From positions 434,001 through 498,000 of the forward strand of contig NZ_JAAOIZ010000002.1 in assembly GCF_013184525.1 (NCBI RefSeq): a DNA stretch of 64,000 nucleotides. The letters are read 5' to 3'. Each line of letters begins with the position of its first letter. The first letter of the stretch is position 1. The notes beneath the pieces were generated by a model. That model did no database searches. It was not told the origin of the DNA and worked only from the letters and a program-made list of their open reading frames with translations. Shown here piece by piece: positions 1 to 64,000 of this stretch. A program made the position numbers and the translations under genes. The stretch comes from Chryseobacterium sp. LAM-KRS1. GTDB lineage: Bacteria; Bacteroidota; Bacteroidia; Flavobacteriales; Weeksellaceae.

Positions 1-1631
1 ATCATGTAAAAAATAACGGAATTTTAATAGCTCCCTCGATCTCCTTTATCCCTAATGATAGAACTTCGGTGAATGTAGAAATGATTTACAACGAAATGAA
101 CGGAAACCTCGACAGAGGACAGCCTATCTTTGGAGCAGTTGCCGGAAAAACCGATCTCAACAGCACTCCTGTCAGTTTAAATCTGGGGGCTCCGGGTGAC
201 TATTTTAAAACAAAAGATCTTACTCTGATGGGAAGCCTAGCCCATCATTTCAATAAAAACATCAGTTTTAATGCTTCTTATATGAAACAGTTCTGGAACG
301 AAGACATCCATGAAACGAGGACCACAAATTCTTTTGTGCCGGATATCAGCAATAACCAGATTTCCAGCCTGGTGATGATGCAGTATATGGAAAGAATTCA
401 ACATTGGTCGGTGGATAATATTAATGCCTATTTTAATTTTACTTACAGAACAGGACCCCTTGAACATCAGACGTTAGTAGGATATGACAGCCATATCTGG
501 GAGAAAAAAAGCGGCGGAAAACAAGATGCCGCAAGAGGTTTCATGATGAAGGATGGAACAGTAAGCTCATCTTATAATCCAGCCAATGCTGCTTTATATC
601 AGACATCGGTTTATAATGGCATTATATTTCCCACCCCCAATGTGAGCCCATTCGACCTGACGCCCGGAGCGGCAAACCATCAGGGGAATAACTATACTGT
701 TTTGAATATCATCAACCCGTTACCAACGGCTTTAACAACTACTCATGCAGCATATGTACAACATTTACTGACGTGGAAAAAGTTTAAACTTCTGGCGGGA
801 CTCAGACAGGAATGGTTTCAGGACATTACCCAATATAAGAAAGCGGAAGAAAGTTCTTTCAGAAATCAGAAGATGCTTTACCGGGTCGGCCTGACATACA
901 GCATCACAGAAAATACAAACATATACGCAACATATCTTACAGGGTATCAGCCACAATCCAATACGGTTACCCTGATGCCGCAAACAGTAAATTTTACAGG
1001 TGCAATTTCCGCCTCATTGTACAAACCCCTGCTTTCCGATCTGAAAGAATTCGGGGTCAAAACCAAGCTTTTTGGAAAAATTAATGCCACTTTTTCCATC
1101 TATGAAATCAATCAGAAAAATATCCTGATGAACGCCAATAATCCTGCAGAGCCTGATCAACTGATCCAGCGTGGCGCAGACAGAAGCCGTGGTTTTGAGG
1201 CTGAGTTTACGGGTCATATTCTTCCGCAATGGCACATTTACGCTGGTTACAGCTATATTGACGCAAGGGTTCTGGATGATTCCAATCCTGCTTTAATTGG
1301 TTTAGCTAAAGAAAATACCTCAAAAAATTCCGTCAATATCTGGACGAGGTATAATTTTACCAACATTCAGCTTTTAAAAGACTTCGGAATGGGTGCGGGA
1401 ATACTCTATCAAAGTAAAAAAATTCCCTGGTTCACCAGAAGTTTCGAGCTTCCTGCTTATGCTACCGTGGATGTGGCAATTTATTATTCCGTACCGCAAA
1501 CTAAGCTTCAGCTGGCTTTGAATGTGAACAATATTACCAATACAAGGTATTGGATAGGCGCTCAAAATTACCTGAGACTGTTCCCCGGTGCCCCAAGAAA
1601 TTATCTATTTACAGCAACTTATAAATTTTAA
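1..1631 (+). CDS. TonB-dependent siderophore-type receptor, 5'-truncated
   Basis: The frame is open from base 3, through a GTG at 69, to the stop at 1631, so the gene starts upstream of the window and only the C-terminal barrel is present (about 540 codons). It consists of alternating aromatic and polar beta-strands and ends in Tyr-Lys-Phe, the usual C-terminal signal of an outer-membrane barrel. The strand pattern (LLAGLRQEW, NTNIYATYLTGYQPQ, NVNNITNTRYW) matches ferrichrome/FhuA-like TonB-dependent receptors. Such proteins import ferric siderophores using TonB-ExbBD energy. The plug domain cannot be seen here. It lies 3 bp before an ABC-exporter-like set, a pairing that suggests one operon. 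The exact substrate cannot be told from this part. Confidence 0.88.
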   Translation, partial: HVKNNGILIAPSISFIPNDRTSVNVEMIYNEMNGNLDRGQPIFGAVAGKTDLNSTPVSLNLGAPGDYFKTKDLTLMGSLAHHFNKNISFNASYMKQFWNEDIHETRTTNSFVPDISNNQISSLVMMQYMERIQHWSVDNINAYFNFTYRTGPLEHQTLVGYDSHIWEKKSGGKQDAARGFMMKDGTVSSSYNPANAALYQTSVYNGIIFPTPNVSPFDLTPGAANHQGNNYTVLNIINPLPTALTTTHAAYVQHLLTWKKFKLLAGLRQEWFQDITQYKKAEESSFRNQKMLYRVGLTYSITENTNIYATYLTGYQPQSNTVTLMPQTVNFTGAISASLYKPLLSDLKEFGVKTKLFGKINATFSIYEINQKNILMNANNPAEPDQLIQRGADRSRGFEAEFTGHILPQWHIYAGYSYIDARVLDDSNPALIGLAKENTSKNSVNIWTRYNFTNIQLLKDFGMGAGILYQSKKIPWFTRSFELPAYATVDVAIYYSVPQTKLQLALNVNNITNTRYWIGAQNYLRLFPGAPRNYLFTATYKF

Positions 1632-1634
1632 ACC

Positions 1635-3080
1635 ATGGCTTTTTCAAACCTGAAACTCATTGTAAGAAAAACCCGGCAGGATTTATTTAAAAGTAAACAA
1701 AACCTGCTCATTGCCATTACTGTTCTCCTGTTCTGCTTTATAAGCATTGGAATAGGTTTTACAAAATACGGTGAAACTTATTCAAAGATAAAGGAATACC
1801 GTAAAGAAACCCGTGAAAACTGGGAGCACAGGCCTGACAAGCATCCGCACAGGATGGCCCACTATGGTTATCTCGTTTTCAGAATCGGGCATCCGTTAAG
1901 TATTTTTGATAACGGATTGGACGATTACCTTGGAAATGTTATTTTCCTTGAAGCCCATAAACAAAATACCGCTAACCTTTCGGAAGCCGGAAGTTCAGGG
2001 ACTCTCGTACGTTTCGGAGCGTTCAGTGCAGCATTCATTCTGCAGGCAATAGTTCCTTTGATTATTTTATTTCTCGGTTTCAGCCTGATTGTCCGTGAAA
2101 GAGAAGAGGCCACACTGAAAATCCTTACCGTTCAGGGAGCCTCATCACGAGCTATTGTATGGGGAAAAATCCTTAGTCTCTGGCAGTTTTCTTTATTGTT
2201 TCTGATTCCTGTGATTGCCATCGTTGTAGTGGCCGGACTTATGGTTGAATCAAGCCATTTTACTGATATTTTATCAAGAATACTGATCCTTTTTCCGGCG
2301 TATATGATCTATTATTTTTTCTTCAGTACATTGACCGTTTTAATTTCTGCAAAAAGCAAAGCTTCGTCATCCGCCTTAATCAGTTTAATTGGCTCATGGA
2401 TAATCCTGTCGATTTTTTTACCAAAAGGAATTCAGTTTGCAGCGCAGAATCTCTATCCTACTCCATCAAGAATTGCCTTTGAAACCCAGGTAGAAGAAGA
2501 TGTTATGAAAGTAGGCGACAGCCACAACCCCAATGATCCGCATTTTAAACACATTAAAGATTCGCTTCTGGCAAAATACAATGTGAAAACAACGGATGAA
2601 CTTCCGGTTAATTACGGTGGAATTGTGATGAAAGAAGGAGAAAGAATCAGTGCAAAACTGTATGTTGATCATTTGAAAAGACTTCAGGATCAATACGATC
2701 AACAGCAAAAACTGAATGAAATTTTCGGTTTCATCAATCCTGTGATGGCGATTAAAAATCTTTCAATGACCGCTTCGGGAACAGATTATTTTGCGTACCG
2801 GCAATTTCAGAATCAGGCAGAGAAATACCGCTATACACTCGCCCAGCGAATGAATGATTTACAGATTGAACACATCCGCAACACTCCACCCAAAAAAGGT
2901 GAAAAACAGGCAATGGTAAGCAAAAAAAACTGGCAGGAATTTCCTGATTTTCAGTATGAGTTTACGTCAGTTAAAGAAAGCCTGGGCAACCAGATTCTTC
3001 CTCTGTTTGCTATTCTTTTCTGGCTCCTTGCCTGTGTTCTGATGATTGAATTAAGTGCAAAAAATTTAAAATTAATCTAA
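1635..3080 (+). CDS. ABC-2 type permease, DUF3526 family (first of pair)
   Basis: A 481-aa membrane protein. A first membrane segment lies at about residues 24-43, then a large extracytoplasmic stretch, then clustered segments at about 130-265, a second large soluble loop (about 270-450), and a last segment near 455-475. This is the layout of Bacteroidota DUF3526/ABC-2 permeases. The sequence after the second segment (REREEATLKILTVQGAS) resembles the cytosolic coupling region of ABC-2 exporters. It starts 3 bp after the receptor stop, and its stop overlaps the next start (TAATG), so it is in an operon with the TonB receptor, the next permease and the ATPase. The substrate is unknown. Confidence 0.85.
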   Translation: MAFSNLKLIVRKTRQDLFKSKQNLLIAITVLLFCFISIGIGFTKYGETYSKIKEYRKETRENWEHRPDKHPHRMAHYGYLVFRIGHPLSIFDNGLDDYLGNVIFLEAHKQNTANLSEAGSSGTLVRFGAFSAAFILQAIVPLIILFLGFSLIVREREEATLKILTVQGASSRAIVWGKILSLWQFSLLFLIPVIAIVVVAGLMVESSHFTDILSRILILFPAYMIYYFFFSTLTVLISAKSKASSSALISLIGSWIILSIFLPKGIQFAAQNLYPTPSRIAFETQVEEDVMKVGDSHNPNDPHFKHIKDSLLAKYNVKTTDELPVNYGGIVMKEGERISAKLYVDHLKRLQDQYDQQQKLNEIFGFINPVMAIKNLSMTASGTDYFAYRQFQNQAEKYRYTLAQRMNDLQIEHIRNTPPKKGEKQAMVSKKNWQEFPDFQYEFTSVKESLGNQILPLFAILFWLLACVLMIELSAKNLKLI

Positions 3081-4426
3081 TGAATCATTATTTATTTAAA
3101 CAGTTTTACCGCAACAAAGCCTATATTATTTCTTTGTTGATTCTTCTTTTTGCCGGTTTATGCTCTTTGTACACCGGTAAAAAATTTCTGGACAGGAATG
3201 AAGAAATTATGACTAAAAGTGCAACCTATCAAAAAAACAGCATCGCTAAAAATGTGGAATTACACAGTGATAATATCGGTCTTTTACTCTATTATGTGAA
3301 ATTTAATCTCGTGAATGAAATACCCAGACTGGCTGCTTTAAATATCGGTATGAGAGATTTGAATCCTTCCATTCAGGGCGTTACGATACGAAACCTGGAA
3401 GAACAGAGAAACAATTCCGATTTTTTCAACCCTGCAAATGCGGCGGTTGGAAATTTCGATTTCTCTTTTGTGATGATATTTCTTTTTCCACTCGTGATTA
3501 TTGCTTTGTGCTACAATATCATTTCCGAAGATCAAGAAAAAGGAACCTGGAAATTACTTTCGGTTCAAAGTCAAAATGTAAGAAAGCTGATTGATGCTAA
3601 GTTGCTGATCCGCTTCCTGGCCGTAAGCTCGGTTTATGTTTTATTGTTAATTGCTGCCCTTTTTTACATTAAAATTCCGGTAGACCTGGCCTTCACTATT
3701 TTTGCTTTGTCCAGTTTTCTATATTTGGCTTTCTGGTTTGCCTTATGTAGATGGATTATTGGTTATCAGAAGTCCTCTTCGTGGAATGCTTTAACCCTGG
3801 TGATTTTCTGGCTGAGCATGAATTTTGTAATTCCGATGACTGCAAATATGATGATACAGAAATTGATTCCTGTAAAAGAAGGATTGCAGGCACAAATCGA
3901 ACAACGGGAAGGTTATCACAACAAGTGGGATGAACCGAAAGTTCCTACAATGCAGAAATTCTATAAAATCTATCCTCAGTTCAGCCAATACGAGATTGCG
4001 GAAAACAGCGACTTTTCTTATGCCTGGTATTACGCAATGCAGCACATGGCGGATGTGGAATCAGCGGCTTCTTCAAAGAAATATCATGAAAAAATGCAGA
4101 GCAGAAACAATGCAGCCATTTACTTAGGGTATATTTTACCGAATATTCAAACACAATGGATTCAGAGTAATGTTGCCGGAACAGGAATGGAAAATCAGCT
4201 AAATTATGCAGAAAGCCTGAAAAATTTCCACGAGAAACAAAGGCTGTATTTCTATCCTTATATTTTTGAAAATATAAACGGAAAAATGATCGACTGGAAA
4301 AAACAGACTGTAAAAATCTTTACGGATTCTGAGAAAATTAATCTTTTCAGCTTACTTCTTCCCTATTTCATTTTAATTTTTTTATTGCTAATCCTTTCAC
4401 AAAACAAATTCAGAAAGCTATGTTAA
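3080..4426 (+). CDS. ABC-2 type permease, DUF3526 family (second of pair)
   Basis: A 448-aa paralogue-like partner of the preceding permease with the same plan: an N-terminal membrane segment at about 17-31, an external loop, a membrane block at about 130-260, a second loop, and a terminal segment near 425-445. It contains EDQEKGTWKLLSVQSQNVRKL, matching the coupling region of its neighbour. Its start overlaps the previous stop by one base, and its stop overlaps the ATPase start (ATGTTAA). The two permeases probably form a heterodimer driven by the ATPase. No substrate can be deduced. Confidence 0.85.
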   Translation: MNHYLFKQFYRNKAYIISLLILLFAGLCSLYTGKKFLDRNEEIMTKSATYQKNSIAKNVELHSDNIGLLLYYVKFNLVNEIPRLAALNIGMRDLNPSIQGVTIRNLEEQRNNSDFFNPANAAVGNFDFSFVMIFLFPLVIIALCYNIISEDQEKGTWKLLSVQSQNVRKLIDAKLLIRFLAVSSVYVLLLIAALFYIKIPVDLAFTIFALSSFLYLAFWFALCRWIIGYQKSSSWNALTLVIFWLSMNFVIPMTANMMIQKLIPVKEGLQAQIEQREGYHNKWDEPKVPTMQKFYKIYPQFSQYEIAENSDFSYAWYYAMQHMADVESAASSKKYHEKMQSRNNAAIYLGYILPNIQTQWIQSNVAGTGMENQLNYAESLKNFHEKQRLYFYPYIFENINGKMIDWKKQTVKIFTDSEKINLFSLLLPYFILIFLLLILSQNKFRKLC

Positions 4427-5115
4427 AAACCATCAAACTTCATAAAAAATACAACGATTTTACCGCTTTAAAATCTCTTGATCTTGAAATTCAGGAAGGG
4501 GAAATCTTTGCCCTTCTCGGACAGAACGGAGCCGGAAAAAGTACAACTATCAATATTCTTTTAGGCCTGATTAAAGCTACTTCCGGTGATGCGTTCATTA
4601 ACAATATTTCAGTAAAAGATCATCCCGAAAAAATTAAAAAACACCTGGCATACATTCCTGAAACTGTATTACTTTATCCGAATCTTACCGGAATTGAAAA
4701 TCTTGATTTCTTTTCAAAAATTGCGGGATTTAATTATAATAAAGAAGAACTTTCTGGTCTTTTACAACAAACCGGTTTACAGGAAACTGCTCATAATAAA
4801 CCTTTGGGAGGTTATTCAAAAGGAATGCGGCAGAAAGTTGGAATTGCTATCGCTCTCGCTAAAGATGCCAAAGTTCTGCTCCTTGATGAGCCGACCAGCG
4901 GACTCGACCCGATTGCCACCGCTGAATTTACAGAAATTGTAAGAATGCTAGGCTTAGAAGGACGAACTGTTTTAATGGCCACCCATGATATTTTCAACGC
5001 GGTAAGTGTTGCTACGAATATCGGAATTATGAAGCAGGGAGAACTGGTACAAAATATTCCATCCAAAGCGTTTTCAGCTGAAGAACTGAAGGAACTGTAT
5101 TTGAAAACAATCTAA
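4420..5115 (+). CDS. ABC transporter ATP-binding protein
   Basis: A 231-aa nucleotide-binding subunit of the ABC-2 exporter type. Walker A is GQNGAGKS at residues 34-41. The signature loop is atypical (YSKGM at about 132-136 instead of LSGGQ). Walker B with its catalytic Glu is LLLDEP at about 153-158, followed by the D-loop SGLDP and the switch His in ATHD (about 189). It overlaps the second permease by 7 bp and ends the receptor-permease-permease-ATPase operon. About 230 bp separate it from the next gene on the same strand. It should power export or envelope remodelling by the DUF3526 pair; the cargo is not known. Confidence 0.93.
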   Translation: MLKTIKLHKKYNDFTALKSLDLEIQEGEIFALLGQNGAGKSTTINILLGLIKATSGDAFINNISVKDHPEKIKKHLAYIPETVLLYPNLTGIENLDFFSKIAGFNYNKEELSGLLQQTGLQETAHNKPLGGYSKGMRQKVGIAIALAKDAKVLLLDEPTSGLDPIATAEFTEIVRMLGLEGRTVLMATHDIFNAVSVATNIGIMKQGELVQNIPSKAFSAEELKELYLKTI

Positions 5116-5296
5116 TTATTTTGAATTTTAAATTATTGAATATGTATTGTAACTTTCTCTGTATTATCTTTCTTTACAAGAATCTTATGAATGCTTTGAT
5201 CTCATAAGTAATAAGATGGAGAGACAGGGGCTCCTATCAACTTTACGCTCCTTATTTAATGGAAATAATTACAATGAATTACTTAAAAAAGTTTAA

Positions 5297-5304
5297 TATA
5301 TTTG
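5297..5304 (+). promoter_or_regulatory. candidate Bacteroidota -7 box for the YaiO-type gene
   Basis: TATATTTG matches the TAnnTTTG -7 element and sits 45 bp before the ATG at 5350. No clear TTG is seen at the expected -33 spacing. The 5116-5349 gap otherwise holds AT-rich DNA with no clear hairpin terminator. Confidence 0.35.
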
Positions 5305-5349
5305 TTAAAGATACAATTCGTCTTTATATTGATTAAGAATTTCACCTCA

Positions 5350-6585
5350 ATGAGAATATATTTTGGCTATTTAGTTCTTCTGATATTATTTCCGTTACAA
5401 ATACATGCGCAGCAAAATCTGTCAGCCGACGAATTATTTGCAAAAGCAAGAACTGCTGCATTCGAGAATAAGGATTATACCAACTCTATTGTATTGGCTA
5501 AACAAGCCCTGGAAAAAGCCCCCGATTATACCGATATTTCAATTTTTTTAGGAAGAGTTTATACATGGAATAAGGATCCGGAGTCTGCAAGAACAGTTTT
5601 TGAAGCACTTGGAAAAAAAAATATACAGGATGAAGATTACTTTATTGCCTATGCTTCCTTAGAATATTGGAATGACCAGTATAGTAAGGCCAAAGAGATC
5701 CTCGACAAAGGGTTATCTTTTCATCCGCAATCTGAAGCGCTTTTACTTTTAAAAGCAAAAGTAAATTATGCAGACAAAGATTATATTGAATCCGAAAAAG
5801 CCATTAAATCCATTTTAGCCATCGATCCGAAAAACACGGAAGCCAACAGCCTTGCCGTAAAAGTGAAAGAGTTTACTTCTAAAAACGCTATAAGCATTCT
5901 TTATAACTATTCCCATTTTGATAAGCAGTTTGATGACGACTGGCATGTTGTAGGGATCAGCTATAAAAGGGCTACCCCTATTGGAGCCATGATTATCAGA
6001 GGGAATTATGCCAACAAATTTGCTCAAGACGGTACCCAGATTGAGATGGAAGCTTATCCACGGTTATCAAAAACATTTTACTTGTATGTGGGAGGTGCCT
6101 ATTCCAATGATGTCGGGCTTTTCCCGAAATACCGTACAGGGGTATCCCTTTATGCTAATCTTCCTAAGAGTTTCGAAGGAGAAATCGGATACAGGCAGCT
6201 TTATTTCAGCAACAGCATCTGGATGTACACAGCATCTATCGGAAAATATTACAAGAATTTCTGGTTTAATATAAGAACCTACATTACGCCGGATAACAAA
6301 AATATCTCGCATTCCTATACCGGAACAGTACGCTATTATACGAAAAGTGCTCAGGATTATATTGGCTTTCAGATCGGCACGGGAATAAGCCCTGAAGAAA
6401 ACCGCAATAACCTTCTTGAAAATGAAACTTTTAAGCTTAAAACTTTCAAAGTAGGTGCTGAATATAATTTTACTGTACAATCCAATATATTCTCTGTGGG
6501 AACCATGTATTACAACCAGGAATACCTTCCGAATACAAAAGGAAACCAGTTTGATATTACTTTAGGCTACACAAGAAAATTTTAG
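5350..6585 (+). CDS. TPR-containing YaiO-family outer-membrane beta-barrel protein
   Basis: I start at the ATG at 5350, giving 411 aa, because a clean signal peptide (MRIYFGYLVLLILFPLQIHA, then Gln) begins there; a TTG at 5302 only adds an unlikely extension. Mature residues about 20-185 are TPR-like helices (ADELFAKARTAAFENKDYT; repeats around PDYTDISIFLGRVY and AKEILDKGLSFHPQS). From about 190 onward it is a barrel of amphipathic strands ending in YTRKF, the YaiO-type domain. A TPR plus barrel is also the design of PgaA, the exporter of poly-GlcNAc. It converges with 7 bp spacing on the GT2-sulfatase operon, suggesting it is the outer-membrane exit for that product. That link is inference. 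Confidence 0.82.
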   Translation: MRIYFGYLVLLILFPLQIHAQQNLSADELFAKARTAAFENKDYTNSIVLAKQALEKAPDYTDISIFLGRVYTWNKDPESARTVFEALGKKNIQDEDYFIAYASLEYWNDQYSKAKEILDKGLSFHPQSEALLLLKAKVNYADKDYIESEKAIKSILAIDPKNTEANSLAVKVKEFTSKNAISILYNYSHFDKQFDDDWHVVGISYKRATPIGAMIIRGNYANKFAQDGTQIEMEAYPRLSKTFYLYVGGAYSNDVGLFPKYRTGVSLYANLPKSFEGEIGYRQLYFSNSIWMYTASIGKYYKNFWFNIRTYITPDNKNISHSYTGTVRYYTKSAQDYIGFQIGTGISPEENRNNLLENETFKLKTFKVGAEYNFTVQSNIFSVGTMYYNQEYLPNTKGNQFDITLGYTRKF

Positions 6586-6591
6586 ACTGTT

Positions 6592-9500
6592 TTATTTATT
6601 TTTTTTCATAAAATTAATAACTACAGAATCAGGCATTAGTTTCTTCGTGGTATAAAAACTTGAATTCATCCTTTTAAACTGGTTAAAACGCCCATTGATC
6701 ATATTCAGGGCAGAAGCATCATTAGAAGGTTCTTCCTCTGAGTTTTCAAGGGTAAACAACTCCCCGTCGTGAAGATAATATTGATCTGAAACAAAATCAG
6801 CCATCATATTTTTACTCTGCATCATAGGGATTCCTGCTTTGCCTGGTTGAAGATCAGGAGAAAAGCCCCGTCCTACCCATGTAACAGTAGATGGCGTTCG
6901 GAGTTTATAATTATTTCTGTAATAGGCTACAATAGAAGGAGCAACATCAAAGTGACTTGCCGTTTTGTGAAAACGTTTTGTTTCCTTCAGTAATGGTGAA
7001 TAAATCAGTAACGGCACATGAAACCTGTCAATTTTAGACTCCAGTGTGATCTCCGGCATACTATGATCTCCCGTAATAACAAAAATTGTACGTTGAAAAT
7101 CCGGACGTTTACTGTAGTTTTCAAAGAAGTTTTTCAAAGCATAATCTGCATTAAGCACAGCAACCAATTGGTTTTTAAAGCCCGCCGCCCATTTTTTCTG
7201 CTCCGGATTTAAAAGATTGGATTGCAACCTTTCGTTATAAAGTTTTTCATAATATTCTTTGTTATTAATCAGAAACGGATTATGGGTGGAAAGGGTAAGA
7301 AGCATTTTAAAATAAGGCCTTTGCTGTAATTTCTGGGTTTCCAGCATCTTTCTGAAAACAGCCTGGTCTTCATATCCCCAACTGTCTCCATTGTTTGCCG
7401 GCAGTCTTTTGTAAGCCCCTCCATACGATCCAATGTCTACAATATGATCTACTTTACTGTACTCGAGGAAGTTTCGGTATCCGTCAAACAACAAATTTCC
7501 ACCGTAGTGAAATCCTGTTTCAAATCCGTTGGCTTTCAGTATATTAAAAAGGTTAAAATTTTCCGGTGTTTTTTCAATTTCCAGGAATCCGTTTTTTCCG
7601 AAAGGAAGTGATCCTGTAAGCGAAGGTAAAGCTCCGAATGTTCTTCCTGCAGAGCTAAGGCAATTCTCCCAATACAAACTTTTATTAGACAAAGAATCCA
7701 GAAACGGCGTAAAGTTTCCGACATAACCTTTAGGAGAGGTGTATGCATGTCCAAAACCTTCCATCACGATAAATACAAGATTCGGAACCTCATCGGATCT
7801 GTTGAAATAAGATCCCAAAAAATCGGGAGTATTCTCTTTTCTCAAGAAAGGAAATGACTTGTCGAGCATTTCAGCATCGGCTGTAAAGCTTTCTTCCCCA
7901 TTAATTATTTCTCCGATTTCCGGGTGATCGCTGATAAAATTCTCTTCATTGGAGATAAAGAAATAGTTCCATTTACTCTTTGAAGCTGTCTGGCCGAAGG
8001 TATTATTTGTCTGGTTTAATTCCTTTGACTGAAACATATTACTGGGAACAAAAAAAGCAATCAGACCAAGGCTTAAAAAAGCGATCCCGATATATTTCGA
8101 CTTCAAAGCGGATTTTACGGCCATCCATAATGGAGTGATACATATCGCAATCAAAACGATCAATAGTGCAATATTTTTTAAATTAAGCATTCCGCTTGCT
8201 CTTAAAATCTGTTTGATCTCATCTTTGTTGTAATAAAAAAGATCTGCCCCAAGCATATTTTGGGTCTCAGAGAAATATAAGAACAGAATATACTGTACTA
8301 CGGTCACCAATCCGAATAGGACAAGTGCTGATAAGTTGGCCCAATTCTCTTTTACGGAATTGATAATTAAATAAATAATTCCAAAGCCAAATATCAGTTT
8401 AAACGCAAACAAAATATTTTCAAAAAAAAGATTTCCTGCAATTGAAGAAGGATTCAGCCTTGGGAAAGAATATCTGTACCAAAGCCATTCTGCTGTGATG
8501 CCTACCAAAAATAAAAGCAAAAAAACGGCTGATACCATTCCGAATTTTTTCAACCCATTATTAAGAATCGCGGATATTCTTTCTTTTAAAGGTAAATTTT
8601 TGGTATTCTGATTAAACCCCTGTCTTGTCATCTCACCCCAACCGTGGGATTTTTTAAAATAATCTATAAATCCTTTTACCCCGGCTTTCACCACGATGGG
8701 ATGGAAATAAAACGGTTCTGAAAACGCAGTGCCGATCAAGGTTAGAAAATCTTTCCTTTTGGTATAAACCTGATAGCTAACAAGATCCACCAAAATCCCA
8801 TAAATAGAGTAAAGAAATCCCATCGATACGACCAGGGCAAACAAAATCACGAAAAACGGCCAATTGATAATTCCTAATAAAAGGAAAATAATAAAGATTA
8901 TATATCCAGAAAATTCAACCAAAGGCCCCAGAAATTCAAAGAAAAACCAATAAGGAAGACTTACCATGCCCAGCTTTCCGTATTTTGGGTTAAACATCAT
9001 TTTCCGATGTTTCCACAAAGTTTCGATGGTTCCCCGCATCCACCGGTTACGTTGTTTTTTAAGGATATCTTTGCTTTCAGGAACTTCCGTCCAGCAAAGC
9101 GGATCAGGAATTGTAAGAACTTCATAAGGCTCATTCTTTTCTTCCATATACTTTCTCATACGGACTACCAGCTCCATATCCTCTCCTACCGTAGTTTTAT
9201 CATATCCACCGCATTCCAAAACTATTTTTCTGTCGAAAACCCCAAAGGCCCCGGATATCAGGATTAATCCCGATGCCCGCGCCCATGCCATTCTTCCAAG
9301 AACGAAAGCACGGATATATTCCAACGCCTGGGTTTTACCGAGGAGCGTTTTTGGCATATTTACACTTACTACTTTTCCATCTTCAATAACGCAATTATTA
9401 GCGAGACGGATCACACCTCCGCAGGCGATAATTTTTTTATCGGTTTGTTCCAGAAACGGTTTTGCCAGTTTTAAAATGGCATCCTGTTCCAGGATACAAT

Positions 9501-10023
9501 CCACATCAATACACACCAGATAATTTCCTGAAGAAACATTAATTCCTACATTTAGGGCATCAGCTTTACCCCCGTTTTCTTTATCTACGACAATAAGCTT
9601 TTTAAAAGCCTGGTTTTTACTCTTATAGATGCCTTTTATTTTATTGGTTTCAATTGTACCTTGTACAAAAAAAGACACTCTTTCAAGCTCATAAGCTTCG
9701 ATCAGTTTCTGCATGGAATCATCCTTACTTCCATCGTTAATGATGATAATTTCCAGGTTGTGATAATAGAGAGATAACAGGGACCTTACATTTTCTACAA
9801 TGGTCATTCCCTCATTATAAGCGGGAGCGAGAAGGCTGAAGGTAGGCGAATTGGGATTAGCGGCAATAATGCTGTAATCGGTAAATGTATTTTCTTTTTT
9901 ATAACGTATTACAGCTCCTAACGCATATATTCCGACCCAGCCGTAAATAATAACTACTGCCGTCCCATAGAGCAGGAATAACCATATAACAACTTCATAG
10001 ATAATGTGTGAGAATTCTAACAT
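6592..10023 (-). CDS. Fusion: GT2 processive glycosyltransferase + LtaS/sulfatase-type domain
   Basis: 1143 aa. After a membrane segment (about 8-38) comes a GT2 domain with NDGS (about 96-99), a DVD metal motif (about 173-175), GED (about 280-282) and QRNRW (about 324-328), the four signatures of processive beta-glycosyltransferases such as BcsA and PgaC. Membrane segments follow at about 355-420 and 495-665. The C-terminal domain (about 745-1075) is of the alkaline-phosphatase superfamily, LtaS-like: FIVMEGFG with Glu about 755, GRTFGALPSLTGSLP with a candidate nucleophile Thr about 795, and TGDH about 984-987. One chain therefore could polymerise a sugar and transfer phosphoglycerol, or a similar group, onto it. 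It is the last gene of a kinase-receiver-HEAT operon and overlaps the HEAT gene by 7 bp. Confidence 0.88.
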   Translation of the reverse strand: MLEFSHIIYEVVIWLFLLYGTAVVIIYGWVGIYALGAVIRYKKENTFTDYSIIAANPNSPTFSLLAPAYNEGMTIVENVRSLLSLYYHNLEIIIINDGSKDDSMQKLIEAYELERVSFFVQGTIETNKIKGIYKSKNQAFKKLIVVDKENGGKADALNVGINVSSGNYLVCIDVDCILEQDAILKLAKPFLEQTDKKIIACGGVIRLANNCVIEDGKVVSVNMPKTLLGKTQALEYIRAFVLGRMAWARASGLILISGAFGVFDRKIVLECGGYDKTTVGEDMELVVRMRKYMEEKNEPYEVLTIPDPLCWTEVPESKDILKKQRNRWMRGTIETLWKHRKMMFNPKYGKLGMVSLPYWFFFEFLGPLVEFSGYIIFIIFLLLGIINWPFFVILFALVVSMGFLYSIYGILVDLVSYQVYTKRKDFLTLIGTAFSEPFYFHPIVVKAGVKGFIDYFKKSHGWGEMTRQGFNQNTKNLPLKERISAILNNGLKKFGMVSAVFLLLFLVGITAEWLWYRYSFPRLNPSSIAGNLFFENILFAFKLIFGFGIIYLIINSVKENWANLSALVLFGLVTVVQYILFLYFSETQNMLGADLFYYNKDEIKQILRASGMLNLKNIALLIVLIAICITPLWMAVKSALKSKYIGIAFLSLGLIAFFVPSNMFQSKELNQTNNTFGQTASKSKWNYFFISNEENFISDHPEIGEIINGEESFTADAEMLDKSFPFLRKENTPDFLGSYFNRSDEVPNLVFIVMEGFGHAYTSPKGYVGNFTPFLDSLSNKSLYWENCLSSAGRTFGALPSLTGSLPFGKNGFLEIEKTPENFNLFNILKANGFETGFHYGGNLLFDGYRNFLEYSKVDHIVDIGSYGGAYKRLPANNGDSWGYEDQAVFRKMLETQKLQQRPYFKMLLTLSTHNPFLINNKEYYEKLYNERLQSNLLNPEQKKWAAGFKNQLVAVLNADYALKNFFENYSKRPDFQRTIFVITGDHSMPEITLESKIDRFHVPLLIYSPLLKETKRFHKTASHFDVAPSIVAYYRNNYKLRTPSTVTWVGRGFSPDLQPGKAGIPMMQSKNMMADFVSDQYYLHDGELFTLENSEEEPSNDASALNMINGRFNQFKRMNSSFYTTKKLMPDSVVINFMKKNK

Positions 10024-11084
10024 ACTTTTTCCTGGACTGCGTGTTTTATAATTTGAATTAATTCTTCGGACGACGTTTCATCTTCCGAAAGTTTTGATAA
10101 GTATTCCTTATATCCCAATGCAGCAAGAGCTTCCGCTGCATACAACTTAATCCCTGTATTGATATTTTCCGATAATTCTTTTTTGAGTAAGCCTATACAG
10201 GACTGATCCTTAGAAACTTTCATCACACGAAGAATTTCAAGCTGGACTTCATAAGGCTGGTCGGGATACACTTTTGTAAGGAACTGAATGGTCGAGGGAT
10301 CTTCTAATGACAAAAGGGTATGCACGGCCTGTATTCTGACCTCAACTGATGAATGCTCCAGAAGATCGGCCACCATCGGATAAAAAGAAAGCAATTGAAA
10401 TTTCCTTACCAATTTTAAAGTAAAAATGATAACCGAGCTACTTGAACTTCTAAGCCAGCCTTCAATAGCTTCTCCTGAGTTTTCAGGTATGCTGGTAATG
10501 GAGAGAAGCAGCCGGAGCTGTTGCCATTCTGAAATTATCCCCGAAGCGGTACTCAAAAAATCCAATCCTTCAAAACCTTTAAAGCTTACCATGGCATATT
10601 GCGCTTCCTGGTAGACCTGTGCGGAAGGATGGGATAAAAAAGAGGAAATTTTGGGAAGGTCCTCCTTTGCGTTCATGACCGTAAGTTCCTGTATCCCCCC
10701 GGCAATAAGATATGTTTTTTTCTGATCAAGCTTTTTAGCGGCTTCCTGCCGGAGATTGTATTCTTTAAACAGGTTTTTAATTTTAATTTTTGCAGCACCT
10801 GAAAATTTCTTTTCGGAATCTACCAGTTTTTGCAGGAATAGATTTCTAAATGAAGGACTCCTGGAAAGAAGTACAAAATTCTGATCAAGAGCAACTTCTT
10901 CATCTTCATAAACAATAACTTCCGATATTTTTTGATTAATAACCTTCATCCACCCCAAGATTCTCACAGATTCTTTGTACCGAAAAAAACTGTAAACAAG
11001 AATCCCTGTAATCAATAACAATACGAGAGACAACATCCCAAGGAAGATAAGAAACAGAAAATGTACAGAAGTGGTTAGCAGCAT
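10017..11084 (-). CDS. Membrane-anchored HEAT-repeat protein
   Basis: 355 aa with one N-terminal membrane segment (about 8-32) followed by a cytoplasmic-looking helical region. From about residue 100 it shows HEAT-like helical pairs (LPKISSFLSHPSAQVYQEAQ; VADLLEHSSVEVRIQAVHTL; IGLLKKELSENINTGIKLYA). No enzymatic motif is visible, so it is probably a scaffold or adaptor. Its stop region overlaps the start of the GT2-sulfatase fusion by 7 bp and it follows the receiver gene by 7 bp, so translation is probably coupled. It may link the receiver protein to the glycosyltransferase; this is inference from context. Confidence 0.75.
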   Translation of the reverse strand: MLLTTSVHFLFLIFLGMLSLVLLLITGILVYSFFRYKESVRILGWMKVINQKISEVIVYEDEEVALDQNFVLLSRSPSFRNLFLQKLVDSEKKFSGAAKIKIKNLFKEYNLRQEAAKKLDQKKTYLIAGGIQELTVMNAKEDLPKISSFLSHPSAQVYQEAQYAMVSFKGFEGLDFLSTASGIISEWQQLRLLLSITSIPENSGEAIEGWLRSSSSSVIIFTLKLVRKFQLLSFYPMVADLLEHSSVEVRIQAVHTLLSLEDPSTIQFLTKVYPDQPYEVQLEILRVMKVSKDQSCIGLLKKELSENINTGIKLYAAEALAALGYKEYLSKLSEDETSSEELIQIIKHAVQEKVC

Positions 11085-11091
11085 CGTTCTA

Positions 11092-11448
11092 TTATTTAGG
11101 GGTAAATCTTTTTATCCTCAACATCAATTCATTGGGACTGAACGGCTTTACAATAAAATCAGAAGCTCCCAGATCAAAAGCGTTTAGTACCACCTCTTCC
11201 TGCCCCATACTGGATAGCATAATGACAGGAATCTCCTTTCCCATGGTTTGTATGGCAGAAAGTATTTCTATTCCTGAAGCAAAAGGCATCATGATATCGG
11301 TGATGGCAAGGTCTACATCTTTCTCTTTTAAGGTTTCGATGGCTTCTTTACCATTACGGGTAAGGATTACTTCATGCCCTTCTTTTAATAATTTGTGTTC
11401 TATCGTTTTTAGAATCAGTTCATCGTCTTCAGCGATCAGAATCAACAT
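11092..11448 (-). CDS. Stand-alone response-regulator receiver (CheY-like)
   Basis: 118 aa, a complete receiver domain and nothing else. The acidic pair is DD at residues 8-9, the phospho-acceptor is Asp51 in TDIMMP, the switch Ser is at 79-80, and Lys101 sits in VKPFSP. With no output domain it should act by protein contact, plausibly on the HEAT protein or glycosyltransferase encoded just downstream. It lies 12 bp after the hybrid kinase gene, whose Hpt domain could be its phosphodonor. This is a phosphorelay directly upstream of a polymer synthase. Confidence 0.92.
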   Translation of the reverse strand: MLILIAEDDELILKTIEHKLLKEGHEVILTRNGKEAIETLKEKDVDLAITDIMMPFASGIEILSAIQTMGKEIPVIMLSSMGQEEVVLNAFDLGASDFIVKPFSPNELMLRIKRFTPK

Positions 11449-11460
11449 AGTCTTTTGTTT

Positions 11461-14400
11461 TTATTTTATTAAACCCTTTATTAAATTTAATCCGATTGTT
11501 ATTTCATTGATAATTTCCTGCGGTAAAGAGGTGAAATCCATAGTTTCATCCGCTTTCTTTTCCCAGTATAAAGCAGTTTCTGCCAGCTTTATCAATCCGG
11601 CAGTTCCGGCTGTACCTTTTAGTTTGTGAAGAACTTTCTTCAACTCATCTTTGTTTTCTTCAGCCGATGCAATTCTTATATTATTTTCCGCCTCAGATAG
11701 CTGTTGGACCACCAGATCCAGGAAAATCGCTCTAAAATCATCATCGTCTCCCGTTTGATCATTGAGAAGATTCAGATCAAGATATTTCTCAGTTTTTACA
11801 GTATTTCCTGTTTCTATCGTTTGAACGGAAATGTATTTTTCTAGCATTTCCAAAAGATCTGACTGTCTCAGGGGTTTCGGAAGAAAATCATTCATTCCGG
11901 ACATGATGCATTTTTCCTTTTCACCGATGATGGTTCCTGCTGTTACACCAATGATCGGAACATCCTGATATCCTGGAAGAAGACGAATTTGTTTAGTAGC
12001 TTCAATACCGTCCATTACCGGCATTTGGACATCCATCAATATCACCGAAAAATGTTTGTTTTTACATTGTTCCACTGCTTCCAGTCCATTTACCGATTCT
12101 GTAAGCTCAACATCGGGAATCAAAGATTTCATCATTTTGTTGTTAAGAACCATATTCACAGGGTTATCATCAACAAGTAAAACCTTAAGATGCGGTGGAA
12201 ATAAAAAATTTTCTGCTTCCTGCTCATCAGCTGCCGGTATTTCTTTTACATGATCGTGTACTACACGTTTTAAAGTTCGGTAGAGTTCTTCTGATTTTAT
12301 AGGTTTTAACAGGAAGTAGGAATTTTCTTCTTGCCGGAAAGAGTTGAGTACATCATGCTCTTCCGAAGAAGTATGAAGGATAACCAGGGGTGAAGTTTCA
12401 TTTTTTTGAGCAAATAATTCCTTAATTTTCTCAATAGTTTCCAACCCTGAAATAATGGGCATATGATAATCCATCAAAATAACATCAAAATGTTCTCCAT
12501 CCAATAAAATCTGCAAAGCTTCCATCCCGTTGGCTGCTAATTTTGACCCAATATTTTTATAGGCCAGCATGTGCTGGAGAATGATCCTGTTCGCCTCATT
12601 ATCATCAACAATAAGAACTTTTTCTATTTTCAGTTCTTCTTCTTCAATACCTTCAGATTCCTCATAGGGAACTTCAATGTCAAAGAAAAATACGGATCCT
12701 TTTTCCGGTATACTGTTCAGGGAAAGATGGCTTCCCATATAGCCCAGAATATTATTGGATATCGTTAGTCCCAGTCCTGTTCCCCCGTAATGCTTGCTGA
12801 TGGAACTGTTTTCCTGGGTAAAGGCATCAAAAATATGCTGCTGCTTTTCAAGCGGAATACCTATCCCGGTATCTCTTACGGAAAATCTTAATGATATATT
12901 TTGTCCTGTGATATTCAGCTTTTCTACTTTAAGCTCAATCTCGCCACGATGTGTAAATTTAACGGCATTACCCAACAGATTAATGAGAATCTGTTTCATT
13001 CTGGATTCGTCAAGCCAAAGTACTTTCGGCAATCCCTGTTCAATATTGAGTAGCAACTCAATGTTTTTTTTCTGTGATTGATAAAGGATCACATTGATTA
13101 CCTGGCTAACTAAATCATAAACATTCGATCTTTCGATAAGGAGTTCCATTTTTCCAGATTCTATTTTCGAAAAATCCAGGATATCATTAATTATATTGAG
13201 TAGATTTTCCCCCGATTCATTGATATAATTAAGATATTGAGTCTGTATTTCATTGAGAGGAGTTTTCAAAAGAAGATCTGAAAATCCGATCACTCCATTC
13301 AGAGGTGTACGGATCTCATGACTCATATTGGCAAGAAATTCTGACTTTGCTTTGCTTGCAATATCCGCCATTTTCTTTGCATTTTTGAGTTCTTCATTAG
13401 TTTTTACAATATCGGTAATATTCTGTACAGAGACAATTATTCCACCTATTACGCCATCAGAAAGATACCATGGTCCTACTTCCAGGTTATAATGTTGGAT
13501 GCCTTCTTTATGTGGAACTTCAATGGCAAAATCATCATTTTTATAGACCTTGCCTTCTAAAGCATTTTTGTAGATGGCCTTTCTTTCTTCAGGAACGTTA
13601 GGAGAAATGGTATAAATATTCTCTCCCATCAGCTCCATATTATTCATATTGAATTCTTCCTTCCAGCTTGTACTTACCGAAACATAATTAAGTTCTTTAT
13701 CAAACATCGCTACTGCAACGGGAACATAAGTAGCAAAAGACTGCATCATTGCTTCTTTCTTCTCCAGTTCCAGATATATATTTTTAAAAGCATCAATATC
13801 CTGAATGATTCCGTACACCCTGGTACATACTCCGTTTTCAAACTCCGGAATTCCTTTTACTCTTACCCAGATCGTAACTCCATCATTGCGGACAAGCTGA
13901 AATTCCGCATCATAAGGAATACCTTCCGAAACAGCCCGGTTAAATAAGAACTCAACTTTTTGTTTATCTTCTTCTTTATAAAAACCGATTGCATTTTCAA
14001 AGTCGGGCTGGAATTCCTGATCTATTTTATGGATTTCTTTTGCTGTTTTGGACCAGATTACAGATTTATTTTTAAGGTTGACTTCCCAGCCACCCACCTG
14101 AGCGACCGAACTCGTTTGCTCAAGCATTTTCTTGGCATAAAGAAGATCCCTTTCCAGGCTCATTCTTTCCGTTACGTTCAATGCTGTACTTACCACATAC
14201 GGTTTTCCGTCTTTATCAATTTCCACAAGATTATGGTACATCCAGATCAGTTCTTCACCTTCTTTTGACTCGAGGATCATTGTTCCGAAATCTTCCTTAT
14301 TCTGATTGATACGTTCTAAATATTTTTCCAGCAAAGAACTATTTTGTTCAGGAACGAGATCTTTCAGATTTAATCCGTTTACTTCTTCCGCAGAATAATG

Positions 14401-15363
14401 CAGGGTTTCTCTACCTTTTTGATTCACCTCAAGAATATTTCCTTCCATATCGTGCATGCTCATCAACCCGATTGCATTTTCGAAGAAGCTTCTAAAACGG
14501 CGTTCGGAACTTTCAAGCTGGCGCTTTTCTTCGATATGCTGGGTAATATTAATGCCGAAACAAAAAATCTCTGAATGGTCATGGTTTTGCTTCAGGTACC
14601 ATTCTATAATTATAGCACCAGCGTCTTCAGTTTTTGTGGAGGTAGTAAAAACCAGTTCCTCATCTGTCTTAAGAAAGTTTTCGAGTTTGAGTTGCCAATC
14701 GTCATCCTGCTTTTTTATAATCGTTAAAAAACTCTGATTAACTGCTTTTTTTGGAGCTATTCCGAATATTTTTTCAAAGGAGGGATTTGCTTCTTTAAGG
14801 ATAAATTTGTTATCAAGAACGCAAATCAGGTTATTGGAAATATCAAAGGTCTGTTGGAAATATTCAGCCTGTTTATTCTTTTTTTTGCCGATATATAAAT
14901 TGGTGATAGCTTCTCCAATTTTTTTCAGAGTATCTATTTGGTTGTCGGAGAGGTTTTTAGGCTTAAAATCAATAACGCACAATGTACCTAATGCAAATCC
15001 TTCATCATCTATCAGCGGTACCCCTGCATAGAAACGGATACCACTTTCCAGAATTATAGAATTCCCGGATGATCTGTCGTCAGCAAGTGTATCAGGGATC
15101 ACCAACACATCTCCGTTTGCAATAGAATACTGGCAAAGTGTATTTTCACGCTCCACACTATCCAAAGAAATCCCAATACAGCTCTGTATCATCTGGACAT
15201 CACTTTCCATAATAGCAATAAGAGAGCTGGGACAGTCGGTAACCAGACAAGCAGTTTCTGCAAAAATATCTAATTGAGGATCCTTTGGCAGATTCAGAAG
15301 ATCAAATAGTTCCAGTTTTTTTACTCTCCCCTGTTCATTATTAGGCACTGGATAATTCCCCAT
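11461..15363 (-). CDS. Hybrid sensor kinase: GAF, PAS repeats, HisKA-HATPase, two receivers, Hpt
   Basis: 1300 aa with no membrane segment, so it is probably a cytoplasmic sensor. Domains in order: GAF about 20-160; four PAS/PAC units at about 165-280, 285-400, 415-530 and 540-655; HisKA with SHEIRTPLNG (His about 682); HATPase with N box near 795-801 and DTGIGIP/GGTGLGLTIS near 831-866; receiver 1 with Asp about 965; receiver 2 with Asp about 1111; and an Hpt domain with His about 1246 (HKLKGTAG). This is a full phosphorelay in one chain, probably feeding the single-domain receiver encoded next. The ligand is unknown. The GAF N-terminus is of the type that begins many Bacteroidota PAS kinases. 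Confidence 0.92.
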   Translation of the reverse strand: MGNYPVPNNEQGRVKKLELFDLLNLPKDPQLDIFAETACLVTDCPSSLIAIMESDVQMIQSCIGISLDSVERENTLCQYSIANGDVLVIPDTLADDRSSGNSIILESGIRFYAGVPLIDDEGFALGTLCVIDFKPKNLSDNQIDTLKKIGEAITNLYIGKKKNKQAEYFQQTFDISNNLICVLDNKFILKEANPSFEKIFGIAPKKAVNQSFLTIIKKQDDDWQLKLENFLKTDEELVFTTSTKTEDAGAIIIEWYLKQNHDHSEIFCFGINITQHIEEKRQLESSERRFRSFFENAIGLMSMHDMEGNILEVNQKGRETLHYSAEEVNGLNLKDLVPEQNSSLLEKYLERINQNKEDFGTMILESKEGEELIWMYHNLVEIDKDGKPYVVSTALNVTERMSLERDLLYAKKMLEQTSSVAQVGGWEVNLKNKSVIWSKTAKEIHKIDQEFQPDFENAIGFYKEEDKQKVEFLFNRAVSEGIPYDAEFQLVRNDGVTIWVRVKGIPEFENGVCTRVYGIIQDIDAFKNIYLELEKKEAMMQSFATYVPVAVAMFDKELNYVSVSTSWKEEFNMNNMELMGENIYTISPNVPEERKAIYKNALEGKVYKNDDFAIEVPHKEGIQHYNLEVGPWYLSDGVIGGIIVSVQNITDIVKTNEELKNAKKMADIASKAKSEFLANMSHEIRTPLNGVIGFSDLLLKTPLNEIQTQYLNYINESGENLLNIINDILDFSKIESGKMELLIERSNVYDLVSQVINVILYQSQKKNIELLLNIEQGLPKVLWLDESRMKQILINLLGNAVKFTHRGEIELKVEKLNITGQNISLRFSVRDTGIGIPLEKQQHIFDAFTQENSSISKHYGGTGLGLTISNNILGYMGSHLSLNSIPEKGSVFFFDIEVPYEESEGIEEEELKIEKVLIVDDNEANRIILQHMLAYKNIGSKLAANGMEALQILLDGEHFDVILMDYHMPIISGLETIEKIKELFAQKNETSPLVILHTSSEEHDVLNSFRQEENSYFLLKPIKSEELYRTLKRVVHDHVKEIPAADEQEAENFLFPPHLKVLLVDDNPVNMVLNNKMMKSLIPDVELTESVNGLEAVEQCKNKHFSVILMDVQMPVMDGIEATKQIRLLPGYQDVPIIGVTAGTIIGEKEKCIMSGMNDFLPKPLRQSDLLEMLEKYISVQTIETGNTVKTEKYLDLNLLNDQTGDDDDFRAIFLDLVVQQLSEAENNIRIASAEENKDELKKVLHKLKGTAGTAGLIKLAETALYWEKKADETMDFTSLPQEIINEITIGLNLIKGLIK

Positions 15364-15742
15364 AACATTAACTAATATTTTGTTTTATGTTAAATATAGT
15401 TATAAAATCATTATGGGAAACTATTTTTTTACAACATCGTCAATATATTCAATTAATATTATTTAATAGTACATTACGATTACAAATATTCAAAATTACA
15501 GTTACGGAAAATTTAATCTTCAATAAAAATATCTGATAAAACGATTATTACATTTCCATTCCGGTTTAACTCATTCAATCGGAGTCAATTGTCGTTAAAA
15601 TTATTTGATAACAATCTCATCAAGGTCACAAGACCTCATGCAAAGATTACATTTTTCGATGCCGTTTTTTAATTTTAAAATTCGTTACTGTAATGACAGA
15701 TTGAGCGACAATATTCATTCTGAGTTGATAACTTAAAAACAG
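15364..15742. other. 379-bp intergenic region between hybrid kinase and SDR gene
   Basis: AT-rich with no ORF worth calling. It must carry the promoter of the hybrid kinase operon; the nearest match is TATATTTA, one base off TAnnTTTG, about 35 bp before the kinase start. A short hairpin (AGGTC/GACCT, loop ACAA) lies at 15623-15636. No strong terminator is seen for the SDR gene's upstream side. Confidence 0.4.
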
Positions 15743-17173
15743 TCACTCTTTTGCTAATCTCCTTACCATACCTTTAAAAATAATCCCATGAAATGGTAAA
15801 ACAGAATACCAGTATAATCTCCCGGTCAGTCCATGCGGCCGAAAAACCGCTTTTTGCCAAAGCTTTCCTTTATAAGTTTTAAACATGAGCCATGCCTCAC
15901 CGGGAAGTTTCATTTCTGCGAAGAGAATAAGTTTTCCTTCTTCTTTGTTTGCATATAAAACACGCCAAAAATCCAAAGCATCACCTTCGTGAAGTTGATC
16001 GGGATGTGTTCTCCCACGCCGCAATCCGGGTCCGCCAATCAATAGATCCAAAAATCCTCGTATTTTCCATAGGCTTTGCCCGTACCAGCCGTTTGTTCCT
16101 CCTAAAGAAAAAACCCGGTTCAGACATTTTTCACGATCATCGTATTCTGCAGTTCTTAGATCCGTAAAGCATCCATATTTTGGGACATCAAGATAATTTT
16201 TCAGATTGGAATCACTTCTGCTGCTGATAAAGCTGTCCTTCCAGCTTGATATAATTTCCTTATCCTGAATTTTAGCGAGAGTTCTTCTTAAGGCTGTATC
16301 ATATGAAAATGGCTGAACACCTGTAATCTGTTTTATTTCCAGTAAGCTTTCTGGCCTGCATACCACCTCAATTTTCATACTTCCAACCAGTGCGGAAGCC
16401 AAATTATAGGATGTCGAAGTAATAAAATACAACCAATACGAGGACAGTTTGGGTGTCATTACAGGAACTGTAAAAATCTTTCTTTTCAGCCCTCTGATTT
16501 TAGCAAATTCCAAGAGCATTTCTTTATAAGTCAACACATTATCACAACCTATATCAAAATTTCTACGATAGGCCTTTTCTTTAAATAATGTAAAAATCAG
16601 AAAATCAAGAACGTTGGCAATTCCTATCGGCTGACATTTTGTGTGAAGCCACCTTGGAGCGATCATTATGGGTAATTTTTCTACCAGATCTCTTATAATT
16701 TCAAAAGAAGCACTTCCTGATCCAATGATAATTCCGGCTCTTAAGACCGTGGCAGGAATTTTACATTGCATAAGAATCTTTTCAACCTCAAACCGGGAAC
16801 TTAAATGTTGGGATAATTCTTTTTCGTTGACCAGACCCGAAAGATAAATGATGTGTTTGCATTCCGTATTCTCAATAAAATTGGAAAAGTTAACAGCGCA
16901 TTCTTTTTCTTTTTCAGCATAATCATTGCTATTGCTCATCGAATGCATAAGATAATACGCTCCTGAAATATCTTTCGGAATATTTTCCAGGGTTTCAGGT
17001 TTTAAAAAATCTACTTCCACTACTTCCACCTGACTATCGTTAATATCGACACTTTTGGAAAAACGATTTTTATCTCTGCAACAACAGATAACCCGATAAC
17101 CCTGAGCAGCGATAACGTCGATCATTCTTTTTCCGATGTATCCGGTTGCGCCGGTGAGCAGAATTTTTTTCAT
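15743..17173 (-). CDS. SDR-family NAD(P)-binding protein with DUF2867 C-terminal domain
   Basis: 476 aa. The N-terminal Rossmann domain has GATGYIG (residues 8-14), typical of atypical or extended SDRs. The C-terminal part (about 330-476, including FSLGGTNGWYGQSLWKIRG and RRGRTHPDQLHEGDALDFWR) is the DUF2867 domain. Proteins with this fusion occur in bacterial light-induced gene sets beside photolyase-like genes. Here it lies 48 bp downstream of ribA in the same direction, in the arm divergent from the photolyase-related gene. The substrate is unknown. Confidence 0.85.
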   Translation of the reverse strand: MKKILLTGATGYIGKRMIDVIAAQGYRVICCCRDKNRFSKSVDINDSQVEVVEVDFLKPETLENIPKDISGAYYLMHSMSNSNDYAEKEKECAVNFSNFIENTECKHIIYLSGLVNEKELSQHLSSRFEVEKILMQCKIPATVLRAGIIIGSGSASFEIIRDLVEKLPIMIAPRWLHTKCQPIGIANVLDFLIFTLFKEKAYRRNFDIGCDNVLTYKEMLLEFAKIRGLKRKIFTVPVMTPKLSSYWLYFITSTSYNLASALVGSMKIEVVCRPESLLEIKQITGVQPFSYDTALRRTLAKIQDKEIISSWKDSFISSRSDSNLKNYLDVPKYGCFTDLRTAEYDDREKCLNRVFSLGGTNGWYGQSLWKIRGFLDLLIGGPGLRRGRTHPDQLHEGDALDFWRVLYANKEEGKLILFAEMKLPGEAWLMFKTYKGKLWQKAVFRPHGLTGRLYWYSVLPFHGIIFKGMVRRLAKE

Positions 17174-17221
17174 AGGATTAGGCTTTGGTGGTTTGACAAT
17201 GTTTGCCGGTGAAAGAAAAAA

Positions 17222-17812
17222 TTATACCTTTTCTAAAAGATGCCCGAAATAATCTTTCTTTTTTGCCAGGTAACTTTCATTGACCTCATTCGACTCTATT
17301 TCCAGCGGAATTCTATTCTTTAGCTTAATTCCACTGTTATCAAGAGATTTCAGCTTTTCAGGATTGTTGGTCAGCAGATTAATTTCATTTACTTTTAAAA
17401 TCTTCAGCACTTCTATCGCGATATCAAAATTTCTGCCATCAGCCGGTAATCCCAGTTTCAGATTAGCTTCTACCGTGTCAAAGCCTTTTTCCTGAAGTGC
17501 ATAAGCTCTCAATTTGTTGATGATTCCGATATTCCGACCTTCCTGACGCAGATAAATAATTATTCCGCCGTTCTCATGCACATATTTCATAGCAGCATCC
17601 AGCTGTTGCCCGCACTCGCATTTTTTAGAATGAAAAACTTCGCCGGTGATACACTCCGAATGAAAACGCACATTCACCGCAGTACTAAAATCTGTATTTT
17701 CCGCCACCCAAACCAGATTCGGATTCCAATCATCTTCGAACTCTGAAAATGCATAAACAGTAAACATTCCAAAATCAGTTGGAATATTCGATTGCGCTTG
17801 TATTGTCAACAT
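17222..17812 (-). CDS. ribA: GTP cyclohydrolase II
   Basis: 196 aa, a stand-alone GTP cyclohydrolase II, the first step of riboflavin synthesis (GTP to the 2,5-diaminopyrimidinone phosphate plus formate). The zinc Cys ligands fall at C54, C65 and C67 (HSEC...KKCEC), the same numbering as the E. coli enzyme. LRQEGRNIGI is the catalytic and GTP-binding block, followed by LPADGRNFDIA. The lack of a DHBP synthase domain suggests a second, dedicated copy. It is divergent from a photolyase-related gene, so it may boost FAD supply for the flavoproteins of this locus when induced. Its promoter carries a GTA...TAC box shared with the MarR genes. Confidence 0.93.
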   Translation of the reverse strand: MLTIQAQSNIPTDFGMFTVYAFSEFEDDWNPNLVWVAENTDFSTAVNVRFHSECITGEVFHSKKCECGQQLDAAMKYVHENGGIIIYLRQEGRNIGIINKLRAYALQEKGFDTVEANLKLGLPADGRNFDIAIEVLKILKVNEINLLTNNPEKLKSLDNSGIKLKNRIPLEIESNEVNESYLAKKKDYFGHLLEKV

Positions 17813-18144
17813 AATTTAAAAATTAAAAAATCATATAGTACAAATTTATACTTTATTTTAAATAAAAATAAAATTATTTACTAAATTTGTAGATAAATAC
17901 ATTTTCTTATGCAGGAAAATCCAATATCACACAGGAAAAAAACTGAATTATATATTGAATACCAAAAAGTTATAATAAATGAAAGAGAAGTCCCGGATCA
18001 ATGTTTCACTAATTACAACCTTTCGAAATTAATTTTTTTGACAAGGTGAAATAAAATAAAATTGAGCACTGATAAATAACAACCGGCCTTTTAATCCAGA
18101 GAACAGGCAAAACTTTACAACCCTAAGCAAGAATTCAGACGATT
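17813..18144. other. 332-bp divergent promoter region, ribA / photolyase-related gene
   Basis: It holds the ribA box (17838-17851) and a plus-strand TAAATTTG at 17882-17889 that could be the -7 element for the rightward genes. A 46-codon ORF (17909-18049, starting MQENPISHRKK) lies downstream of that box but matches nothing I know and is probably untranslated leader. The AT-rich stretch between the two boxes fits a shared regulator site. Confidence 0.4.
17838..17851 (-). promoter_or_regulatory. ribA -7 box inside a GTA...TAC inverted repeat
   Basis: On the minus strand it reads GTATAAATTTGTAC. It contains a perfect TAnnTTTG (TAAATTTG) flanked by GTA and TAC, 26 bp before the ribA start. It resembles the boxes at 43371-43384 and 50460-50473 upstream of two MarR genes. 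Confidence 0.42.
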
Positions 18145-19623
18145 ATGGCTAAAATAATAAAACATACCGCTCAACTGATTTTTCCGCATCAGCTTTTTGA
18201 GGATACTGATTACCTTATCCAAGATCAGCCGGTATTTTTGATAGAGGAATTCTTATTTTTCAGGCAATATGCGTTTCATAAACAGAAGATAGCTTTTCAT
18301 CGTGCGACAATGAAGTTCTATGAACATACATTGAAAAAATCCGGTTTTGAGGTTGAATATATCGAAAGTTCATCAAAATACTCAGACATCAGAAACTTAA
18401 TTCTGAAACTGGAAAACGACCATTTTAAAACTATAAAAACGACAGATGTTTGTGATAATTGGCTGGAAAAAAGATTAAGACAAACCAAATTAGATCTTGA
18501 AATTCATGACAGCCCTCTTTTTTTGAATACCAAAGAAGAGCTGAAAGATTACTTTGAAGGGAAAAAATCATACCATCAGACTGATTTTTACAAGCAGCAG
18601 AGAATCACCCGGAATATCCTGATGAAGGCAGGAAAACCGCTGGGAGGAAAATGGACCTATGATACGGAAAACCGAAGAAAATATCCTAAAAATAAAAAAG
18701 CACCTTTCATATATTTCCCGACAAACAATCAATATTATGAGGAGGCGAAAGAATATACCGAAAAACATTTTTCAAAAAATTACGGAATTCTTACAGATGA
18801 ACAGCTTTATCCTACAACTTTCAAAGAAGCTGAAAAATGGCTTGAGCAATTCCTGGAAATGCGTTTTCCGGAATTTGGCATTTATGAAGACAGCATCGTG
18901 GAGAAAGAATATTTTCTGCATCACAGTGTTCTTTCTCCATTAATGAATGTAGGACTTTTAACTGCGGAAAATGTTTTGGAAAAAGCTATTTCCTTTGCAA
19001 AGGAAAATGATATTCCGGTAAACTCACTGGAAGGTTTTGTTAGACAAATTTTAGGATGGAGAGAATTTGTCCGGGGCGTTTATCTTTATCAGGGTGTGCA
19101 TCAGCGGAATAAAAATTACTGGAAACACAAGCAAAAACTTCCGGGATCTTTTTATACCGCTAAAACGGGAATCCAGCCAGTTGACAGCTCAATTCAGAAA
19201 ATTCTAAAAACCGGCTATGCACACCACATCGAAAGGCTGATGATTTTTGCTAATTTAATGAACCTCTGCCAATTCGATCCTGATGAAGTATATCAGTGGT
19301 TTATGGAAATGTTCATTGATTCTTATGACTGGGTAATGGTTCCGAATGTGTATGGAATGAGCACCCTTTCGGATGGTGGCAAAATGAGTACGAAACCCTA
19401 CATCAGTGGCAGCAATTACATCAAAAAAATGAGCGATTATCCTAACGGAGAATGGGCAGAACAATGGGATGCACTTTTCTGGAACTTCATCAATGATAAC
19501 AAGGATTTTTTCGCCAAAAACCCAAGGCTGGGCATGATGTTGAGAACGCTTGAAAAAATGCCGGAAGAGCAACGGAAAGAGCATATAAAAAGAGCAAAAG
19601 CATTTATTGAAAATCTGAAATAA
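18145..19623 (+). CDS. Cryptochrome/photolyase-related protein (FeS-BCP/CryB family), Cys ligands missing
   Basis: 492 aa. It shares the plan of the prokaryotic (6-4) photolyase / CryB group: an N-terminal Rossmann-like domain (FPHQLFEDTDYL) and a C-terminal FAD domain with GWREFVRGVY, LMIFANLMNL, PNVYGMSTLSDGG and KPYISGSNYIKKMSDY. Members usually carry a C-x2-C and a further Cys after MSDY for a 4Fe-4S cluster. Here that stretch reads MSDYPNGEWAEQWDALFW with no Cys, and the protein seems to have only two Cys in total. It may therefore be a cluster-free branch. It starts an operon with the TIGR03643 gene (1-bp overlap) and an SDR, divergent from ribA. Repair photolyase or photoreceptor cannot be decided. 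Confidence 0.85.
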   Translation: MAKIIKHTAQLIFPHQLFEDTDYLIQDQPVFLIEEFLFFRQYAFHKQKIAFHRATMKFYEHTLKKSGFEVEYIESSSKYSDIRNLILKLENDHFKTIKTTDVCDNWLEKRLRQTKLDLEIHDSPLFLNTKEELKDYFEGKKSYHQTDFYKQQRITRNILMKAGKPLGGKWTYDTENRRKYPKNKKAPFIYFPTNNQYYEEAKEYTEKHFSKNYGILTDEQLYPTTFKEAEKWLEQFLEMRFPEFGIYEDSIVEKEYFLHHSVLSPLMNVGLLTAENVLEKAISFAKENDIPVNSLEGFVRQILGWREFVRGVYLYQGVHQRNKNYWKHKQKLPGSFYTAKTGIQPVDSSIQKILKTGYAHHIERLMIFANLMNLCQFDPDEVYQWFMEMFIDSYDWVMVPNVYGMSTLSDGGKMSTKPYISGSNYIKKMSDYPNGEWAEQWDALFWNFINDNKDFFAKNPRLGMMLRTLEKMPEEQRKEHIKRAKAFIENLK

Positions 19624-19904
19624 TGAATAAAAATTTCAACATACGGGAAAGGGACCGGATTATCGAGATGGCCTGGGAAGACCGTACTCCATTTGAAGCT
19701 ATAGCATTTCAGTTTGGGATCAGAGAATCTGAAGTGATTGAAATAATGCGTGCTGAATTAAAAGAATCGAGTTTTAAACTTTGGAGAACAAGGGTGAATT
19801 CCGGCGTGAGTCAAAAACATTTAAAAAAGCGAAATGAAGATATCATTCGCTTTAAATGCAGTAGACAAAGAACCATTAGCAACAATAAAATTTCTAAAAG
19901 ATAA
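19623..19904 (+). CDS. TIGR03643-family small protein
   Basis: 93 aa, with core INIRERDRIIEMAWEDRTPFEAI-like helices, then GIRESEVIEIMR and a basic tail. The family is a short helix-turn-helix-like protein of unknown role that repeatedly sits next to cryptochrome/photolyase genes. Its ATG overlaps the photolyase-related stop (TAATG), so the two are translationally coupled. The C-terminal 20 residues are Lys/Arg-rich and may be an addition peculiar to this strain. Function unknown. Confidence 0.8.
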   Translation: MNKNFNIRERDRIIEMAWEDRTPFEAIAFQFGIRESEVIEIMRAELKESSFKLWRTRVNSGVSQKHLKKRNEDIIRFKCSRQRTISNNKISKR

Positions 19905-19914
19905 TAGAGTAATC

Positions 19915-20613
19915 ATGAAAAATATTGTCATCGTCGGATGTGGAAAAGGAATTGGACGTGCAACAGCAGAAATCCTTTCCGAACAAAATAAAATCACAGG
20001 AATTTCAAGAACAATAAATCCCGGGGTAAATCACGCTAATATAACATTCCATCAAATGGATATTCTTTCCGGAAATTTAGATGAAATTACTTTTCCTGAA
20101 GTTGTAGACGGATTGGTGTACTCTCCCGGAAGCATTAATCTTAAACCGTTTAACAGGCTTACCATAGATGAGTTCAAGAATGATTTTGAAATTAATGTGA
20201 TAGGAGCAGTGAAAGTTATTCAAAAGCTTTTACCGAATCTTAAAAAATCTGAAAGTGCCTCTATTGTACTTTTCAGTTCTGTAGCGGCAAAACTGGGAAT
20301 GCCGTTTCACTCTTCAATTGCTGCCAGCAAAAACGCTGTGGAAGGTCTTACCAAAAGTTTAGCGGCTGAATTTTCGGCGCATAAAATCAGGGTAAATGCC
20401 ATTGCTCCTTCTTTGACAGATACTGAGCTCGCCTCAAACCTCTTATCAACTCCTGAAAAAAAGGAAGCATCCGCTAAAAGGCATCCTCTGCAAAGAATTG
20501 GAAATGCCGAAGAAATTGCGGAAATGACAGCTTTTTTAATTTCCGATAAATCTTCCTGGATTACGGGCCAGATTTTTGGAATCGACGGTGGAATGGGAAG
20601 TGTGAAACTTTAA
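19915..20613 (+). CDS. SDR-family oxidoreductase
   Basis: The start at 19915 (MKNIVIVGCGKGIG) puts the dinucleotide-binding motif GCGKGIG at the N-terminus and gives 232 aa, the usual classical-SDR length; a start at 19834 would run into the preceding gene. The classical Ser-Tyr-Lys set appears altered: around the Ser (LFSSVAA) the expected YxxxK is SIAASKN, so the catalytic Tyr appears replaced while the Lys remains. The C-terminus has WITGQIFGIDGG. It follows the TIGR03643 gene by 10 bp in the photolyase-type operon. The substrate is unknown and the missing Tyr makes normal activity doubtful. Confidence 0.85.
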   Translation: MKNIVIVGCGKGIGRATAEILSEQNKITGISRTINPGVNHANITFHQMDILSGNLDEITFPEVVDGLVYSPGSINLKPFNRLTIDEFKNDFEINVIGAVKVIQKLLPNLKKSESASIVLFSSVAAKLGMPFHSSIAASKNAVEGLTKSLAAEFSAHKIRVNAIAPSLTDTELASNLLSTPEKKEASAKRHPLQRIGNAEEIAEMTAFLISDKSSWITGQIFGIDGGMGSVKL

Positions 20614-20636
20614 CGTAAAAAGATATATTTTTAGAT

Positions 20637-20644
20637 TAAATTTG
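20637..20644 (+). promoter_or_regulatory. -7 box five bases before the MarR start (possible leaderless mRNA)
   Basis: TAAATTTG fits TAnnTTTG. The ATG of the MarR gene begins at 20649, about where transcription would start, and no later in-frame ATG exists before the DNA-binding domain. Confidence 0.35.
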
Positions 20645-20648
20645 TGCC

Positions 20649-21296
20649 ATGAATACCGATTTTTTCATTGATTTGCTTCATCAGGTAAAAGAATTTGAAA
20701 ACTCCGAAGCTTGTAAACCTCATTCTACCACTGAGGATTTTCGTCTTTGGCTCAATGATCAGAAATACAGAAAAGAAAGCCCTACAAAGCTTTTTAAAAA
20801 TGAAGAGCATCAGGTTGCTTTTACCGAAAATGAAATCTGCAAACAGGTTCTGCTTTTGGCAAGATATTCCAAGCAACTTATTAGAAAAGGACTTAATGAC
20901 TTTCCTGAATTAGCCAATGAAGAATTCACCTATCTGTATAGACTGAAAGATGAACCAAACCTGACTAAAATTCAGCTCATTGAAAGAAACGGACATGAGA
21001 AACAGACGGGGACTCAAATTATCAAGCGTTTATTGGAATACGGTTTAATTGAAGAAAAAAACGACAGCGAAGACAAAAGAAGCAAACGTCTGAACATCAC
21101 TAAAAAAGGAGAAGATTATTTCCACCGTTCTGTTAAAAAAGTAAATATCACTTCAAGAATTCTTGCCGGGAAGCTTGAAAATAATGAAAAAAATGAGTTT
21201 CTGGAATTACTCAGAAAGCTTAATGATTTTCATTCTAATCTTTACTTTCAATATAAAAATTCTAACATTGACGAGATTACTGAAGCATTCGACTAG
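20649..21296 (+). CDS. MarR-type winged-helix regulator, light-locus paralogue A
   Basis: 215 aa with a MarR winged helix in the C-terminal two thirds: FTYLYRLKDEPNLTKIQLIE, then GTQIIKRLLEYGLIEE as recognition helix, and the wing DKRSKRLNITKKG. It has an N-terminal extension of about 80 residues not usual for MarR. It is clearly homologous to the proteins at 42684-43358 and 49790-50446 (shared DKRSK wing, and a conserved tail of the AGKLENNEKNEFLELLRKL type). It lies 35 bp after the SDR gene and probably controls the ribA/photolyase-type locus. The inducing signal is unknown. Confidence 0.87.
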   Translation: MNTDFFIDLLHQVKEFENSEACKPHSTTEDFRLWLNDQKYRKESPTKLFKNEEHQVAFTENEICKQVLLLARYSKQLIRKGLNDFPELANEEFTYLYRLKDEPNLTKIQLIERNGHEKQTGTQIIKRLLEYGLIEEKNDSEDKRSKRLNITKKGEDYFHRSVKKVNITSRILAGKLENNEKNEFLELLRKLNDFHSNLYFQYKNSNIDEITEAFD

Positions 21297-21498
21297 ATCC
21301 AGAATTACGTGAAGTTTAAACCATGATCTCCTTAAATCGCCTATTCCCGGACCGACACCGGTTATAAAGGCTAAAAATTGACGAATAAGGCTAAACCACC
21401 AAATAAAGATTCCACTCTTCAAGGTTGCTTTTTTGTTTCTTTAAATGAGATCTTTTTCTCAATTTTCCTATCTTTAAATTTTCAAGTAAGAATTTTCT

Positions 21499-23058
21499 AT
21501 GAGCAAGCCTTCTGATCCTAATGCAGAAATGATGAAACGCCTGCAGGATATGCAGAAAGAACAGCTTATCATTGCCCGTTTAGCCAAAGACTTCTCTACC
21601 GTTTTAAACAAAAAACAACTTCTTTCTGTTCTCAATACCTCTTTCAAAACTGAACTGGGCTTTAATGATTGTATGATCATCAGGGATTACAGAGGGACTA
21701 TTGAAATGCTCATCAGTGGGATTGAAAATCAAAATTACACTATAGATCATGCACTTGATACGTATTTAAAAAAATGCCTTGATTCCGCGGAACCCCTGTT
21801 TTTTGATCTTAAAGAATTGTCATCACTTCCTTCCTGTTTTACCGAAGTTAGAAATTCGGGAATGCGAATGGCTGTGGGATTAGGTTTGCCTGCTGTTAAT
21901 GAAAATAAAAATGTGCTTTTCCTTTTCTACAGAAATTTTATCTCAAGAGATGCTATTCCGGAAAGAATTTTAAACAGCGTTTCTACCCAGGTTTCCATTA
22001 CTCTTCATAATATTGATGTTCAGGAACAATTGAAAGCGTTTCAGGGAAATATCCAGAACTTTCCTAAAGAAACTGAAGAAGAAAAGAAAAGTGAGTATGG
22101 TTTCCATGGAATTGTGGGACAAAGTGAAGTAATGCAGACTATTTTTGAACAGATCTCACAGGTAGCTCCATCACAATCCAATGTCATCATCTTTGGAGAA
22201 ACGGGTACAGGAAAGGAGCTTATAGCAAAGGCTATTCATGAACTTTCAGAATTTTCGGGAAAGAAGATGGTCAGGATAAACTGTGCGGCCATTCCTGCCA
22301 ATCTGATAGAATCCGAACTTTTCGGGCACGAAAAAGGAAGCTTTACCGGAGCAACCGAACAGCGGAAAGGAAAGTTTGAACAGGCGCACAACAGCACCAT
22401 TTTTCTGGATGAAATAGGTGAACTTCCCCTGGAATTGCAAGCCAGACTTCTGAGGGTTCTTCAGGAAAAAGAAATCGAAAGGATCGGGGGAAACAAAAGA
22501 ATAAAAGTGAATGTAAGGATCATTACGGCCACCAACAGGAATCTTGAAAAAGAAGTCGCGGAAGGACGGTTCAGAAGTGATCTTTTTTACAGGCTGAATG
22601 TATTTCCTATCCATCTTCCTGCCTTGCGGGAAAGAAAAGAGGATATTCCTTTACTGGCAAACTACTTCCTTGAGAAACTCTATTCTAAGACAGGCAAAAA
22701 GATTACCGGTTTTTCTCAGAACGTGGCAAAAATGATGATCGCCAATCCATGGCTCGGTAATATCCGTGAACTGGAAAATATGGTTGAAAGAAGCATGCTG
22801 ACGGCAAAAGGAAATATGATCAGGGAAATGGATTTTCCGAAAGTTATTAACTCTCCAAATATGGATCAGGATTTCCGGATCAAAACGCTCCAGGAATTCG
22901 AAAAGGAATATATTCTAAAAATAATCAAAAAATGTAACGGCCGTATTTTTGGTGAAACAGGTGCTGCAAAGCTGCTGGGATTACCGCCAACCACCCTGAT
23001 TTCCAAAATGCAGAAACTCGGAATAGAAAAAAAACACTATTTCAAGGGATCTGAATAA
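21499..23058 (+). CDS. Sigma-54-dependent transcriptional activator with GAF domain
   Basis: 519 aa. An N-terminal GAF-like sensor (about 20-185) is followed by an AAA+ domain: Walker A GETGTGKE, the sigma-54 contact loop as GSFTGA (canonical GAFTGA), Walker [11 protein letters not shown], and an Arg-finger region. The C-terminus is a Fis-type helix-turn-helix ([24 protein letters not shown]). It activates RNA polymerase carrying sigma-54. No receiver domain, so a small-molecule or redox ligand of the GAF domain is likely. Its 3' end overlaps the convergent TMEM175-like gene by 22 bp. Targets are not evident. Confidence 0.92.
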
Positions 23059-23678
23059 TGTTTGTCAAGCTCCATTTCTATTTTCCCGGAAGACAAAGCC
23101 CAGAAAATCCAAAGGCCTAAAATGATCAGCAGCGACAAGACCGGGATCCAGAACGACAGGATTAATGCAATCACATAAATCGGAAGCCCGTAAAGGTAAT
23201 TATTATGGATCTTTTTTATAGCAGCATCGGTAATACCGGGACGCAAAAGTTTTTTATTCCGGGTGGCCAGAAACCATAATAAATTGTAAGCAAGATTGAT
23301 CAGAACAAAAATACCGGTATAGAGTGCCACAACAACAGAGGAAGCTTCACCGTCAAAATACCTTGCCAGCAAAGCGGTAGGATAAGAAACTGCTGAAACC
23401 AGAAAAAGGATCAGTCCATTCGCAAACATAATTGCGGAATTCCGACTATAGATCTGTTTGAAGATCTTATGATGGTTTACCCACATGATGAAAATGCTGA
23501 AAAATGAAAGGATAAATGCCAGAAATGCCGGCCATTGATTCTTCAGAAAGACCAGCAGATCATTCCCGTTCTGTATTGCATGCTCTTCAGGGAAATGAAG
23601 GTCCAATACCAAAAGCGTAACAGCTATTGCAAAGACGCCATCACTGAATCCTTCTATTCTGAGTGTTTCTTTTTCCAT
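23037..23678 (-). CDS. TMEM175/DUF1211-family membrane protein (putative K+ channel)
   Basis: 213 aa, six predicted membrane segments. The N-terminal motif [21 protein letters not shown] is the family signature (FSDG...T/S...L), which lines the pore in TMEM175 channels. Bacterial members form potassium-permeable tetramers. It overlaps the convergent sigma-54 activator by 22 bp at the 3' ends and stands alone on its strand, about 125 bp upstream of the NtrC-type regulator's stop. Start chosen at the first Met, just before the signature. Confidence 0.88.
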
Positions 23679-23805
23679 AATTACCTGATTGATTTATTAT
23701 TTGATATTCTGCGTAAAGGCATAATGATTTTGTCCTCAAATTATTTGAAGAATTATGATTAAAAAAATGAATGAAAATATAGTCTCCGGTTAGCTTTGCC
23801 CGTGA

Positions 23806-25158
23806 TTATTTATAGCCTTTGTCAATTCCTAATTTTTTCATTTTGGAATATAAAGTCTGAGCTTGTATTTTCAGCAGCTCTGCAGCACCGCCAGGTCCGG
23901 AAACTTTTCCGTTGGAATTCTGAAGCGCACTCATAATATGATCTCTTTCCATATCTTCCAATGATTTTAGCTGGCCTGGCATTTCAGAAGATTTTTCAAT
24001 GATTTTGGGCAGATCAAAGCTTTCTATTTCTGCGGTTTTGGCCAACAGAACACTTCGTTCGATCAAATGCTCCAGCTCACGAATGTTTCCCGGCCAGTGA
24101 TAATTCAGCAACTGTTCTAATGCTTTTTCACTGATAGAAGTGATATTTCTTCTCGAAGCAGCGGCATATTTATTCAGGAAAAAATGGGCCAGCAATACGA
24201 TATCTTCCTTTCTTTCTCTCAGCGAAGGCAGTTCAATAGGGAAAACATTCAAACGGTAATACAGATCCAGCCTGAATCTTCCTTCCGCCACTTCTTTTTC
24301 CAGGGAGCGGTTGGTCGCTGCAACAATTCTTACATTTACTTTAACTGTATTATTTCCACCTAGCCGTTCAATTTCCTTTTCCTGTAAAACTCTCAGTAAT
24401 TTAACCTGTGAATCCAGTGGCAGTTCCCCTATTTCATCCAGAAAGACGGTTCCTCCGTTGGCCTGCTCAAACTTTCCGATCCTTAATGTATTGGCTCCGG
24501 TAAAGCTTCCTTTTTCATGTCCGAAGAGCTCGGATTCGATAAGCGCATGCGGCAGTGCGGCACAGTTGACTACAACAATAGGATGAGCGCTGCGGTCTGA
24601 AAGCTCATGAACGGAATGAGCCACTTTTTCCTTACCCGTTCCGCTTTCCCCGACCACCAGAACAGAGGTATCTGTAGGAGCGACTATTCTTATTTTTTCA
24701 ACAACATCCTGAAGTACCTTGCTTTTCCCGATAATTCCTTCAATCACTTCACGATTTCCGTTATCTGTGCACAGTTCACAGCCTCTTTCCATATCATAAC
24801 GGTATCTGGCAATGTCAAGCATAACAATCATATCACGCTCCCGGAAAGGTTTTACCATAAATCCGTAGGGCTGCGTTTCTTTCACTGCTTCCAGGGTAGA
24901 CTGGTTGGTATTGGCTGAAATATAAAGAAAAGGCAGATTCATTTCACGCAGTTCCCAGGCAAGATCGATTCCTGTGAGATCTCCCTTTAAGATGATATCA
25001 AGAAGTACCCAATCCGGCTTGCTGTCTGCAATCAGTTTTCTGGCCTGAACCACCGAAGATGCGATTCCTGTGATCTGGTAACCGGCTTTCATCAGCATCA
25101 GCTTCAGATCATTGGCTACAATAAATTCATCTTCTACAATTAATATTTTTTCTTTCAT
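23806..25158 (-). CDS. NtrC-type response regulator (REC, AAA+, Fis HTH)
   Basis: 450 aa. The receiver domain has ED at 9-10, phospho-acceptor Asp54 and Lys103 (MVKPF). The AAA+ domain has Walker A GESGTGKE (about 170-177), GSFTGA (about 217-222), Walker [11 protein letters not shown] and a Fis-type helix-turn-helix at the C-terminus. It should activate sigma-54 promoters when phosphorylated. The partner is very probably the kinase encoded 12 bp upstream. The shared GSFTGA loop and similar AAA+ core suggest it and the 21499 activator are related paralogues. Confidence 0.94.
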   Translation of the reverse strand: MKEKILIVEDEFIVANDLKLMLMKAGYQITGIASSVVQARKLIADSKPDWVLLDIILKGDLTGIDLAWELREMNLPFLYISANTNQSTLEAVKETQPYGFMVKPFRERDMIVMLDIARYRYDMERGCELCTDNGNREVIEGIIGKSKVLQDVVEKIRIVAPTDTSVLVVGESGTGKEKVAHSVHELSDRSAHPIVVVNCAALPHALIESELFGHEKGSFTGANTLRIGKFEQANGGTVFLDEIGELPLDSQVKLLRVLQEKEIERLGGNNTVKVNVRIVAATNRSLEKEVAEGRFRLDLYYRLNVFPIELPSLRERKEDIVLLAHFFLNKYAAASRRNITSISEKALEQLLNYHWPGNIRELEHLIERSVLLAKTAEIESFDLPKIIEKSSEMPGQLKSLEDMERDHIMSALQNSNGKVSGPGGAAELLKIQAQTLYSKMKKLGIDKGYK

Positions 25159-25170
25159 GATAGTCAGCCT

Positions 25171-27438
25171 TTAGTTGGAAGGAGTTATTTCTGTATTTCT
25201 TCTGAATGTAATTGTAATTTTTAATCCACTTTTATTTTCGAGATGGAAGGTCCCGTCTAACTGGTCAGTAAGCCCCCGCATCAGGTTCATTCCCAGAGAT
25301 TCCGTTTCTTCAATATTGAAATCATTGGGAAGCCCTACTCCATTATCTGATATAATCAGTTCACAAAGATGGTCACCCGTATTTTTGAATGAGACGGAAA
25401 CTTCACCTTTCCGGTCATCCGGAAACGCATATTTTACCGTATTATTGACTGCTTCATTAACAATTAATCCCATAGGAACCGCCTGGGCGACGTCAAGTAA
25501 CACTTTATCAGTATCCACTGTGAAATTAATTTTTTTGTCATACGAATAACATTCTTTGATATAAGTGATCAACTCATAAATATACCATGACATATCAATC
25601 ATCGAAAGATTATCGGACTGATAAAGTTTCTGATGGATAATGGACATAGCATGCATTCTGTGCTGGCTGTTCTGGATGGCCATCAGGGCATCTTCATTAT
25701 CCAGGTAAGCAGACTGCGTATTCAGCAGGCTGATCACAATCTGCAGATTGTTTTTGACCCTGTGATGGATCTCTTTTAAGAGCCATTCTTTTTCGGCAAG
25801 TAATTTTTTCAGCTGTTCGTTCTGTTCATCAATCTGCTTACGTTTCAGTTCCAGGTTTTTATTGGCATTGCTTTTTAATCTTGAACGATTATACAGCAAA
25901 GCAGCAAAAAGGATCAGTGCCAGAATACTTCCAATGAAAACATATCTGATAAAGGTATCATTCGCAATCTTAATATCCTGCAGTTTTGCTTTCTGGGTCA
26001 GCAGCTGAATGTTTTTATCTTTCTGTTCTGTCTCAAACTGAATTTTAAGGCTGTTGATCTGCTTGCTTTTTTCGCCGTTAAAAACAGAATCGGAAAGTTT
26101 TTTGTACAGCTGATAATGCTGTATGGCATCCAGGTATTTTCCCTGTACAGAATCTGCTTTGAACCACATTAAATGGTTTTCCGAACGAAGCATATCATTT
26201 CCGTTATTTTTAGCTATCGAATCAAAAAGCCTCGCTTCGCGGTACATTTTATCAAAGTTCCGGGTCTGGTAATGATAAAAAACAAAGCTTCGCAGCAATG
26301 AAGCCTGCTGATTGTTCTTTTCTGCATTTTCACCGTAATAGGCGACCAGTTTTTTGTAGTAGGCTTCGGCTTTATTAAACTGCTTTAAAATAGTATAGGT
26401 GCTGAACAGGATATAGTTTTCTGACATTTCAAAATCCTGGTCTACGATTGGGTAACGTTCTCTATATTCTTCTATCATGGTAATAGACTGCTTAAACTTT
26501 TTCTGCCTGATCAGCATCGTAGAAATATTATTGGCAACGGTTCTGATGTAGCTGTTATCTTTATTTTTTTTAGCAGTAGCTAAGGATTTTTCCCAATATC
26601 TCATAGCATCGTCGTTCTGGTGAAGATAGTAATACACCATTCCGATATTGCTGTAAATAGAACACATCTGCAAAGAATAATCATTCACACTTTCGGCTGT
26701 TTTTTCTGCCAGAAGACCATAACGGAGCGCTTCCCCATAATCCGCCTTCTGAATTTCAACCTGGGAAATAAGATTGTACACACTTTGTAATTCTCTGAAT
26801 TTCACCGACTGATAAACAGAAAGGGAATGCCTGAGCAAACCGAGCGCTTTATCAGGATTTTCTTTGATATAATATAGTTCTCCAAGATCTTTTAAGACGC
26901 CTGCCTGATTCAGTTTTGATCCTGAATTTTTAAAAAGTTCCAATGCTTTTTCTTTCAGTTTAATTTTAGTATCAAAATACTCGGGTTTATTGTCATACAT
27001 ATACGATAATTCGTTGTATGCCTCTCCGGCCTGTTCCTTTAATTGATGGGTTTCAAAATAAGCAAGTGCTTCTTTCATTTTGGATAAAGCAATGTTTTTA
27101 CTGCCTCTTTCTTTATCTAGTTTAGCATCCAGAAATATGAGCTTTCCGGCAGACATCGGATCTCCGGATTTTATATTCAGTGCTTTTGCCTGTCTGTTCA
27201 GAATAGCGGCACTGTCGAGATCAGCCTTCAACTCTCCTTTTTTACTAATATAATAGTTACTCAGCCGCAACAATAAAGCGGTTTTCTGAGCAGTATTGGG
27301 GGAAGAGGAAATCTGTTTTCTCAACAGTGCAGGATTTTCTTGGATTTGTGCTTTTATACTCCATGAAAACATAAAAACCAATGAAAAATATACTACTTTA
27401 AATAGATTTTTAGATAAAAAATAAAGCCTGAAATTCAT
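25171..27438 (-). CDS. TPR sensor histidine kinase (HisKA_2 type)
   Basis: 755 aa. A signal peptide or anchor lies at about 10-30, then an extracytoplasmic array of TPR-like helices (about 50-450), one membrane segment (about 498-517), a coiled-coil linker, and a kinase core with EIHHRVKNNLQIVISLL (His about 558) typical of HisKA_2/HWE-like kinases. The HATPase region has NEAVNNTVKYAFP and DNGVGLP. It senses something outside the membrane, perhaps a peptide or envelope stress through its TPRs, and should phosphorylate the NtrC-type regulator next door. It ends a long same-strand gene string of stress-type functions and starts 45 bp after yoaK. Confidence 0.93.
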   Translation of the reverse strand: MNFRLYFLSKNLFKVVYFSLVFMFSWSIKAQIQENPALLRKQISSSPNTAQKTALLLRLSNYYISKKGELKADLDSAAILNRQAKALNIKSGDPMSAGKLIFLDAKLDKERGSKNIALSKMKEALAYFETHQLKEQAGEAYNELSYMYDNKPEYFDTKIKLKEKALELFKNSGSKLNQAGVLKDLGELYYIKENPDKALGLLRHSLSVYQSVKFRELQSVYNLISQVEIQKADYGEALRYGLLAEKTAESVNDYSLQMCSIYSNIGMVYYYLHQNDDAMRYWEKSLATAKKNKDNSYIRTVANNISTMLIRQKKFKQSITMIEEYRERYPIVDQDFEMSENYILFSTYTILKQFNKAEAYYKKLVAYYGENAEKNNQQASLLRSFVFYHYQTRNFDKMYREARLFDSIAKNNGNDMLRSENHLMWFKADSVQGKYLDAIQHYQLYKKLSDSVFNGEKSKQINSLKIQFETEQKDKNIQLLTQKAKLQDIKIANDTFIRYVFIGSILALILFAALLYNRSRLKSNANKNLELKRKQIDEQNEQLKKLLAEKEWLLKEIHHRVKNNLQIVISLLNTQSAYLDNEDALMAIQNSQHRMHAMSIIHQKLYQSDNLSMIDMSWYIYELITYIKECYSYDKKINFTVDTDKVLLDVAQAVPMGLIVNEAVNNTVKYAFPDDRKGEVSVSFKNTGDHLCELIISDNGVGLPNDFNIEETESLGMNLMRGLTDQLDGTFHLENKSGLKITITFRRNTEITPSN

Positions 27439-27483
27439 TTTTTAAAGGTAATATTTTATACCGTATTTTGCCATAGTCCCGTA

Positions 27484-28149
27484 CTAGTTTTTACGGTGAT
27501 AAAAATAGCAGATGATCATGGCCAGCCCCGGTAAAATCAATGTTTCGAGTCCAAATTGTTTTCCCGCATATGCCCCTAAAAAACAGCCTATCAGAAATCC
27601 AAGTATGGTAACCAACTGCTTCTTCAGGCTTGCCCAGGCTTCAGGGTGTTGAAAGCCACTTGACAGAAGCGTTCCAAAATCCAGGGAAGCCTGGGTTACA
27701 TTTCCTGTCATCATGGTAGTAGGACCATGAGTTTCCTTTGCATAGAGTTTCCCGAAAGCATTCTGAAGCCCCATCGCAAAAACGGTCATCATAGCCACAG
27801 TATACATCATAACTTCTGAAAACGTTCCGTAGTAACTGAGAACGGCAACAATAATTCCGGCTAAAAAAAGCAATGTTCCTTCCCAGAATAACAGCGTGTA
27901 ATGATTGATAACTTTCCCGGCAATCTTCCCTCCTGCCATAACCGCGAGAATAAAGACCGGAAAAGTAAGCAGCTTTACCCAGGCATGAATATCCGATCCC
28001 TTCACAAACTGATAGGCAAATACAATAAAGTTCCCTGTAACATGTGCCGAAAAAAGGGCATCTGCCGCTACAAATGTCACAGTATCACAGTATCCGGCAA
28101 TCATGGTTAACAATAAGGTGACAAAGCCGATATTATGTTTTACTTCCAT
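27484..28149 (-). CDS. YoaK/DUF1275 family membrane protein
   Basis: 221 aa with six or so membrane segments. The opening IGFVTLLLTMIAGYCDTVTF and SAHVTGNFIVF are the family signature. Members are often annotated as putative transporters, but the function is not established. It follows dps by 4 bp in the stress-type gene string and precedes the TPR kinase. Confidence 0.86.
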   Translation of the reverse strand: MEVKHNIGFVTLLLTMIAGYCDTVTFVAADALFSAHVTGNFIVFAYQFVKGSDIHAWVKLLTFPVFILAVMAGGKIAGKVINHYTLLFWEGTLLFLAGIIVAVLSYYGTFSEVMMYTVAMMTVFAMGLQNAFGKLYAKETHGPTTMMTGNVTQASLDFGTLLSSGFQHPEAWASLKKQLVTILGFLIGCFLGAYAGKQFGLETLILPGLAMIICYFYHRKN

Positions 28150-28153
28150 TTTC

Positions 28154-28627
28154 CTATTTTAAATGTGAACGGAGCATCCAGGCCATTTTCTCATGGGTTT
28201 CCAGTAATCCTGTAATGTAGTCGCTTGTCCCTGAATCACGGAATTCCACAGCGAAGTTTTCAATATTTTCACGAAGATGAATGATGATACTTTCGTGGTC
28301 GGAAAGAAGCGCTCTGATGTAAATCAGGCTGTCGTTCGATTCAAGATGGTGCTCAGACAAATGGGTTAATTCAAGATATTCCCTTAAAGTAGCCGGTGCA
28401 TAATGTCCCAGCGTCCTGATTCTTTCAGCCAGATCATCAATGATGTCGTCCAGCTGCCCGTATTGTGCTTCAAAAAACAGGTGTTTATTGTAAAAATCCG
28501 GTCCTTCGACATTCCAATGTGCTTTTCTAGTTTTGGTATACAATACAAATTCGTCTGCTAAAGTGGTAACCAGTACCTCAGCAACTTTTGCTAAATTTTC
28601 GTTTTTAATTCCGATTGAAGTTTTCAT
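28154..28627 (-). CDS. dps: Dps-family DNA-protection ferritin
   Basis: 157 aa. Ferroxidase-site residues are present: the helix with KAHWNVEG (His), then FYNKHLFFEAQYGQLDDIIDDLAERI, carrying the conserved His and the DxxxDxxxE set. Dps proteins oxidise Fe(II) with peroxide, store iron and shield DNA in a dodecamer. It lies between doxX (2 bp) and yoaK (4 bp), so it belongs to the stress operon. There is no Lys-rich N-terminal tail, so DNA binding may be weak. Confidence 0.92.
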   Translation of the reverse strand: MKTSIGIKNENLAKVAEVLVTTLADEFVLYTKTRKAHWNVEGPDFYNKHLFFEAQYGQLDDIIDDLAERIRTLGHYAPATLREYLELTHLSEHHLESNDSLIYIRALLSDHESIIIHLRENIENFAVEFRDSGTSDYITGLLETHEKMAWMLRSHLK

Positions 28628-28628
28628 T

Positions 28629-29054
28629 TTATAAAATATTTAATAAGTAATAATCAAGTGAATATCTTCCTGCACCCAATGCAAGAATCAGTAACAGGGA
28701 AAGGGTGTACATAAAAGGAACATCCCGCACTTCCAATGAATCCTTTCTATGAACCACAAAATATCCGATAGCCGTCACGCCGATTGTCGGTAAAACCGCA
28801 AGCCTAGTTCCCAATCCTAAAATAATCAGAAACGGAACTATCAGATCAGCAAATGAAGCGACTATGGCATTGAGTTGATCAGGCAATCCCAGAGGGTTTG
28901 GAATGACTTCCCTTTGCCCGTTTTCCAGTCTGAATTTCTTTAAGCCATGCACTCTGAACAATTGAATCGCAAGGAGTACCCGGAAAACCAGAAATGAAGC
29001 ATCATTGCATGGTGAGCCTAAATCCGATGAAAGGATCTGTTTTAAAATTTCCAT
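28629..29054 (-). CDS. DoxX-family membrane protein
   Basis: 141 aa, four membrane helices. VFRVLLAIQLFRVHGLKKF near the N-terminus and LIVPFLIILGLGTRLAVLP follow the DoxX pattern. Members are often linked with oxidative or sulfur stress. It sits tightly between the amidohydrolase gene (12 bp) and dps (1 bp). The detailed role is unknown. Confidence 0.84.
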   Translation of the reverse strand: MEILKQILSSDLGSPCNDASFLVFRVLLAIQLFRVHGLKKFRLENGQREVIPNPLGLPDQLNAIVASFADLIVPFLIILGLGTRLAVLPTIGVTAIGYFVVHRKDSLEVRDVPFMYTLSLLLILALGAGRYSLDYYLLNIL

Positions 29055-29066
29055 ATGTATTGATAG

Positions 29067-30956
29067 TTAAAAGGCAAAGCACGAACAGCCTAGAGCTCCC
29101 CAGAATGTGTGGTAATTATTAACGGGCACATTGCTCATTCTTGCCTGGTTATGGTTATGATGGTGAATATCGCAGCTTCCTGCACAGCTGTGAATTTGTG
29201 AGGTTAGCGGGGCTTTTAAATCCTGTTTCGCATTTTTCTCAATTTCTTTCTGAAAATGTCCGCCTGCAGGGTAATATCCGTTGTAAAGATTGGTGGGAGA
29301 CCAGTCCGGAAGCACAGGAATAGATGGTGGTGCATAAGATAAGAATGTTCCTTTGGCATAGACTATTTTCCCGTCTACAATGGTCATTTCCGCTTCAATA
29401 TTTTTGATATCTTCATCATCAACCGTAAAATAATCCTGATCAAGAACTGCCAGATCGGCAAACATTCCTACCCTGATATCACCTTTTTTCTGCTGTTCCT
29501 GAGAAAACCATGCGCTGCCTTTTGTGTACAGTTCCAATGCTGTTGATCTGTCCAGCTTTGTTTCATGATACAATTGAAGTCCGCCAACAGTTTTACCTGC
29601 GGTCAGCCAATACATGGAAACCCACGGATTGTAGCTGCTTACCCTTGTGGCATCTGAGCCTCCACCTACAGGAACTCCCATTTCCAGCATTTTTTTTACG
29701 GGTGGTGTACTTTCTGCGGCGCCGGAACCATAACGGTCTGCAAAATATTCTCCCTGATAAGCCATTCTGCTCTGGATGGCGATTCCTCCGCCAAGCATTT
29801 TTACACGTTCTATATTTTTTTCATCAATGGTTTCTGCATGATCAAAAATCCATGGAAGACCATTAAAAGGAATATCCCGGTTTACTTTTTCAAAAACATT
29901 TAAAAAACGGGTGATGCTTTCATTATAGGTTGCATGAAGTCTGAATGGCCAGCGGTTTTCTACCAGTAAACGGACTACTTTTTCGAGATCTGCTTCCATG
30001 TTTTCAGGCAGGTCAGGTCTTGGCTGAAGAAAATCTTCAAAATCGGCTGCAGAAAATACCAGCATCTCTCCTGCCCCGTTGTGGCGGTACATATCATCCC
30101 CCTGATATAATTTTACCGTGTCGATCCAATCGCTGAAATCTTCAAATTCATGCTTAGGTTTCTGGGTAAAAAGATTATAGGCAATCCTTACGGTAAGCTG
30201 TTTTTTCTCATTCAGTTCGTTCACCACCTGATAATCTTCCGGAAAATTCTGAAATCCTCCGCCGGCATCAATGACACTGGTAATTCCGAAGCGGTTCAGT
30301 TCTGTCATAAAATGCCTTGTGGAATTCAGCTGGTGTTCGTAAGAAAGTTTCGGGCCTTTTGCTAGTGTTGAGTATAAGATCATGGCATTGGGTGTGGCAA
30401 TAATCAACCCTGTGGGTTCACCATTAGCATCTCTTTCAATATGTCCGCCGGCCGGAGCCGGAGTATCTTTGGTAAATCCTACTGCTTTTAATGCAGCTCT
30501 GTTCATCAATGCCCTGTCGTATAAATGCAGAATAAAAACTGGTGTTTCGGGGGCGATAGCATTAATCTCTTCCAGGGTTGGCATCCTTCTTTCTGCAAAC
30601 TGGAATTCGGACCATCCTCCTACAACACGAACCCATTGCGGAGAAGGCGTACGGTCTACCTGGTCTTTTAACATTCTGAGCGCATCGGCCAGTGAGGGAA
30701 CGCCGTCCCATCTTAATTCCAGATTGTAATTCAATCCGCCACGGATCAAATGGATGTGAGAATCATTGATTCCCGGCACTACTCTTTTCTTTTTAAGGTC
30801 AATCAGTTTTGTGGCCTCATCTGCGAACTGGTTTGCCAGTCCGTCATTTCCAACCGCAATAATTTTCCCGTCTTTAATGGCCACTGCAGAAACGTCCGGA
30901 GTTTCTTTATTGAAAGTGTGTATTTTTCCGTTGTATACGATAAGATCTGCTTTCAT
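29067..30956 (-). CDS. Amidohydrolase family protein (YtcJ-like)
   Basis: 629 aa. It opens with the small composite domain KADLIVYNGKIHTFN and the metal-binding GINDSHIHLIRGG (HxH). FDHAETI supplies a later His, GGGSDATRVSSYNP the usual Asp region, and the C-terminal composite domain ends near MTIVDGKIVYAKG. After about 580 it has a Cys/His-rich tail (SCAGSCDIHHHNHNQ) that is unusual and may bind metal. There is no signal peptide. The substrate is unknown; family members hydrolyse amides or exo-enol esters. It lies 7 bp after the M17 N-domain gene in the stress string. Confidence 0.88.
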   Translation of the reverse strand: MKADLIVYNGKIHTFNKETPDVSAVAIKDGKIIAVGNDGLANQFADEATKLIDLKKKRVVPGINDSHIHLIRGGLNYNLELRWDGVPSLADALRMLKDQVDRTPSPQWVRVVGGWSEFQFAERRMPTLEEINAIAPETPVFILHLYDRALMNRAALKAVGFTKDTPAPAGGHIERDANGEPTGLIIATPNAMILYSTLAKGPKLSYEHQLNSTRHFMTELNRFGITSVIDAGGGFQNFPEDYQVVNELNEKKQLTVRIAYNLFTQKPKHEFEDFSDWIDTVKLYQGDDMYRHNGAGEMLVFSAADFEDFLQPRPDLPENMEADLEKVVRLLVENRWPFRLHATYNESITRFLNVFEKVNRDIPFNGLPWIFDHAETIDEKNIERVKMLGGGIAIQSRMAYQGEYFADRYGSGAAESTPPVKKMLEMGVPVGGGSDATRVSSYNPWVSMYWLTAGKTVGGLQLYHETKLDRSTALELYTKGSAWFSQEQQKKGDIRVGMFADLAVLDQDYFTVDDEDIKNIEAEMTIVDGKIVYAKGTFLSYAPPSIPVLPDWSPTNLYNGYYPAGGHFQKEIEKNAKQDLKAPLTSQIHSCAGSCDIHHHNHNQARMSNVPVNNYHTFWGALGCSCFAF

Positions 30957-30962
30957 TTGTAA

Positions 30963-31706
30963 TTATTTGGTGTTCAACTTCGAAATCGCCTCCTGAATTC
31001 CTCCTCCGGCAACGGTGAAAAATGACGGTCCGGCCAGCAGAATCAGTTTTTTTAATTTCATTGTATCGGATAAATGCTGACTATTTAAATAAGACTGTGT
31101 ACGGTAGGCATCAAAAGCGCCCAAAACCACATTTTCTGCTACCAGGGCTGTCGGAGAATCAATTCCTGCGTCTTTGATATCGCTGGCAAAGGATACAGTA
31201 TGTACCTGTAGTTTCAAAGCTTCTCTCATCGCAACACTTCCTACTTCTTTCATCAGTTCGGCATCGAAAGAGTTTCTGTTACCCAGGCCTATCAACAGCA
31301 ATTTTCCGGAGGCAAGGCTTCCTTTCGGAGGATTAATTAATAAGGTTTCTAAAGCGTGTCCCTTGAACTGTCCTTTTTTACGGATTTCTGTAATAATTCC
31401 TTTTAATGCTTCATCCAGATGAACCATGCCGTTCAGTTCTTTGGGAAGCGCAGGAGGATTGAAAATATCTCCTTCCGTATACTCGAAAACACAGGCGATC
31501 TGTAAATCTGCTTTAGCCGCAGATGGCCCCTGTACCATACCTATGACAGAAATCCCGTCAACAGTTCCCCATGTTTTTGAGGTCCCGATAGCTGTTTTTT
31601 CTGCAACAGCCTGTGCTGAAACGAATTGGGTTCCCGCAGTTGCCAACACCAATACTGTAAAGATTGTTTTTGACCAATTGATGTATTTTGAAATTGAATT
31701 TTGCAT
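30963..31706 (-). CDS. Secreted protein with M17 peptidase N-terminal domain only
   Basis: 247 aa with a signal peptide (cleavage near VSAQA, about 32). The remainder resembles the N-terminal macro-like domain of leucyl aminopeptidases (LLIGLGNRNSFDAELMKEVGSVAMREA; VAENVVLGAFDAYRTQ). The metal-binding catalytic domain of M17 enzymes is absent and the gene ends normally, so this is not an obvious truncation by frameshift. It may be a binding or scaffold protein in the periplasm. It sits 20 bp after the porin gene and 6 bp before the amidohydrolase gene. Confidence 0.8.
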   Translation of the reverse strand: MQNSISKYINWSKTIFTVLVLATAGTQFVSAQAVAEKTAIGTSKTWGTVDGISVIGMVQGPSAAKADLQIACVFEYTEGDIFNPPALPKELNGMVHLDEALKGIITEIRKKGQFKGHALETLLINPPKGSLASGKLLLIGLGNRNSFDAELMKEVGSVAMREALKLQVHTVSFASDIKDAGIDSPTALVAENVVLGAFDAYRTQSYLNSQHLSDTMKLKKLILLAGPSFFTVAGGGIQEAISKLNTK

Positions 31707-31726
31707 AATAAATGATTTAGTAATGA

Positions 31727-33115
31727 TTAAAATTTGAATCCCAGCCTGATATTCCAGAAAACTCCGCTTTTTGCATCCTGAATGATATCTTCGATAAAAG
31801 GTCCTTTGTGGAAATACTGAAGTCCGCTCACCAAAGAGAAATGTTTGTTGAAATTATAGGTAAAGCTGGTTAAATAAGCCGTTCCGATATACCTTTCATC
31901 TGAGCTGCTTCCGGGACGGTTCAATGCTCCGCTTGGCCGGTAGACACCGTCGTTCAGGGAATATCGCCAGTTGAAGACAACATCCATCTGCATTTTGAGT
32001 CTGGAAGTCAGATCAAGGGTCATATACGGATGAATATCAATTAAATTGACAGGTCCCACCTGAGGGCTGAAGCCGAAATAGCCTCCTTTCGGATACAAAG
32101 GATTAAATGTATTGAGCTTTCCGTCGTTTTTTGAATGATCTCCCGATATATAGTCGTTTCTCAGATTGATGCTTGGGCTGAATCTAACATTTTCAAAGAG
32201 ATATCCTACATCCACAGATCCCGTCCAGGCACTGATATTGTCGTTTCCAAAACGTCCGAACTGATAGGCTGCTTCCAGGTTATAAATAAATCCGCCGCCA
32301 TATTTCCAGAGTCTTCCGCCAACTGTGTGACGCTTTTCTCTTGCTGTTCCGGCTTCAAAAACAGATTCATCTCTACGGATTCCGAGGTAATACAGATCCA
32401 GATTTCCGGCTTCGGGAATAATAATTTTGGAATAAAGTCCCCAAAGATTAAGCTGCTTTGAAAGGGTATTATCAAAAACTCCGGTATTGACAGAGTCTGC
32501 CATCATCGCAAAAGCATCTACGGAAATATTTTTATAGGAATACATGATTTTGGCTCCTGTAAAAGACAGCCTTGCATTCGGCCCTTCCCTTACAGAAATT
32601 AATCTTCCGGAACCGTAATCCAGCTCCTGCCTTCCCAGTCTCACTATCAGCTTCTGATCTTCCTTATTCACCAGGCCTGCATCCAGAAAGAGATTCTGAA
32701 TATTCAGCTGATCTTCATCAATGCCTCTTGAACCGTTTTTTCTTCCGTTTTGTAAAGCACTTCTGATCTGTGAAAATATTCTGAAGTTTTTCCCGAAATG
32801 CCAGTCTGCATGAAGATCATAGCGTTGGAGAAAAAAGTCGTTGTGTCCTATGTTAAGCCTTCCCCAATCTTCGTTGTTGAAATCCACATATTCATACCTT
32901 GCCTCGCCACCCAATGAGAGATAGATGTCTTTCTTTTCATTGATAGGGAGATATTTAATGTTATCATAAAAGCTTTTGGTGGAATCTTTCAGATATTCAT
33001 AATTTTCGTCATACCGCAGAAGTTTAAAGCTCTGGGAGGAGAACGTTTCAGAACATAAAAAAACTGTTATGATAAAAGCTTTTAAGAACAGTATTGAAGG
33101 TGCAGATTTCAACAT
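31727..33115 (-). CDS. Alginate-export-type outer-membrane porin
   Basis: 462 aa with a signal peptide (to about residue 28) and a barrel of repeated amphipathic strands. LSLGGEARYEYVDFNNEDWG, HADWHFGKNFRIFSQIRSA and LGRQELDYGSGRLIS are typical of the alginate_exp family, and the protein ends in RLGFKF, an aromatic C-terminus. The family includes AlgE-type polymer channels, but in Bacteroidota it is broad, and the neighbours do not suggest alginate. It probably lets the small substrates of the nearby secreted hydrolases cross the outer membrane. Position is 19 bp after the isochorismatase-like gene. Confidence 0.85.
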   Translation of the reverse strand: MLKSAPSILFLKAFIITVFLCSETFSSQSFKLLRYDENYEYLKDSTKSFYDNIKYLPINEKKDIYLSLGGEARYEYVDFNNEDWGRLNIGHNDFFLQRYDLHADWHFGKNFRIFSQIRSALQNGRKNGSRGIDEDQLNIQNLFLDAGLVNKEDQKLIVRLGRQELDYGSGRLISVREGPNARLSFTGAKIMYSYKNISVDAFAMMADSVNTGVFDNTLSKQLNLWGLYSKIIIPEAGNLDLYYLGIRRDESVFEAGTAREKRHTVGGRLWKYGGGFIYNLEAAYQFGRFGNDNISAWTGSVDVGYLFENVRFSPSINLRNDYISGDHSKNDGKLNTFNPLYPKGGYFGFSPQVGPVNLIDIHPYMTLDLTSRLKMQMDVVFNWRYSLNDGVYRPSGALNRPGSSSDERYIGTAYLTSFTYNFNKHFSLVSGLQYFHKGPFIEDIIQDAKSGVFWNIRLGFKF

Positions 33116-33134
33116 TGAAAATGGTATATGGATT

Positions 33135-33767
33135 TTAATGATTCAGCATATGGTGAGCATAGTGGATTCCCAATCCGTAAGAAGCACCATATTTTTTCAT
33201 CAGGTCAGTTACAGGGCCATAGGTTTCCTGACGTGCCCAGTCTCTCTGAAGTTCCAGGATATACTGAATGGAAGTCATAGGCTTTACTCCTGAATGGATC
33301 ATTCTCTGTACCGCTCTTTCATGCGCCTCATCACTCACATCGCCACAGGCATCGGTAATGACATACACGTCATAGCCTTCCTCAAGTGCAGATAATGCCG
33401 GCCCCACAATACAAACGCCTGTCCATAATCCTGCAAAAACCAGTTTTTGCTTCTGGGTTCCTGTAATGGCTTTATAAGCAGTTTCATCTTCCCAGGTATT
33501 CATAGTAGTTCTGTCGATGTAGCCTGAGGTTGTCATAGGAAATGCTTCCTCAATTTCCGGGAAAACAGGACCTGAAAAGCTTTGTTCTGCAACCGTAGTA
33601 ATGATGGTCGGAACATTGAATATTTTGGATGCTCCACACAGTACTGCTACATTATTACGCAGTTCGTTCATAGAGATACTTTTGGTGGCAAATGCCATTT
33701 GTCCTTCGAAATCAATAAGTACCAGTGCATGATTTTCAGGGGAAAGAAGTTTTGATGATGGTTTCAT
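33135..33767 (-). CDS. Isochorismatase-family cysteine hydrolase (YcaC-like)
   Basis: 210 aa. VLIDFEGQM carries the catalytic Asp, IDRTTMNTWED the basic residue position, and FAGLWTGVCIVGPALSALEEG the nucleophilic Cys (about 118). The order and spacing match YcaC-type hydrolases, whose true substrates are mostly unknown. It lies 32 bp after an alpha/beta hydrolase gene and 19 bp before the porin gene. Confidence 0.9.
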   Translation of the reverse strand: MKPSSKLLSPENHALVLIDFEGQMAFATKSISMNELRNNVAVLCGASKIFNVPTIITTVAEQSFSGPVFPEIEEAFPMTTSGYIDRTTMNTWEDETAYKAITGTQKQKLVFAGLWTGVCIVGPALSALEEGYDVYVITDACGDVSDEAHERAVQRMIHSGVKPMTSIQYILELQRDWARQETYGPVTDLMKKYGASYGLGIHYAHHMLNH

Positions 33768-33799
33768 AAAGTTTATTTAGATATTTTTTTGTTTATATT

Positions 33800-34711
33800 T
33801 TATTGTTTAAGAAATTTCAATAACTCTTCATTGAATTTGTCTTTTTCTTCGAGGAACAGTGCATGTCCGCTGTTTTCAAAAGGAATAAGCTTAGATCCTT
33901 TAATAGCTTTGTTCATTTGCTCTGCTAAAGCATAAGCCACTATCTTGTCCTGTTTTGCCTGCATGATAAGGGTCGGAATCTTGATTTTAGGTAAATCTCC
34001 ACGAAGGTCTTCGTCTCTTAAAGCGATTAACGCCTGCTCCATTGCATAAGCGGATGACTGCATTTCAATCCCTCCAAGCCAGGTTCCTATACCTGGTGAA
34101 ACAGAAGTTGCGGATAAAACAAATCTTTCACCTATAGTGTTCAGTAATCCCGGTCTGTCTACGCTTACAAGGTCTATCCATTTGGTAATATCTTCTTTTG
34201 TAAATAGCGGATAAGGATAATCCGGTTTTTTGGTATGAACAGGTGCAGCAGCAGCGAATAATGCCAGTTTACTGACATGGGCACTGTTGTATTTCGCCAC
34301 GTAATGCAAAGCAATCGCACCCCCCATGGAATGGCCGCCCAACGTAGCATCTTTGATATCCAGTTTATCCAAAACAGTTTTGATATCAGAAGCAAACTGG
34401 TCATAATCATATTTTCCATAAGGCTTATCCGACTGTCCGAATCCTCTCAGAGTGATTCCTATAACACGATAACCCGCTTTGATTAAAGGAAGATACTGGT
34501 ACTCCCATGAAGCATCACTTACCGGATAACCGTGGATTAAAACAACCGGCTTACCTTCTCCAAGGTCGGAAACATGAAGTCTTACATTAGGTTCCACTTC
34601 GATATATTCTGCTCTGGCTTTTATAAATTTTGCCATATTTTGTGCGTTAATATTGTTAAGGAATACCGCTGACAATAGCACGGTGGCACCAAAAATTGAT
34701 TTTAGTTTCAT
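33800..34711 (-). CDS. Secreted alpha/beta hydrolase
   Basis: 303 aa with a signal peptide (KSIFGATVLLSAVFLNNINAQ). The nucleophile elbow is GHSMGG and the oxyanion region is HGYPVSDASWEYQ; the late FENSGHALFLEE carries the catalytic His and MQAKQDKIVA the acid region. Closest by pattern to haloperoxidase/epoxide-hydrolase-like enzymes. A strong palindrome lies 28 bp upstream (34739-34761), so it may begin a sub-operon of the stress string. Confidence 0.9.
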   Translation of the reverse strand: MKLKSIFGATVLLSAVFLNNINAQNMAKFIKARAEYIEVEPNVRLHVSDLGEGKPVVLIHGYPVSDASWEYQYLPLIKAGYRVIGITLRGFGQSDKPYGKYDYDQFASDIKTVLDKLDIKDATLGGHSMGGAIALHYVAKYNSAHVSKLALFAAAAPVHTKKPDYPYPLFTKEDITKWIDLVSVDRPGLLNTIGERFVLSATSVSPGIGTWLGGIEMQSSAYAMEQALIALRDEDLRGDLPKIKIPTLIMQAKQDKIVAYALAEQMNKAIKGSKLIPFENSGHALFLEEKDKFNEELLKFLKQ

Positions 34712-34738
34712 AATGATGATATTTAATGGCTGATTTTT

Positions 34739-34761
34739 GACAGATTTACAATAAATCTGTC
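34739..34761. promoter_or_regulatory. Perfect inverted repeat upstream of the secreted hydrolase
   Basis: Arms GACAGATTTA and TAAATCTGTC with a CAA spacer. It is not followed by a T-run on either strand, so it reads as a protein-binding site rather than a terminator. It ends 28 bp before the hydrolase ATG. Confidence 0.5.
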
Positions 34762-34836
34762 AAAGTGGTATTGAATCAGCTGCCTTCCCTAAAAGGATCT
34801 CCATTTAAAAAGAAGACAGCAGATTTGAAAAAGAAA

Positions 34837-35325
34837 TTATCTTTTTAGTAAATATTTATGCTGCCCTTCCAGAACGAGTTCAGATTTTTGGTTATAGACT
34901 CTCACTTTTGTGGTCACTATACCTCTGTCTTCCTGTGGCGTTAAATCGGTGATTTCCAACGAGGAATACAACGTATCTCCTGAATGTACCTCTTTCAAAA
35001 AATGGCATGATAATTCTAAAAAAGCAATAAAAACACTTCCGAAGTAATGAGGCAAAAGAGTCGCGCCCGGTGCGGTAAAAGCCAATACCTGCAAACCGTG
35101 AACTACTGGAGCTTCATGGCCGTATCTTTTTGCATATTCCACATCGTAATGAATCGGATGATTATCACAGGAAACCGTTTGAAAAGCTGAAGCATGTGCA
35201 TCAGTAAGAGTTCTGCTTGGCGCCCTGAACAATTCACCTACTTTCAGTTCGTCAAACGTACGGGCAGGCACAATAGCAAAATCTTCAGGATTGAATTCCG
35301 CTTCGTGAGTTTTTGAGTTTTCCAT
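34837..35325 (-). CDS. MaoC-like dehydratase-domain protein
   Basis: 162 aa, a single hot-dog fold. The hydratase-type motif appears as HASAFQTVSCDNHPIHYD, and VVHGLQVLAFTAPGA continues the fold. Such proteins hydrate enoyl-CoA or related thioesters, though the partner is unclear here. It lies between two alpha/beta hydrolase genes on the same strand, 27 bp after the first and 125 bp before the second. Confidence 0.87.
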   Translation of the reverse strand: MENSKTHEAEFNPEDFAIVPARTFDELKVGELFRAPSRTLTDAHASAFQTVSCDNHPIHYDVEYAKRYGHEAPVVHGLQVLAFTAPGATLLPHYFGSVFIAFLELSCHFLKEVHSGDTLYSSLEITDLTPQEDRGIVTTKVRVYNQKSELVLEGQHKYLLKR

Positions 35326-35352
35326 ATATTTTGGATTTGAATGGAATGATAA

Positions 35353-36174
35353 TTATTCAGCAATAAATTCCAAAAGGTCTTTATTTATGGTTTGATGCTC
35401 TGTAGTGGGCATTCCGTGAGGAAACCCCGGATATGTGATCAGTTTTCCGTTCTTTAGTAATTTAATTGATTTTAATGCCGCATTGGCAATAGGGACGATT
35501 TGGTCATCCTCACCATGCATCACCAAAACAGGAATATCCACAGCTTTTAAATCTTCGGTTAAATCTGTTTCTGAAAAAGCTTTGATCCCGTCATAATGAG
35601 CAACAATTCCTCCCATCAATCCTTGTCTCCACCAGTTTCTCTGAACTCCGTCCTTTACACTCGCTCCTTCTCTGTTATAGCCATAGAAAGGGAAAGTAAG
35701 ATCATAATAAAACTGGTTTCTGTTGTTCATCGTCTGTTCTCTGATATCATCAAAAACTGACATCGGAACACCGTCAGGATTATTTTCACTCTTAACCATT
35801 ACCGGCGGAATGGCACTTATCAGAACCGCTTTCTTAGCTCTTCCGTTTGCATATTTGTTAACATAACGGATCACTTCTCCACCTCCTGTTGAATGCCCGA
35901 TGTGTACAACATCTTTCAGATCTAAAAATTCAACCAGTTCTGCAGCATCAGAAGCGTATTGTTCAATAGTATGATTGTAGATATTCTGGCTGGAGCGTCC
36001 GTGGCCTCTTCTGTCGTGGGTAACCACTCTGTAGCCTTTCTGTAAAAAGAAAATTACCTGTGCATCCCAGTCATCAGATGATAATGGCCACCCGTGGTGA
36101 AACATCAAGACAGGTCCTTGTCCCTGATCTTTGTAAAAAATTTCTGTTCCGTCTTTTAATGTTAATGTGCTCAT
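35353..36174 (-). CDS. Alpha/beta hydrolase (non-haem chloroperoxidase/arylesterase-like)
   Basis: The start at 36174 (MSTLTLKDGTEIFYKD) gives 273 aa, the normal size; a longer frame to 36237 adds an unlikely N-terminus. HHGWPLSSDDWDAQ is the oxyanion region, GHSTGGGEVIRYV the nucleophile elbow, MHGEDDQIVP the acid and FPHGMPTTE the His. The family acts as esterase and perhydrolase with broad substrates. It is cytoplasmic (no signal peptide) and is the first gene of the long minus-strand string. Confidence 0.91.
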   Translation of the reverse strand: MSTLTLKDGTEIFYKDQGQGPVLMFHHGWPLSSDDWDAQVIFFLQKGYRVVTHDRRGHGRSSQNIYNHTIEQYASDAAELVEFLDLKDVVHIGHSTGGGEVIRYVNKYANGRAKKAVLISAIPPVMVKSENNPDGVPMSVFDDIREQTMNNRNQFYYDLTFPFYGYNREGASVKDGVQRNWWRQGLMGGIVAHYDGIKAFSETDLTEDLKAVDIPVLVMHGEDDQIVPIANAALKSIKLLKNGKLITYPGFPHGMPTTEHQTINKDLLEFIAE

Positions 36175-36237
36175 TGTTGTATTATTTTTTGAATTAAACT
36201 TATGAGCATAATGCCAAAAAATAACCCAAAACAACAA

Positions 36238-36252
36238 AACACCTGATTTACA
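36238..36252 (-). promoter_or_regulatory. Copy of a 15-bp motif TGTAAATCAGGTGTT
   Basis: An identical 15-mer occurs at 54258-54272. Here it lies 63-78 bp upstream of the first gene of the stress string, on its coding strand, where a promoter is expected. No TAnnTTTG box was found for that gene. Confidence 0.3.
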
Positions 36253-36281
36253 GAATATTATTTAAAATATCATAATGAAAA

Positions 36282-36305
36282 AAAACTACGAAATATCGTA
36301 GTTTT
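36282..36305 (-). terminator. Hairpin with T-run on the minus strand
   Basis: Perfect 10-bp stem (AAAACTACGA / TCGTAGTTTT) with loop AATA, followed on the minus strand by a run of T. It lies about 75 bp beyond the YceI terminator and upstream of the chloroperoxidase-like gene, so it may be a leader attenuator or end a short RNA. Confidence 0.5.
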
Positions 36306-36375
36306 ATGATTGCATTATTTAGTTTTGTATAAAGAAAGTTCAATGGAAATAAATTCCATTAAAATTCCGATCATA

Positions 36376-36408
36376 AATAAACAAAAGCCTTTGAGGTTCC
36401 AAAGGCTT
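36376..36408 (-). terminator. Terminator of the yceI-like gene
   Basis: Stem AAGCCTTTG / CAAAGGCTT (9 bp) followed on the minus strand by TTTTGTTTATTT, 28 bp after the YceI stop. Confidence 0.7.
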
Positions 36409-36435
36409 GTCTATTGTTTGCTATTTGATGTTTTC

Positions 36436-36948
36436 TTATTGCTGTTTTACAAACTGTAAATCGCCCGCAAGTTTAACCTCATCGCTTACCATTACTCCTC
36501 CGCCCTCAAGCGCAGCATGCCAGGTAAGTCCGAAATCTTTTCTATTGATTTTGCCTTCAAAAGAAAATCCTGCTCTTGTATTTCCGTAAGGATCTGTTTT
36601 AATTCCGTTGAAATCCACATCAAGAGTAATTGGTTTTGTAATGTGGTTAATGGTAAGATCACCCTTTACTTCATTGCTTAATGCAGAAGCTTCAAAAGTG
36701 ATTACAGGATGTACTTCAACATTAAAAAAGTCTGCCGATTTCAGGTGATTGTCTCTGTCGGTATTGTATGTAGATATAGAATCTGTCTGAATAGTTGCTA
36801 CTGTTTTTACATTGGTAAAAGTATCGTCTTCTGCTTCAAGCTGCACATCAAAATTGGTGAAATTTCCTTTGACATTTGAAATCATCATATGTCTTACCTT
36901 GAAAGTTATTTCACTGTGTGTTGGGTCTAGGTTCCATTTTGTAGCCAT
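36436..36948 (-). CDS. YceI-family lipid-binding protein
   Basis: 170 aa, the whole length of one YceI domain (WNLDPTHSEITFKVRHMMISNVKGNF; then DVEVHPVITFEASAL-like strands; GLTWHAALEGGGVMVSDEVKL). The fold is a lipocalin-like barrel that binds isoprenoid-type lipids such as polyprenyl quinones. No signal peptide, so it is probably cytoplasmic, unlike E. coli YceI. It has its own promoter (36980-36987) and terminator (36376-36408), so it is monocistronic. Confidence 0.92.
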   Translation of the reverse strand: MATKWNLDPTHSEITFKVRHMMISNVKGNFTNFDVQLEAEDDTFTNVKTVATIQTDSISTYNTDRDNHLKSADFFNVEVHPVITFEASALSNEVKGDLTINHITKPITLDVDFNGIKTDPYGNTRAGFSFEGKINRKDFGLTWHAALEGGGVMVSDEVKLAGDLQFVKQQ

Positions 36949-36979
36949 TGTAATTATATTTTAAAGGTTATTTATATCG

Positions 36980-36987
36980 CAAATTTA
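36980..36987 (-). promoter_or_regulatory. -7 box of the yceI-like gene
   Basis: The minus strand reads TAAATTTG (TAnnTTTG), 31 bp before the ATG. Confidence 0.4.
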
Positions 36988-37145
36988 CAGGCATCCAAGT
37001 CTGGAAGTTGTTGATATTTGATAATAAATATTTTGCATCAAAATGATTCAATGATTTATTTTGATAACGGATTTGATAATAACTTTTAATGACCAGATAA
37101 TTTTCATTAAATTCGTAAATCAAGAAATCAGTTCAGGACCTAACT

Positions 37146-37736
37146 ATGAATATCAATCAGGACAGTTTTTTAATTCTTTTCAGTTATATCGAAGCTCACA
37201 GCTCATCCACATTAAGTTCTGATGACAAAAAATTTATACGAGAGTTATTTGTTTACAAAAAAATTGAAAAAAAACAGTTTTTTCTAAAGCAGGGAGAAAT
37301 TTGCAAATACTGTGGTTTCATCATTAAGGGAGCAATGAAACAATTTTCTGTGGACGACTCTGGAAAGGAAAATGTCATCAACCTTTATCTGGAAAACTGG
37401 TGGGTAGCTGATCGAGAAAGTCTATTAGGCTCAAAACCGTCCATTTATACTATTGAAGCCTATGAGGATACTGAGATGTTGATGATTTCAAAAGAAGACA
37501 TTAACGAAATGACAAAAGTTCCGGCTTTAAATGAATTGACAAAACGATTGGATATGAACCACGGCATAGCGATGCAAAATCGCATCAATAATGCAATAAG
37601 CCTTTCCGCAGCAGAACGTTATCATAATCTTTTTAAAACTCATCCTGCATTTTTACAAAGATTTCCACAACATCTTATTGCATCGTATTTGGGAATTACA
37701 AAAGAAACTTTAAGCCGTATCCGTAAACAGAAATAG
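37146..37736 (+). CDS. Crp/Fnr-family transcriptional regulator
   Basis: 196 aa. The cyclic-nucleotide-binding-like domain spans about 25-140 (KQFFLKQGEICKYCGFIIKGAMKQF), but the Arg/Ser set for cAMP is not obvious. The C-terminal helix-turn-helix ends LIASYLGITKETLSRIRKQ. The pattern is that of Bacteroidota Crp/Fnr relatives that sense unknown ligands. It is divergent from the yceI-like gene, which it may control. Two Cys in the N-terminal part (KYC, and the preceding EIC) could be redox-active. Confidence 0.9.
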   Translation: MNINQDSFLILFSYIEAHSSSTLSSDDKKFIRELFVYKKIEKKQFFLKQGEICKYCGFIIKGAMKQFSVDDSGKENVINLYLENWWVADRESLLGSKPSIYTIEAYEDTEMLMISKEDINEMTKVPALNELTKRLDMNHGIAMQNRINNAISLSAAERYHNLFKTHPAFLQRFPQHLIASYLGITKETLSRIRKQK

Positions 37737-37813
37737 ATTTGAGAAAAATTTAATAAGAATCACCAATTAAATAGTTAACGTTGTTTTGAGCGTTAATAAT
37801 TAAATCAAGCAAG

Positions 37814-38188
37814 CTATGAATGTTTATCATGCTCTCCCATTCTTGACAGAATTACTCTTCTCAGTCTATCTTCATTCTCGTCGCCCCAACCGCCTAATAC
37901 AGAAATTACAGGAATTAGTGTCTTACCAAAATCTGTGAGTGAATATTCAACTTTGGGAGGGACCTGAGCATAGATTTTTTTAGTGACAAGTTCATGCTCT
38001 TCAAGTTCTTTTAATTGAATATTTAATACACGCCTTGATGCATCCGGAATTTTACGCTGTAATTCGCTTGGACGCAGATGTCCCTGATAGATAAACCATA
38101 GCAGACGGATTTTCCACTTGCCATAAAGGACTTCACCAATAAGGTCAAGGCCACAGTTCAAATTCAAAGGTATTTTTCTTTCATGCAT
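37814..38188 (-). CDS. HxlR-family transcriptional regulator
   Basis: The start at 38188 (MHERKIPLNLNCGLDLIGEV) gives 124 aa, the normal HxlR size; an upstream extension to 38248 would cover the operator region. Winged helix: LDLIGEVLYGKWKIRLLWFI, SELQRKIPDASRRVLNIQLKEL, and the wing VEYSLTDFGKTL. HxlR proteins often sense quinones or aldehydes. It is divergent from an SDR/NTF2-type pair and probably represses it. One Cys near the N-terminus (about residue 12) matches the usual redox Cys position. Confidence 0.92.
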   Translation of the reverse strand: MHERKIPLNLNCGLDLIGEVLYGKWKIRLLWFIYQGHLRPSELQRKIPDASRRVLNIQLKELEEHELVTKKIYAQVPPKVEYSLTDFGKTLIPVISVLGGWGDENEDRLRRVILSRMGEHDKHS

Positions 38189-38205
38189 ATACAAATGTAG
38201 CCCAA

Positions 38206-38244
38206 TGTACCAAATTGTACAATAGGGGAATAAATTATCCCTAT
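38206..38244. promoter_or_regulatory. Two inverted repeats between HxlR and SDR genes
   Basis: TGTAC-N6-GTACA lies at 38206-38221, 18 bp from the HxlR ATG, and ATAGGG-N11-CCCTAT at 38222-38244. Their placement in the divergent promoter fits an HxlR operator. Confidence 0.45.
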
Positions 38245-38263
38245 GCAATTCGATTTTCCGTTA

Positions 38264-38294
38264 TTGCCTAAAATAGTGATACTTCGGAAATTTG
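38264..38294 (+). promoter_or_regulatory. Promoter of the SDR/NTF2 unit
   Basis: TTG (38264-38266), a 20-bp spacer, and GAAATTTG (38287-38294), one base off TAnnTTTG. The ATG follows at 38312. Confidence 0.35.
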
Positions 38295-38311
38295 TATCAA
38301 AGAATTAGACA

Positions 38312-39106
38312 ATGGAAAATCAATTTAATTACAACAATGAACTTCAAGGTAAAATTGCCTTGGTAACAGGAGGAACAAAAGGGGCCGGACAAGCCATAGC
38401 AGAGAGATTGCTACAAGCCGGTGCAAAGGTTATTATTACAGCGAGAAACAAGCCTGAAAAAGAAAATGAAAACCTGCATTTTATTTCGGCCGATTTAAGT
38501 ACAGCTCAAGGAACACAAAATGTCATCAGCGAAGTGCTGTCTACTTATGGCAGACTCGACATTCTTGTGAACAACCTTGGTTCTTCATCAACACCTGCGG
38601 GAGGCTTCATTGCACTGAACGATGAAGATTGGGAATCAACTCTTCGAGCCAATTTGCTTGCTCCGGTCAGACTGGACAGAGGGTTTTTACCACAAATGAT
38701 AGAGCGCAAAAGCGGTGTTATTATTCATATTGCTTCAATCCAGGGTAAACTGCCGTTGTATGATTCTACTTTGCCGTATGCAGCTGCAAAGGCAGCATTG
38801 ATCAATTACAGTAAAAGTTTGTCAAATGAAGTAACCCCCAAAGGTGTCCGCGTGCTGACTGTTTCACCGGGATGGATCAATACAACGGCATCCACAGCGT
38901 GGCTGGGTGAGATTGCAAGAAATGCAAATAGTACAGAAGAAGAGGCCATGCAAAGTGTTATGGATGCATTGGGTGGAATACCTTACGGCAGACCCGCAGA
39001 ACCGGGAGAAGTTGCTGAATTAGTAGGTTTCCTAGTTTCACCAAGAGCCAGCTATTTAACCGGAACTGAATTTGTAATCGATGGTGGCACAGTGCCAACA
39101 GTTTAA
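38312..39106 (+). CDS. SDR-family oxidoreductase
   Basis: 264 aa with all classical SDR features: TGGTKGAGQAIA (cofactor motif), NNLG, the Ser in IASIQG, and Tyr-x-x-x-Lys in YAAAKAAL, then WINTTAST after the active site and TGTEFVIDGG near the end. It follows a divergent HxlR gene and precedes an NTF2-like gene by 20 bp. It probably reduces a reactive carbonyl or quinone-related compound, but the substrate is unknown. Confidence 0.93.
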   Translation: MENQFNYNNELQGKIALVTGGTKGAGQAIAERLLQAGAKVIITARNKPEKENENLHFISADLSTAQGTQNVISEVLSTYGRLDILVNNLGSSSTPAGGFIALNDEDWESTLRANLLAPVRLDRGFLPQMIERKSGVIIHIASIQGKLPLYDSTLPYAAAKAALINYSKSLSNEVTPKGVRVLTVSPGWINTTASTAWLGEIARNANSTEEEAMQSVMDALGGIPYGRPAEPGEVAELVGFLVSPRASYLTGTEFVIDGGTVPTV

Positions 39107-39126
39107 TCATCTTAAAAAAATAAAAA

Positions 39127-39444
39127 ATGAACCTACCAAAAGTTATCACAGATTTAATCGAAGCCCAAAACAATTTTGACAGTATTGCTTATGCCAATTG
39201 TTTTAATGAAAATGCAGAAGTATTTGATGAAGGTAAAACTCATAACGGAAAAACCGAAATTGAAAAATGGATTGATAAAGCCAACAAAGATTACAATGCT
39301 ACTATGAAGCCTTTAGACTATAATGAAAATGAAAATATTTTATCGGCAGAAGTTTTAGGAGACTTTCCTGGCAGCCCTATTGTTTTGAAATATCATTTTC
39401 AATTGTCTGACGGATATATTCAATCATTGAAAGTAACCGGTTAA
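39127..39444 (+). CDS. NTF2-like (SnoaL-type) protein
   Basis: 105 aa, a small cone-shaped NTF2-like fold (LIEAQNNFDSIAYANCFNENAEVFDEGK; then IEKWIDKANKDYNATMKP). Such proteins act as isomerases, cyclases or binding partners. Its position 20 bp after the SDR gene in an HxlR-regulated unit suggests the two work on the same compound. Confidence 0.87.
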   Translation: MNLPKVITDLIEAQNNFDSIAYANCFNENAEVFDEGKTHNGKTEIEKWIDKANKDYNATMKPLDYNENENILSAEVLGDFPGSPIVLKYHFQLSDGYIQSLKVTG

Positions 39445-39467
39445 TATAATAACCGATACAATCAATT

Positions 39468-39495
39468 AAAGCTGGAGATTTCACTTCAGCTTTTT
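39468..39495 (+). terminator. Terminator of the SDR/NTF2 unit
   Basis: Stem AAAGCTG / CAGCTTT around a 12-nt loop, followed on the plus strand by a short T-run (TTTTTGG), 23 bp after the NTF2 stop. Confidence 0.6.
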
Positions 39496-39530
39496 GGTTT
39501 ATAAATCCTGCTATTCATTCTCTTTTAATA

Positions 39531-39558
39531 AAAAATGGCTACCATGGTAGCCATTTTT
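39531..39558. terminator. Bidirectional terminator
   Basis: A perfect 28-bp palindrome: AAAAATGGCTA and TAGCCATTTTT around CCATGG, with A/T runs on both sides. It separates the NTF2 gene (+) from the hsp20 gene (-). Confidence 0.75.
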
Positions 39559-39568
39559 CTAAATATTT

Positions 39569-40021
39569 TTATGATATTTCAATCCTTCTTGGTGGTTTCT
39601 GCTTTGCATCTTCCTTCTTAGGAATAGTAAGCATAAGCAATCCGTTTTCATATTTCGCGTTAATGTTATCCTGGTCAACAACATTCTTCGGAAGTTCAAA
39701 ACTACGCTGGAAGGACTGATAACTGAACTCTCTTCGGGTGAAGTTCTCTTCTTTTGTTTCACTACTGTCCTGTTTCATGGATGAAATGGTCAGCAGGTTA
39801 CCATCAAGACTGATATCAAAATCATTCTTATCCATTCCGGGCGCAGCAACCTGAACCTCATACGCATCTCCGTTTTCCTTTATATTTACCGATGGTACGG
39901 TTGTACTGGTAGATGAGTAATTGTTATTACCCCAGTTAAAAAGTTCACGACTAAAAAAATCATCAAAGATGTTTGAAATGCCTAAATTGCTGTTTCCGTT
40001 TCTTTTCATTAGATTATTCAT
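39569..40021 (-). CDS. Hsp20/alpha-crystallin small heat-shock protein
   Basis: 150 aa. A short N-terminal arm (about 1-40, with FDDFFSRELFNW) is followed by the alpha-crystallin domain: EVQVAAPGMDKNDFDISLDGNLLTI and NGLLMLTIPKKE. The tail ends RRIEIS, containing the I-x-I assembly motif. It holds unfolding proteins in oligomers. It is monocistronic; its upstream element (40067-40160) is duplicated upstream of the antiporter gene. Confidence 0.95.
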   Translation of the reverse strand: MNNLMKRNGNSNLGISNIFDDFFSRELFNWGNNNYSSTSTTVPSVNIKENGDAYEVQVAAPGMDKNDFDISLDGNLLTISSMKQDSSETKEENFTRREFSYQSFQRSFELPKNVVDQDNINAKYENGLLMLTIPKKEDAKQKPPRRIEIS

Positions 40022-40066
40022 AGTAATCTCTTTTTAAATAAGTTTAACAATTATTTAATAACACAT

Positions 40067-40160
40067 CAGCTGGCCAGCTGTACTTAAAAACCAGCAAAAA
40101 AAATACCACCGGATAAATGGTGATATTTTTTCAGAATTTCTGTCAAAATTTCATTTTTGT
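40067..40160 (-). repeat. Duplicated upstream element, copy 1 (hsp20)
   Basis: It holds a perfect 14-bp palindrome CAGCTGGCCAGCTG (40067-40080), then a hairpin-forming stretch with A- and T-runs (about 40094-40131), then CTGTCAAAATTTCAT (about 40140-40154). The same parts in the same order are found at 41439-41533. The hairpin may also terminate the antiporter transcript, whose stop lies about 80 bp further. Confidence 0.65.
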
Positions 40161-40209
40161 GACACAAAATGAGTCCTGATTGTAATCCCATATCTCTCAT
40201 TCCTTATTT

Positions 40210-41358
40210 TTAACTGCGTACAGATTTGCGAATCTTAACAAATGCACCGCAACTGATCCAAAAGGTTGATAATAATAGAGACAAGCAGGTAATACCTAAT
40301 CCGGCTTTATACAGATCATATCCTACCATATCGGATTTATAGGCAATAGATAGTGCCAGGATCCCAAATTCCCCGGTCTGAGAAAGCAATGCTCCACCAT
40401 AAAAACTGTCTTTCCAGCTGAAGTTCAGAATCCGAAAGAAAACGGATGACATAATACTATTGCTTATTAAAACGACCAAGGTACCGATACCAATCAGCAT
40501 ATAATTGGATAAAAGATAATTAATATCCAGTCTTAGACCAATGGATACGAAAAAAAGTGAAATAAAGAAAACCTTGAAGGGCAACAAAGAGTTTTCAAGC
40601 CAGTGGAATGCCTGTATTTTTCCAACCAGAACTCCTGCTATAAAACTTCCCAATGCGGCACTCAGACCAATGGTTTCCGCAATAAGACCAAAGCCAAGAC
40701 AGATAAAAAGGCCAAAAAAAACCTGCAGATCATGGTCATTTTCAAGAAAAGTACTTGAAATTCTGATCTCCCTTAAATTTCTGACCTTCCTGAATATTAA
40801 AAAAATACCGATGCATAAAGCTAAAGGAAGCACAAAGTTAAAGATGTTGAATTCTTCACCACTCCAGAACTTCAGCAGGGTCAGTACCGGAGCAAGAAGA
40901 AGGTCCTGCAATAATAGGATATTGAGTATAATTATTCCAAAGGCGGTATTTAATGTTCCATGCCTCTTCATAAAATCGACAACAACTGCTGTACTGTTGA
41001 ACATGAAAAGGATGGCAATCAGGAGAATACTTTTATAGTCCAGGTGAAGTATCCTTCCTAGGAGATAGGCAAATACAAAGCTCAGCAACACTTTAATACT
41101 CTGCGCCATCACAGGCTTAATAATAAGACTTCTTTTATTCGGAATATTGATTTCCATTCCGATGAAGAACATCAGCAACAATATCCCGATCTCGCCAATA
41201 ACTTCTATTTCATCTGGTTTATCTACAATTCTGAAAACATAGGGTCCCAACAATACCCCGGCAATAATATAAGCGATAAGATAGGGCTGCTTAAGTTTTT
41301 TCAGCAAAAACATCAGACCTAAAATTGTCATACACAAAACACATACTGTCCAAAGCAT
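40210..41358 (-). CDS. Kef-type cation:proton antiporter
   Basis: The start is uncertain: ATG at 41358 (382 aa, MLWTVCVLC) or an in-frame TTG at 41391 (393 aa). There are about twelve membrane segments of the CPA2 fold: PYLIAYIIAGVLLGPYVF, EIGILLLMFFIGMEIN, GLSAALGSFIAGVLVGK and SFYGGALLSQTGEFGILAL carry the core helices, and FNSTAVVVDFMKRHG the unwound region. No cytoplasmic TrkA-N domain is attached. It probably exchanges K+ or Na+ for protons. It is downstream of a copy of the hsp20 upstream element, implying shared stress control. Confidence 0.88.
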   Translation of the reverse strand: MLWTVCVLCMTILGLMFLLKKLKQPYLIAYIIAGVLLGPYVFRIVDKPDEIEVIGEIGILLLMFFIGMEINIPNKRSLIIKPVMAQSIKVLLSFVFAYLLGRILHLDYKSILLIAILFMFNSTAVVVDFMKRHGTLNTAFGIIILNILLLQDLLLAPVLTLLKFWSGEEFNIFNFVLPLALCIGIFLIFRKVRNLREIRISSTFLENDHDLQVFFGLFICLGFGLIAETIGLSAALGSFIAGVLVGKIQAFHWLENSLLPFKVFFISLFFVSIGLRLDINYLLSNYMLIGIGTLVVLISNSIMSSVFFRILNFSWKDSFYGGALLSQTGEFGILALSIAYKSDMVGYDLYKAGLGITCLSLLLSTFWISCGAFVKIRKSVRS

Positions 41359-41438
41359 ATCTCTATAACTATTAGGGTTTAAATATTTCAATCTTTAGAT
41401 TCAAACAAGTAAAATCCGTTTAAACGGCAGTGTAAAGG

Positions 41439-41533
41439 TAGCTGGCCGGCTATGTGGAAAGTCAACAAAAAAAATACCAGTCGATATGCTGTGATATTTT
41501 TTCTGAAATACTGTCAAAATTTCATGGTTCCTG
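41439..41533 (-). repeat. Duplicated upstream element, copy 2 (antiporter)
   Basis: TAGCTGGCCGGCTA (41439-41452, palindrome with one mismatched pair), then the A-run, a weaker hairpin and T-run block (about 41466-41503), then CTGTCAAAATTTCAT (41511-41525). Same order and spacing as copy 1. The hairpin stem differs in a compensatory way (CACC/GGTG in copy 1, CAG/CTG here). Confidence 0.65.
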
Positions 41534-41660
41534 GTTGCTAAGATTTATTGAGGGAGGCATTCAACATACATTAATTAACTGATTATCAAAAATATATTCG
41601 TACCTTACCCCCATAAATTTAATTGTTTGCAAAGAGCGGATAATTTTATAATTCCAGCAT

Positions 41661-42614
41661 ATGCAAACCACCGCAGTACAACCGCATCCTTTATCCCACA
41701 AATCAGATAGTAACCCGTCTTCTCAGATCCGAATTGCTTATTTTATCATGGTACACCACAAGCCGGAAATATTTAAGGCAATGTTCGAAAAAATCTACAC
41801 CCGTGATCAGTTTTACCTGGTTCATATAGACCGGAAAGCCAAAGAAGAGTTTACCGAGGAAATCCAGCAGTATCTGGTACATTTTCCCAACGTTTATATT
41901 CTGGAAAGCATAAATATCGTAGCTGGCGGATTCAGTATGATTCAGGCAGAACTTAATGCCATGGAATACTTACTTAATGTGAACGCAGAATGGGATTATT
42001 TTGTCAACCTAAGCGGAGAAGATTATCCGCTTAAATCACAAAATATTATCCGTCAGTTTCTCACAGTAAATAATGGCAGGAACTATCTTTTTTATTATGA
42101 TCAGAAGTTTTACAGACCTGCTACGCTTCAGAGGATACAGAACCACTTCACGGAACTCACCCATAAAATCTCTTCAATGATTTATAAAAGGGCATTCATG
42201 GACGGTGTTACTCCTTATATCGGCGGAAAATGGTTTATGTTCACCCGAGAAACATGTTCCTTTTTAACCAATAACAAGCGGGTAATGGATTTTGAGGATT
42301 ATTATTTACATACGCTCTTACCTGCAGAATCATTTTTTCAGACCGTGCTCATGAATACGGTTTTTAAAGATATTATTGTAAATGATGATAAAAGGGCATC
42401 TATTGAAAAATCTTTTTTTAACAGGGATCAATCCCAAAATCATCTTATCGGATTATTAAAAACTACTAACCAGCTTTTTATCCGAAAGTTAAATCATGAG
42501 ATCCATCAAAATATTCTTAAATATATTGATGAAACTTACGACCTTCCACTAACTGAAGTGAACGAGGTGGAAAGAGAACTAAAAAGGGATGAGCATAACG
42601 ATAAATGGTCATAA
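41661..42614 (+). CDS. GT14-type beta-1,6-N-acetylglucosaminyltransferase-like protein
   Basis: 317 aa. The core-2/I-branching family signature is present: IAYFIMVHHKPEIFKAMFEKIY at the N-terminus, YLVHIDRKA, and DYFVNLSGEDYPLKS. Bacterial members are putative GlcNAc or xylosyl transferases in glycan assembly. No membrane segment is visible. It is alone on its strand, convergent with the MarR gene to its right, and no other glycan gene adjoins it; the acceptor is unknown. Confidence 0.85.
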   Translation: MQTTAVQPHPLSHKSDSNPSSQIRIAYFIMVHHKPEIFKAMFEKIYTRDQFYLVHIDRKAKEEFTEEIQQYLVHFPNVYILESINIVAGGFSMIQAELNAMEYLLNVNAEWDYFVNLSGEDYPLKSQNIIRQFLTVNNGRNYLFYYDQKFYRPATLQRIQNHFTELTHKISSMIYKRAFMDGVTPYIGGKWFMFTRETCSFLTNNKRVMDFEDYYLHTLLPAESFFQTVLMNTVFKDIIVNDDKRASIEKSFFNRDQSQNHLIGLLKTTNQLFIRKLNHEIHQNILKYIDETYDLPLTEVNEVERELKRDEHNDKWS

Positions 42615-42683
42615 TAGAGTTATTAAAACTTACCAAGTAAGTGATATTGATCTTCTATCCCCTGATAATCTGGTAAAAAGCTA

Positions 42684-43358
42684 TTAATCTTTCAATATAT
42701 ACTCTTCATATACTGTATTGATCAGCTGATCGGAATGGATGTTCCGTGAAAAAATGGGATAATGAAAGCGATCCAGCTTATTGAGAATACGTATAAGTTC
42801 CATCTTTTCGTTGTAATTAAGGTTTCCTGCCACAATATTCGTGGCCTGGCGGATCTTTTCCATTTGTTTTTCTAAAACCGATAATCCCCTTTCCGTGATA
42901 CGGATCAATTTGCTGCGTTTATCGACCTCGGATTCCGTCTGCTCTATAAGTCCCTGGCGCAGTAATCTTGCAATAATAAGCATACCTACCGGTTTATCAT
43001 GAATATTTTTCTTGATAAGAGCCATCTTCGTCATTTCTCCGAACGCCTTTAAATTAATTAAATAGATAAAATCTTCCTGGGTGGAAAATTCAGAATCAAG
43101 AATAGCAGATTTTGAATAGGTTTTTGCATACCGATTCAGATGAACGAGCAGTGTACTGATAGCACTTTCCGGCGTCCTTCCGTTCTCTTTACCCTCCCAA
43201 TAGGGCTCCTCTAAAGGATTTGATCTCATATTTCCCTGAGCAGAAATCCACGCTTTAAAGCCCTGGATATTGTCCGGATATAAATCAGGATTGGAACGGA
43301 CCTCCGTTTCAAAATCCTGTAACAGATCTATACAATCTTTAATAAGCGTGTAATTCAT
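42684..43358 (-). CDS. MarR-type winged-helix regulator, light-locus paralogue B
   Basis: The start at 43358 (MNYTLIKDCIDLLQD) matches the start of paralogue C and gives 224 aa; an extension to 43400 would swallow the promoter box. Recognition region: EMTKMALIKKNIHDKPVGML, then IIARLLRQGLIEQ; wing DKRSKLIRITERG; tail AGNLNYNEKMELIRILNKL. It closely resembles the MarR gene at 49790. It lies at the end of the carotenoid/photolyase/hemH string, 64 bp after hemH, with its own box at 43371-43384. Confidence 0.88.
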   Translation of the reverse strand: MNYTLIKDCIDLLQDFETEVRSNPDLYPDNIQGFKAWISAQGNMRSNPLEEPYWEGKENGRTPESAISTLLVHLNRYAKTYSKSAILDSEFSTQEDFIYLINLKAFGEMTKMALIKKNIHDKPVGMLIIARLLRQGLIEQTESEVDKRSKLIRITERGLSVLEKQMEKIRQATNIVAGNLNYNEKMELIRILNKLDRFHYPIFSRNIHSDQLINTVYEEYILKD

Positions 43359-43370
43359 TTTAATTAAATA

Positions 43371-43384
43371 GTTTACAAATATAC
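43371..43384 (-). promoter_or_regulatory. MarR-B -7 box and operator-like element
   Basis: Minus strand GTATATTTGTAAAC, containing TATATTTG (TAnnTTTG), 12 bp upstream of the ATG. It differs from the MarR-C box by one base (12 or 13 of 14 identical depending on alignment). Confidence 0.45.
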
Positions 43385-43422
43385 CAAATTCCTCATACAA
43401 GTCTATAGCTTACCATTATGAG

Positions 43423-44451
43423 CTAGACCAAATAAAATTGATTCAGCTGCTCTTCGCAAAGTGTCCGGATGACTTCAATCCATCGGTCTTCATCATTCAG
43501 GCAAGGTATATAATTGAAATTTTCACCACCTGCTTCCAGAAAGAGTTCTTTTCCCTCAACTGAAATTTCTTCCAGGGTTTCAAGGCAATCTGAAACAAAT
43601 GCAGGACAAACAATAGCAAGATTTTTAATTCCTTTTCCGGGAATCGTTTTTAATGTATGATCTGTATAAGGTTCAATCCATTTGTCTTTTCCTAATCGGG
43701 ACTGAAAAGAGACAATCACTTTATCTTTAGGTAATCCCAGTTTTTTGATCACCTGCTCGGTGGTATTAAAACACTGATGGCGGTAACAAAACGAATGGCT
43801 GGGAAGAGTATCTTTATAACAGCAATCATTCATATTGCAGGTCTTCGTTGGATCCGTTTTGTAAATATGTCTTTCCGGAACCCCATGATAAGAGAACAAC
43901 AAGGCATCAAAATTTTCAGGAAGTTTCTCCCGGATACTTTCTGCCAGACAATTGATATACAGGTCCCGATGATAAAAAGGCTGAATGTAATTGATCTTTA
44001 TATGGGGAAATTTTTTCTTTCTTATTTCTTCAGCTTTTTCAATCACAGTTTCGGTGGTACTCATCGCATATTGGGGATAAAGCGGAAGTAAAACAATTTC
44101 TGTAACTCCCTTTTCAGCCAGGTTCCTGATGCCTGTTTCAATGCTGGGTTCAGCATACCGCATTCCTATTTCAACGGGAACATCCACGAGCTTTTGCAGC
44201 TTTTGCCGTATCTTTTTTGTTATAACAATAAGTGGAGAGCCTTCATCTGTCCAGACGGTTTTATAAGCTTCTGCTGATTTCGCCGGGCGGGTATTTAAAA
44301 TAATTCCACGAACCAGAAGTGCCCGGAAAATCCACCGGTAATCAATCACTTTTTCATCCATCAGGAATTCATCCAGATATTCTTTTACATCCTCTACCGC
44401 CGTTGATCTTGGTGAACCAAGATTGATTAATAAAATTCCTTTTTTTGCCAT
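43423..44451 (-). CDS. hemH: Ferrochelatase
   Basis: 342 aa. It inserts Fe(II) into protoporphyrin IX, the last step of haem synthesis. SYHGVPERHI carries the catalytic His, SFQSRLGKDKWIEPYTD the conserved C-terminal block with the active-site Glu region further on, and LLINLGSPRS the N-terminal start. A Cys-rich stretch (CNMNDCCYK) may hold an Fe-S or metal site as in some family members. It lies 10 bp downstream of the photolyase gene within the carotenoid operon. Drawing off free protoporphyrin, a photosensitiser, fits a light-protection operon. Confidence 0.95.
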   Translation of the reverse strand: MAKKGILLINLGSPRSTAVEDVKEYLDEFLMDEKVIDYRWIFRALLVRGIILNTRPAKSAEAYKTVWTDEGSPLIVITKKIRQKLQKLVDVPVEIGMRYAEPSIETGIRNLAEKGVTEIVLLPLYPQYAMSTTETVIEKAEEIRKKKFPHIKINYIQPFYHRDLYINCLAESIREKLPENFDALLFSYHGVPERHIYKTDPTKTCNMNDCCYKDTLPSHSFCYRHQCFNTTEQVIKKLGLPKDKVIVSFQSRLGKDKWIEPYTDHTLKTIPGKGIKNLAIVCPAFVSDCLETLEEISVEGKELFLEAGGENFNYIPCLNDEDRWIEVIRTLCEEQLNQFYLV

Positions 44452-44461
44452 GTCTTTTTCG

Positions 44462-45745
44462 TTATTCTGCTAATGCTTCCTTATAAGTTTTTAATGCTCT
44501 TTCTCTTGCTTTTGCATGTTCTACAATCGGTTCTTCCTTGTAATCTGCGGGAAGCCATTTTGTGATATATTTAGTGTCTTTATCAAATTTTTTAGTCTGC
44601 TCATATGGATTAAATATCCTGAAGTAAGGTGCGGCATCACAACCGCAACCTGCAGCCCATTGCCAGTTCCCGTTATTGGCTGCGAGATCATAGTCTAATA
44701 ATTTTTCAGCAAAATAGGCTTCTCCCCATCGCCAATCAATGAGCAGATGCTTGGTAAGAAAACTTGCAGTAATCATTCTTACCCTGTTATGCATAAATCC
44801 GGTTTGATTGAGCTCTCTCATTCCGGCATCCACAATAGGATATCCTGTTTTACCTTTACACCAAGCCTTAAACTCTTTTTCATCATTCCTCCACTTAATA
44901 TCTTCATATTTCTTTTTAAAACAATGATGGACAACATCTGGAAAATGATACAGAATCTGCATGAAAAATTCCCTCCAGATAAGCTCATTAAGCCAGACTT
45001 CATTATGCTTAACAGCGTACCGTATACATTTCCTTACCGAAATGGTACCGAAACGCAGCGCGATCCCAAGGTGTGTCGTATGATCCATAGCTGGAAAATC
45101 CCTGTATTTTCCGTAAGAATCTATTATATTCTTTTTCAGTTCAGGTTCTTTAAATTCAAGATCTGTTTTCTTAAATCCGATTTTTTTCAGTGAGATGATC
45201 TCCGAAGGCCCGTTATAATCTGCAAACTGATCCAATTGTATGGTAAAAGTTTCTACGTTTTTCAAATTTGCCTTCCATTTCTTAGAATACGGAGTAAAAA
45301 CGGTATAAGGAGAAAGGTCATCCTTCACAATATCATTACCCTCAAACAGTACCTGATCTTTAAAATCTTTAAAATCAATATGACTTTTCAGCAGCAGATC
45401 AGCTACCCGTTGGTCCCTTTGTATGGCTGAAGGTTCATAATCCCTGTTGCAAAAAACCGTATCAATAGTAAAATCCTCCGTTAGTTTTTTAAAGGCATCG
45501 ACGGGACTACCATAATAAACCGTAAGTCCGCTGTTGTATTTTTGCAAAGTCTGATGCATCCGTTGCAAAGCCTGATGAATATAATCTACTCGTTTATCAT
45601 TTTTATCCGGAAGACGGTCCAGGATCTCAGTATCAAAGATAAAAACAGGAACAACCTTTAACCCTGAGGTAAGGGCATGATGAAGCCCAACATTATCTTC
45701 CAGCCTAAGGTCTCTTCTGAACCAAAAAATATTTACTTTCTCCAT
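44462..45745 (-). CDS. phrB: Deoxyribodipyrimidine photolyase (class I, cryptochrome/photolyase family)
   Basis: 427 aa. FWFRRDLRLEDN opens the N-terminal alpha/beta domain. The C-terminal FAD domain shows WLNELIWREFFMQILYHFP, GYPIVDAGMRELNQTGFMHNRVRM and NGNWQWAAGCGCDAAPYFRIFNP, the flavin-binding and DNA-binding blocks of CPD photolyases. It uses blue light and FADH- to split thymine dimers. It lies 34 bp after the lycopene cyclase gene and 10 bp before hemH, so it shares the carotenoid transcript. Confidence 0.94.
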   Translation of the reverse strand: MEKVNIFWFRRDLRLEDNVGLHHALTSGLKVVPVFIFDTEILDRLPDKNDKRVDYIHQALQRMHQTLQKYNSGLTVYYGSPVDAFKKLTEDFTIDTVFCNRDYEPSAIQRDQRVADLLLKSHIDFKDFKDQVLFEGNDIVKDDLSPYTVFTPYSKKWKANLKNVETFTIQLDQFADYNGPSEIISLKKIGFKKTDLEFKEPELKKNIIDSYGKYRDFPAMDHTTHLGIALRFGTISVRKCIRYAVKHNEVWLNELIWREFFMQILYHFPDVVHHCFKKKYEDIKWRNDEKEFKAWCKGKTGYPIVDAGMRELNQTGFMHNRVRMITASFLTKHLLIDWRWGEAYFAEKLLDYDLAANNGNWQWAAGCGCDAAPYFRIFNPYEQTKKFDKDTKYITKWLPADYKEEPIVEHAKARERALKTYKEALAE

Positions 45746-45779
45746 GAGGTATCTTTTACAATTAAAGTATAGTATTTGT

Positions 45780-46487
45780 TTAATAGCTGGGAATTTTCTG
45801 TTCTTTACTTTCAGTCAGTTTTTTAAAGAAATAAATAATAAGCAAAAACTGGCTGTAACCATACACAGCATCTTCGACAGGAATGGTCCCCATTCTGATC
45901 CCCATAAACTCATCAGCGTTATAATTCACCACCGGAGATTGAATCAAAGAACCGGTAAGTATTCCATTTACAGCAAAGAATCCTGGCATTAAGACCAGAT
46001 ACACAAAGCTTGCTTTCCCTATCCATTCTTTTTTACCTATAAAATGGAGATAACAAAGGGTAAAAATCGTAACAATGATCGTTACCAGGGTATATATTCT
46101 GTCATAAAAAAGAAGTCCTGTAACACTGAGGATAATAACGGCAGCAAATACGATCAGGTTATTGAAAGCATTGGCCCAGTCCAGATTAAAAAATTTGTCC
46201 AGACAGTAGTAGGTAAAAACACACGCAAAGGGAATGCAGAAAAAAAACAGCCACTCTTCAATAGGAAGTCCGGCCATCTTAAATCCCATAGTGTACCTGA
46301 GATCAAACCACCACACCCCTTTTGCAGTGAACCATATATCCCAGCCAATAAAAGGAATGGCTACAATAGCAGAGGAAATCAAAAACTTTCCGAAAAGCTT
46401 ATGAAACTGTATTCTCTTATCAAAAGAAGCCAAAAAGCAAATGATAACAGTGAAAAAATTGATTAGTATGTAAGTATAAGGCATCAT
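45780..46487 (-). CDS. Lycopene cyclase-domain protein (fused CrtYc/CrtYd type)
   Basis: 235 aa with six or seven membrane segments in two similar halves. The family motif PxEE appears as GLPIEEWLFFFCIPFACVFTYY in the first half and, less exactly, as GTIPVEDAVYGYSQFLLIIY in the second. Heterodimer-type lycopene beta-cyclases of this class form beta-carotene from lycopene. Its ATG overlaps the crtZ stop (ATGA), so it is co-translated. Alternative start one codon on (MPYTYI). Confidence 0.9.
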   Translation of the reverse strand: MMPYTYILINFFTVIICFLASFDKRIQFHKLFGKFLISSAIVAIPFIGWDIWFTAKGVWWFDLRYTMGFKMAGLPIEEWLFFFCIPFACVFTYYCLDKFFNLDWANAFNNLIVFAAVIILSVTGLLFYDRIYTLVTIIVTIFTLCYLHFIGKKEWIGKASFVYLVLMPGFFAVNGILTGSLIQSPVVNYNADEFMGIRMGTIPVEDAVYGYSQFLLIIYFFKKLTESKEQKIPSY

Positions 46488-46936
46488 TTTTTATTGAAAT
46501 ACATTTTAAAATATTTTACAGGAACCCACAAAAAACCAAAGCACTCCCCGCTTTCCTTTCCCAGATGTTTATGATGCTGTTTATGGGCACGTCTGATGGC
46601 AAGGAAATACGGATTCTTTGTCTTAGTAAAGACCTTTGCCCTTTGATGAATAAAAATATCATGCACAAAGAAATAGGCCATTCCATAAAGGCTTATTCCA
46701 AGGCCTACAAAAAAAAGATAACTGAATTCCTGTTTTACTCCAAGGTATAATAGAGCAATGGCCGGGCTTGCGAAAATGAAAAAGAAGAGGTCATTTCTTT
46801 CCAGTTTTCCATCATGACTATGGTCATGATGATCGCGATGCAGGCTCCAGAGAAAACCGTGCATAATATACCTGTGGATGAGCCATGTTGCGCCTTCCAT
46901 TGAAATAAAAACACCTAAGACGATCAGAAAATTCAT
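46484..46936 (-). CDS. crtZ: Beta-carotene hydroxylase
   Basis: 150 aa from the ATG at 46936 (MNFLIVLGVFISME), just after the SRPBCC stop; starts at 46948 or 46966 would overlap that gene. His-rich boxes of a di-iron membrane hydroxylase are visible: HRYIMHG, HRDHHDHSHDG, FFVHDIFIHQRA and RAHKQHHKHLG. CrtZ adds the 3-hydroxyl groups converting beta-carotene to zeaxanthin. With crtI, crtB and the cyclase this implies zeaxanthin as the pigment. Confidence 0.92.
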   Translation of the reverse strand: MNFLIVLGVFISMEGATWLIHRYIMHGFLWSLHRDHHDHSHDGKLERNDLFFFIFASPAIALLYLGVKQEFSYLFFVGLGISLYGMAYFFVHDIFIHQRAKVFTKTKNPYFLAIRRAHKQHHKHLGKESGECFGFLWVPVKYFKMYFNKK

Positions 46937-46937
46937 G

Positions 46938-47405
46938 TTAATAATCATTATTGTTAAAAAGAGCATTTAAAACGCCGGACCTTAAATCGAATATACTTTC
47001 GAGCTTTTTCTTTATAAATAACCGATGGGCTATTCTTCCTATGATCCCCAGGGGAAGTTCATAATCTACAGTATCTTTCATCAATACTCCTTTATCATTT
47101 GGAATGAATTCATGAAAATGATTCCAATACTTATACGGACCTTTTTTCTGGAAGCCGGTAAAGCTTTTATAATCTTCTACCTGGCTGATCATCATTTCCC
47201 ATTTGATCGGGCTTCCTAAAAAAGAAAAGGCCCTATACTCTATTTCCATTCCTTTAAAAACCGGCCGGTCCAGAATACCCGAAACAACCAGAAAATTCAT
47301 TACTTCAGGAGTTGCTTCAGAAAAATGATCATGCGATGAGAAGAAATTCCAGACCGATTCGATAGTACAATTTAACTGTTGCTCCCTGTATAATCTGTGT
47401 AACAT
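46938..47405 (-). CDS. SRPBCC-family protein in the carotenoid operon
   Basis: 155 aa, a Bet v1/START-like hydrophobic-pocket fold: LYREQQLNCTIESVWNFFSSHDHF, WEMMISQVEDYKSFTGFQKKG, YWNHFHEFIPNDKGVLMKDTVDY. It lies between crtB (13 bp) and crtZ. No direct carotenoid role is known to me; a lipid- or carotenoid-binding chaperone is plausible from context only. Confidence 0.85.
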   Translation of the reverse strand: MLHRLYREQQLNCTIESVWNFFSSHDHFSEATPEVMNFLVVSGILDRPVFKGMEIEYRAFSFLGSPIKWEMMISQVEDYKSFTGFQKKGPYKYWNHFHEFIPNDKGVLMKDTVDYELPLGIIGRIAHRLFIKKKLESIFDLRSGVLNALFNNNDY

Positions 47406-47418
47406 TCTTTTTTATTAA

Positions 47419-48255
47419 TTAGAAATAAGCAGCTTTGTATCTTATATAGCTTTTGAACGCAACAAAAAGTTTCTGTGAATTAGCGATCCTCACCCTTTGC
47501 TGTAAAATACGATGAGAGCTTGTCTTCTTTATTTTTTCAAACAATGACAGATAGTATCTGTATGCGAGATATACTCCGAACATAGAGGAACCTGGTAATT
47601 TTTTAATTCCCTGTAATGCTTCTTTAAATTCACCTTCAATTTCTTTTTCGATCTGCCCTTTCACGGTGTTATCAAAGACAGACATATTTACAGACGGGAA
47701 ATAGGTTCGTCCAAGGACCTGATAGTCATCTTTCAAATCCCTTAAAAAATTAACTTTCTGAAAAGCAGATCCCAATTTCATGGCAAACGGTTTCAGCTTT
47801 TCAAATTGCTGCTTGTCACCTTCAGTAAAAATCTGCAGACACATCAAACCCACCACCTCAGCAGAGCCATAGATATATTCATCATAGAGTTCCGAGTTAT
47901 AATCAATTTTATGAAGATCCATTTCCATGCTGTGTAAAAACTGCCTGATCAGCTTTGTATCGATATCATACCTGCGAACTGTTTCCTGAAAGGAATGCAA
48001 AATGGGATTCAGCGATATACCCTCTTCCAGTGCCCGATAGGTTTCAGCTCTTAATCTTTTCAAAAGTCTCTCTTTATCATAGCAATGAAAACTATCAACA
48101 ATTTCATCTGCCAGGCGTACATAACCATAAATAGCATAAATAGCAGGTCTGATGGATGGCTTCAATGCCAATATTCCTAGTGAGAAACTGGAACTGTATT
48201 TTTGTGTGGTGCTCTTACTGACTTCGTAAGACAATTCATCAAACAATTTTTTCAT
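47419..48255 (-). CDS. crtB: Phytoene synthase
   Basis: 278 aa. It condenses two geranylgeranyl diphosphates. Aspartate-rich motifs are visible: RLADEIVDSFH (DxxxD) and NFLRDLKDDYQVLGRTYFP. The size and order are standard for CrtB. It follows crtI by 1 bp and precedes the SRPBCC gene, so it belongs to the same transcript. Confidence 0.94.
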   Translation of the reverse strand: MKKLFDELSYEVSKSTTQKYSSSFSLGILALKPSIRPAIYAIYGYVRLADEIVDSFHCYDKERLLKRLRAETYRALEEGISLNPILHSFQETVRRYDIDTKLIRQFLHSMEMDLHKIDYNSELYDEYIYGSAEVVGLMCLQIFTEGDKQQFEKLKPFAMKLGSAFQKVNFLRDLKDDYQVLGRTYFPSVNMSVFDNTVKGQIEKEIEGEFKEALQGIKKLPGSSMFGVYLAYRYYLSLFEKIKKTSSHRILQQRVRIANSQKLFVAFKSYIRYKAAYF

Positions 48256-48256
48256 A

Positions 48257-49753
48257 TTAATTTATTTTTAGTTTACTAACTTCAGCCGCTACAATTTTTC
48301 CGGAAATTACTGACGGAGGAACACCCGGTCCCGGAACAGTTAATTGTCCTGTATAAAAAAGATTCTTAATCTTTTTGTTTCTTATTTTAGGTTTTAAAAC
48401 AGCCGTCTGCGATAATGTATTGGATAATCCGTACGCGTTACCTTCATAAGCATTATAATCTGAAATAAAATCGCTGACACAATAACTTCTTTTGTATTCA
48501 ATTCTGGATAGGAGACCGCTTTCTCCCGTATGCTTTTCAATTCTTGCAAGCATTTTCATCAGATATTGCTCTCTTAGAGACTCTTCGTCATGTATTCCCG
48601 GAGCAAGAGGCAACAGCAAGAAAAGATTCTCGCCATCCTGAGGTGCTACATCCGGATCTGTCTTTGAAGGACAGCATACATAAAACAAGGGTTTTGACGG
48701 CCACTTCTTATCTTTATAAATACAATCTATATGATCATCAAGCTCATTTTCAAAAAACAGGGTGTGATGCTTTAAATGAGGAATTTTCCCTTTAACACCG
48801 AGATAGTAGATGAGACATGAAGGAGCAAAGGTTCTGGTTTTCCAATAGGCATCAGTATAGTTTCTGAGTGATTCAGGAATTAATGTTTCGGTATGATGAT
48901 AGTCTGATGAGGCAATGACGGCATCAAATTCATGGTCTTCCCCATTGATCCTGATGGAAGTAACTTTGCCTTTTTCCGTATTGAACTGCTGTACGTTATG
49001 GTTAAAATGGAAAGTTACGCCTTGTTTTTCTGCCACCTTCTTCATGGCAAGAACAAGCTGATAAAATCCTCCCATAGGATATTTTGTTCCCAGGACATAT
49101 CCTCCATAATTCATCAGGCTGTACAATGCGGGAATATGTTGCGGTGAAGCACCGAGGAATATAACCGGAAATTCCATCAGTGATCTGAGCTTCGGATCCG
49201 AAAAGTAGCCCGAAACATATTTTCTGAAATTACTTACAAGATCAAGTTTCAGAGCACTGCCCGCTATTTTTAAAGACGCGAATTCAAGCCAGCTGTAACA
49301 TGGTTTTGTCACAAAGTCTTTCATCCCCGTTTCATATTTGAATTGAGCAGACTGCATAAACTGATCATAACGCCGGCCAGCTCCGGGTTCTATTTTTTCA
49401 AATAAATCCCGGATTTCACTGTTTTTCTCGGGAACTGAGACTTTCTCTTTTGAAAAAACCATTTCAAACTGAGGATCTAACGATACCAATTGAAAAAAAT
49501 CGGATGCTTTATAATCAAAATCACTGAAAAAGTCTTCAATGATATCAGGCATCCAATACCAGCTTGGTCCCATATCAAAAACATACCCGTTTTCCGTTTT
49601 AAATTGTCTTGCCCGTCCGCCAGGCTGGTGATGCTTTTCAAATACATGTACTTCATGTCCTGATTTTGCAGCATACGCAGCAGCAGAAAGTCCGGAAAAT
49701 CCCGAGCCTATCACGGCAATTCTTTTTCTTAAGCTATTGGTATTCGTTATCAT
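48257..49753 (-). CDS. crtI: Phytoene desaturase
   Basis: 498 aa. The FAD-binding motif VIGSGFSGLSAAAYAAKSG lies at residues 14-32, with HHQPGGRARQF next and the C-terminal GxxTxPGxGVP as GQLTVPGPGVPPSVISGK. It carries phytoene to lycopene in four steps. It is 36 bp after the MarR-C gene and is the first enzyme gene of the operon. Confidence 0.95.
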   Translation of the reverse strand: MITNTNSLRKRIAVIGSGFSGLSAAAYAAKSGHEVHVFEKHHQPGGRARQFKTENGYVFDMGPSWYWMPDIIEDFFSDFDYKASDFFQLVSLDPQFEMVFSKEKVSVPEKNSEIRDLFEKIEPGAGRRYDQFMQSAQFKYETGMKDFVTKPCYSWLEFASLKIAGSALKLDLVSNFRKYVSGYFSDPKLRSLMEFPVIFLGASPQHIPALYSLMNYGGYVLGTKYPMGGFYQLVLAMKKVAEKQGVTFHFNHNVQQFNTEKGKVTSIRINGEDHEFDAVIASSDYHHTETLIPESLRNYTDAYWKTRTFAPSCLIYYLGVKGKIPHLKHHTLFFENELDDHIDCIYKDKKWPSKPLFYVCCPSKTDPDVAPQDGENLFLLLPLAPGIHDEESLREQYLMKMLARIEKHTGESGLLSRIEYKRSYCVSDFISDYNAYEGNAYGLSNTLSQTAVLKPKIRNKKIKNLFYTGQLTVPGPGVPPSVISGKIVAAEVSKLKIN

Positions 49754-49789
49754 TTATTTAATCATTTTAACACAGACTTTTAAACTTCA

Positions 49790-50446
49790 TCAGTTCAGCT
49801 TTTTATAGACAGCGTCCAGTAATTCCTGGGCTTCCAGATTCATACGGTAAAGGGAATGATGAAATTCATCCAATTTAGAGAGTATGGCAATGAACAGCAT
49901 TTGTTCAGAATGGGTAAGGTTTCCTACTACAGCCCTCGACGCTTTACGGATTTCATCCATATGCTCATTTAATACAGTAAGGCCTTCCTGTGTTAGCTGA
50001 ACATGTTTTGTTCTTTTATCTTTTTGAGAAATCTCCTGTTTTACCCAGCCATTCCTGATCAAGCGATTAATAATAAGGATGCCCGAAGATTTTTCATGCA
50101 CATTACGTCTTATCAATTCCATTTTGGTCATAGGTCCTACAGACTTCAGGCTTATAAGGTAAATGAAATCATCCTGGCTTGAAAAAACGGAGTGGTAGGT
50201 TGCTGATCGCGAGTAAGATTTTGCATATCTCCCCATCCTTGTCAATAAAGTATTGATAATACTGTCGGTGCTCCTTCCTGATTCCATCCCCAGCCATCCA
50301 GGTTCTGATTCAGAATCCTCAGGATGCGAAATAATTAACCATTCCGCAAAACCCTGGATGTCGTTACTGTATAGAGCTTTGTCTTCATTTTGCTCCATAA
50401 ATTGCTGAATAAGCTCTACCACTGTTTTGATAAGATCATAATTCAT
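49790..50446 (-). CDS. MarR-type winged-helix regulator, light-locus paralogue C
   Basis: The start at 50446 (MNYDLIKTVVELIQQ) matches paralogue B and gives 218 aa. Recognition region PMTKMELIRRNVHEKSSGIL, then IINRLIRNGWVKQ; wing DKRTKHVQLTQEG; tail VGNLTHSEQMLFIAILSKL. It is the first gene of the carotenoid operon, immediately before crtI, and its promoter box (50460-50473) probably binds the protein itself. It should control pigment synthesis. Confidence 0.89.
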   Translation of the reverse strand: MNYDLIKTVVELIQQFMEQNEDKALYSNDIQGFAEWLIISHPEDSESEPGWLGMESGRSTDSIINTLLTRMGRYAKSYSRSATYHSVFSSQDDFIYLISLKSVGPMTKMELIRRNVHEKSSGILIINRLIRNGWVKQEISQKDKRTKHVQLTQEGLTVLNEHMDEIRKASRAVVGNLTHSEQMLFIAILSKLDEFHHSLYRMNLEAQELLDAVYKKLN

Positions 50447-50817
50447 AGCGAATAAATTAGTATACAAATATACTTATAAAAGAATATAAATATACTTTTA
50501 TTGTATTTTATTTTTGTTCAAAGTCGTATAAGTCAATCGGTAAGAGCATTTAAATTAAAGAATACCATGTGATCATAAAATCCAATAACATACTGATAAA
50601 CAATTAATTAAATAATTTCAAAATACCAAGGAACAGAATAAAAAGAGAGGAAAAAAAATGTATATTAATAAACTATAAACAAGCTTATAACCAAAATTTT
50701 ATATATAAATCTCATAATTAATTAAAATCTCATTAATTTTTTAAGTTGAAAGACAAATATCAAATTCGGAATCTTTAATTGAGTAATTTAGCATTGGACA
50801 AATGCACTAAGATCTTT
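50447..50817. other. 371-bp intergenic region, carotenoid operon / MG2-plug gene
   Basis: AT-rich divergent region. It holds the MarR-C boxes (50460-50495) on the left. The rightward promoter was not identified with confidence. No ORF or hairpin worth calling. Confidence 0.4.
50460..50473 (-). promoter_or_regulatory. Carotenoid-operon -7 box in an inverted repeat
   Basis: Minus strand GTATATTTGTATAC: perfect 5-bp arms (GTATA/TATAC) around TTTG, with TATATTTG as the -7 element. It begins 13 bp upstream of the MarR-C ATG. A second, imperfect copy lies at 50482-50495, 22 bp further upstream, sharing ATATACTT. Confidence 0.55.
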
Positions 50818-53220
50818 ATGAAAAATATCTTCTTTTTAATGCTGATTTCAACGGTTCAACCCTTATTATCACAAACCAAACTGGAAAAAGCAATCACTAA
50901 TCTTGAAAATAATTACGAACAGGAAAAAGTATACCTTCTTACCGATAAACTTCAATATGCAGCGGGAGACCAGATCTGGTTTAAAGGTTTTGTATTTGAC
51001 GGTTACAACCGTTCGACATTATCCACCACCCTGTTTGTGGAATTGTACGATTCCGATAAGAAGTTAATAGACTGGAAAACAGTACTTCTTACCAATGGTG
51101 AAGGCAGCGGAGATTTCAAGCTTAAAGCAGACCTTCCGGAGCAGGTTTATTTTGTAAGGGCCTATACTCCGTACATGACGAATTTCAGCGATGATTTCCA
51201 AATTGTTAAAACCCTTCCGGTTTACAATCCTACCTCAACTAAAGCATTAGAAGTTGCTAAAAATTCAGATTGGTCCGCCAAAGCGTTTTCTGAAGGTGGA
51301 AACTTCATTAATGGTACACCTACAAAATTTGCTATAAGACTTTATAGCAATGTTTCTCTTCCGGAAAAATGGAGTGGAAAAATAATAGACGTACAAAATC
51401 CAAATGTTCCTATAACCACTTTCACCTCGCTTGATAAAAATGTAGCTTCTTTTAAAATAACACCGGCATCAGGGAAAAAATACCAGGCCATCATTGAAGA
51501 TAATGCAGGAAAAAAGCAAACCATCAATTTACCCGAAGTTACAGACAGCGGTCTTCATGTAGAAGTTTCCAGCTCGAATGAAGGGATAAAATACAGTTTA
51601 AAAGGAGTTAATTTAAAACAACAGCTTCAGAATTATAAAATTGTAGGGACCATTAATAATCACTTAGCTTACAAGGCAAATATTACCCAATTAACCAGTG
51701 AAGTCTCAAGCACGATCCCTACAAAAATCAGCAATGGGGCCAATGGTGTTTTACAGCTGGCTATTTTTGATGAACAGGACAATCTGGTCGCAAAAAGACT
51801 TTGCTTTATCAAACCGAATAATTTAAAGATTGAGAAAGCAGAAATTGTTGGCCAGAATTTAAAAGAAACACCAAGATCTTTCAACAGTATCGACCTTTCA
51901 CCGGAGTCTTATTTTAAAAATTATACGGTTTTGGTAAGTGAGGATGACGGAAGTAACACAACTGAAGAAGAGAATATCCTGAGCAACCTTTGGTTAACAG
52001 GAGATCTTTCTTCAAAAATAGACAGTCCAGCCCAATACTTCTCTAAAAATGCCAATACCGAAGCTTTGGATGCCCTGCTTATTTCTGAAAACTGGAAAAG
52101 GTTTGACTGGAATTCAGTACTTAGCGGAACGGTTCCCGCCATTAAAGCCAATTCTCAGAAATTTCTTTCTTACAGGATAAAACCCCTTAAAGACAACGCC
52201 CTGATGAGAGATACCAATGTAAATGTAGTTCTTAAATTAGGGGAAAACGAACCCAGTATCAATCAGTTCAGAACCGATCAGATGGGATATATTTATTTGA
52301 ACAATCTTAGTTTTGATGAACCCCTGAACGTTTCCGTATTTGCAAATTCTGAGAAGGGTAAGGAATCAGAAAATGATCATTTATTCGTAACCGTAGAACC
52401 CTTAGTTATCCCAACACCCTTTAAAGGAAGCTTGCCGGCTACGAAATACACATTGGTAACAGCCACTGAGAATAAGAAACTTCCTCCGGCCATTTCAAAA
52501 GCCATCAACACTCAGAAAAATATTAAAAAGCTGGAACATATTGATGTCCAAATTGAAGAAGTACAATTAACAGGAAAAAAGAAGGATCCCAAAGAAGAAT
52601 TAAACAAACAACTATCCTCGGGAATGTTCAGTTCCGTGAATTCCACTATATTCGATTTCGTTAACGAGGACCAACATGTCTCCGGATCAACCAATATATT
52701 GGACTGGCTGCAGGGAAGAGCTGCCGGTTTAACATTCCAGAGAAATAACTCAGGGATCAATGTACCCTATATCCGTGGTCAGCAAGCCAAGCTTTACCTG
52801 GATGAAACCCCTACCGATGCAAGTATGATCACCAGCCTTCCGGTCAACAATATTGCCATGGTGAAAATTATTAAGGGTTCCGGACTAATCGGTAACGCAG
52901 TACTCATCTATACAATGAGAGGCAATATGAAATCTAAAAGTAACGAGAAGGATCCTCAAAAGAACAACCTATCGGTTATAAAGGGATACGACAAACCATC
53001 AGAATTTTCTATTGAAACACTGGATACGGATGATCCTGCAAAGAAAATTGAAAATGACACCCGGGAAACGCTTTACTGGAATCCTAATCTGTATGACAGT
53101 GATTATGTTCCTCCAAGAATTAAATTCTTCAATAACGACACCGCAAAACAATATAAGGTACTGATCATCAGTTTTGATGAAGATGACAATATTCTGTATG
53201 AAAACAGGGTGTTTAAATAG
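50818..53220 (+). CDS. Periplasmic MG2-like protein with C-terminal TonB-plug domain
   Basis: The start at 50818 (MKNIFFLMLISTVQPLLSQ) exposes a signal peptide and gives 800 aa; an upstream TTG at 50779 is unlikely. The first part (about 25-150, VYLLTDKLQYAAGDQIWFKG, then YFVRAYTPYMTNF) resembles a macroglobulin MG2 domain. Near the C-terminus (about 630-710; ILDWLQGRAAGLTFQRNN, VPYIRGQQAKLYLDE, IAMVKIIKGSGLIGNAVLIYTMRG) is a TonB-receptor plug-like domain with no barrel. The family is common in Bacteroidota and its job is unknown. Confidence 0.8.
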   Translation: MKNIFFLMLISTVQPLLSQTKLEKAITNLENNYEQEKVYLLTDKLQYAAGDQIWFKGFVFDGYNRSTLSTTLFVELYDSDKKLIDWKTVLLTNGEGSGDFKLKADLPEQVYFVRAYTPYMTNFSDDFQIVKTLPVYNPTSTKALEVAKNSDWSAKAFSEGGNFINGTPTKFAIRLYSNVSLPEKWSGKIIDVQNPNVPITTFTSLDKNVASFKITPASGKKYQAIIEDNAGKKQTINLPEVTDSGLHVEVSSSNEGIKYSLKGVNLKQQLQNYKIVGTINNHLAYKANITQLTSEVSSTIPTKISNGANGVLQLAIFDEQDNLVAKRLCFIKPNNLKIEKAEIVGQNLKETPRSFNSIDLSPESYFKNYTVLVSEDDGSNTTEEENILSNLWLTGDLSSKIDSPAQYFSKNANTEALDALLISENWKRFDWNSVLSGTVPAIKANSQKFLSYRIKPLKDNALMRDTNVNVVLKLGENEPSINQFRTDQMGYIYLNNLSFDEPLNVSVFANSEKGKESENDHLFVTVEPLVIPTPFKGSLPATKYTLVTATENKKLPPAISKAINTQKNIKKLEHIDVQIEEVQLTGKKKDPKEELNKQLSSGMFSSVNSTIFDFVNEDQHVSGSTNILDWLQGRAAGLTFQRNNSGINVPYIRGQQAKLYLDETPTDASMITSLPVNNIAMVKIIKGSGLIGNAVLIYTMRGNMKSKSNEKDPQKNNLSVIKGYDKPSEFSIETLDTDDPAKKIENDTRETLYWNPNLYDSDYVPPRIKFFNNDTAKQYKVLIISFDEDDNILYENRVFK

Positions 53221-53240
53221 TATTTATCTATCTCCAAATA

Positions 53241-53275
53241 AAAAGATTCGAAAACGTGCAGTTTTCGAATCTTTT
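53241..53275 (+). terminator. Strong hairpin terminator after the MG2-plug gene
   Basis: A perfect 15-bp stem (AAAAGATTCGAAAAC / GTTTTCGAATCTTTT) around GTGCA, 20 bp after the stop, with A and T runs on both sides. Confidence 0.85.
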
Positions 53276-53302
53276 ATTATTTGTTAATCCGTAAGATTAA
53301 TA

Positions 53303-53381
53303 AAATAAAGCCACAGGATCGAAAAAAACGGTTCACACATCATTCTAAGATTTACGTTTCTTACAATTTGTGGCTTTATTT
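53303..53381 (-). terminator. Long-loop inverted repeat after the DUF4142 gene
   Basis: Arms AAATAAAGCCACA (53303-53315) and TGTGGCTTTATTT (53369-53381) enclose a 53-nt loop. The right arm abuts the stop codon, so on the minus strand this is a terminator with an unusually long loop, which itself can pair AAACG with CGTTT. Confidence 0.55.
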
Positions 53382-53993
53382 TTACTTTATTCCTGATTTT
53401 GTTTTTTGTGCTTCCATTAAATGGTGATCCAAGGTTGGCAAGGTTTTGCTTGCAAATGACTTCAGTGAAGCTTCCTGACCATCAGCAGCTTCTTTTTTGA
53501 ACTCTGCAATATCTTCTTTGTGGTCACTCACCATAAGATCACTATACATACGATCGAATTCTACTCCTTTTTTAGACTTCAGCTCATCGTATTTATTTTG
53601 TTTTTCAGCATCTAAACTTGTTGGTAAAGTATAACCAACTGTTGACGCCCAGCTTTTTAGTTCTTCATTCGCTTTACTGTGATCTTTTACCATCATTTCA
53701 CCCAGGTTTTTTACATTTTTGTCGGAAGCATTCGTCGCGGCAAGCTTCCCCATCATTACCTCCATCAAACCTCCCTGAGCTGCCCCATCGGCAAATTTCT
53801 TATCCTGATCCGAAAGAGAGACTTTGGTATTGGTAGTGCCTGTTACAGTGGTAGAATCGGCCGTCACGGCTGGTGAATCAACGGAGGGAGCCACTGCTGT
53901 ACTGTCCATCGGTTGATTAACTGTCGTTGTTTCGCTTTTCTTACAGGCCAACATCGTGGAAACTGCAAGAAGGGTTAAAATTGAATTTTTCAT
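53382..53993 (-). CDS. DUF4142 lipoprotein
   Basis: 203 aa. A lipoprotein signal peptide ends in LLAVSTMLAC (lipobox Cys at about 17), then a Thr/Ser/Val-rich linker (about 20-55), then the DUF4142 helical domain with MMVKDHSKANEELKS and MVSDHKEDIAEFKKEA. The domain is ferritin-like in outline, but the usual metal ligands are not evident and the function is unknown. Confidence 0.88.
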   Translation of the reverse strand: MKNSILTLLAVSTMLACKKSETTTVNQPMDSTAVAPSVDSPAVTADSTTVTGTTNTKVSLSDQDKKFADGAAQGGLMEVMMGKLAATNASDKNVKNLGEMMVKDHSKANEELKSWASTVGYTLPTSLDAEKQNKYDELKSKKGVEFDRMYSDLMVSDHKEDIAEFKKEAADGQEASLKSFASKTLPTLDHHLMEAQKTKSGIK

Positions 53994-54461
53994 AATATAA
54001 TTAAATTGGTTTGGTCAGTAAAATAAAAAAAATCATCCCTTACACCGGAGAAGATCATTTCTGTTTCACATCGAATTTAGAAAAGTAAAACCGGATACTT
54101 TATGACCTGAATCATATTCATCAATCACTTTTTATCTTTTTTATGTTTCTCAAGGGGTAAATCTTTCTTATGGTAAAACATTGTAAAACCAATACCTCGG
54201 TAGTCTAAAACCTATATGCTCAATTCATTAAGAAAAAAGAAAACAATACCCCAACCCAACACCTGATTTACAAAAAATAGGGGTATGCCCTGACCCACAA
54301 ATTCAATTTTCATAGGAAATTAGCAATACAAACCTGGTTTATGGAGATGTTTCGGGATTCAGTTCAATAGAATTCCAGAGTTATAATGTCCCATAAGATG
54401 GAAAATCAAACCACAAAAATGGAGAGATGGAAATATCATATATCGCTTAAGAAATAATACT
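53994..54461. other. 468-bp intergenic region left of the accessory genes
   Basis: It holds the 15-mer AACACCTGATTTACA at 54258-54272 inside a larger inverted repeat (ATACCCC 54246-54252, GGGGTAT 54280-54286). It presumably holds the promoters of the DUF4142 gene (-) and the 540-aa gene (+), not resolved. No ORF of note. Confidence 0.4.
54246..54286. promoter_or_regulatory. Inverted repeat containing the 15-mer shared with 36238-36252
   Basis: ATACCCC...GGGGTAT arms around a 27-nt centre that includes AACACCTGATTTACA (minus strand TGTAAATCAGGTGTT). It lies about 250 bp before the DUF4142 start. Confidence 0.35.
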
Positions 54462-56084
54462 ATGAAAGAAAAACTTGTAAAGCAAAAGGAAGAACTATCT
54501 CAGATACGAACTATTTTACAAAGCCTGGATATTGACAATGATGAAAGATTTCAATGGGGCTCAGAAGGATCACTACAGGACTATGAATATGACTTAAAGG
54601 TTGTAAAAAAAGATGTCAGCTTTTACCTGAAAGAGGATTTGTATTACATAAACCGTATAAGGCAAAATTACATCTCATCTGCACCCGATACGGAAGAGCA
54701 AAAAATCTTAGAAGCTGAGTTAAGCAGAATGAAAAAAATGTACAATTATAAGATCAATTATCTGACTATTATGTCTCACCTGAAAGATCTGGAGGATAAG
54801 CCTAAGATTGAATTGGCTAAACTTGAAAAAAGATACTCAGATCAAATTCGCCAGCTGGAATATGAACGTTCCAGACCAATACATTTCAGGCAACGTACCC
54901 ATGAAGGATACAAGAGGAAAATAATCAGAAAGTCTGAGCGATCATATGACCAAAAAATAAAAAAAACAAAAAAAGACCTCGAAGATGAGAAAAAAGAAAC
55001 AGCTATCAGGATAAAAAAAGAAGAAAAAGAGCTGTTCAAAGAAGTTACTCAGTTTCTGAAAATTGATGAACGTTATATATCGCTTATAAAATCCGGTGTT
55101 ATGTTATTGCCTAGTGATTCACGCCTGGCAGCAATTTTCCCAAAAAACCGGTGGCTCACATTCAACAGTTTCAACAAAATTAACAGACATGAGATCATGC
55201 ATCAGCATGCGCGCAAACTTTTAATGAAGCATAATTTGTTTACAGGAGAAACAGGCATATTACCTGGTAGCAGGAAAGGATGTATTTGTATTATGTACAT
55301 TAAAGAGGGACATATGAAAGATCGTAGTGGAGCAACTTTCAGACCCGTCTTTGGAGCCTCTGGTATCAGGCCTTATGGTGAAAAATTTAATTTAGAAGAA
55401 GTACAGATTGAAAGAAATAGTTATATCAGCATGGGGGTCCCCGATCCCATAGATGCAGCCGGTAATTCTTATGAAAAAACAGTCGAAAGGTTACTTAAGC
55501 ACGTGGATATTATGCAACGCCTTGGCATAAAACCACCTTCAATGCAATCCAGCTTATATTTCCTGCAAACTCCCGAATATAGGGACAATAAAAATAGACA
55601 AAACAGGATCACTATGCTTGAAAACTGGATGCCAAGTAACTGTGCTGAACCAGCTATTATGACGGCCATTTACCAAATGTACAGCCGGCCGGCTGATATT
55701 TACCTGTCAGTACCTTTTGAAGGTTATTTGTCTGAAGGGAAACTTTTACTTAAATATACCTGTGCGAGGTGTGCCCTATCGGAACCTGCTTTTATGTCAC
55801 CAGTCGACACAAGCACAGGACAAAGGCTTACCGACATGCGCTTACAGAGTAATAGATCGTTCCTGATAAGCGATCGTATATTATCTGAAGGGCTAATGTA
55901 TAATCATGCCAAGAAGAAAAACAATGAGGAGGACAAAGCTCATCCTTATAGTAAAAAGGATGTTGCTATAAAACGTACAGCTCTTCTCAATCAGGCATAT
56001 GGTTTTGAACATGTAAAACGTGGACACGAGCAAGTCGCTATGGATACCACAATGATACTCATGATAGGTCTGAAATTTAAATAA
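54462..56084 (+). CDS. Unrecognised coiled-coil protein with probable zinc-deaminase-fold domain
   Basis: 540 aa, not recognised as a whole. Residues about 1-200 are charged helices with coiled-coil character (KKTKKDLEDEKKETAIRIKK). From about 270 a globular region begins: strand RKGCICIMYI, strand ATFRPVFGA, a helix-rich insertion, then NCAEPAIMTAIYQM (Cys394-Ala-Glu396) and, 38 residues on, KLLLKYTCARCALSEPA (Cys434, Cys437). A [HC]AE...CxxC pair following beta-strands is the zinc and proton-shuttle signature of the cytidine-deaminase fold, also seen in polymorphic-toxin deaminases. No signal peptide. Alone on its strand with a long upstream gap. The deaminase call is inference. Confidence 0.6.
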   Translation: MKEKLVKQKEELSQIRTILQSLDIDNDERFQWGSEGSLQDYEYDLKVVKKDVSFYLKEDLYYINRIRQNYISSAPDTEEQKILEAELSRMKKMYNYKINYLTIMSHLKDLEDKPKIELAKLEKRYSDQIRQLEYERSRPIHFRQRTHEGYKRKIIRKSERSYDQKIKKTKKDLEDEKKETAIRIKKEEKELFKEVTQFLKIDERYISLIKSGVMLLPSDSRLAAIFPKNRWLTFNSFNKINRHEIMHQHARKLLMKHNLFTGETGILPGSRKGCICIMYIKEGHMKDRSGATFRPVFGASGIRPYGEKFNLEEVQIERNSYISMGVPDPIDAAGNSYEKTVERLLKHVDIMQRLGIKPPSMQSSLYFLQTPEYRDNKNRQNRITMLENWMPSNCAEPAIMTAIYQMYSRPADIYLSVPFEGYLSEGKLLLKYTCARCALSEPAFMSPVDTSTGQRLTDMRLQSNRSFLISDRILSEGLMYNHAKKKNNEEDKAHPYSKKDVAIKRTALLNQAYGFEHVKRGHEQVAMDTTMILMIGLKFK

Positions 56085-56247
56085 AATAGATACTGACCAT
56101 ATACTGCAATAGTAAAATGCGGATATCCATATGGCTGCAACAATAGCATCGTTAAAGAAAATCCACATAAATTTTAGTACAATACCGCAAGTTTCGGATT
56201 TCTTATTTCTCTGTGTAAAGCTAATTTTACTTCATAAAGATCATGAT

Positions 56248-56961
56248 ATGAAAGATATGGAAAAGAGGCTTGCTGCGAAGGATTGGCATTCAGTAAAAAG
56301 GGAATTGCACGATAAGGGTTTTGTGATTGTCCGGGATATATTAACAAAAATGGAATGTGACAATTTAATTGCTTTATACAATGCAGACAACACGTACCGC
56401 AAAACCATCAATATGGAACGATATCGTTTTGGCCGGGGAGAGTATAAATATTTCCAATATCCTTTACCTGAACTCATTACCACGATCAGGGAACAGGTAT
56501 ATGCTGAAATAGCACCGGTGGCCAATCAGTGGATGCAGGAACTTGCTATTGAAAAAACATTCCCTTCCACACATAAAGAGATGAAAAAGCTCTGTATGGA
56601 ACATAACCAGGAAAAGCCAACAGTATTAATATTAAAATATAGTGAAGGTGGATTTAACACCTTGCATCAGGATCTGTATGGTGAAATTTATTTTCCGATG
56701 CAGATCGTTTTTATGCTGGATCAGACAGAGGAAGATTATACAGGTGGAGAATTTGTTATAACAGAGCAGATTCCCCGTGCGCAATCCAAAGCTAATGTAT
56801 TAAAACCCAACCGGGGCGATATGCTGATACTCACAACCAATTTCCGTCCGGTGAAAGGGTCTAAAGGGTATTACCGGGTTAATATGAAACATGGTGTAAG
56901 TCCGGTTCACAGTGGACAAAGGCACAGCCTGGGTATTATTCTCCATGACGGATTGAGTTAA
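56248..56961 (+). CDS. 2OG-Fe(II) oxygenase
   Basis: I start at 56248 (MKDMEKRLAAKDWHSV), 237 aa, because family proteins begin here; an ATG at 56131 adds a 39-residue tail with no resemblance. The double-stranded beta-helix ligands are visible: LHQDLYG (His140, Asp142) and MKHGVSPVHSGQRHSLGI (His215, with Arg225 for 2-oxoglutarate). The substrate could be protein, nucleic acid or a small molecule. It precedes an Ada-like gene by about 75 bp, the sort of neighbour found with alkylation-repair oxygenases, but the assignment is not settled. Confidence 0.86.
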   Translation: MKDMEKRLAAKDWHSVKRELHDKGFVIVRDILTKMECDNLIALYNADNTYRKTINMERYRFGRGEYKYFQYPLPELITTIREQVYAEIAPVANQWMQELAIEKTFPSTHKEMKKLCMEHNQEKPTVLILKYSEGGFNTLHQDLYGEIYFPMQIVFMLDQTEEDYTGGEFVITEQIPRAQSKANVLKPNRGDMLILTTNFRPVKGSKGYYRVNMKHGVSPVHSGQRHSLGIILHDGLS

Positions 56962-57037
56962 GTCTTACCTCCATCAAAACGATTTAAAAGACTTTTTGAG
57001 ATAAAAATAAATATGGAAACCAATATCAAGCAGTAAG

Positions 57038-57316
57038 ATGATAAAGCATACCGATCTCGGCCAGACTTCCGAGGAAAGAAAAAAAGCGCTCAGCTCTATG
57101 ATCCGTAATGGCGTTATAACACTTGGTGGTTATAAAAAAGCAAAGATTTATGGTTTACTTTCATGTTCTTCAGGTAAAAGAATGAAGACCGAAAACCGTG
57201 TTTTCTTTAAAAACGAAGAAGAAGCGCTTACATATAACTATAGGCCTTGCGGAAACTGTATGAAGGAAAAATATGAGGAATGGAAAAAGAAGACTAGTAA
57301 AGTGAGAACCACATAA
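57038..57316 (+). CDS. Ada-like metal-binding small protein
   Basis: 92 aa. The C-terminal half follows the Zn-binding domain of Ada: KAKIYGLLSCSSGKRM, then ENRVFFKNEEEAL, then NYRPCGNCMKEKY. Cys43, Cys71 and Cys74 are present; the fourth ligand of the four-Cys Ada site is not obvious. The N-terminal half is a short basic helix region. No methyltransferase domain. It sits downstream of the 2OG oxygenase gene. A role in sensing or binding DNA damage is inference. Confidence 0.72.
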   Translation: MIKHTDLGQTSEERKKALSSMIRNGVITLGGYKKAKIYGLLSCSSGKRMKTENRVFFKNEEEALTYNYRPCGNCMKEKYEEWKKKTSKVRTT

Positions 57317-57500
57317 GAATCATCGAATCATACATAATAAAAGTGAATATTAATCCTATATTGCTGTATCCATTATTAAATACTTTGAAAAGGAATTTAC
57401 GTAATCCTCATTCGCTCCTCACATCATATTTTAATAAAGTTTATTTATGTATATTGGATATGTATTTTTTATAAAAAAATAAAAACTAAATACCAATTTT

Positions 57501-57677
57501 ATGAAAAACTTAAAAAACTTATCCCAAAAGCTCACCAAAAGAGAACTGAAAAAAATTACAGGAGGAAATGATCCGGATCTATCTTATCCGATGTGTACAC
57601 CAAGACAATGCGAGACGCTTGATATGAAATGTGACCGTCTTAACAGCTGTCCACCACTCTATCCGGATCCGGACTAG
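57501..57677 (+). CDS. Bacteriocin-like double-glycine leader peptide
   Basis: 58 codons, ATG at 57501, TAG at 57677. The leader MKNLKNLSQKLTKRELKKI ends in TGG at residues 20-22 (Gly21-Gly22), the double-glycine processing site, followed by a 36-residue core with four Cys (about residues 32, 37, 43 and 49) and a Pro/Asp-rich tail (PPLYPDPD). The leader type (K-L-x(3)-E-L-K-x-I-x-G-G) is that of the bacteriocin-like precursors widespread in Chryseobacterium. No dedicated peptidase-transporter or modifying enzyme is in the window. It is followed at once by a strong terminator, so it is monocistronic. Confidence 0.75.
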   Translation: MKNLKNLSQKLTKRELKKITGGNDPDLSYPMCTPRQCETLDMKCDRLNSCPPLYPDPD

Positions 57678-57705
57678 TAATGAAACATTGTGATCCACTC
57701 ACATA

Positions 57706-57733
57706 AAAAGCATCATTATTTAATGATGCTTTT
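57706..57733. terminator. Bidirectional terminator after the leader-peptide gene
   Basis: AAAAGCATCATTA and TAATGATGCTTTT around TT; it also serves the convergent deaminase-like gene ending at 57756. Confidence 0.8.
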
Positions 57734-57755
57734 CTTATATTTATAGTATATCTGA

Positions 57756-59264
57756 TTACTTAAGCCTGCCATTCATCTCCTTAACAAAATCATCCCATTG
57801 TTTATTCAGATACGTCAATGACCGTTTCTTTTCACTTTCATTCAGAGACGAATAATTAATCGAATTAAAAACAAGCTTCTTCAGGGCTTTTACATCAAGT
57901 TCCCAATATATATACGCAACCCAGAAATCATATCCAAGACCTTCGTATCCGTAAACACTAGGATCATCACTGTTAATGGAACACTGTATTCCGTTACTTA
58001 ACAAAACTCTTGCAGGATGATTTCTCAGATCACTTACATATCCTAAAACCTGGTTACTGATCGGGCTAACCTCAACAAGCTTATTTTGTTTTTTGATCAG
58101 TTCCATAGTTTTGGGAAAATAGATCAAATTCAAACCATGTCCGATTCTTGGGTTATCCAGTGATGCAATGTCGATCATATTTTTATTAAAGACAGAAACG
58201 CTTTCCCCTGCATGAAGGAAAAGAGGCATCTTTACGCCATACTTTTTACTGAGTTCATTCAGCTTCGCCCAATCTTCCCGAAAAGAGTAAATACTATTCC
58301 CGGCAGCCTCATCAGCCACAAGGTCAAAACCTGAAATAACATCCGGAAATTCTTTTTTAAGTTCAAAAGCTGTTTCAAGTTGTTTTCCTACAGCCTGTGG
58401 GTCTAAAAATTTAAAACTTGAATAAATTAATTTCAGACTGAATTCCGGGTACTTTTTCTGTATCTCTTTCACTACTTCCTGCAAATCTGTGACTGAAGTT
58501 TTCAGAGGGTATTTTCCATGCTGAAAATCGTACAATTCATCAAAAACATATCTTATTTCTACATGCTGTACTTTATTTGCCGCTAAATCTTCAAATCCTT
58601 TCTTATAATACTCTTTGAAAAAAGGACGGTAAGGCAACAGGAGGCTTATCCTTGTAAAGCGTTTTTCAAATTCAATCCAGTAATCCGAGTACATACAGAG
58701 TGATTCCCGCTTCAGCAGAAGAAGTTCTGTCAACTGTTTTTCAAAGCCGGGTTCGGAACTCAATTTTTGATCAAGGCTGACAAATCCTTTTGGGACTTTC
58801 CCATCTTGAAAAAACGCCAGCTGCCCGAAAATAAAATCTTTGGTATCCGCCTGATCGTAGATATAGCATTCTTTATATTTTCTTGCTGCAGCAATTACCC
58901 ATTTTGCATCCGTGATCCCGCCACTATGCGTGTGCAGCAGGCCTCCTTTAGGCATTGATTGAAAGATCTCAAATAATCTACTGCTTTCAATCAGAGGTTT
59001 TAATTCATTAAATGAGCTATTATACAAAGATATTTTTTGCTTTTCTGCTCCGGCCAGGAAATCTTTTCTTATCTGAAATAACTTTTGATCCAAAGCAATT
59101 TCAGCATCGGATAACTTTACATCAGCATCGAAAGCAATTGCTTTATTCTGCTGTTCAAGCTGCATCCAGTTTTGTTGATATGTAGAATTTTCAGCCACTT
59201 TGCTTTGGCATCCAAATAAAGGAAATCCAAAAAATAACAGATAAGTAATATATTTTTTCATCAT
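57756..59264 (-). CDS. Adenosine-deaminase-family lipoprotein (ADGF-like)
   Basis: Start at 59264 (MMKKYITYLLFFGFPLFGC), a lipoprotein signal with the lipobox Cys at about 19; 502 aa. The metal-dependent ADA motifs are in order: LLHTHSGGITD (HxH), FLHAGES, GHGLN, SPISNQVLGY and NSDDPSVYG. The size and N-terminal region resemble extracellular ADGF/CECR1-type deaminases. It probably converts adenosine or a modified nucleoside at the outer face of a membrane. It stands alone with its own upstream gap. Confidence 0.9.
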   Translation of the reverse strand: MMKKYITYLLFFGFPLFGCQSKVAENSTYQQNWMQLEQQNKAIAFDADVKLSDAEIALDQKLFQIRKDFLAGAEKQKISLYNSSFNELKPLIESSRLFEIFQSMPKGGLLHTHSGGITDAKWVIAAARKYKECYIYDQADTKDFIFGQLAFFQDGKVPKGFVSLDQKLSSEPGFEKQLTELLLLKRESLCMYSDYWIEFEKRFTRISLLLPYRPFFKEYYKKGFEDLAANKVQHVEIRYVFDELYDFQHGKYPLKTSVTDLQEVVKEIQKKYPEFSLKLIYSSFKFLDPQAVGKQLETAFELKKEFPDVISGFDLVADEAAGNSIYSFREDWAKLNELSKKYGVKMPLFLHAGESVSVFNKNMIDIASLDNPRIGHGLNLIYFPKTMELIKKQNKLVEVSPISNQVLGYVSDLRNHPARVLLSNGIQCSINSDDPSVYGYEGLGYDFWVAYIYWELDVKALKKLVFNSINYSSLNESEKKRSLTYLNKQWDDFVKEMNGRLK

Positions 59265-59503
59265 AATATCTAGGGTTATATGGCACAATTCGGCATGCCT
59301 AAGAATTAATTATTATCAAAAATATAATTAATTTTTTGAGTAAAACAACTTCAACCTGGCAGAATCTCAGATAAAATAAAGGAATGCAGTCGGTAAGAAC
59401 TGAGTCTCAACGACTTTATTTTTGATACTCCTGATTTATATTTTGTTCTTTTAGGATCATCAAAATTATTTCAACCTGAATGAACCCCAAACAGCATCTT
59501 ATT

Positions 59504-59543
59504 AATAAGGCTTCTGAGATTATACTTCAGAAGCCTTATTTTT
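59504..59543. terminator. Hairpin downstream of the oxalate decarboxylase gene
   Basis: Stem AATAAGGCTTCTGA / TCAGAAGCCTTATT (14 bp) around a 9-nt loop. T-run on the plus strand is stronger than on the minus strand, although the only gene ending nearby is the minus-strand oxdC. Confidence 0.7.
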
Positions 59544-59558
59544 CCATATTTTCCAAAA

Positions 59559-60725
59559 CTAAAAAATTCCTTTTTTGTGATTTGCTATTTTAGCCGTCTG
59601 GGCTGGGGTAATTCCAAAATGATCTTCAACAAGTTGCGCTGGATTAGAGGCCAGCCAGTCATTCAAGGATATATCCTGATATTCGTCAGAGTTGAAAACA
59701 ATAATCAATTTAAGGGTTTCAGTGCCGGTGTTTTCTATATAGTGACCGAAACCTTGCTTGATAAAAGAAACCATACCTTTTTTATAAGGCATTGTTTTTA
59801 CCCGTCCATGTGAACCAAAAATACTCAGATTTCCCTGTCCGCTCATAACGTATTGCCACTCGTCGGCATTAGGATGCCAGTGCAGTTCACGGATTGCTCC
59901 TGGTTCGATATCCATCCGTAAGGCTGTTAAAGTCTTTTGAATAGGGAATTCCTGAGCAGATACTTTTATAGTAGAACCACCAGGATATTTTTCATAAACA
60001 CCATCGGTCTCCATGCGAAATTTATGGGCCGCATAACTTGGAGGTATATTGGGATCTATGTTTTGTGGTTTTTTGGCTGTGGCTATTTTCCCCGTACCAA
60101 TATAAAGCTCTTTATGAGGAGAGGATGCAAATGCATTTGCCGGTAATCCGGAATTGCGTGCCAGTATCTCAGGAGAGAGATGGTTGATCCAGTCTGTGGA
60201 ACTGAAAGTTCCAAATTCAGAAAAGTGACCATTGTCAAAGACTAATAAAAACAGGCATGATTGATCACCAATACACTGCAGGCAATGTCCGTGGCCCTTC
60301 GGGAAATACCAGATATCACCTTTCTCGAAATCATCTGTTGCCGTAGTTCCATCCGGAGCAACAACAGTTGTACGTACACTTCCTTCTAACACATAAGCCC
60401 ATTCTGCTGCGATTGAATGCCAGTGTAATTCACGGAAGCTACCCGGGTTTAACCGCATAATTACTCCTGCAATACTTTGCGATACCGGAAATTCTTCTAC
60501 AGTCGCTTCTTTGGCTGTACCACCGGGACCTACCCAGCCCTTACTTCCATTTTCAATGTCGTATACAAAATCTTCCAATTCTTCTACCTTGGGATCGTTT
60601 GACCCATTTTTTACTGAAGTTTCGGCCTTTTTTGGAATTAATAAATCTAGGCCTGTTGATGCTGTTACCAAACCAAAGCTTGATAAAGATACTGCGGAAA
60701 GAAATCCACGTCTTGTTGTTGCCAT
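59559..60725 (-). CDS. oxdC: Oxalate decarboxylase (bicupin), Tat-exported
   Basis: 388 aa. A twin-arginine signal (TTRRGFLSAVSL) opens the protein, so it folds before export. Two cupins carry Mn ligands: His101, His103, Glu108 and His147 in the first, His280, His282, Glu287 and His326 in the second. The lid after the first cupin reads SEFGT, retaining the catalytic Glu (about 168) of the SENST lid of decarboxylases, so oxidase activity is less likely. It converts oxalate to formate plus CO2. It is divergent from a GntR/FCD regulator whose operator-like sites flank its promoter. Confidence 0.92.
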   Translation of the reverse strand: MATTRRGFLSAVSLSSFGLVTASTGLDLLIPKKAETSVKNGSNDPKVEELEDFVYDIENGSKGWVGPGGTAKEATVEEFPVSQSIAGVIMRLNPGSFRELHWHSIAAEWAYVLEGSVRTTVVAPDGTTATDDFEKGDIWYFPKGHGHCLQCIGDQSCLFLLVFDNGHFSEFGTFSSTDWINHLSPEILARNSGLPANAFASSPHKELYIGTGKIATAKKPQNIDPNIPPSYAAHKFRMETDGVYEKYPGGSTIKVSAQEFPIQKTLTALRMDIEPGAIRELHWHPNADEWQYVMSGQGNLSIFGSHGRVKTMPYKKGMVSFIKQGFGHYIENTGTETLKLIIVFNSDEYQDISLNDWLASNPAQLVEDHFGITPAQTAKIANHKKGIF

Positions 60726-60748
60726 ATCTTTTTATATTAATATTAAAA

Positions 60749-60779
60749 CAAATGTAAAATTTAAATATGACATCTCAAA
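60749..60779 (-). promoter_or_regulatory. oxdC promoter
   Basis: On the minus strand TTTG (60776-60779), a 19-bp spacer, TACATTTG (60749-60756): a textbook Bacteroidota -33/-7 pair, 23 bp before the ATG. Confidence 0.65.
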
Positions 60780-60782
60780 GCA

Positions 60783-60817
60783 AAACATCATATGTTTTTA
60801 AAAAACATCATATGTTT
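60783..60817. promoter_or_regulatory. Two operator-like sites upstream of the oxdC promoter
   Basis: AAACATCATATGTTT occurs twice (60783-60797, 60803-60817), each a perfect AAACAT/ATGTTT inverted repeat with a 3-bp centre, spaced 20 bp. They lie just upstream of the -33 box, an activator position. Confidence 0.6.
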
Positions 60818-60904
60818 AATTTTTATACTTATATAACTGTATTGAAAGGCGTTTGATGGTAAAATAATATTTTCAACGAGTCCAACTACCTCAGAATCCT
60901 AAGG

Positions 60905-60939
60905 AATTATATGATGTTTACCAGAAATGTCGTATGTTT
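60905..60939. promoter_or_regulatory. Two degenerate operator-like sites at the GntR promoter
   Basis: A reverse copy (60905-60919, AAACATCATATAATT on the minus strand) and AAATGTCGTATGTTT (60925-60939), again 20 bp apart. The second overlaps a -7 box TATGTTTG (60933-60940), a repressor position. Confidence 0.5.
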
Positions 60940-60961
60940 GCTGTAAAGGAGTTAGCGAATC

Positions 60962-61603
60962 ATGAAACTTTACGAAAAGGTAATCAGTCTGATAAAGAAA
61001 GATATTTCTCAAGGGAAATACAAAGCGGGTGAAAAGATACCTTCCGAGCCTGAACTGATGAAGTTATATGGCGTAGGTCGTTCAACGATCAGAGAAGCGA
61101 TTAAAACCATGGCCATTTCAGGGATTCTGAAAGTACAGCAGGGATCAGGGACTTTTGTTAATAATAGCTTCCAGGAGGTCAGCATTGAGCAGCGCTTAAG
61201 ACGTGCAGATTTTGATGACGTCAATGCAGTAAGGAGACTTCTGGAGAAGGAAATTGTAAAATTGGCCGCACAAAATCGTACGGAGGAACAACTTCAGGAG
61301 ATCGAACAATATTTAGAAAATCGCAGACTGGCTATTCATGCTGAAGACGCTCAGCTTTGCGCCGATACAGATATTGCTTTTCATACAGCGATTGCCAAGG
61401 CTTCCTCAAACCCAGTATTATCTGATTTATATTACAGTTTCACCTTAATCATGCGTAATTTTTTTCTTGCAAGAGAAAAGCAAGGAATCAGCCGTTTTGC
61501 AATGAATCATCATTTGCATGAACAATTATTTAAAGCGATTAAGAACAAAAAAACCAACCAAGCCCAATTAGTTCTTCAAAGAATTCTGGACAATAACTAT
61601 TAA
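60962..61603 (+). CDS. GntR-family regulator (FadR/FCD type)
   Basis: 213 aa. N-terminal winged helix: GKYKAGEKIPSEPELMKLYGVGRSTIREAIKTM, ending ILKVQQGSGTFV. The C-terminal domain is an FCD-like helical bundle with DTDIAFHTAIA as metal/ligand-binding segment. The short linker and size fit the FCD group. It is divergent from oxdC, and the four operator-like sites between them suggest it controls both genes, probably in response to oxalate or a metabolite of it. Confidence 0.92.
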   Translation: MKLYEKVISLIKKDISQGKYKAGEKIPSEPELMKLYGVGRSTIREAIKTMAISGILKVQQGSGTFVNNSFQEVSIEQRLRRADFDDVNAVRRLLEKEIVKLAAQNRTEEQLQEIEQYLENRRLAIHAEDAQLCADTDIAFHTAIAKASSNPVLSDLYYSFTLIMRNFFLAREKQGISRFAMNHHLHEQLFKAIKNKKTNQAQLVLQRILDNNY

Positions 61604-61699
61604 GATTTTTGATATACACCAGCCGTTATTTGTGGATCTTGTTTACAACAATAGCTACAGCTAATAATTATTGGACAGTTTCACTTTTAAGGAAAACAA

Positions 61700-61726
61700 T
61701 AGCCCTTCTGTATTTCAGAAGGGCTA
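61700..61726. terminator. Terminator shared by the regulator and the membrane-protein gene
   Basis: TAGCCCTTCTG / CAGAAGGGCTA (11 bp) around TATTT, between the convergent ends. Confidence 0.75.
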
Positions 61727-61729
61727 CCT

Positions 61730-62335
61730 TTATTGCATTTCTGCTAATACATCCTTCAGTTTTTTAAGGTATTGTCCAAAATATTTATTAAATGTGTATT
61801 CACTGATCAGATAATGGAATCCGAATATCGCCGCATATATACATAATCTGAGAGGAAAATCAATTTTAGCCAGCAGGTCAAGTCCCTGAATCCAATCTAC
61901 CCTATTATATCTGAGTAAAACTTCCGAAGAAATGATCAGCAATAAAAAAAGGAACCTTGTTGCTATAAGATAACGACCATTGCTTTTGATAAGTTTCCTG
62001 ATCTTCATTTCAATATCTTTCTTTACCGGGCCATTAAACGTTTCCAAACCATTGATCAGTTTTAAATTAAAAAAATGATAAATGATCATTACAGGCAGAA
62101 TGGCGGCCGCCACCCATATAAAAAAACTGTTTCCTGTTTTATTTGCATTTATGCCTGCAATTATTAAAAAAACGAAAAGAGCAGGTAAAATCATCAGCTG
62201 CTTTTTTGTTCTTTTTTTGAGGGCATCAAGTGGGGAGGCTATACCTTTTCTAGTAGCAGAAATAATATCAAATTCGTTCTGATCTACATTTACTGAAATT
62301 GTTTTCCAGTTGTTTTTCAATACATCTAATTCCAT
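61730..62335 (-). CDS. Membrane protein following a sigma factor (possible regulator)
   Basis: 201 aa, not recognised. A soluble N-terminus of about 45 residues (LDVLKNNWKTISVNVDQNEF) is followed by four membrane segments (about 48-62, 70-88, 125-140, 165-185). Its gene begins 1 bp after the sigma-factor stop, so the two are co-translated. Genes placed this way are often anti-sigma factors; that is inference from context. Confidence 0.65.
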   Translation of the reverse strand: MELDVLKNNWKTISVNVDQNEFDIISATRKGIASPLDALKKRTKKQLMILPALFVFLIIAGINANKTGNSFFIWVAAAILPVMIIYHFFNLKLINGLETFNGPVKKDIEMKIRKLIKSNGRYLIATRFLFLLLIISSEVLLRYNRVDWIQGLDLLAKIDFPLRLCIYAAIFGFHYLISEYTFNKYFGQYLKKLKDVLAEMQ

Positions 62336-62336
62336 C

Positions 62337-62837
62337 TTATTTGTTGTTTGTTAAGGTTCTTAATTTGTCTTTAATCCTGTTCATCTTTACTCTCAACGTT
62401 GCATTGCTGATCCCCAGAATCTCTTCCATTTCATCGTAAGATTTATCTTCCAGGTACAACATTACAACCGATTTTTCCACATCATTCAGTTGTTGTATCG
62501 CTACATACAACTGTTGATGCTGTTCTTCTTTCAATCCCGTATCTTCTTCATAGGAGACCTGAACGTACTGCAGTTCAATATCACTGATCTGAATAGAACG
62601 TTTCGGTTTGGAAAGACTCATCAGAACCGTATTAATAGCAATCCTGTAGAGCCAGGTACTGAATTTTGACTCACCTCTGAATTTCGGATAAGATTTCCAC
62701 AACTGAATAATAATATCCTGATACATCTCCTGAATAGTATTGGGATCATTGCTATACATCCTGCAAACCTTATAGATTAAAAGTTTATATTCTTTTAGCC
62801 TGAGCTCAAACTCTAATTCTAAATCTGTCTTTTTCAA
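62337..62837 (-). CDS. ECF-type sigma-70 factor (TTG start)
   Basis: 166 aa. Region 2: FRGESKFSTWLYRIAINTVLMSL. Region 4: LNDVEKSVVMLYLEDKSYDEMEEILGISNATLRVKMNRIK. The frame has no ATG before region 2, and a stop occurs five codons upstream of a TTG, so TTG at 62837 is the probable start. Followed by a membrane protein gene. An inverted repeat sits 32 bp upstream (62869-62883). Confidence 0.9.
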   Translation of the reverse strand: MKKTDLELEFELRLKEYKLLIYKVCRMYSNDPNTIQEMYQDIIIQLWKSYPKFRGESKFSTWLYRIAINTVLMSLSKPKRSIQISDIELQYVQVSYEEDTGLKEEQHQQLYVAIQQLNDVEKSVVMLYLEDKSYDEMEEILGISNATLRVKMNRIKDKLRTLTNNK

Positions 62838-62868
62838 ATCTTTAGATTTTAGCTATTTGTTACCCGTT

Positions 62869-62883
62869 GTAACAAAATGTTAC
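62869..62883. promoter_or_regulatory. GTAACA/TGTTAC inverted repeat upstream of the sigma-factor gene
   Basis: Perfect 6-bp arms with a 3-bp spacer; a further GTAACA-like half site lies closer to the start codon. Possible autoregulatory site. Confidence 0.35.
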
Positions 62884-62900
62884 GAAATAATTGATCTAAA

Positions 62901-62939
62901 AAAATAATCCCTCCTGATGTTTTCCTGAGGGATTATTTT
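62901..62939. terminator. Terminator downstream of the aspartyl protease gene
   Basis: AAAATAATCCCTC / GAGGGATTATTTT (13 bp) around a 13-nt loop, with A and T runs, 23 bp from the stop. Confidence 0.8.
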
Positions 62940-62961
62940 CTAAATCTTTTTCTAATTTATA

Positions 62962-64000
62962 TTAATCAAACTTAATGAACATCTGATCGAAATTCATCGT
63001 CATTTTATTAAATTTTCGGATAACATCCTGCCCTATATTTCCATACACGGTTTCTTTATTGATCTTATCTTTTAATAAACGGATATCCCTTACTTCGATT
63101 TCTTTTCCAAGGATATGGAAAGTATGATTTATTTTAAATCCATCGTATTCGGCTTTTCCACCAGCTCCTCCCATGCCGATCTTACTTACTTTATAATGCT
63201 CATCGATTTCTTTTTTATTCTCCTGGTAAAAGGGAGCATATAACATCGTCTGATCTGCTCCCGTATCAAAACTATAGTGTTTTCCATCTATAAAAATAAG
63301 AGGTGAAAGACCGTCGATCGCCATATTGGAAGGACTACTTATTTTGGTTTCAGCCTCCGGTACAATAAAATAGTCATCCTGTGTCAGCTGTACTTCACGA
63401 AGTGCTTCAATAACAGGAAATCCAAGAATGCCATTGATCTGGTATTTAATTTGCGGAAAGCTAAGCGCAGTATCTGCAAACACCAAAAAAACAGCATTTT
63501 CTATGATGATATTCCCTAGCTTAAACTTTTCACAAACCGCAAGGTCAGCCTTTACGGATAGACCGGTAATTGCATCCACATCTATGCCTGCGGGAATAAT
63601 CCTCATTTTCAAACGCTTAGCCGCAGATTCTGAAATAGTAGATATATTAGCTCCCGTATCGAAAATAAAATTCATAAAATCGTCACCAATCTGCACTTTG
63701 AGATTTTTTAAATTAGCCACATCTTTTTCCATTTTCATGTTTGTACTCCCTTTCATCGTAACTTTCTGACGAGGCTCCTTTTCAAGTGCCGTCCAGATTT
63801 TCAGGTTATTCTTCAGATCACTCCTCTCTTCTTCTGTCAATATCTGATCATATTTTTTCAGGGTATTCTGTACCGCAGTTTTTGCTCCCGCATAATCATA
63901 TTGCTTCATACTGTTATCCTCTTTAAGATGAGATATTTTCAACAGTAGTGAATCTGGTAACGTTATTGTTTTCAACTCTTCCAGTTTCAAAATCTTCAGG
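62962..64000 (-). CDS. Aspartyl protease-like protein with two DTG motifs, 5'-truncated
   Basis: The frame is open to the window edge; the residue at 63990 is a TTG, so the true start lies beyond 64000. FIFDTGANIS (about residues 108-117 of the visible part) and YSFDTGADQT (about 239-248) are two active-site Asp-Thr-Gly motifs about 130 residues apart, with following ILGFPVIEAL and IGQDVI flap-like regions. Two lobes in one chain is the pepsin plan, whereas most bacterial retropepsin-like proteins have one. Substrate and location unknown. Confidence 0.8.
   Translation of the reverse strand, partial: LKILKLEELKTITLPDSLLLKISHLKEDNSMKQYDYAGAKTAVQNTLKKYDQILTEEERSDLKNNLKIWTALEKEPRQKVTMKGSTNMKMEKDVANLKNLKVQIGDDFMNFIFDTGANISTISESAAKRLKMRIIPAGIDVDAITGLSVKADLAVCEKFKLGNIIIENAVFLVFADTALSFPQIKYQINGILGFPVIEALREVQLTQDDYFIVPEAETKISSPSNMAIDGLSPLIFIDGKHYSFDTGADQTMLYAPFYQENKKEIDEHYKVSKIGMGGAGGKAEYDGFKINHTFHILGKEIEVRDIRLLKDKINKETVYGNIGQDVIRKFNKMTMNFDQMFIKFD

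What the first reader, a model, noticed from the sequence alone, without database searches (positions are those of the whole stretch)
54462..56084. Unfamiliar coiled-coil protein with a zinc-deaminase signature
Seen: a strand-rich region with Cys394-Ala-Glu396, then Cys434-x-x-Cys437 after another strand; an about 200-residue coiled coil before it. Known: [HC]AE plus CxxC in that order is the active site of the cytidine-deaminase fold, including toxin deaminases. Inference: this is a deaminase-fold enzyme on an unusual N-terminal scaffold, possibly an effector, an editing enzyme or a defence component. The family is unknown to me, and it is beside other accessory-looking genes.
Basis: partly seen in the sequence, partly recalled or inferred. 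Interest (0 to 1): 0.66.

Follow-up and report, generated by a model that had tools for sequence, protein, structure and literature searches.

The report
Orphan coiled-coil protein, possible deaminase
A rare accessory protein of a few Chryseobacterium species carries a conserved zinc-deaminase-like signature behind a long helical stalk, but neither sequence profiles nor predicted structures could prove that it is a deaminase.

Summary
Window 54462-56084(+) encodes a 540-aa protein with a roughly 200-residue helical N-terminus and Cys394-Ala-Glu396 ... Cys434-x-x-Cys437. It is a real gene under purifying selection. Full-length copies occur in 5 of 173 searched genomes of the genus (one from the window's own species), plus one C-terminal remnant; no convincing relative was found in the family, order and phylum samples, plasmids, phages or viral contigs searched. 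The motif residues are identical in all five full-length copies; the longest invariant run (391-421) contains CAE; the strict motif arises in 32 of 200,000 shuffles. Deaminase identity is unproven: no deaminase match in Pfam, NCBIfam, PADLOC, PHROGs or PDB sequences, hhalign to TadA and cytidine-deaminase sets did no better than reversed controls, and two AlphaFold2 models had pLDDT below 40. Their secondary-structure order nevertheless fits a deaminase core. I found no immunity gene or conserved partner, and full-length copies lie at two unrelated loci, so a classical polymorphic toxin is disfavoured. Best reading (0.5): a solitary accessory zinc enzyme of a new, unassigned deaminase-like family; role (intracellular conflict enzyme or effector) open.

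The parts
54462..56084 (+). Whole gene, 540-aa protein P0001; ATG start, native G+C (0.375 against 0.376 for the window)
   Evidence: homologues
54462..55061 (+). Residues 1-200, charged helical N-terminal region, evolving faster than the core
55164..55811 (+). Residues 235-450, putative deaminase-like core (helix, two strands, insert, CAE helix, strands, CxxC)
   Evidence: low-confidence secondary structure in two models; conservation
55641..55649 (+). Cys394-Ala-Glu396, candidate zinc ligand and catalytic glutamate
   Evidence: invariant, inside the longest invariant run 391-421
55761..55772 (+). Cys434-x-x-Cys437, candidate zinc ligands
   Evidence: both Cys invariant while residue 435 varies Ala/Thr
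55812..56081 (+). Residues 451-540, fast-evolving C-terminal tail with conserved GFxHVKRGHxQ; the only part of the family left in the G036 remnant

Best explanation
P0001 is a solitary accessory zinc enzyme of a new, unassigned family with a cytidine-deaminase-like core. Cys394, Cys434 and Cys437 would hold the zinc, Glu396 would move the proton, and the ~200-residue helical region would oligomerise the protein, sense a trigger or bind a substrate. It would act inside the cell that makes it, or be delivered as an immunity-free effector, by deaminating a nucleotide or nucleic-acid base. Shown: the gene, the motif, its conservation, purifying selection, patchy distribution and lack of a conserved partner in the loci compared. 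Inferred: fold, zinc, chemistry, substrate and biological role.
For: Motif with the order and spacing of deaminases, 32 of 200,000 shuffles. The C394-to-C434 distance is 40, against 39-42 in 9 and 33 in 7 of the 16 Bacteroidota cytidine deaminases collected. The five motif residues are invariant in 4 of 4 distinct sequences, and x435 varies. dN in residues 386-450 is 0.03-0.11 with dS 0.5-2.7; the longest invariant run holds CAE (391-421) and one of two tied for second holds C437 (436-447). Two low-confidence models both give helix, strand, CAE at a helix start, then strands before CxxC; the first also has a helix from 435, the second also a strand at 290-300. No conserved neighbour between its two full-length locations: three species share one locus, the fourth has it elsewhere.
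Against: hhalign to 20 mostly TadA-type and 16 cytidine-deaminase sequences gave probabilities of 0.3% or less, and reversed controls scored higher, up to 2.0%. Models have mean pLDDT 39.8 and 36.6, and no deaminase is in the fold-search rows shown. Conservation of the motif is partly uninformative because the whole core is conserved.
Confidence: 0.5

Rival explanations
1. Not a deaminase: an unknown lineage-specific protein whose cysteines are structural (for example a zinc site of C274-x-C276 with C434-x-x-C437) or merely conserved; the CAE/CxxC match is a coincidence.
For: All 5 cysteines, including C274 and C276, are invariant; no profile or fold link to deaminases; relaxed motifs arise in 1703 of 200,000 shuffles.
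Against: Strict motif is rare by chance; both models put C394 at a helix start, and the first puts C434 there too; E396 invariant.
Confidence: 0.35
2. Antibacterial polymorphic toxin delivered to competitors, with a deaminase warhead and a cognate immunity protein.
For: Motif type [HCD]xE plus CxxC is the one listed for toxin deaminases, with Bacteroidetes among the carriers, in PMC3482391 (passages seen); fast-evolving N-terminus and tail.
Against: No known secretion or repeat domain recognised; the motif domain is not a swapped C-terminal cassette, as 4 of 4 distinct sequences align end to end. The downstream 2OG-oxygenase is in 68 of 171 genus genomes, while full-length P0001 is in 5 of 173. 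The C. pennipullorum copy has no ORF of 50 aa or more on its strand in the 611 bp before the next gene.
Confidence: 0.15
3. Single-gene abortive-infection or anti-phage deaminase, acting like (not a member of) AvcD.
For: Patchy presence, no partner, different loci. The G036 remnant lies about 0.4 kb from a Gabija pair (GajA E 1.4e-210, GajB E 1.6e-138). The two genes downstream in the window match PADLOC models, a CRISPR-associated 2OG model (E 2.3e-8) and the candidate PDC-S40 (E 4.7e-5), though both matches are modest and that pair occurs widely without P0001.
Against: One remnant beside one defence system is an anecdote; P0001 itself has no PADLOC match. No RNA antitoxin of the AvcI kind is suggested: Rfam gave only a sub-threshold U6 match, and no notable tandem-repeat array was found beside the gene.
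Confidence: 0.2
4. Zinc metalloprotease read from H243-E-I-M-H247.
For: HExxH spelling is present in the window copy.
Against: E244 is Lys in C. paridis and H247 is Tyr in G173.
Confidence: 0.01

Closest known systems
Cytidine deaminase (CDA, PF00383 type)
   Same: CAE then CxxC; distance 40, equal to the host's own CDA and close to 9 of 16 Bacteroidota CDAs (39-42; the other 7 have 33)
   Different: No significant sequence or profile similarity; 4 PF00383 matches in the genome, none at this gene; 540 aa with a helical stalk; about 90-130 residues between the predicted second strand and CAE; Thr rather than Pro before the first Cys of CxxC
Polymorphic-toxin deaminases (Tox-Deaminase; YwqJ, BURPS668_1122, SCP1.201/DddA-like)
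   Same: [HCD]xE plus CxxC signature (PMC3482391, passages); accessory and patchy
   Different: No match to PF14431, PF14424 or PF14428 in the window's genome (the last two rang in no control genome either); no immunity gene or delivery domain found
AvcD, deoxycytidylate deaminase toxin of the AvcID anti-phage system
   Same: A deaminase used in a conflict system (PMC10511110, start of abstract in a search listing); only an analogy
   Different: AvcD has an RNA antitoxin; none is suggested here
Wolbachia WD0512-like toxin deaminases
   Same: CxE plus CxxC, in a family reported without immunity genes (PMC3482391, passages)
   Different: Giant toxin proteins of endosymbionts; no sequence comparison was made here

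Membership tests
Deaminase superfamily (cytidine-deaminase fold) | [HCD]xE and CxxC motifs in order, conserved in homologues | tested here: met
Deaminase superfamily (cytidine-deaminase fold) | Three-layer alpha/beta/alpha fold with the four residues at one zinc site | tested here: inconclusive
   pLDDT 39.8 and 36.6; Foldseek and VIA-align not interpretable
Deaminase superfamily (cytidine-deaminase fold) | Significant profile match to a known deaminase family | tested here: not met
   Pfam at E up to 10: no family for 3 of 3 members; hhalign to TadA and CDA sets not above reversed controls. The query profile is thin (Neff 1.3), so this is a weak negative
Deaminase superfamily (cytidine-deaminase fold) | Zinc-dependent hydrolytic deamination | not testable with these tools
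   needs protein
Polymorphic toxin | Adjacent immunity gene | tested here: not met
   no neighbour shared by the two full-length locations
Polymorphic toxin | Secretion or trafficking module at the N-terminus | tested here: inconclusive
   no known domain in Pfam or NCBIfam, but an undescribed module cannot be excluded; secretion systems of the host were not searched
Polymorphic toxin | Swapping of C-terminal toxin domains | tested here: not met
   4 of 4 distinct sequences align end to end
Known anti-phage defence system | Match to a PADLOC model | tested here: not met
HExxH metalloprotease | Conserved HExxH | tested here: not met
   K244 in L003, Y247 in L008

The most novel reading that the evidence does not exclude
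A new family of stand-alone deaminases, unassigned to any profile and so far seen only in a few Chryseobacterium species, in which a long helical sensor or oligomerisation stalk controls a base- or nucleotide-deaminating core used as a single-gene anti-phage or host-directed weapon without an immunity partner.
Probability: 0.2. Interest if true: 0.6.

Novelty: new variant of a known kind. Interest (0 to 1): 0.36.

Why it matters
If it is a deaminase, it adds a family that the profile libraries searched here miss, with an unusual architecture. New deaminases are of practical interest as base-editing tools and of biological interest as conflict enzymes. If it is not, it is a very narrowly distributed orphan with a misleading signature, a useful caution for motif reading.

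Tried and rejected
Wider homologue search: relatives 2 of 99 (own gene and the G036 remnant); genus 6 of 173 (5 full-length including the window's genome and a same-species genome, 1 remnant); family 21 of 320 at E 0.01 or better, 6 of them those same copies; phylum 3 of 395, one of them own; order 6 of 395 at E 0.001, two of them own and remnant. The remaining weak matches (E 3e-5 to 0.009) mostly start at profile position 267-268. I looked at 11 of them; in 5 of 11 the printed frame is what I recognise as thymidylate synthase, and one search lists thymidylate synthases at E 1.6 over the same stretch. I treat them as chance; the others were not identified. The genome-contig scan found 2 relatives. 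Viral contigs: three scans, no relative. Plasmids and phages: no match for the whole protein; the 126-aa motif stretch gave only E 1-5 noise.

Structure: whole protein and residues 201-540 both gave low-confidence models, probably for lack of alignment depth (4 and 5 sequences). Foldseek best E 0.12 (a mitoribosomal protein) and VIA-align best Z 4.7 (SciW) are not interpretable; no deaminase is in the rows shown, which excludes nothing.

Getting toxin-deaminase alignments for hhalign failed: PF14431 0 of 99 phylum genomes (control rang in Bacillus subtilis), PF14424 0 of 75, PF14428 0 of 73 genus genomes. The last two rang in no control genome, so they say nothing about absence. PF14437 rang in 114 of 114 genomes, but most of the proteins I read from it look like ordinary TadA, so it served only as a TadA source. 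For hhalign, 20 of 34 loci and 16 of 30 loci were kept; the rest were dropped because my scripts did not find the motif near the middle in the three forward frames they read. The 20 include one dCMP-deaminase-like and one CDA sequence.

The 2OG-oxygenase as functional partner was rejected: it is in 68 of 171 genus genomes, with the Ada-type zinc protein beside it in 28 of the 30 loci read, of which only 3 of 30 carry P0001.

Full report
What is there. The window lies in G000, at C2:434001-498000. Two genus-mates are the named genomes Chryseobacterium paridis and C. pennipullorum, whose contig coordinates coincide with handles G148 and G149, so the host is a Chryseobacterium by the database's genus grouping (inference).

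It is a real gene. Homologues by tblastn: C. paridis (L003, 72% over 583 columns), C. pennipullorum (L004, 66% over 555), G173 (L010, 71% over 533) and a same-species genome, G156 (L011, 99.4%). dN is below dS in every region and pair: residues 386-450 have dN 0.03-0.11 and dS 0.5-2.7; residues 1-200 have dN 0.12-0.29; the tail has dN 0.18-0.35 with dS 0.5-0.8. G+C is native (0.375; window 0.376).

The motif. [HC]AE followed by CxxC appears in 32 of 200,000 shuffles, and the relaxed form in 1703 of 200,000. The motif residues are invariant in the 4 distinct sequences, while x435 changes Ala/Thr; the same-species copy has them too. The longest invariant run, 31 residues (391-421), holds CAE; 436-447, tied with 276-287 for second longest, holds C437. 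Caveat: 293 of 540 positions, and 55 of 65 in residues 386-450, are invariant anyway. The C394-C434 distance of 40 equals that in the host's own cytidine deaminase (40); of 16 collected Bacteroidota CDAs 9 have 39-42 and 7 have 33.

Fold. Two AlphaFold2 runs gave mean pLDDT 39.8 (540 aa, 4 sequences) and 36.6 (residues 201-540, 5 sequences). Both place a helix around 240-256, a strand around 274-281, a helix from 395/396 to 406, and strands ending at 424 and 432; the first adds a helix from 435 and the second a strand at 290-300. The order helix, strand, strand, CAE helix, strand, CxxC helix is what I recall for the deaminase core, but the confidence is too low to count as a test, and neither model alone shows every element. 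Foldseek and VIA-align gave nothing interpretable. Profile tests were negative: Pfam even at E 10, NCBIfam, PADLOC and PHROGs, PDB sequences, and hhalign against TadA and CDA alignments, where reversed controls did better than the real query. The query alignment has an effective number of sequences of only 1.3, so these negatives are weak too.

Neighbourhood. In the window, C. paridis and G173 the gene lies between a protein with weak MG2 and TonB-plug matches (both below Pfam's cut-offs) and a 2OG-Fe(II) oxygenase plus a small Ada-type zinc protein, with a different gene just upstream in each: a DUF4142 protein; one I read as an alpha/beta hydrolase; one I read as SnoaL-like. In C. pennipullorum it lies between a gene I read as pgl and an RCC1-repeat gene with a Por secretion tail, and that genome's 2OG gene is elsewhere on the contig. 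In G036 only a stretch matching residues 488-535 remains, about 0.4 kb from a Gabija pair. So the gene does not travel with a fixed partner. The 2OG-oxygenase occurs in 68 of 171 genus genomes and has the Ada-type protein beside it in 28 of 30 loci read. Those two proteins have modest PADLOC matches of their own (CRISPR-associated 2OG, E 2.3e-8; PDC-S40, E 4.7e-5), so I do not claim that the locus is free of defence-like genes. No RNA family above threshold and no notable tandem array lies at 53000-57500.

Mechanism. I commit to a solitary accessory zinc enzyme with a deaminase-like core (0.5). The absence of a recognisable immunity gene disfavours an antibacterial toxin. Intracellular conflict enzyme or immunity-free effector are the two roles left, and nothing here decides between them. 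The main rival is that the signature is coincidental (0.35).

Known or not. PMC3482391 (passages only) lists [HCD]xE plus CxxC deaminase families in polymorphic toxins. The main paper on the superfamily (recalled as Iyer et al. 2011) is not held. Searches for toxin deaminases, for Chryseobacterium with deaminase effectors, for cytidine-deaminase phage defence and for structure-based deaminase mining (listings only) showed no paper I could link to this family; that is not proof of absence from print.

Noticed in passing
window 56131-56961 and 57038-57316 (+): A 2OG-Fe(II) oxygenase (PF09859 Oxygenase-NA) followed by a stand-alone 92-aa Ada-type zinc-binding protein; the pair lies together in 28 of 30 Chryseobacterium loci read, suggesting a conserved DNA-damage or alkylation module. 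The orthologues' start suggests that the oxygenase really begins near 56250.
   Followed up: partly
L008 3277-3991 (G173): The 2OG-oxygenase of G173 is split into two reading frames, so it is probably broken or frameshifted there.
   Followed up: no
window 57756-59288 (-): An adenosine-deaminase-like (amidohydrolase fold) protein resembling adenosine deaminase-related growth factor (TIGR01431, E 7.4e-91, 305.3 bits, below the 315-bit cut-off); as I recall a fold unrelated to the candidate despite the shared word deaminase.
   Followed up: no
L012 5673-9802 (G036): A Gabija pair (GajA, GajB) with a RusA-like gene sits about 0.4 kb from the remnant of the P0001 family.
   Followed up: partly
window 54462-56084, residues 403-466: A short stretch resembles thymidylate synthase (YSRPADIYLSVPF against YQRSADIFLGVPF), giving recurrent weak profile hits; taken as chance.
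   Followed up: partly
window 54462-56084, C-terminal GFxHVKRGHxQ (residues 514-524): A conserved histidine-rich tail motif of unknown meaning, part of the stretch that survives in the G036 remnant.
   Followed up: no
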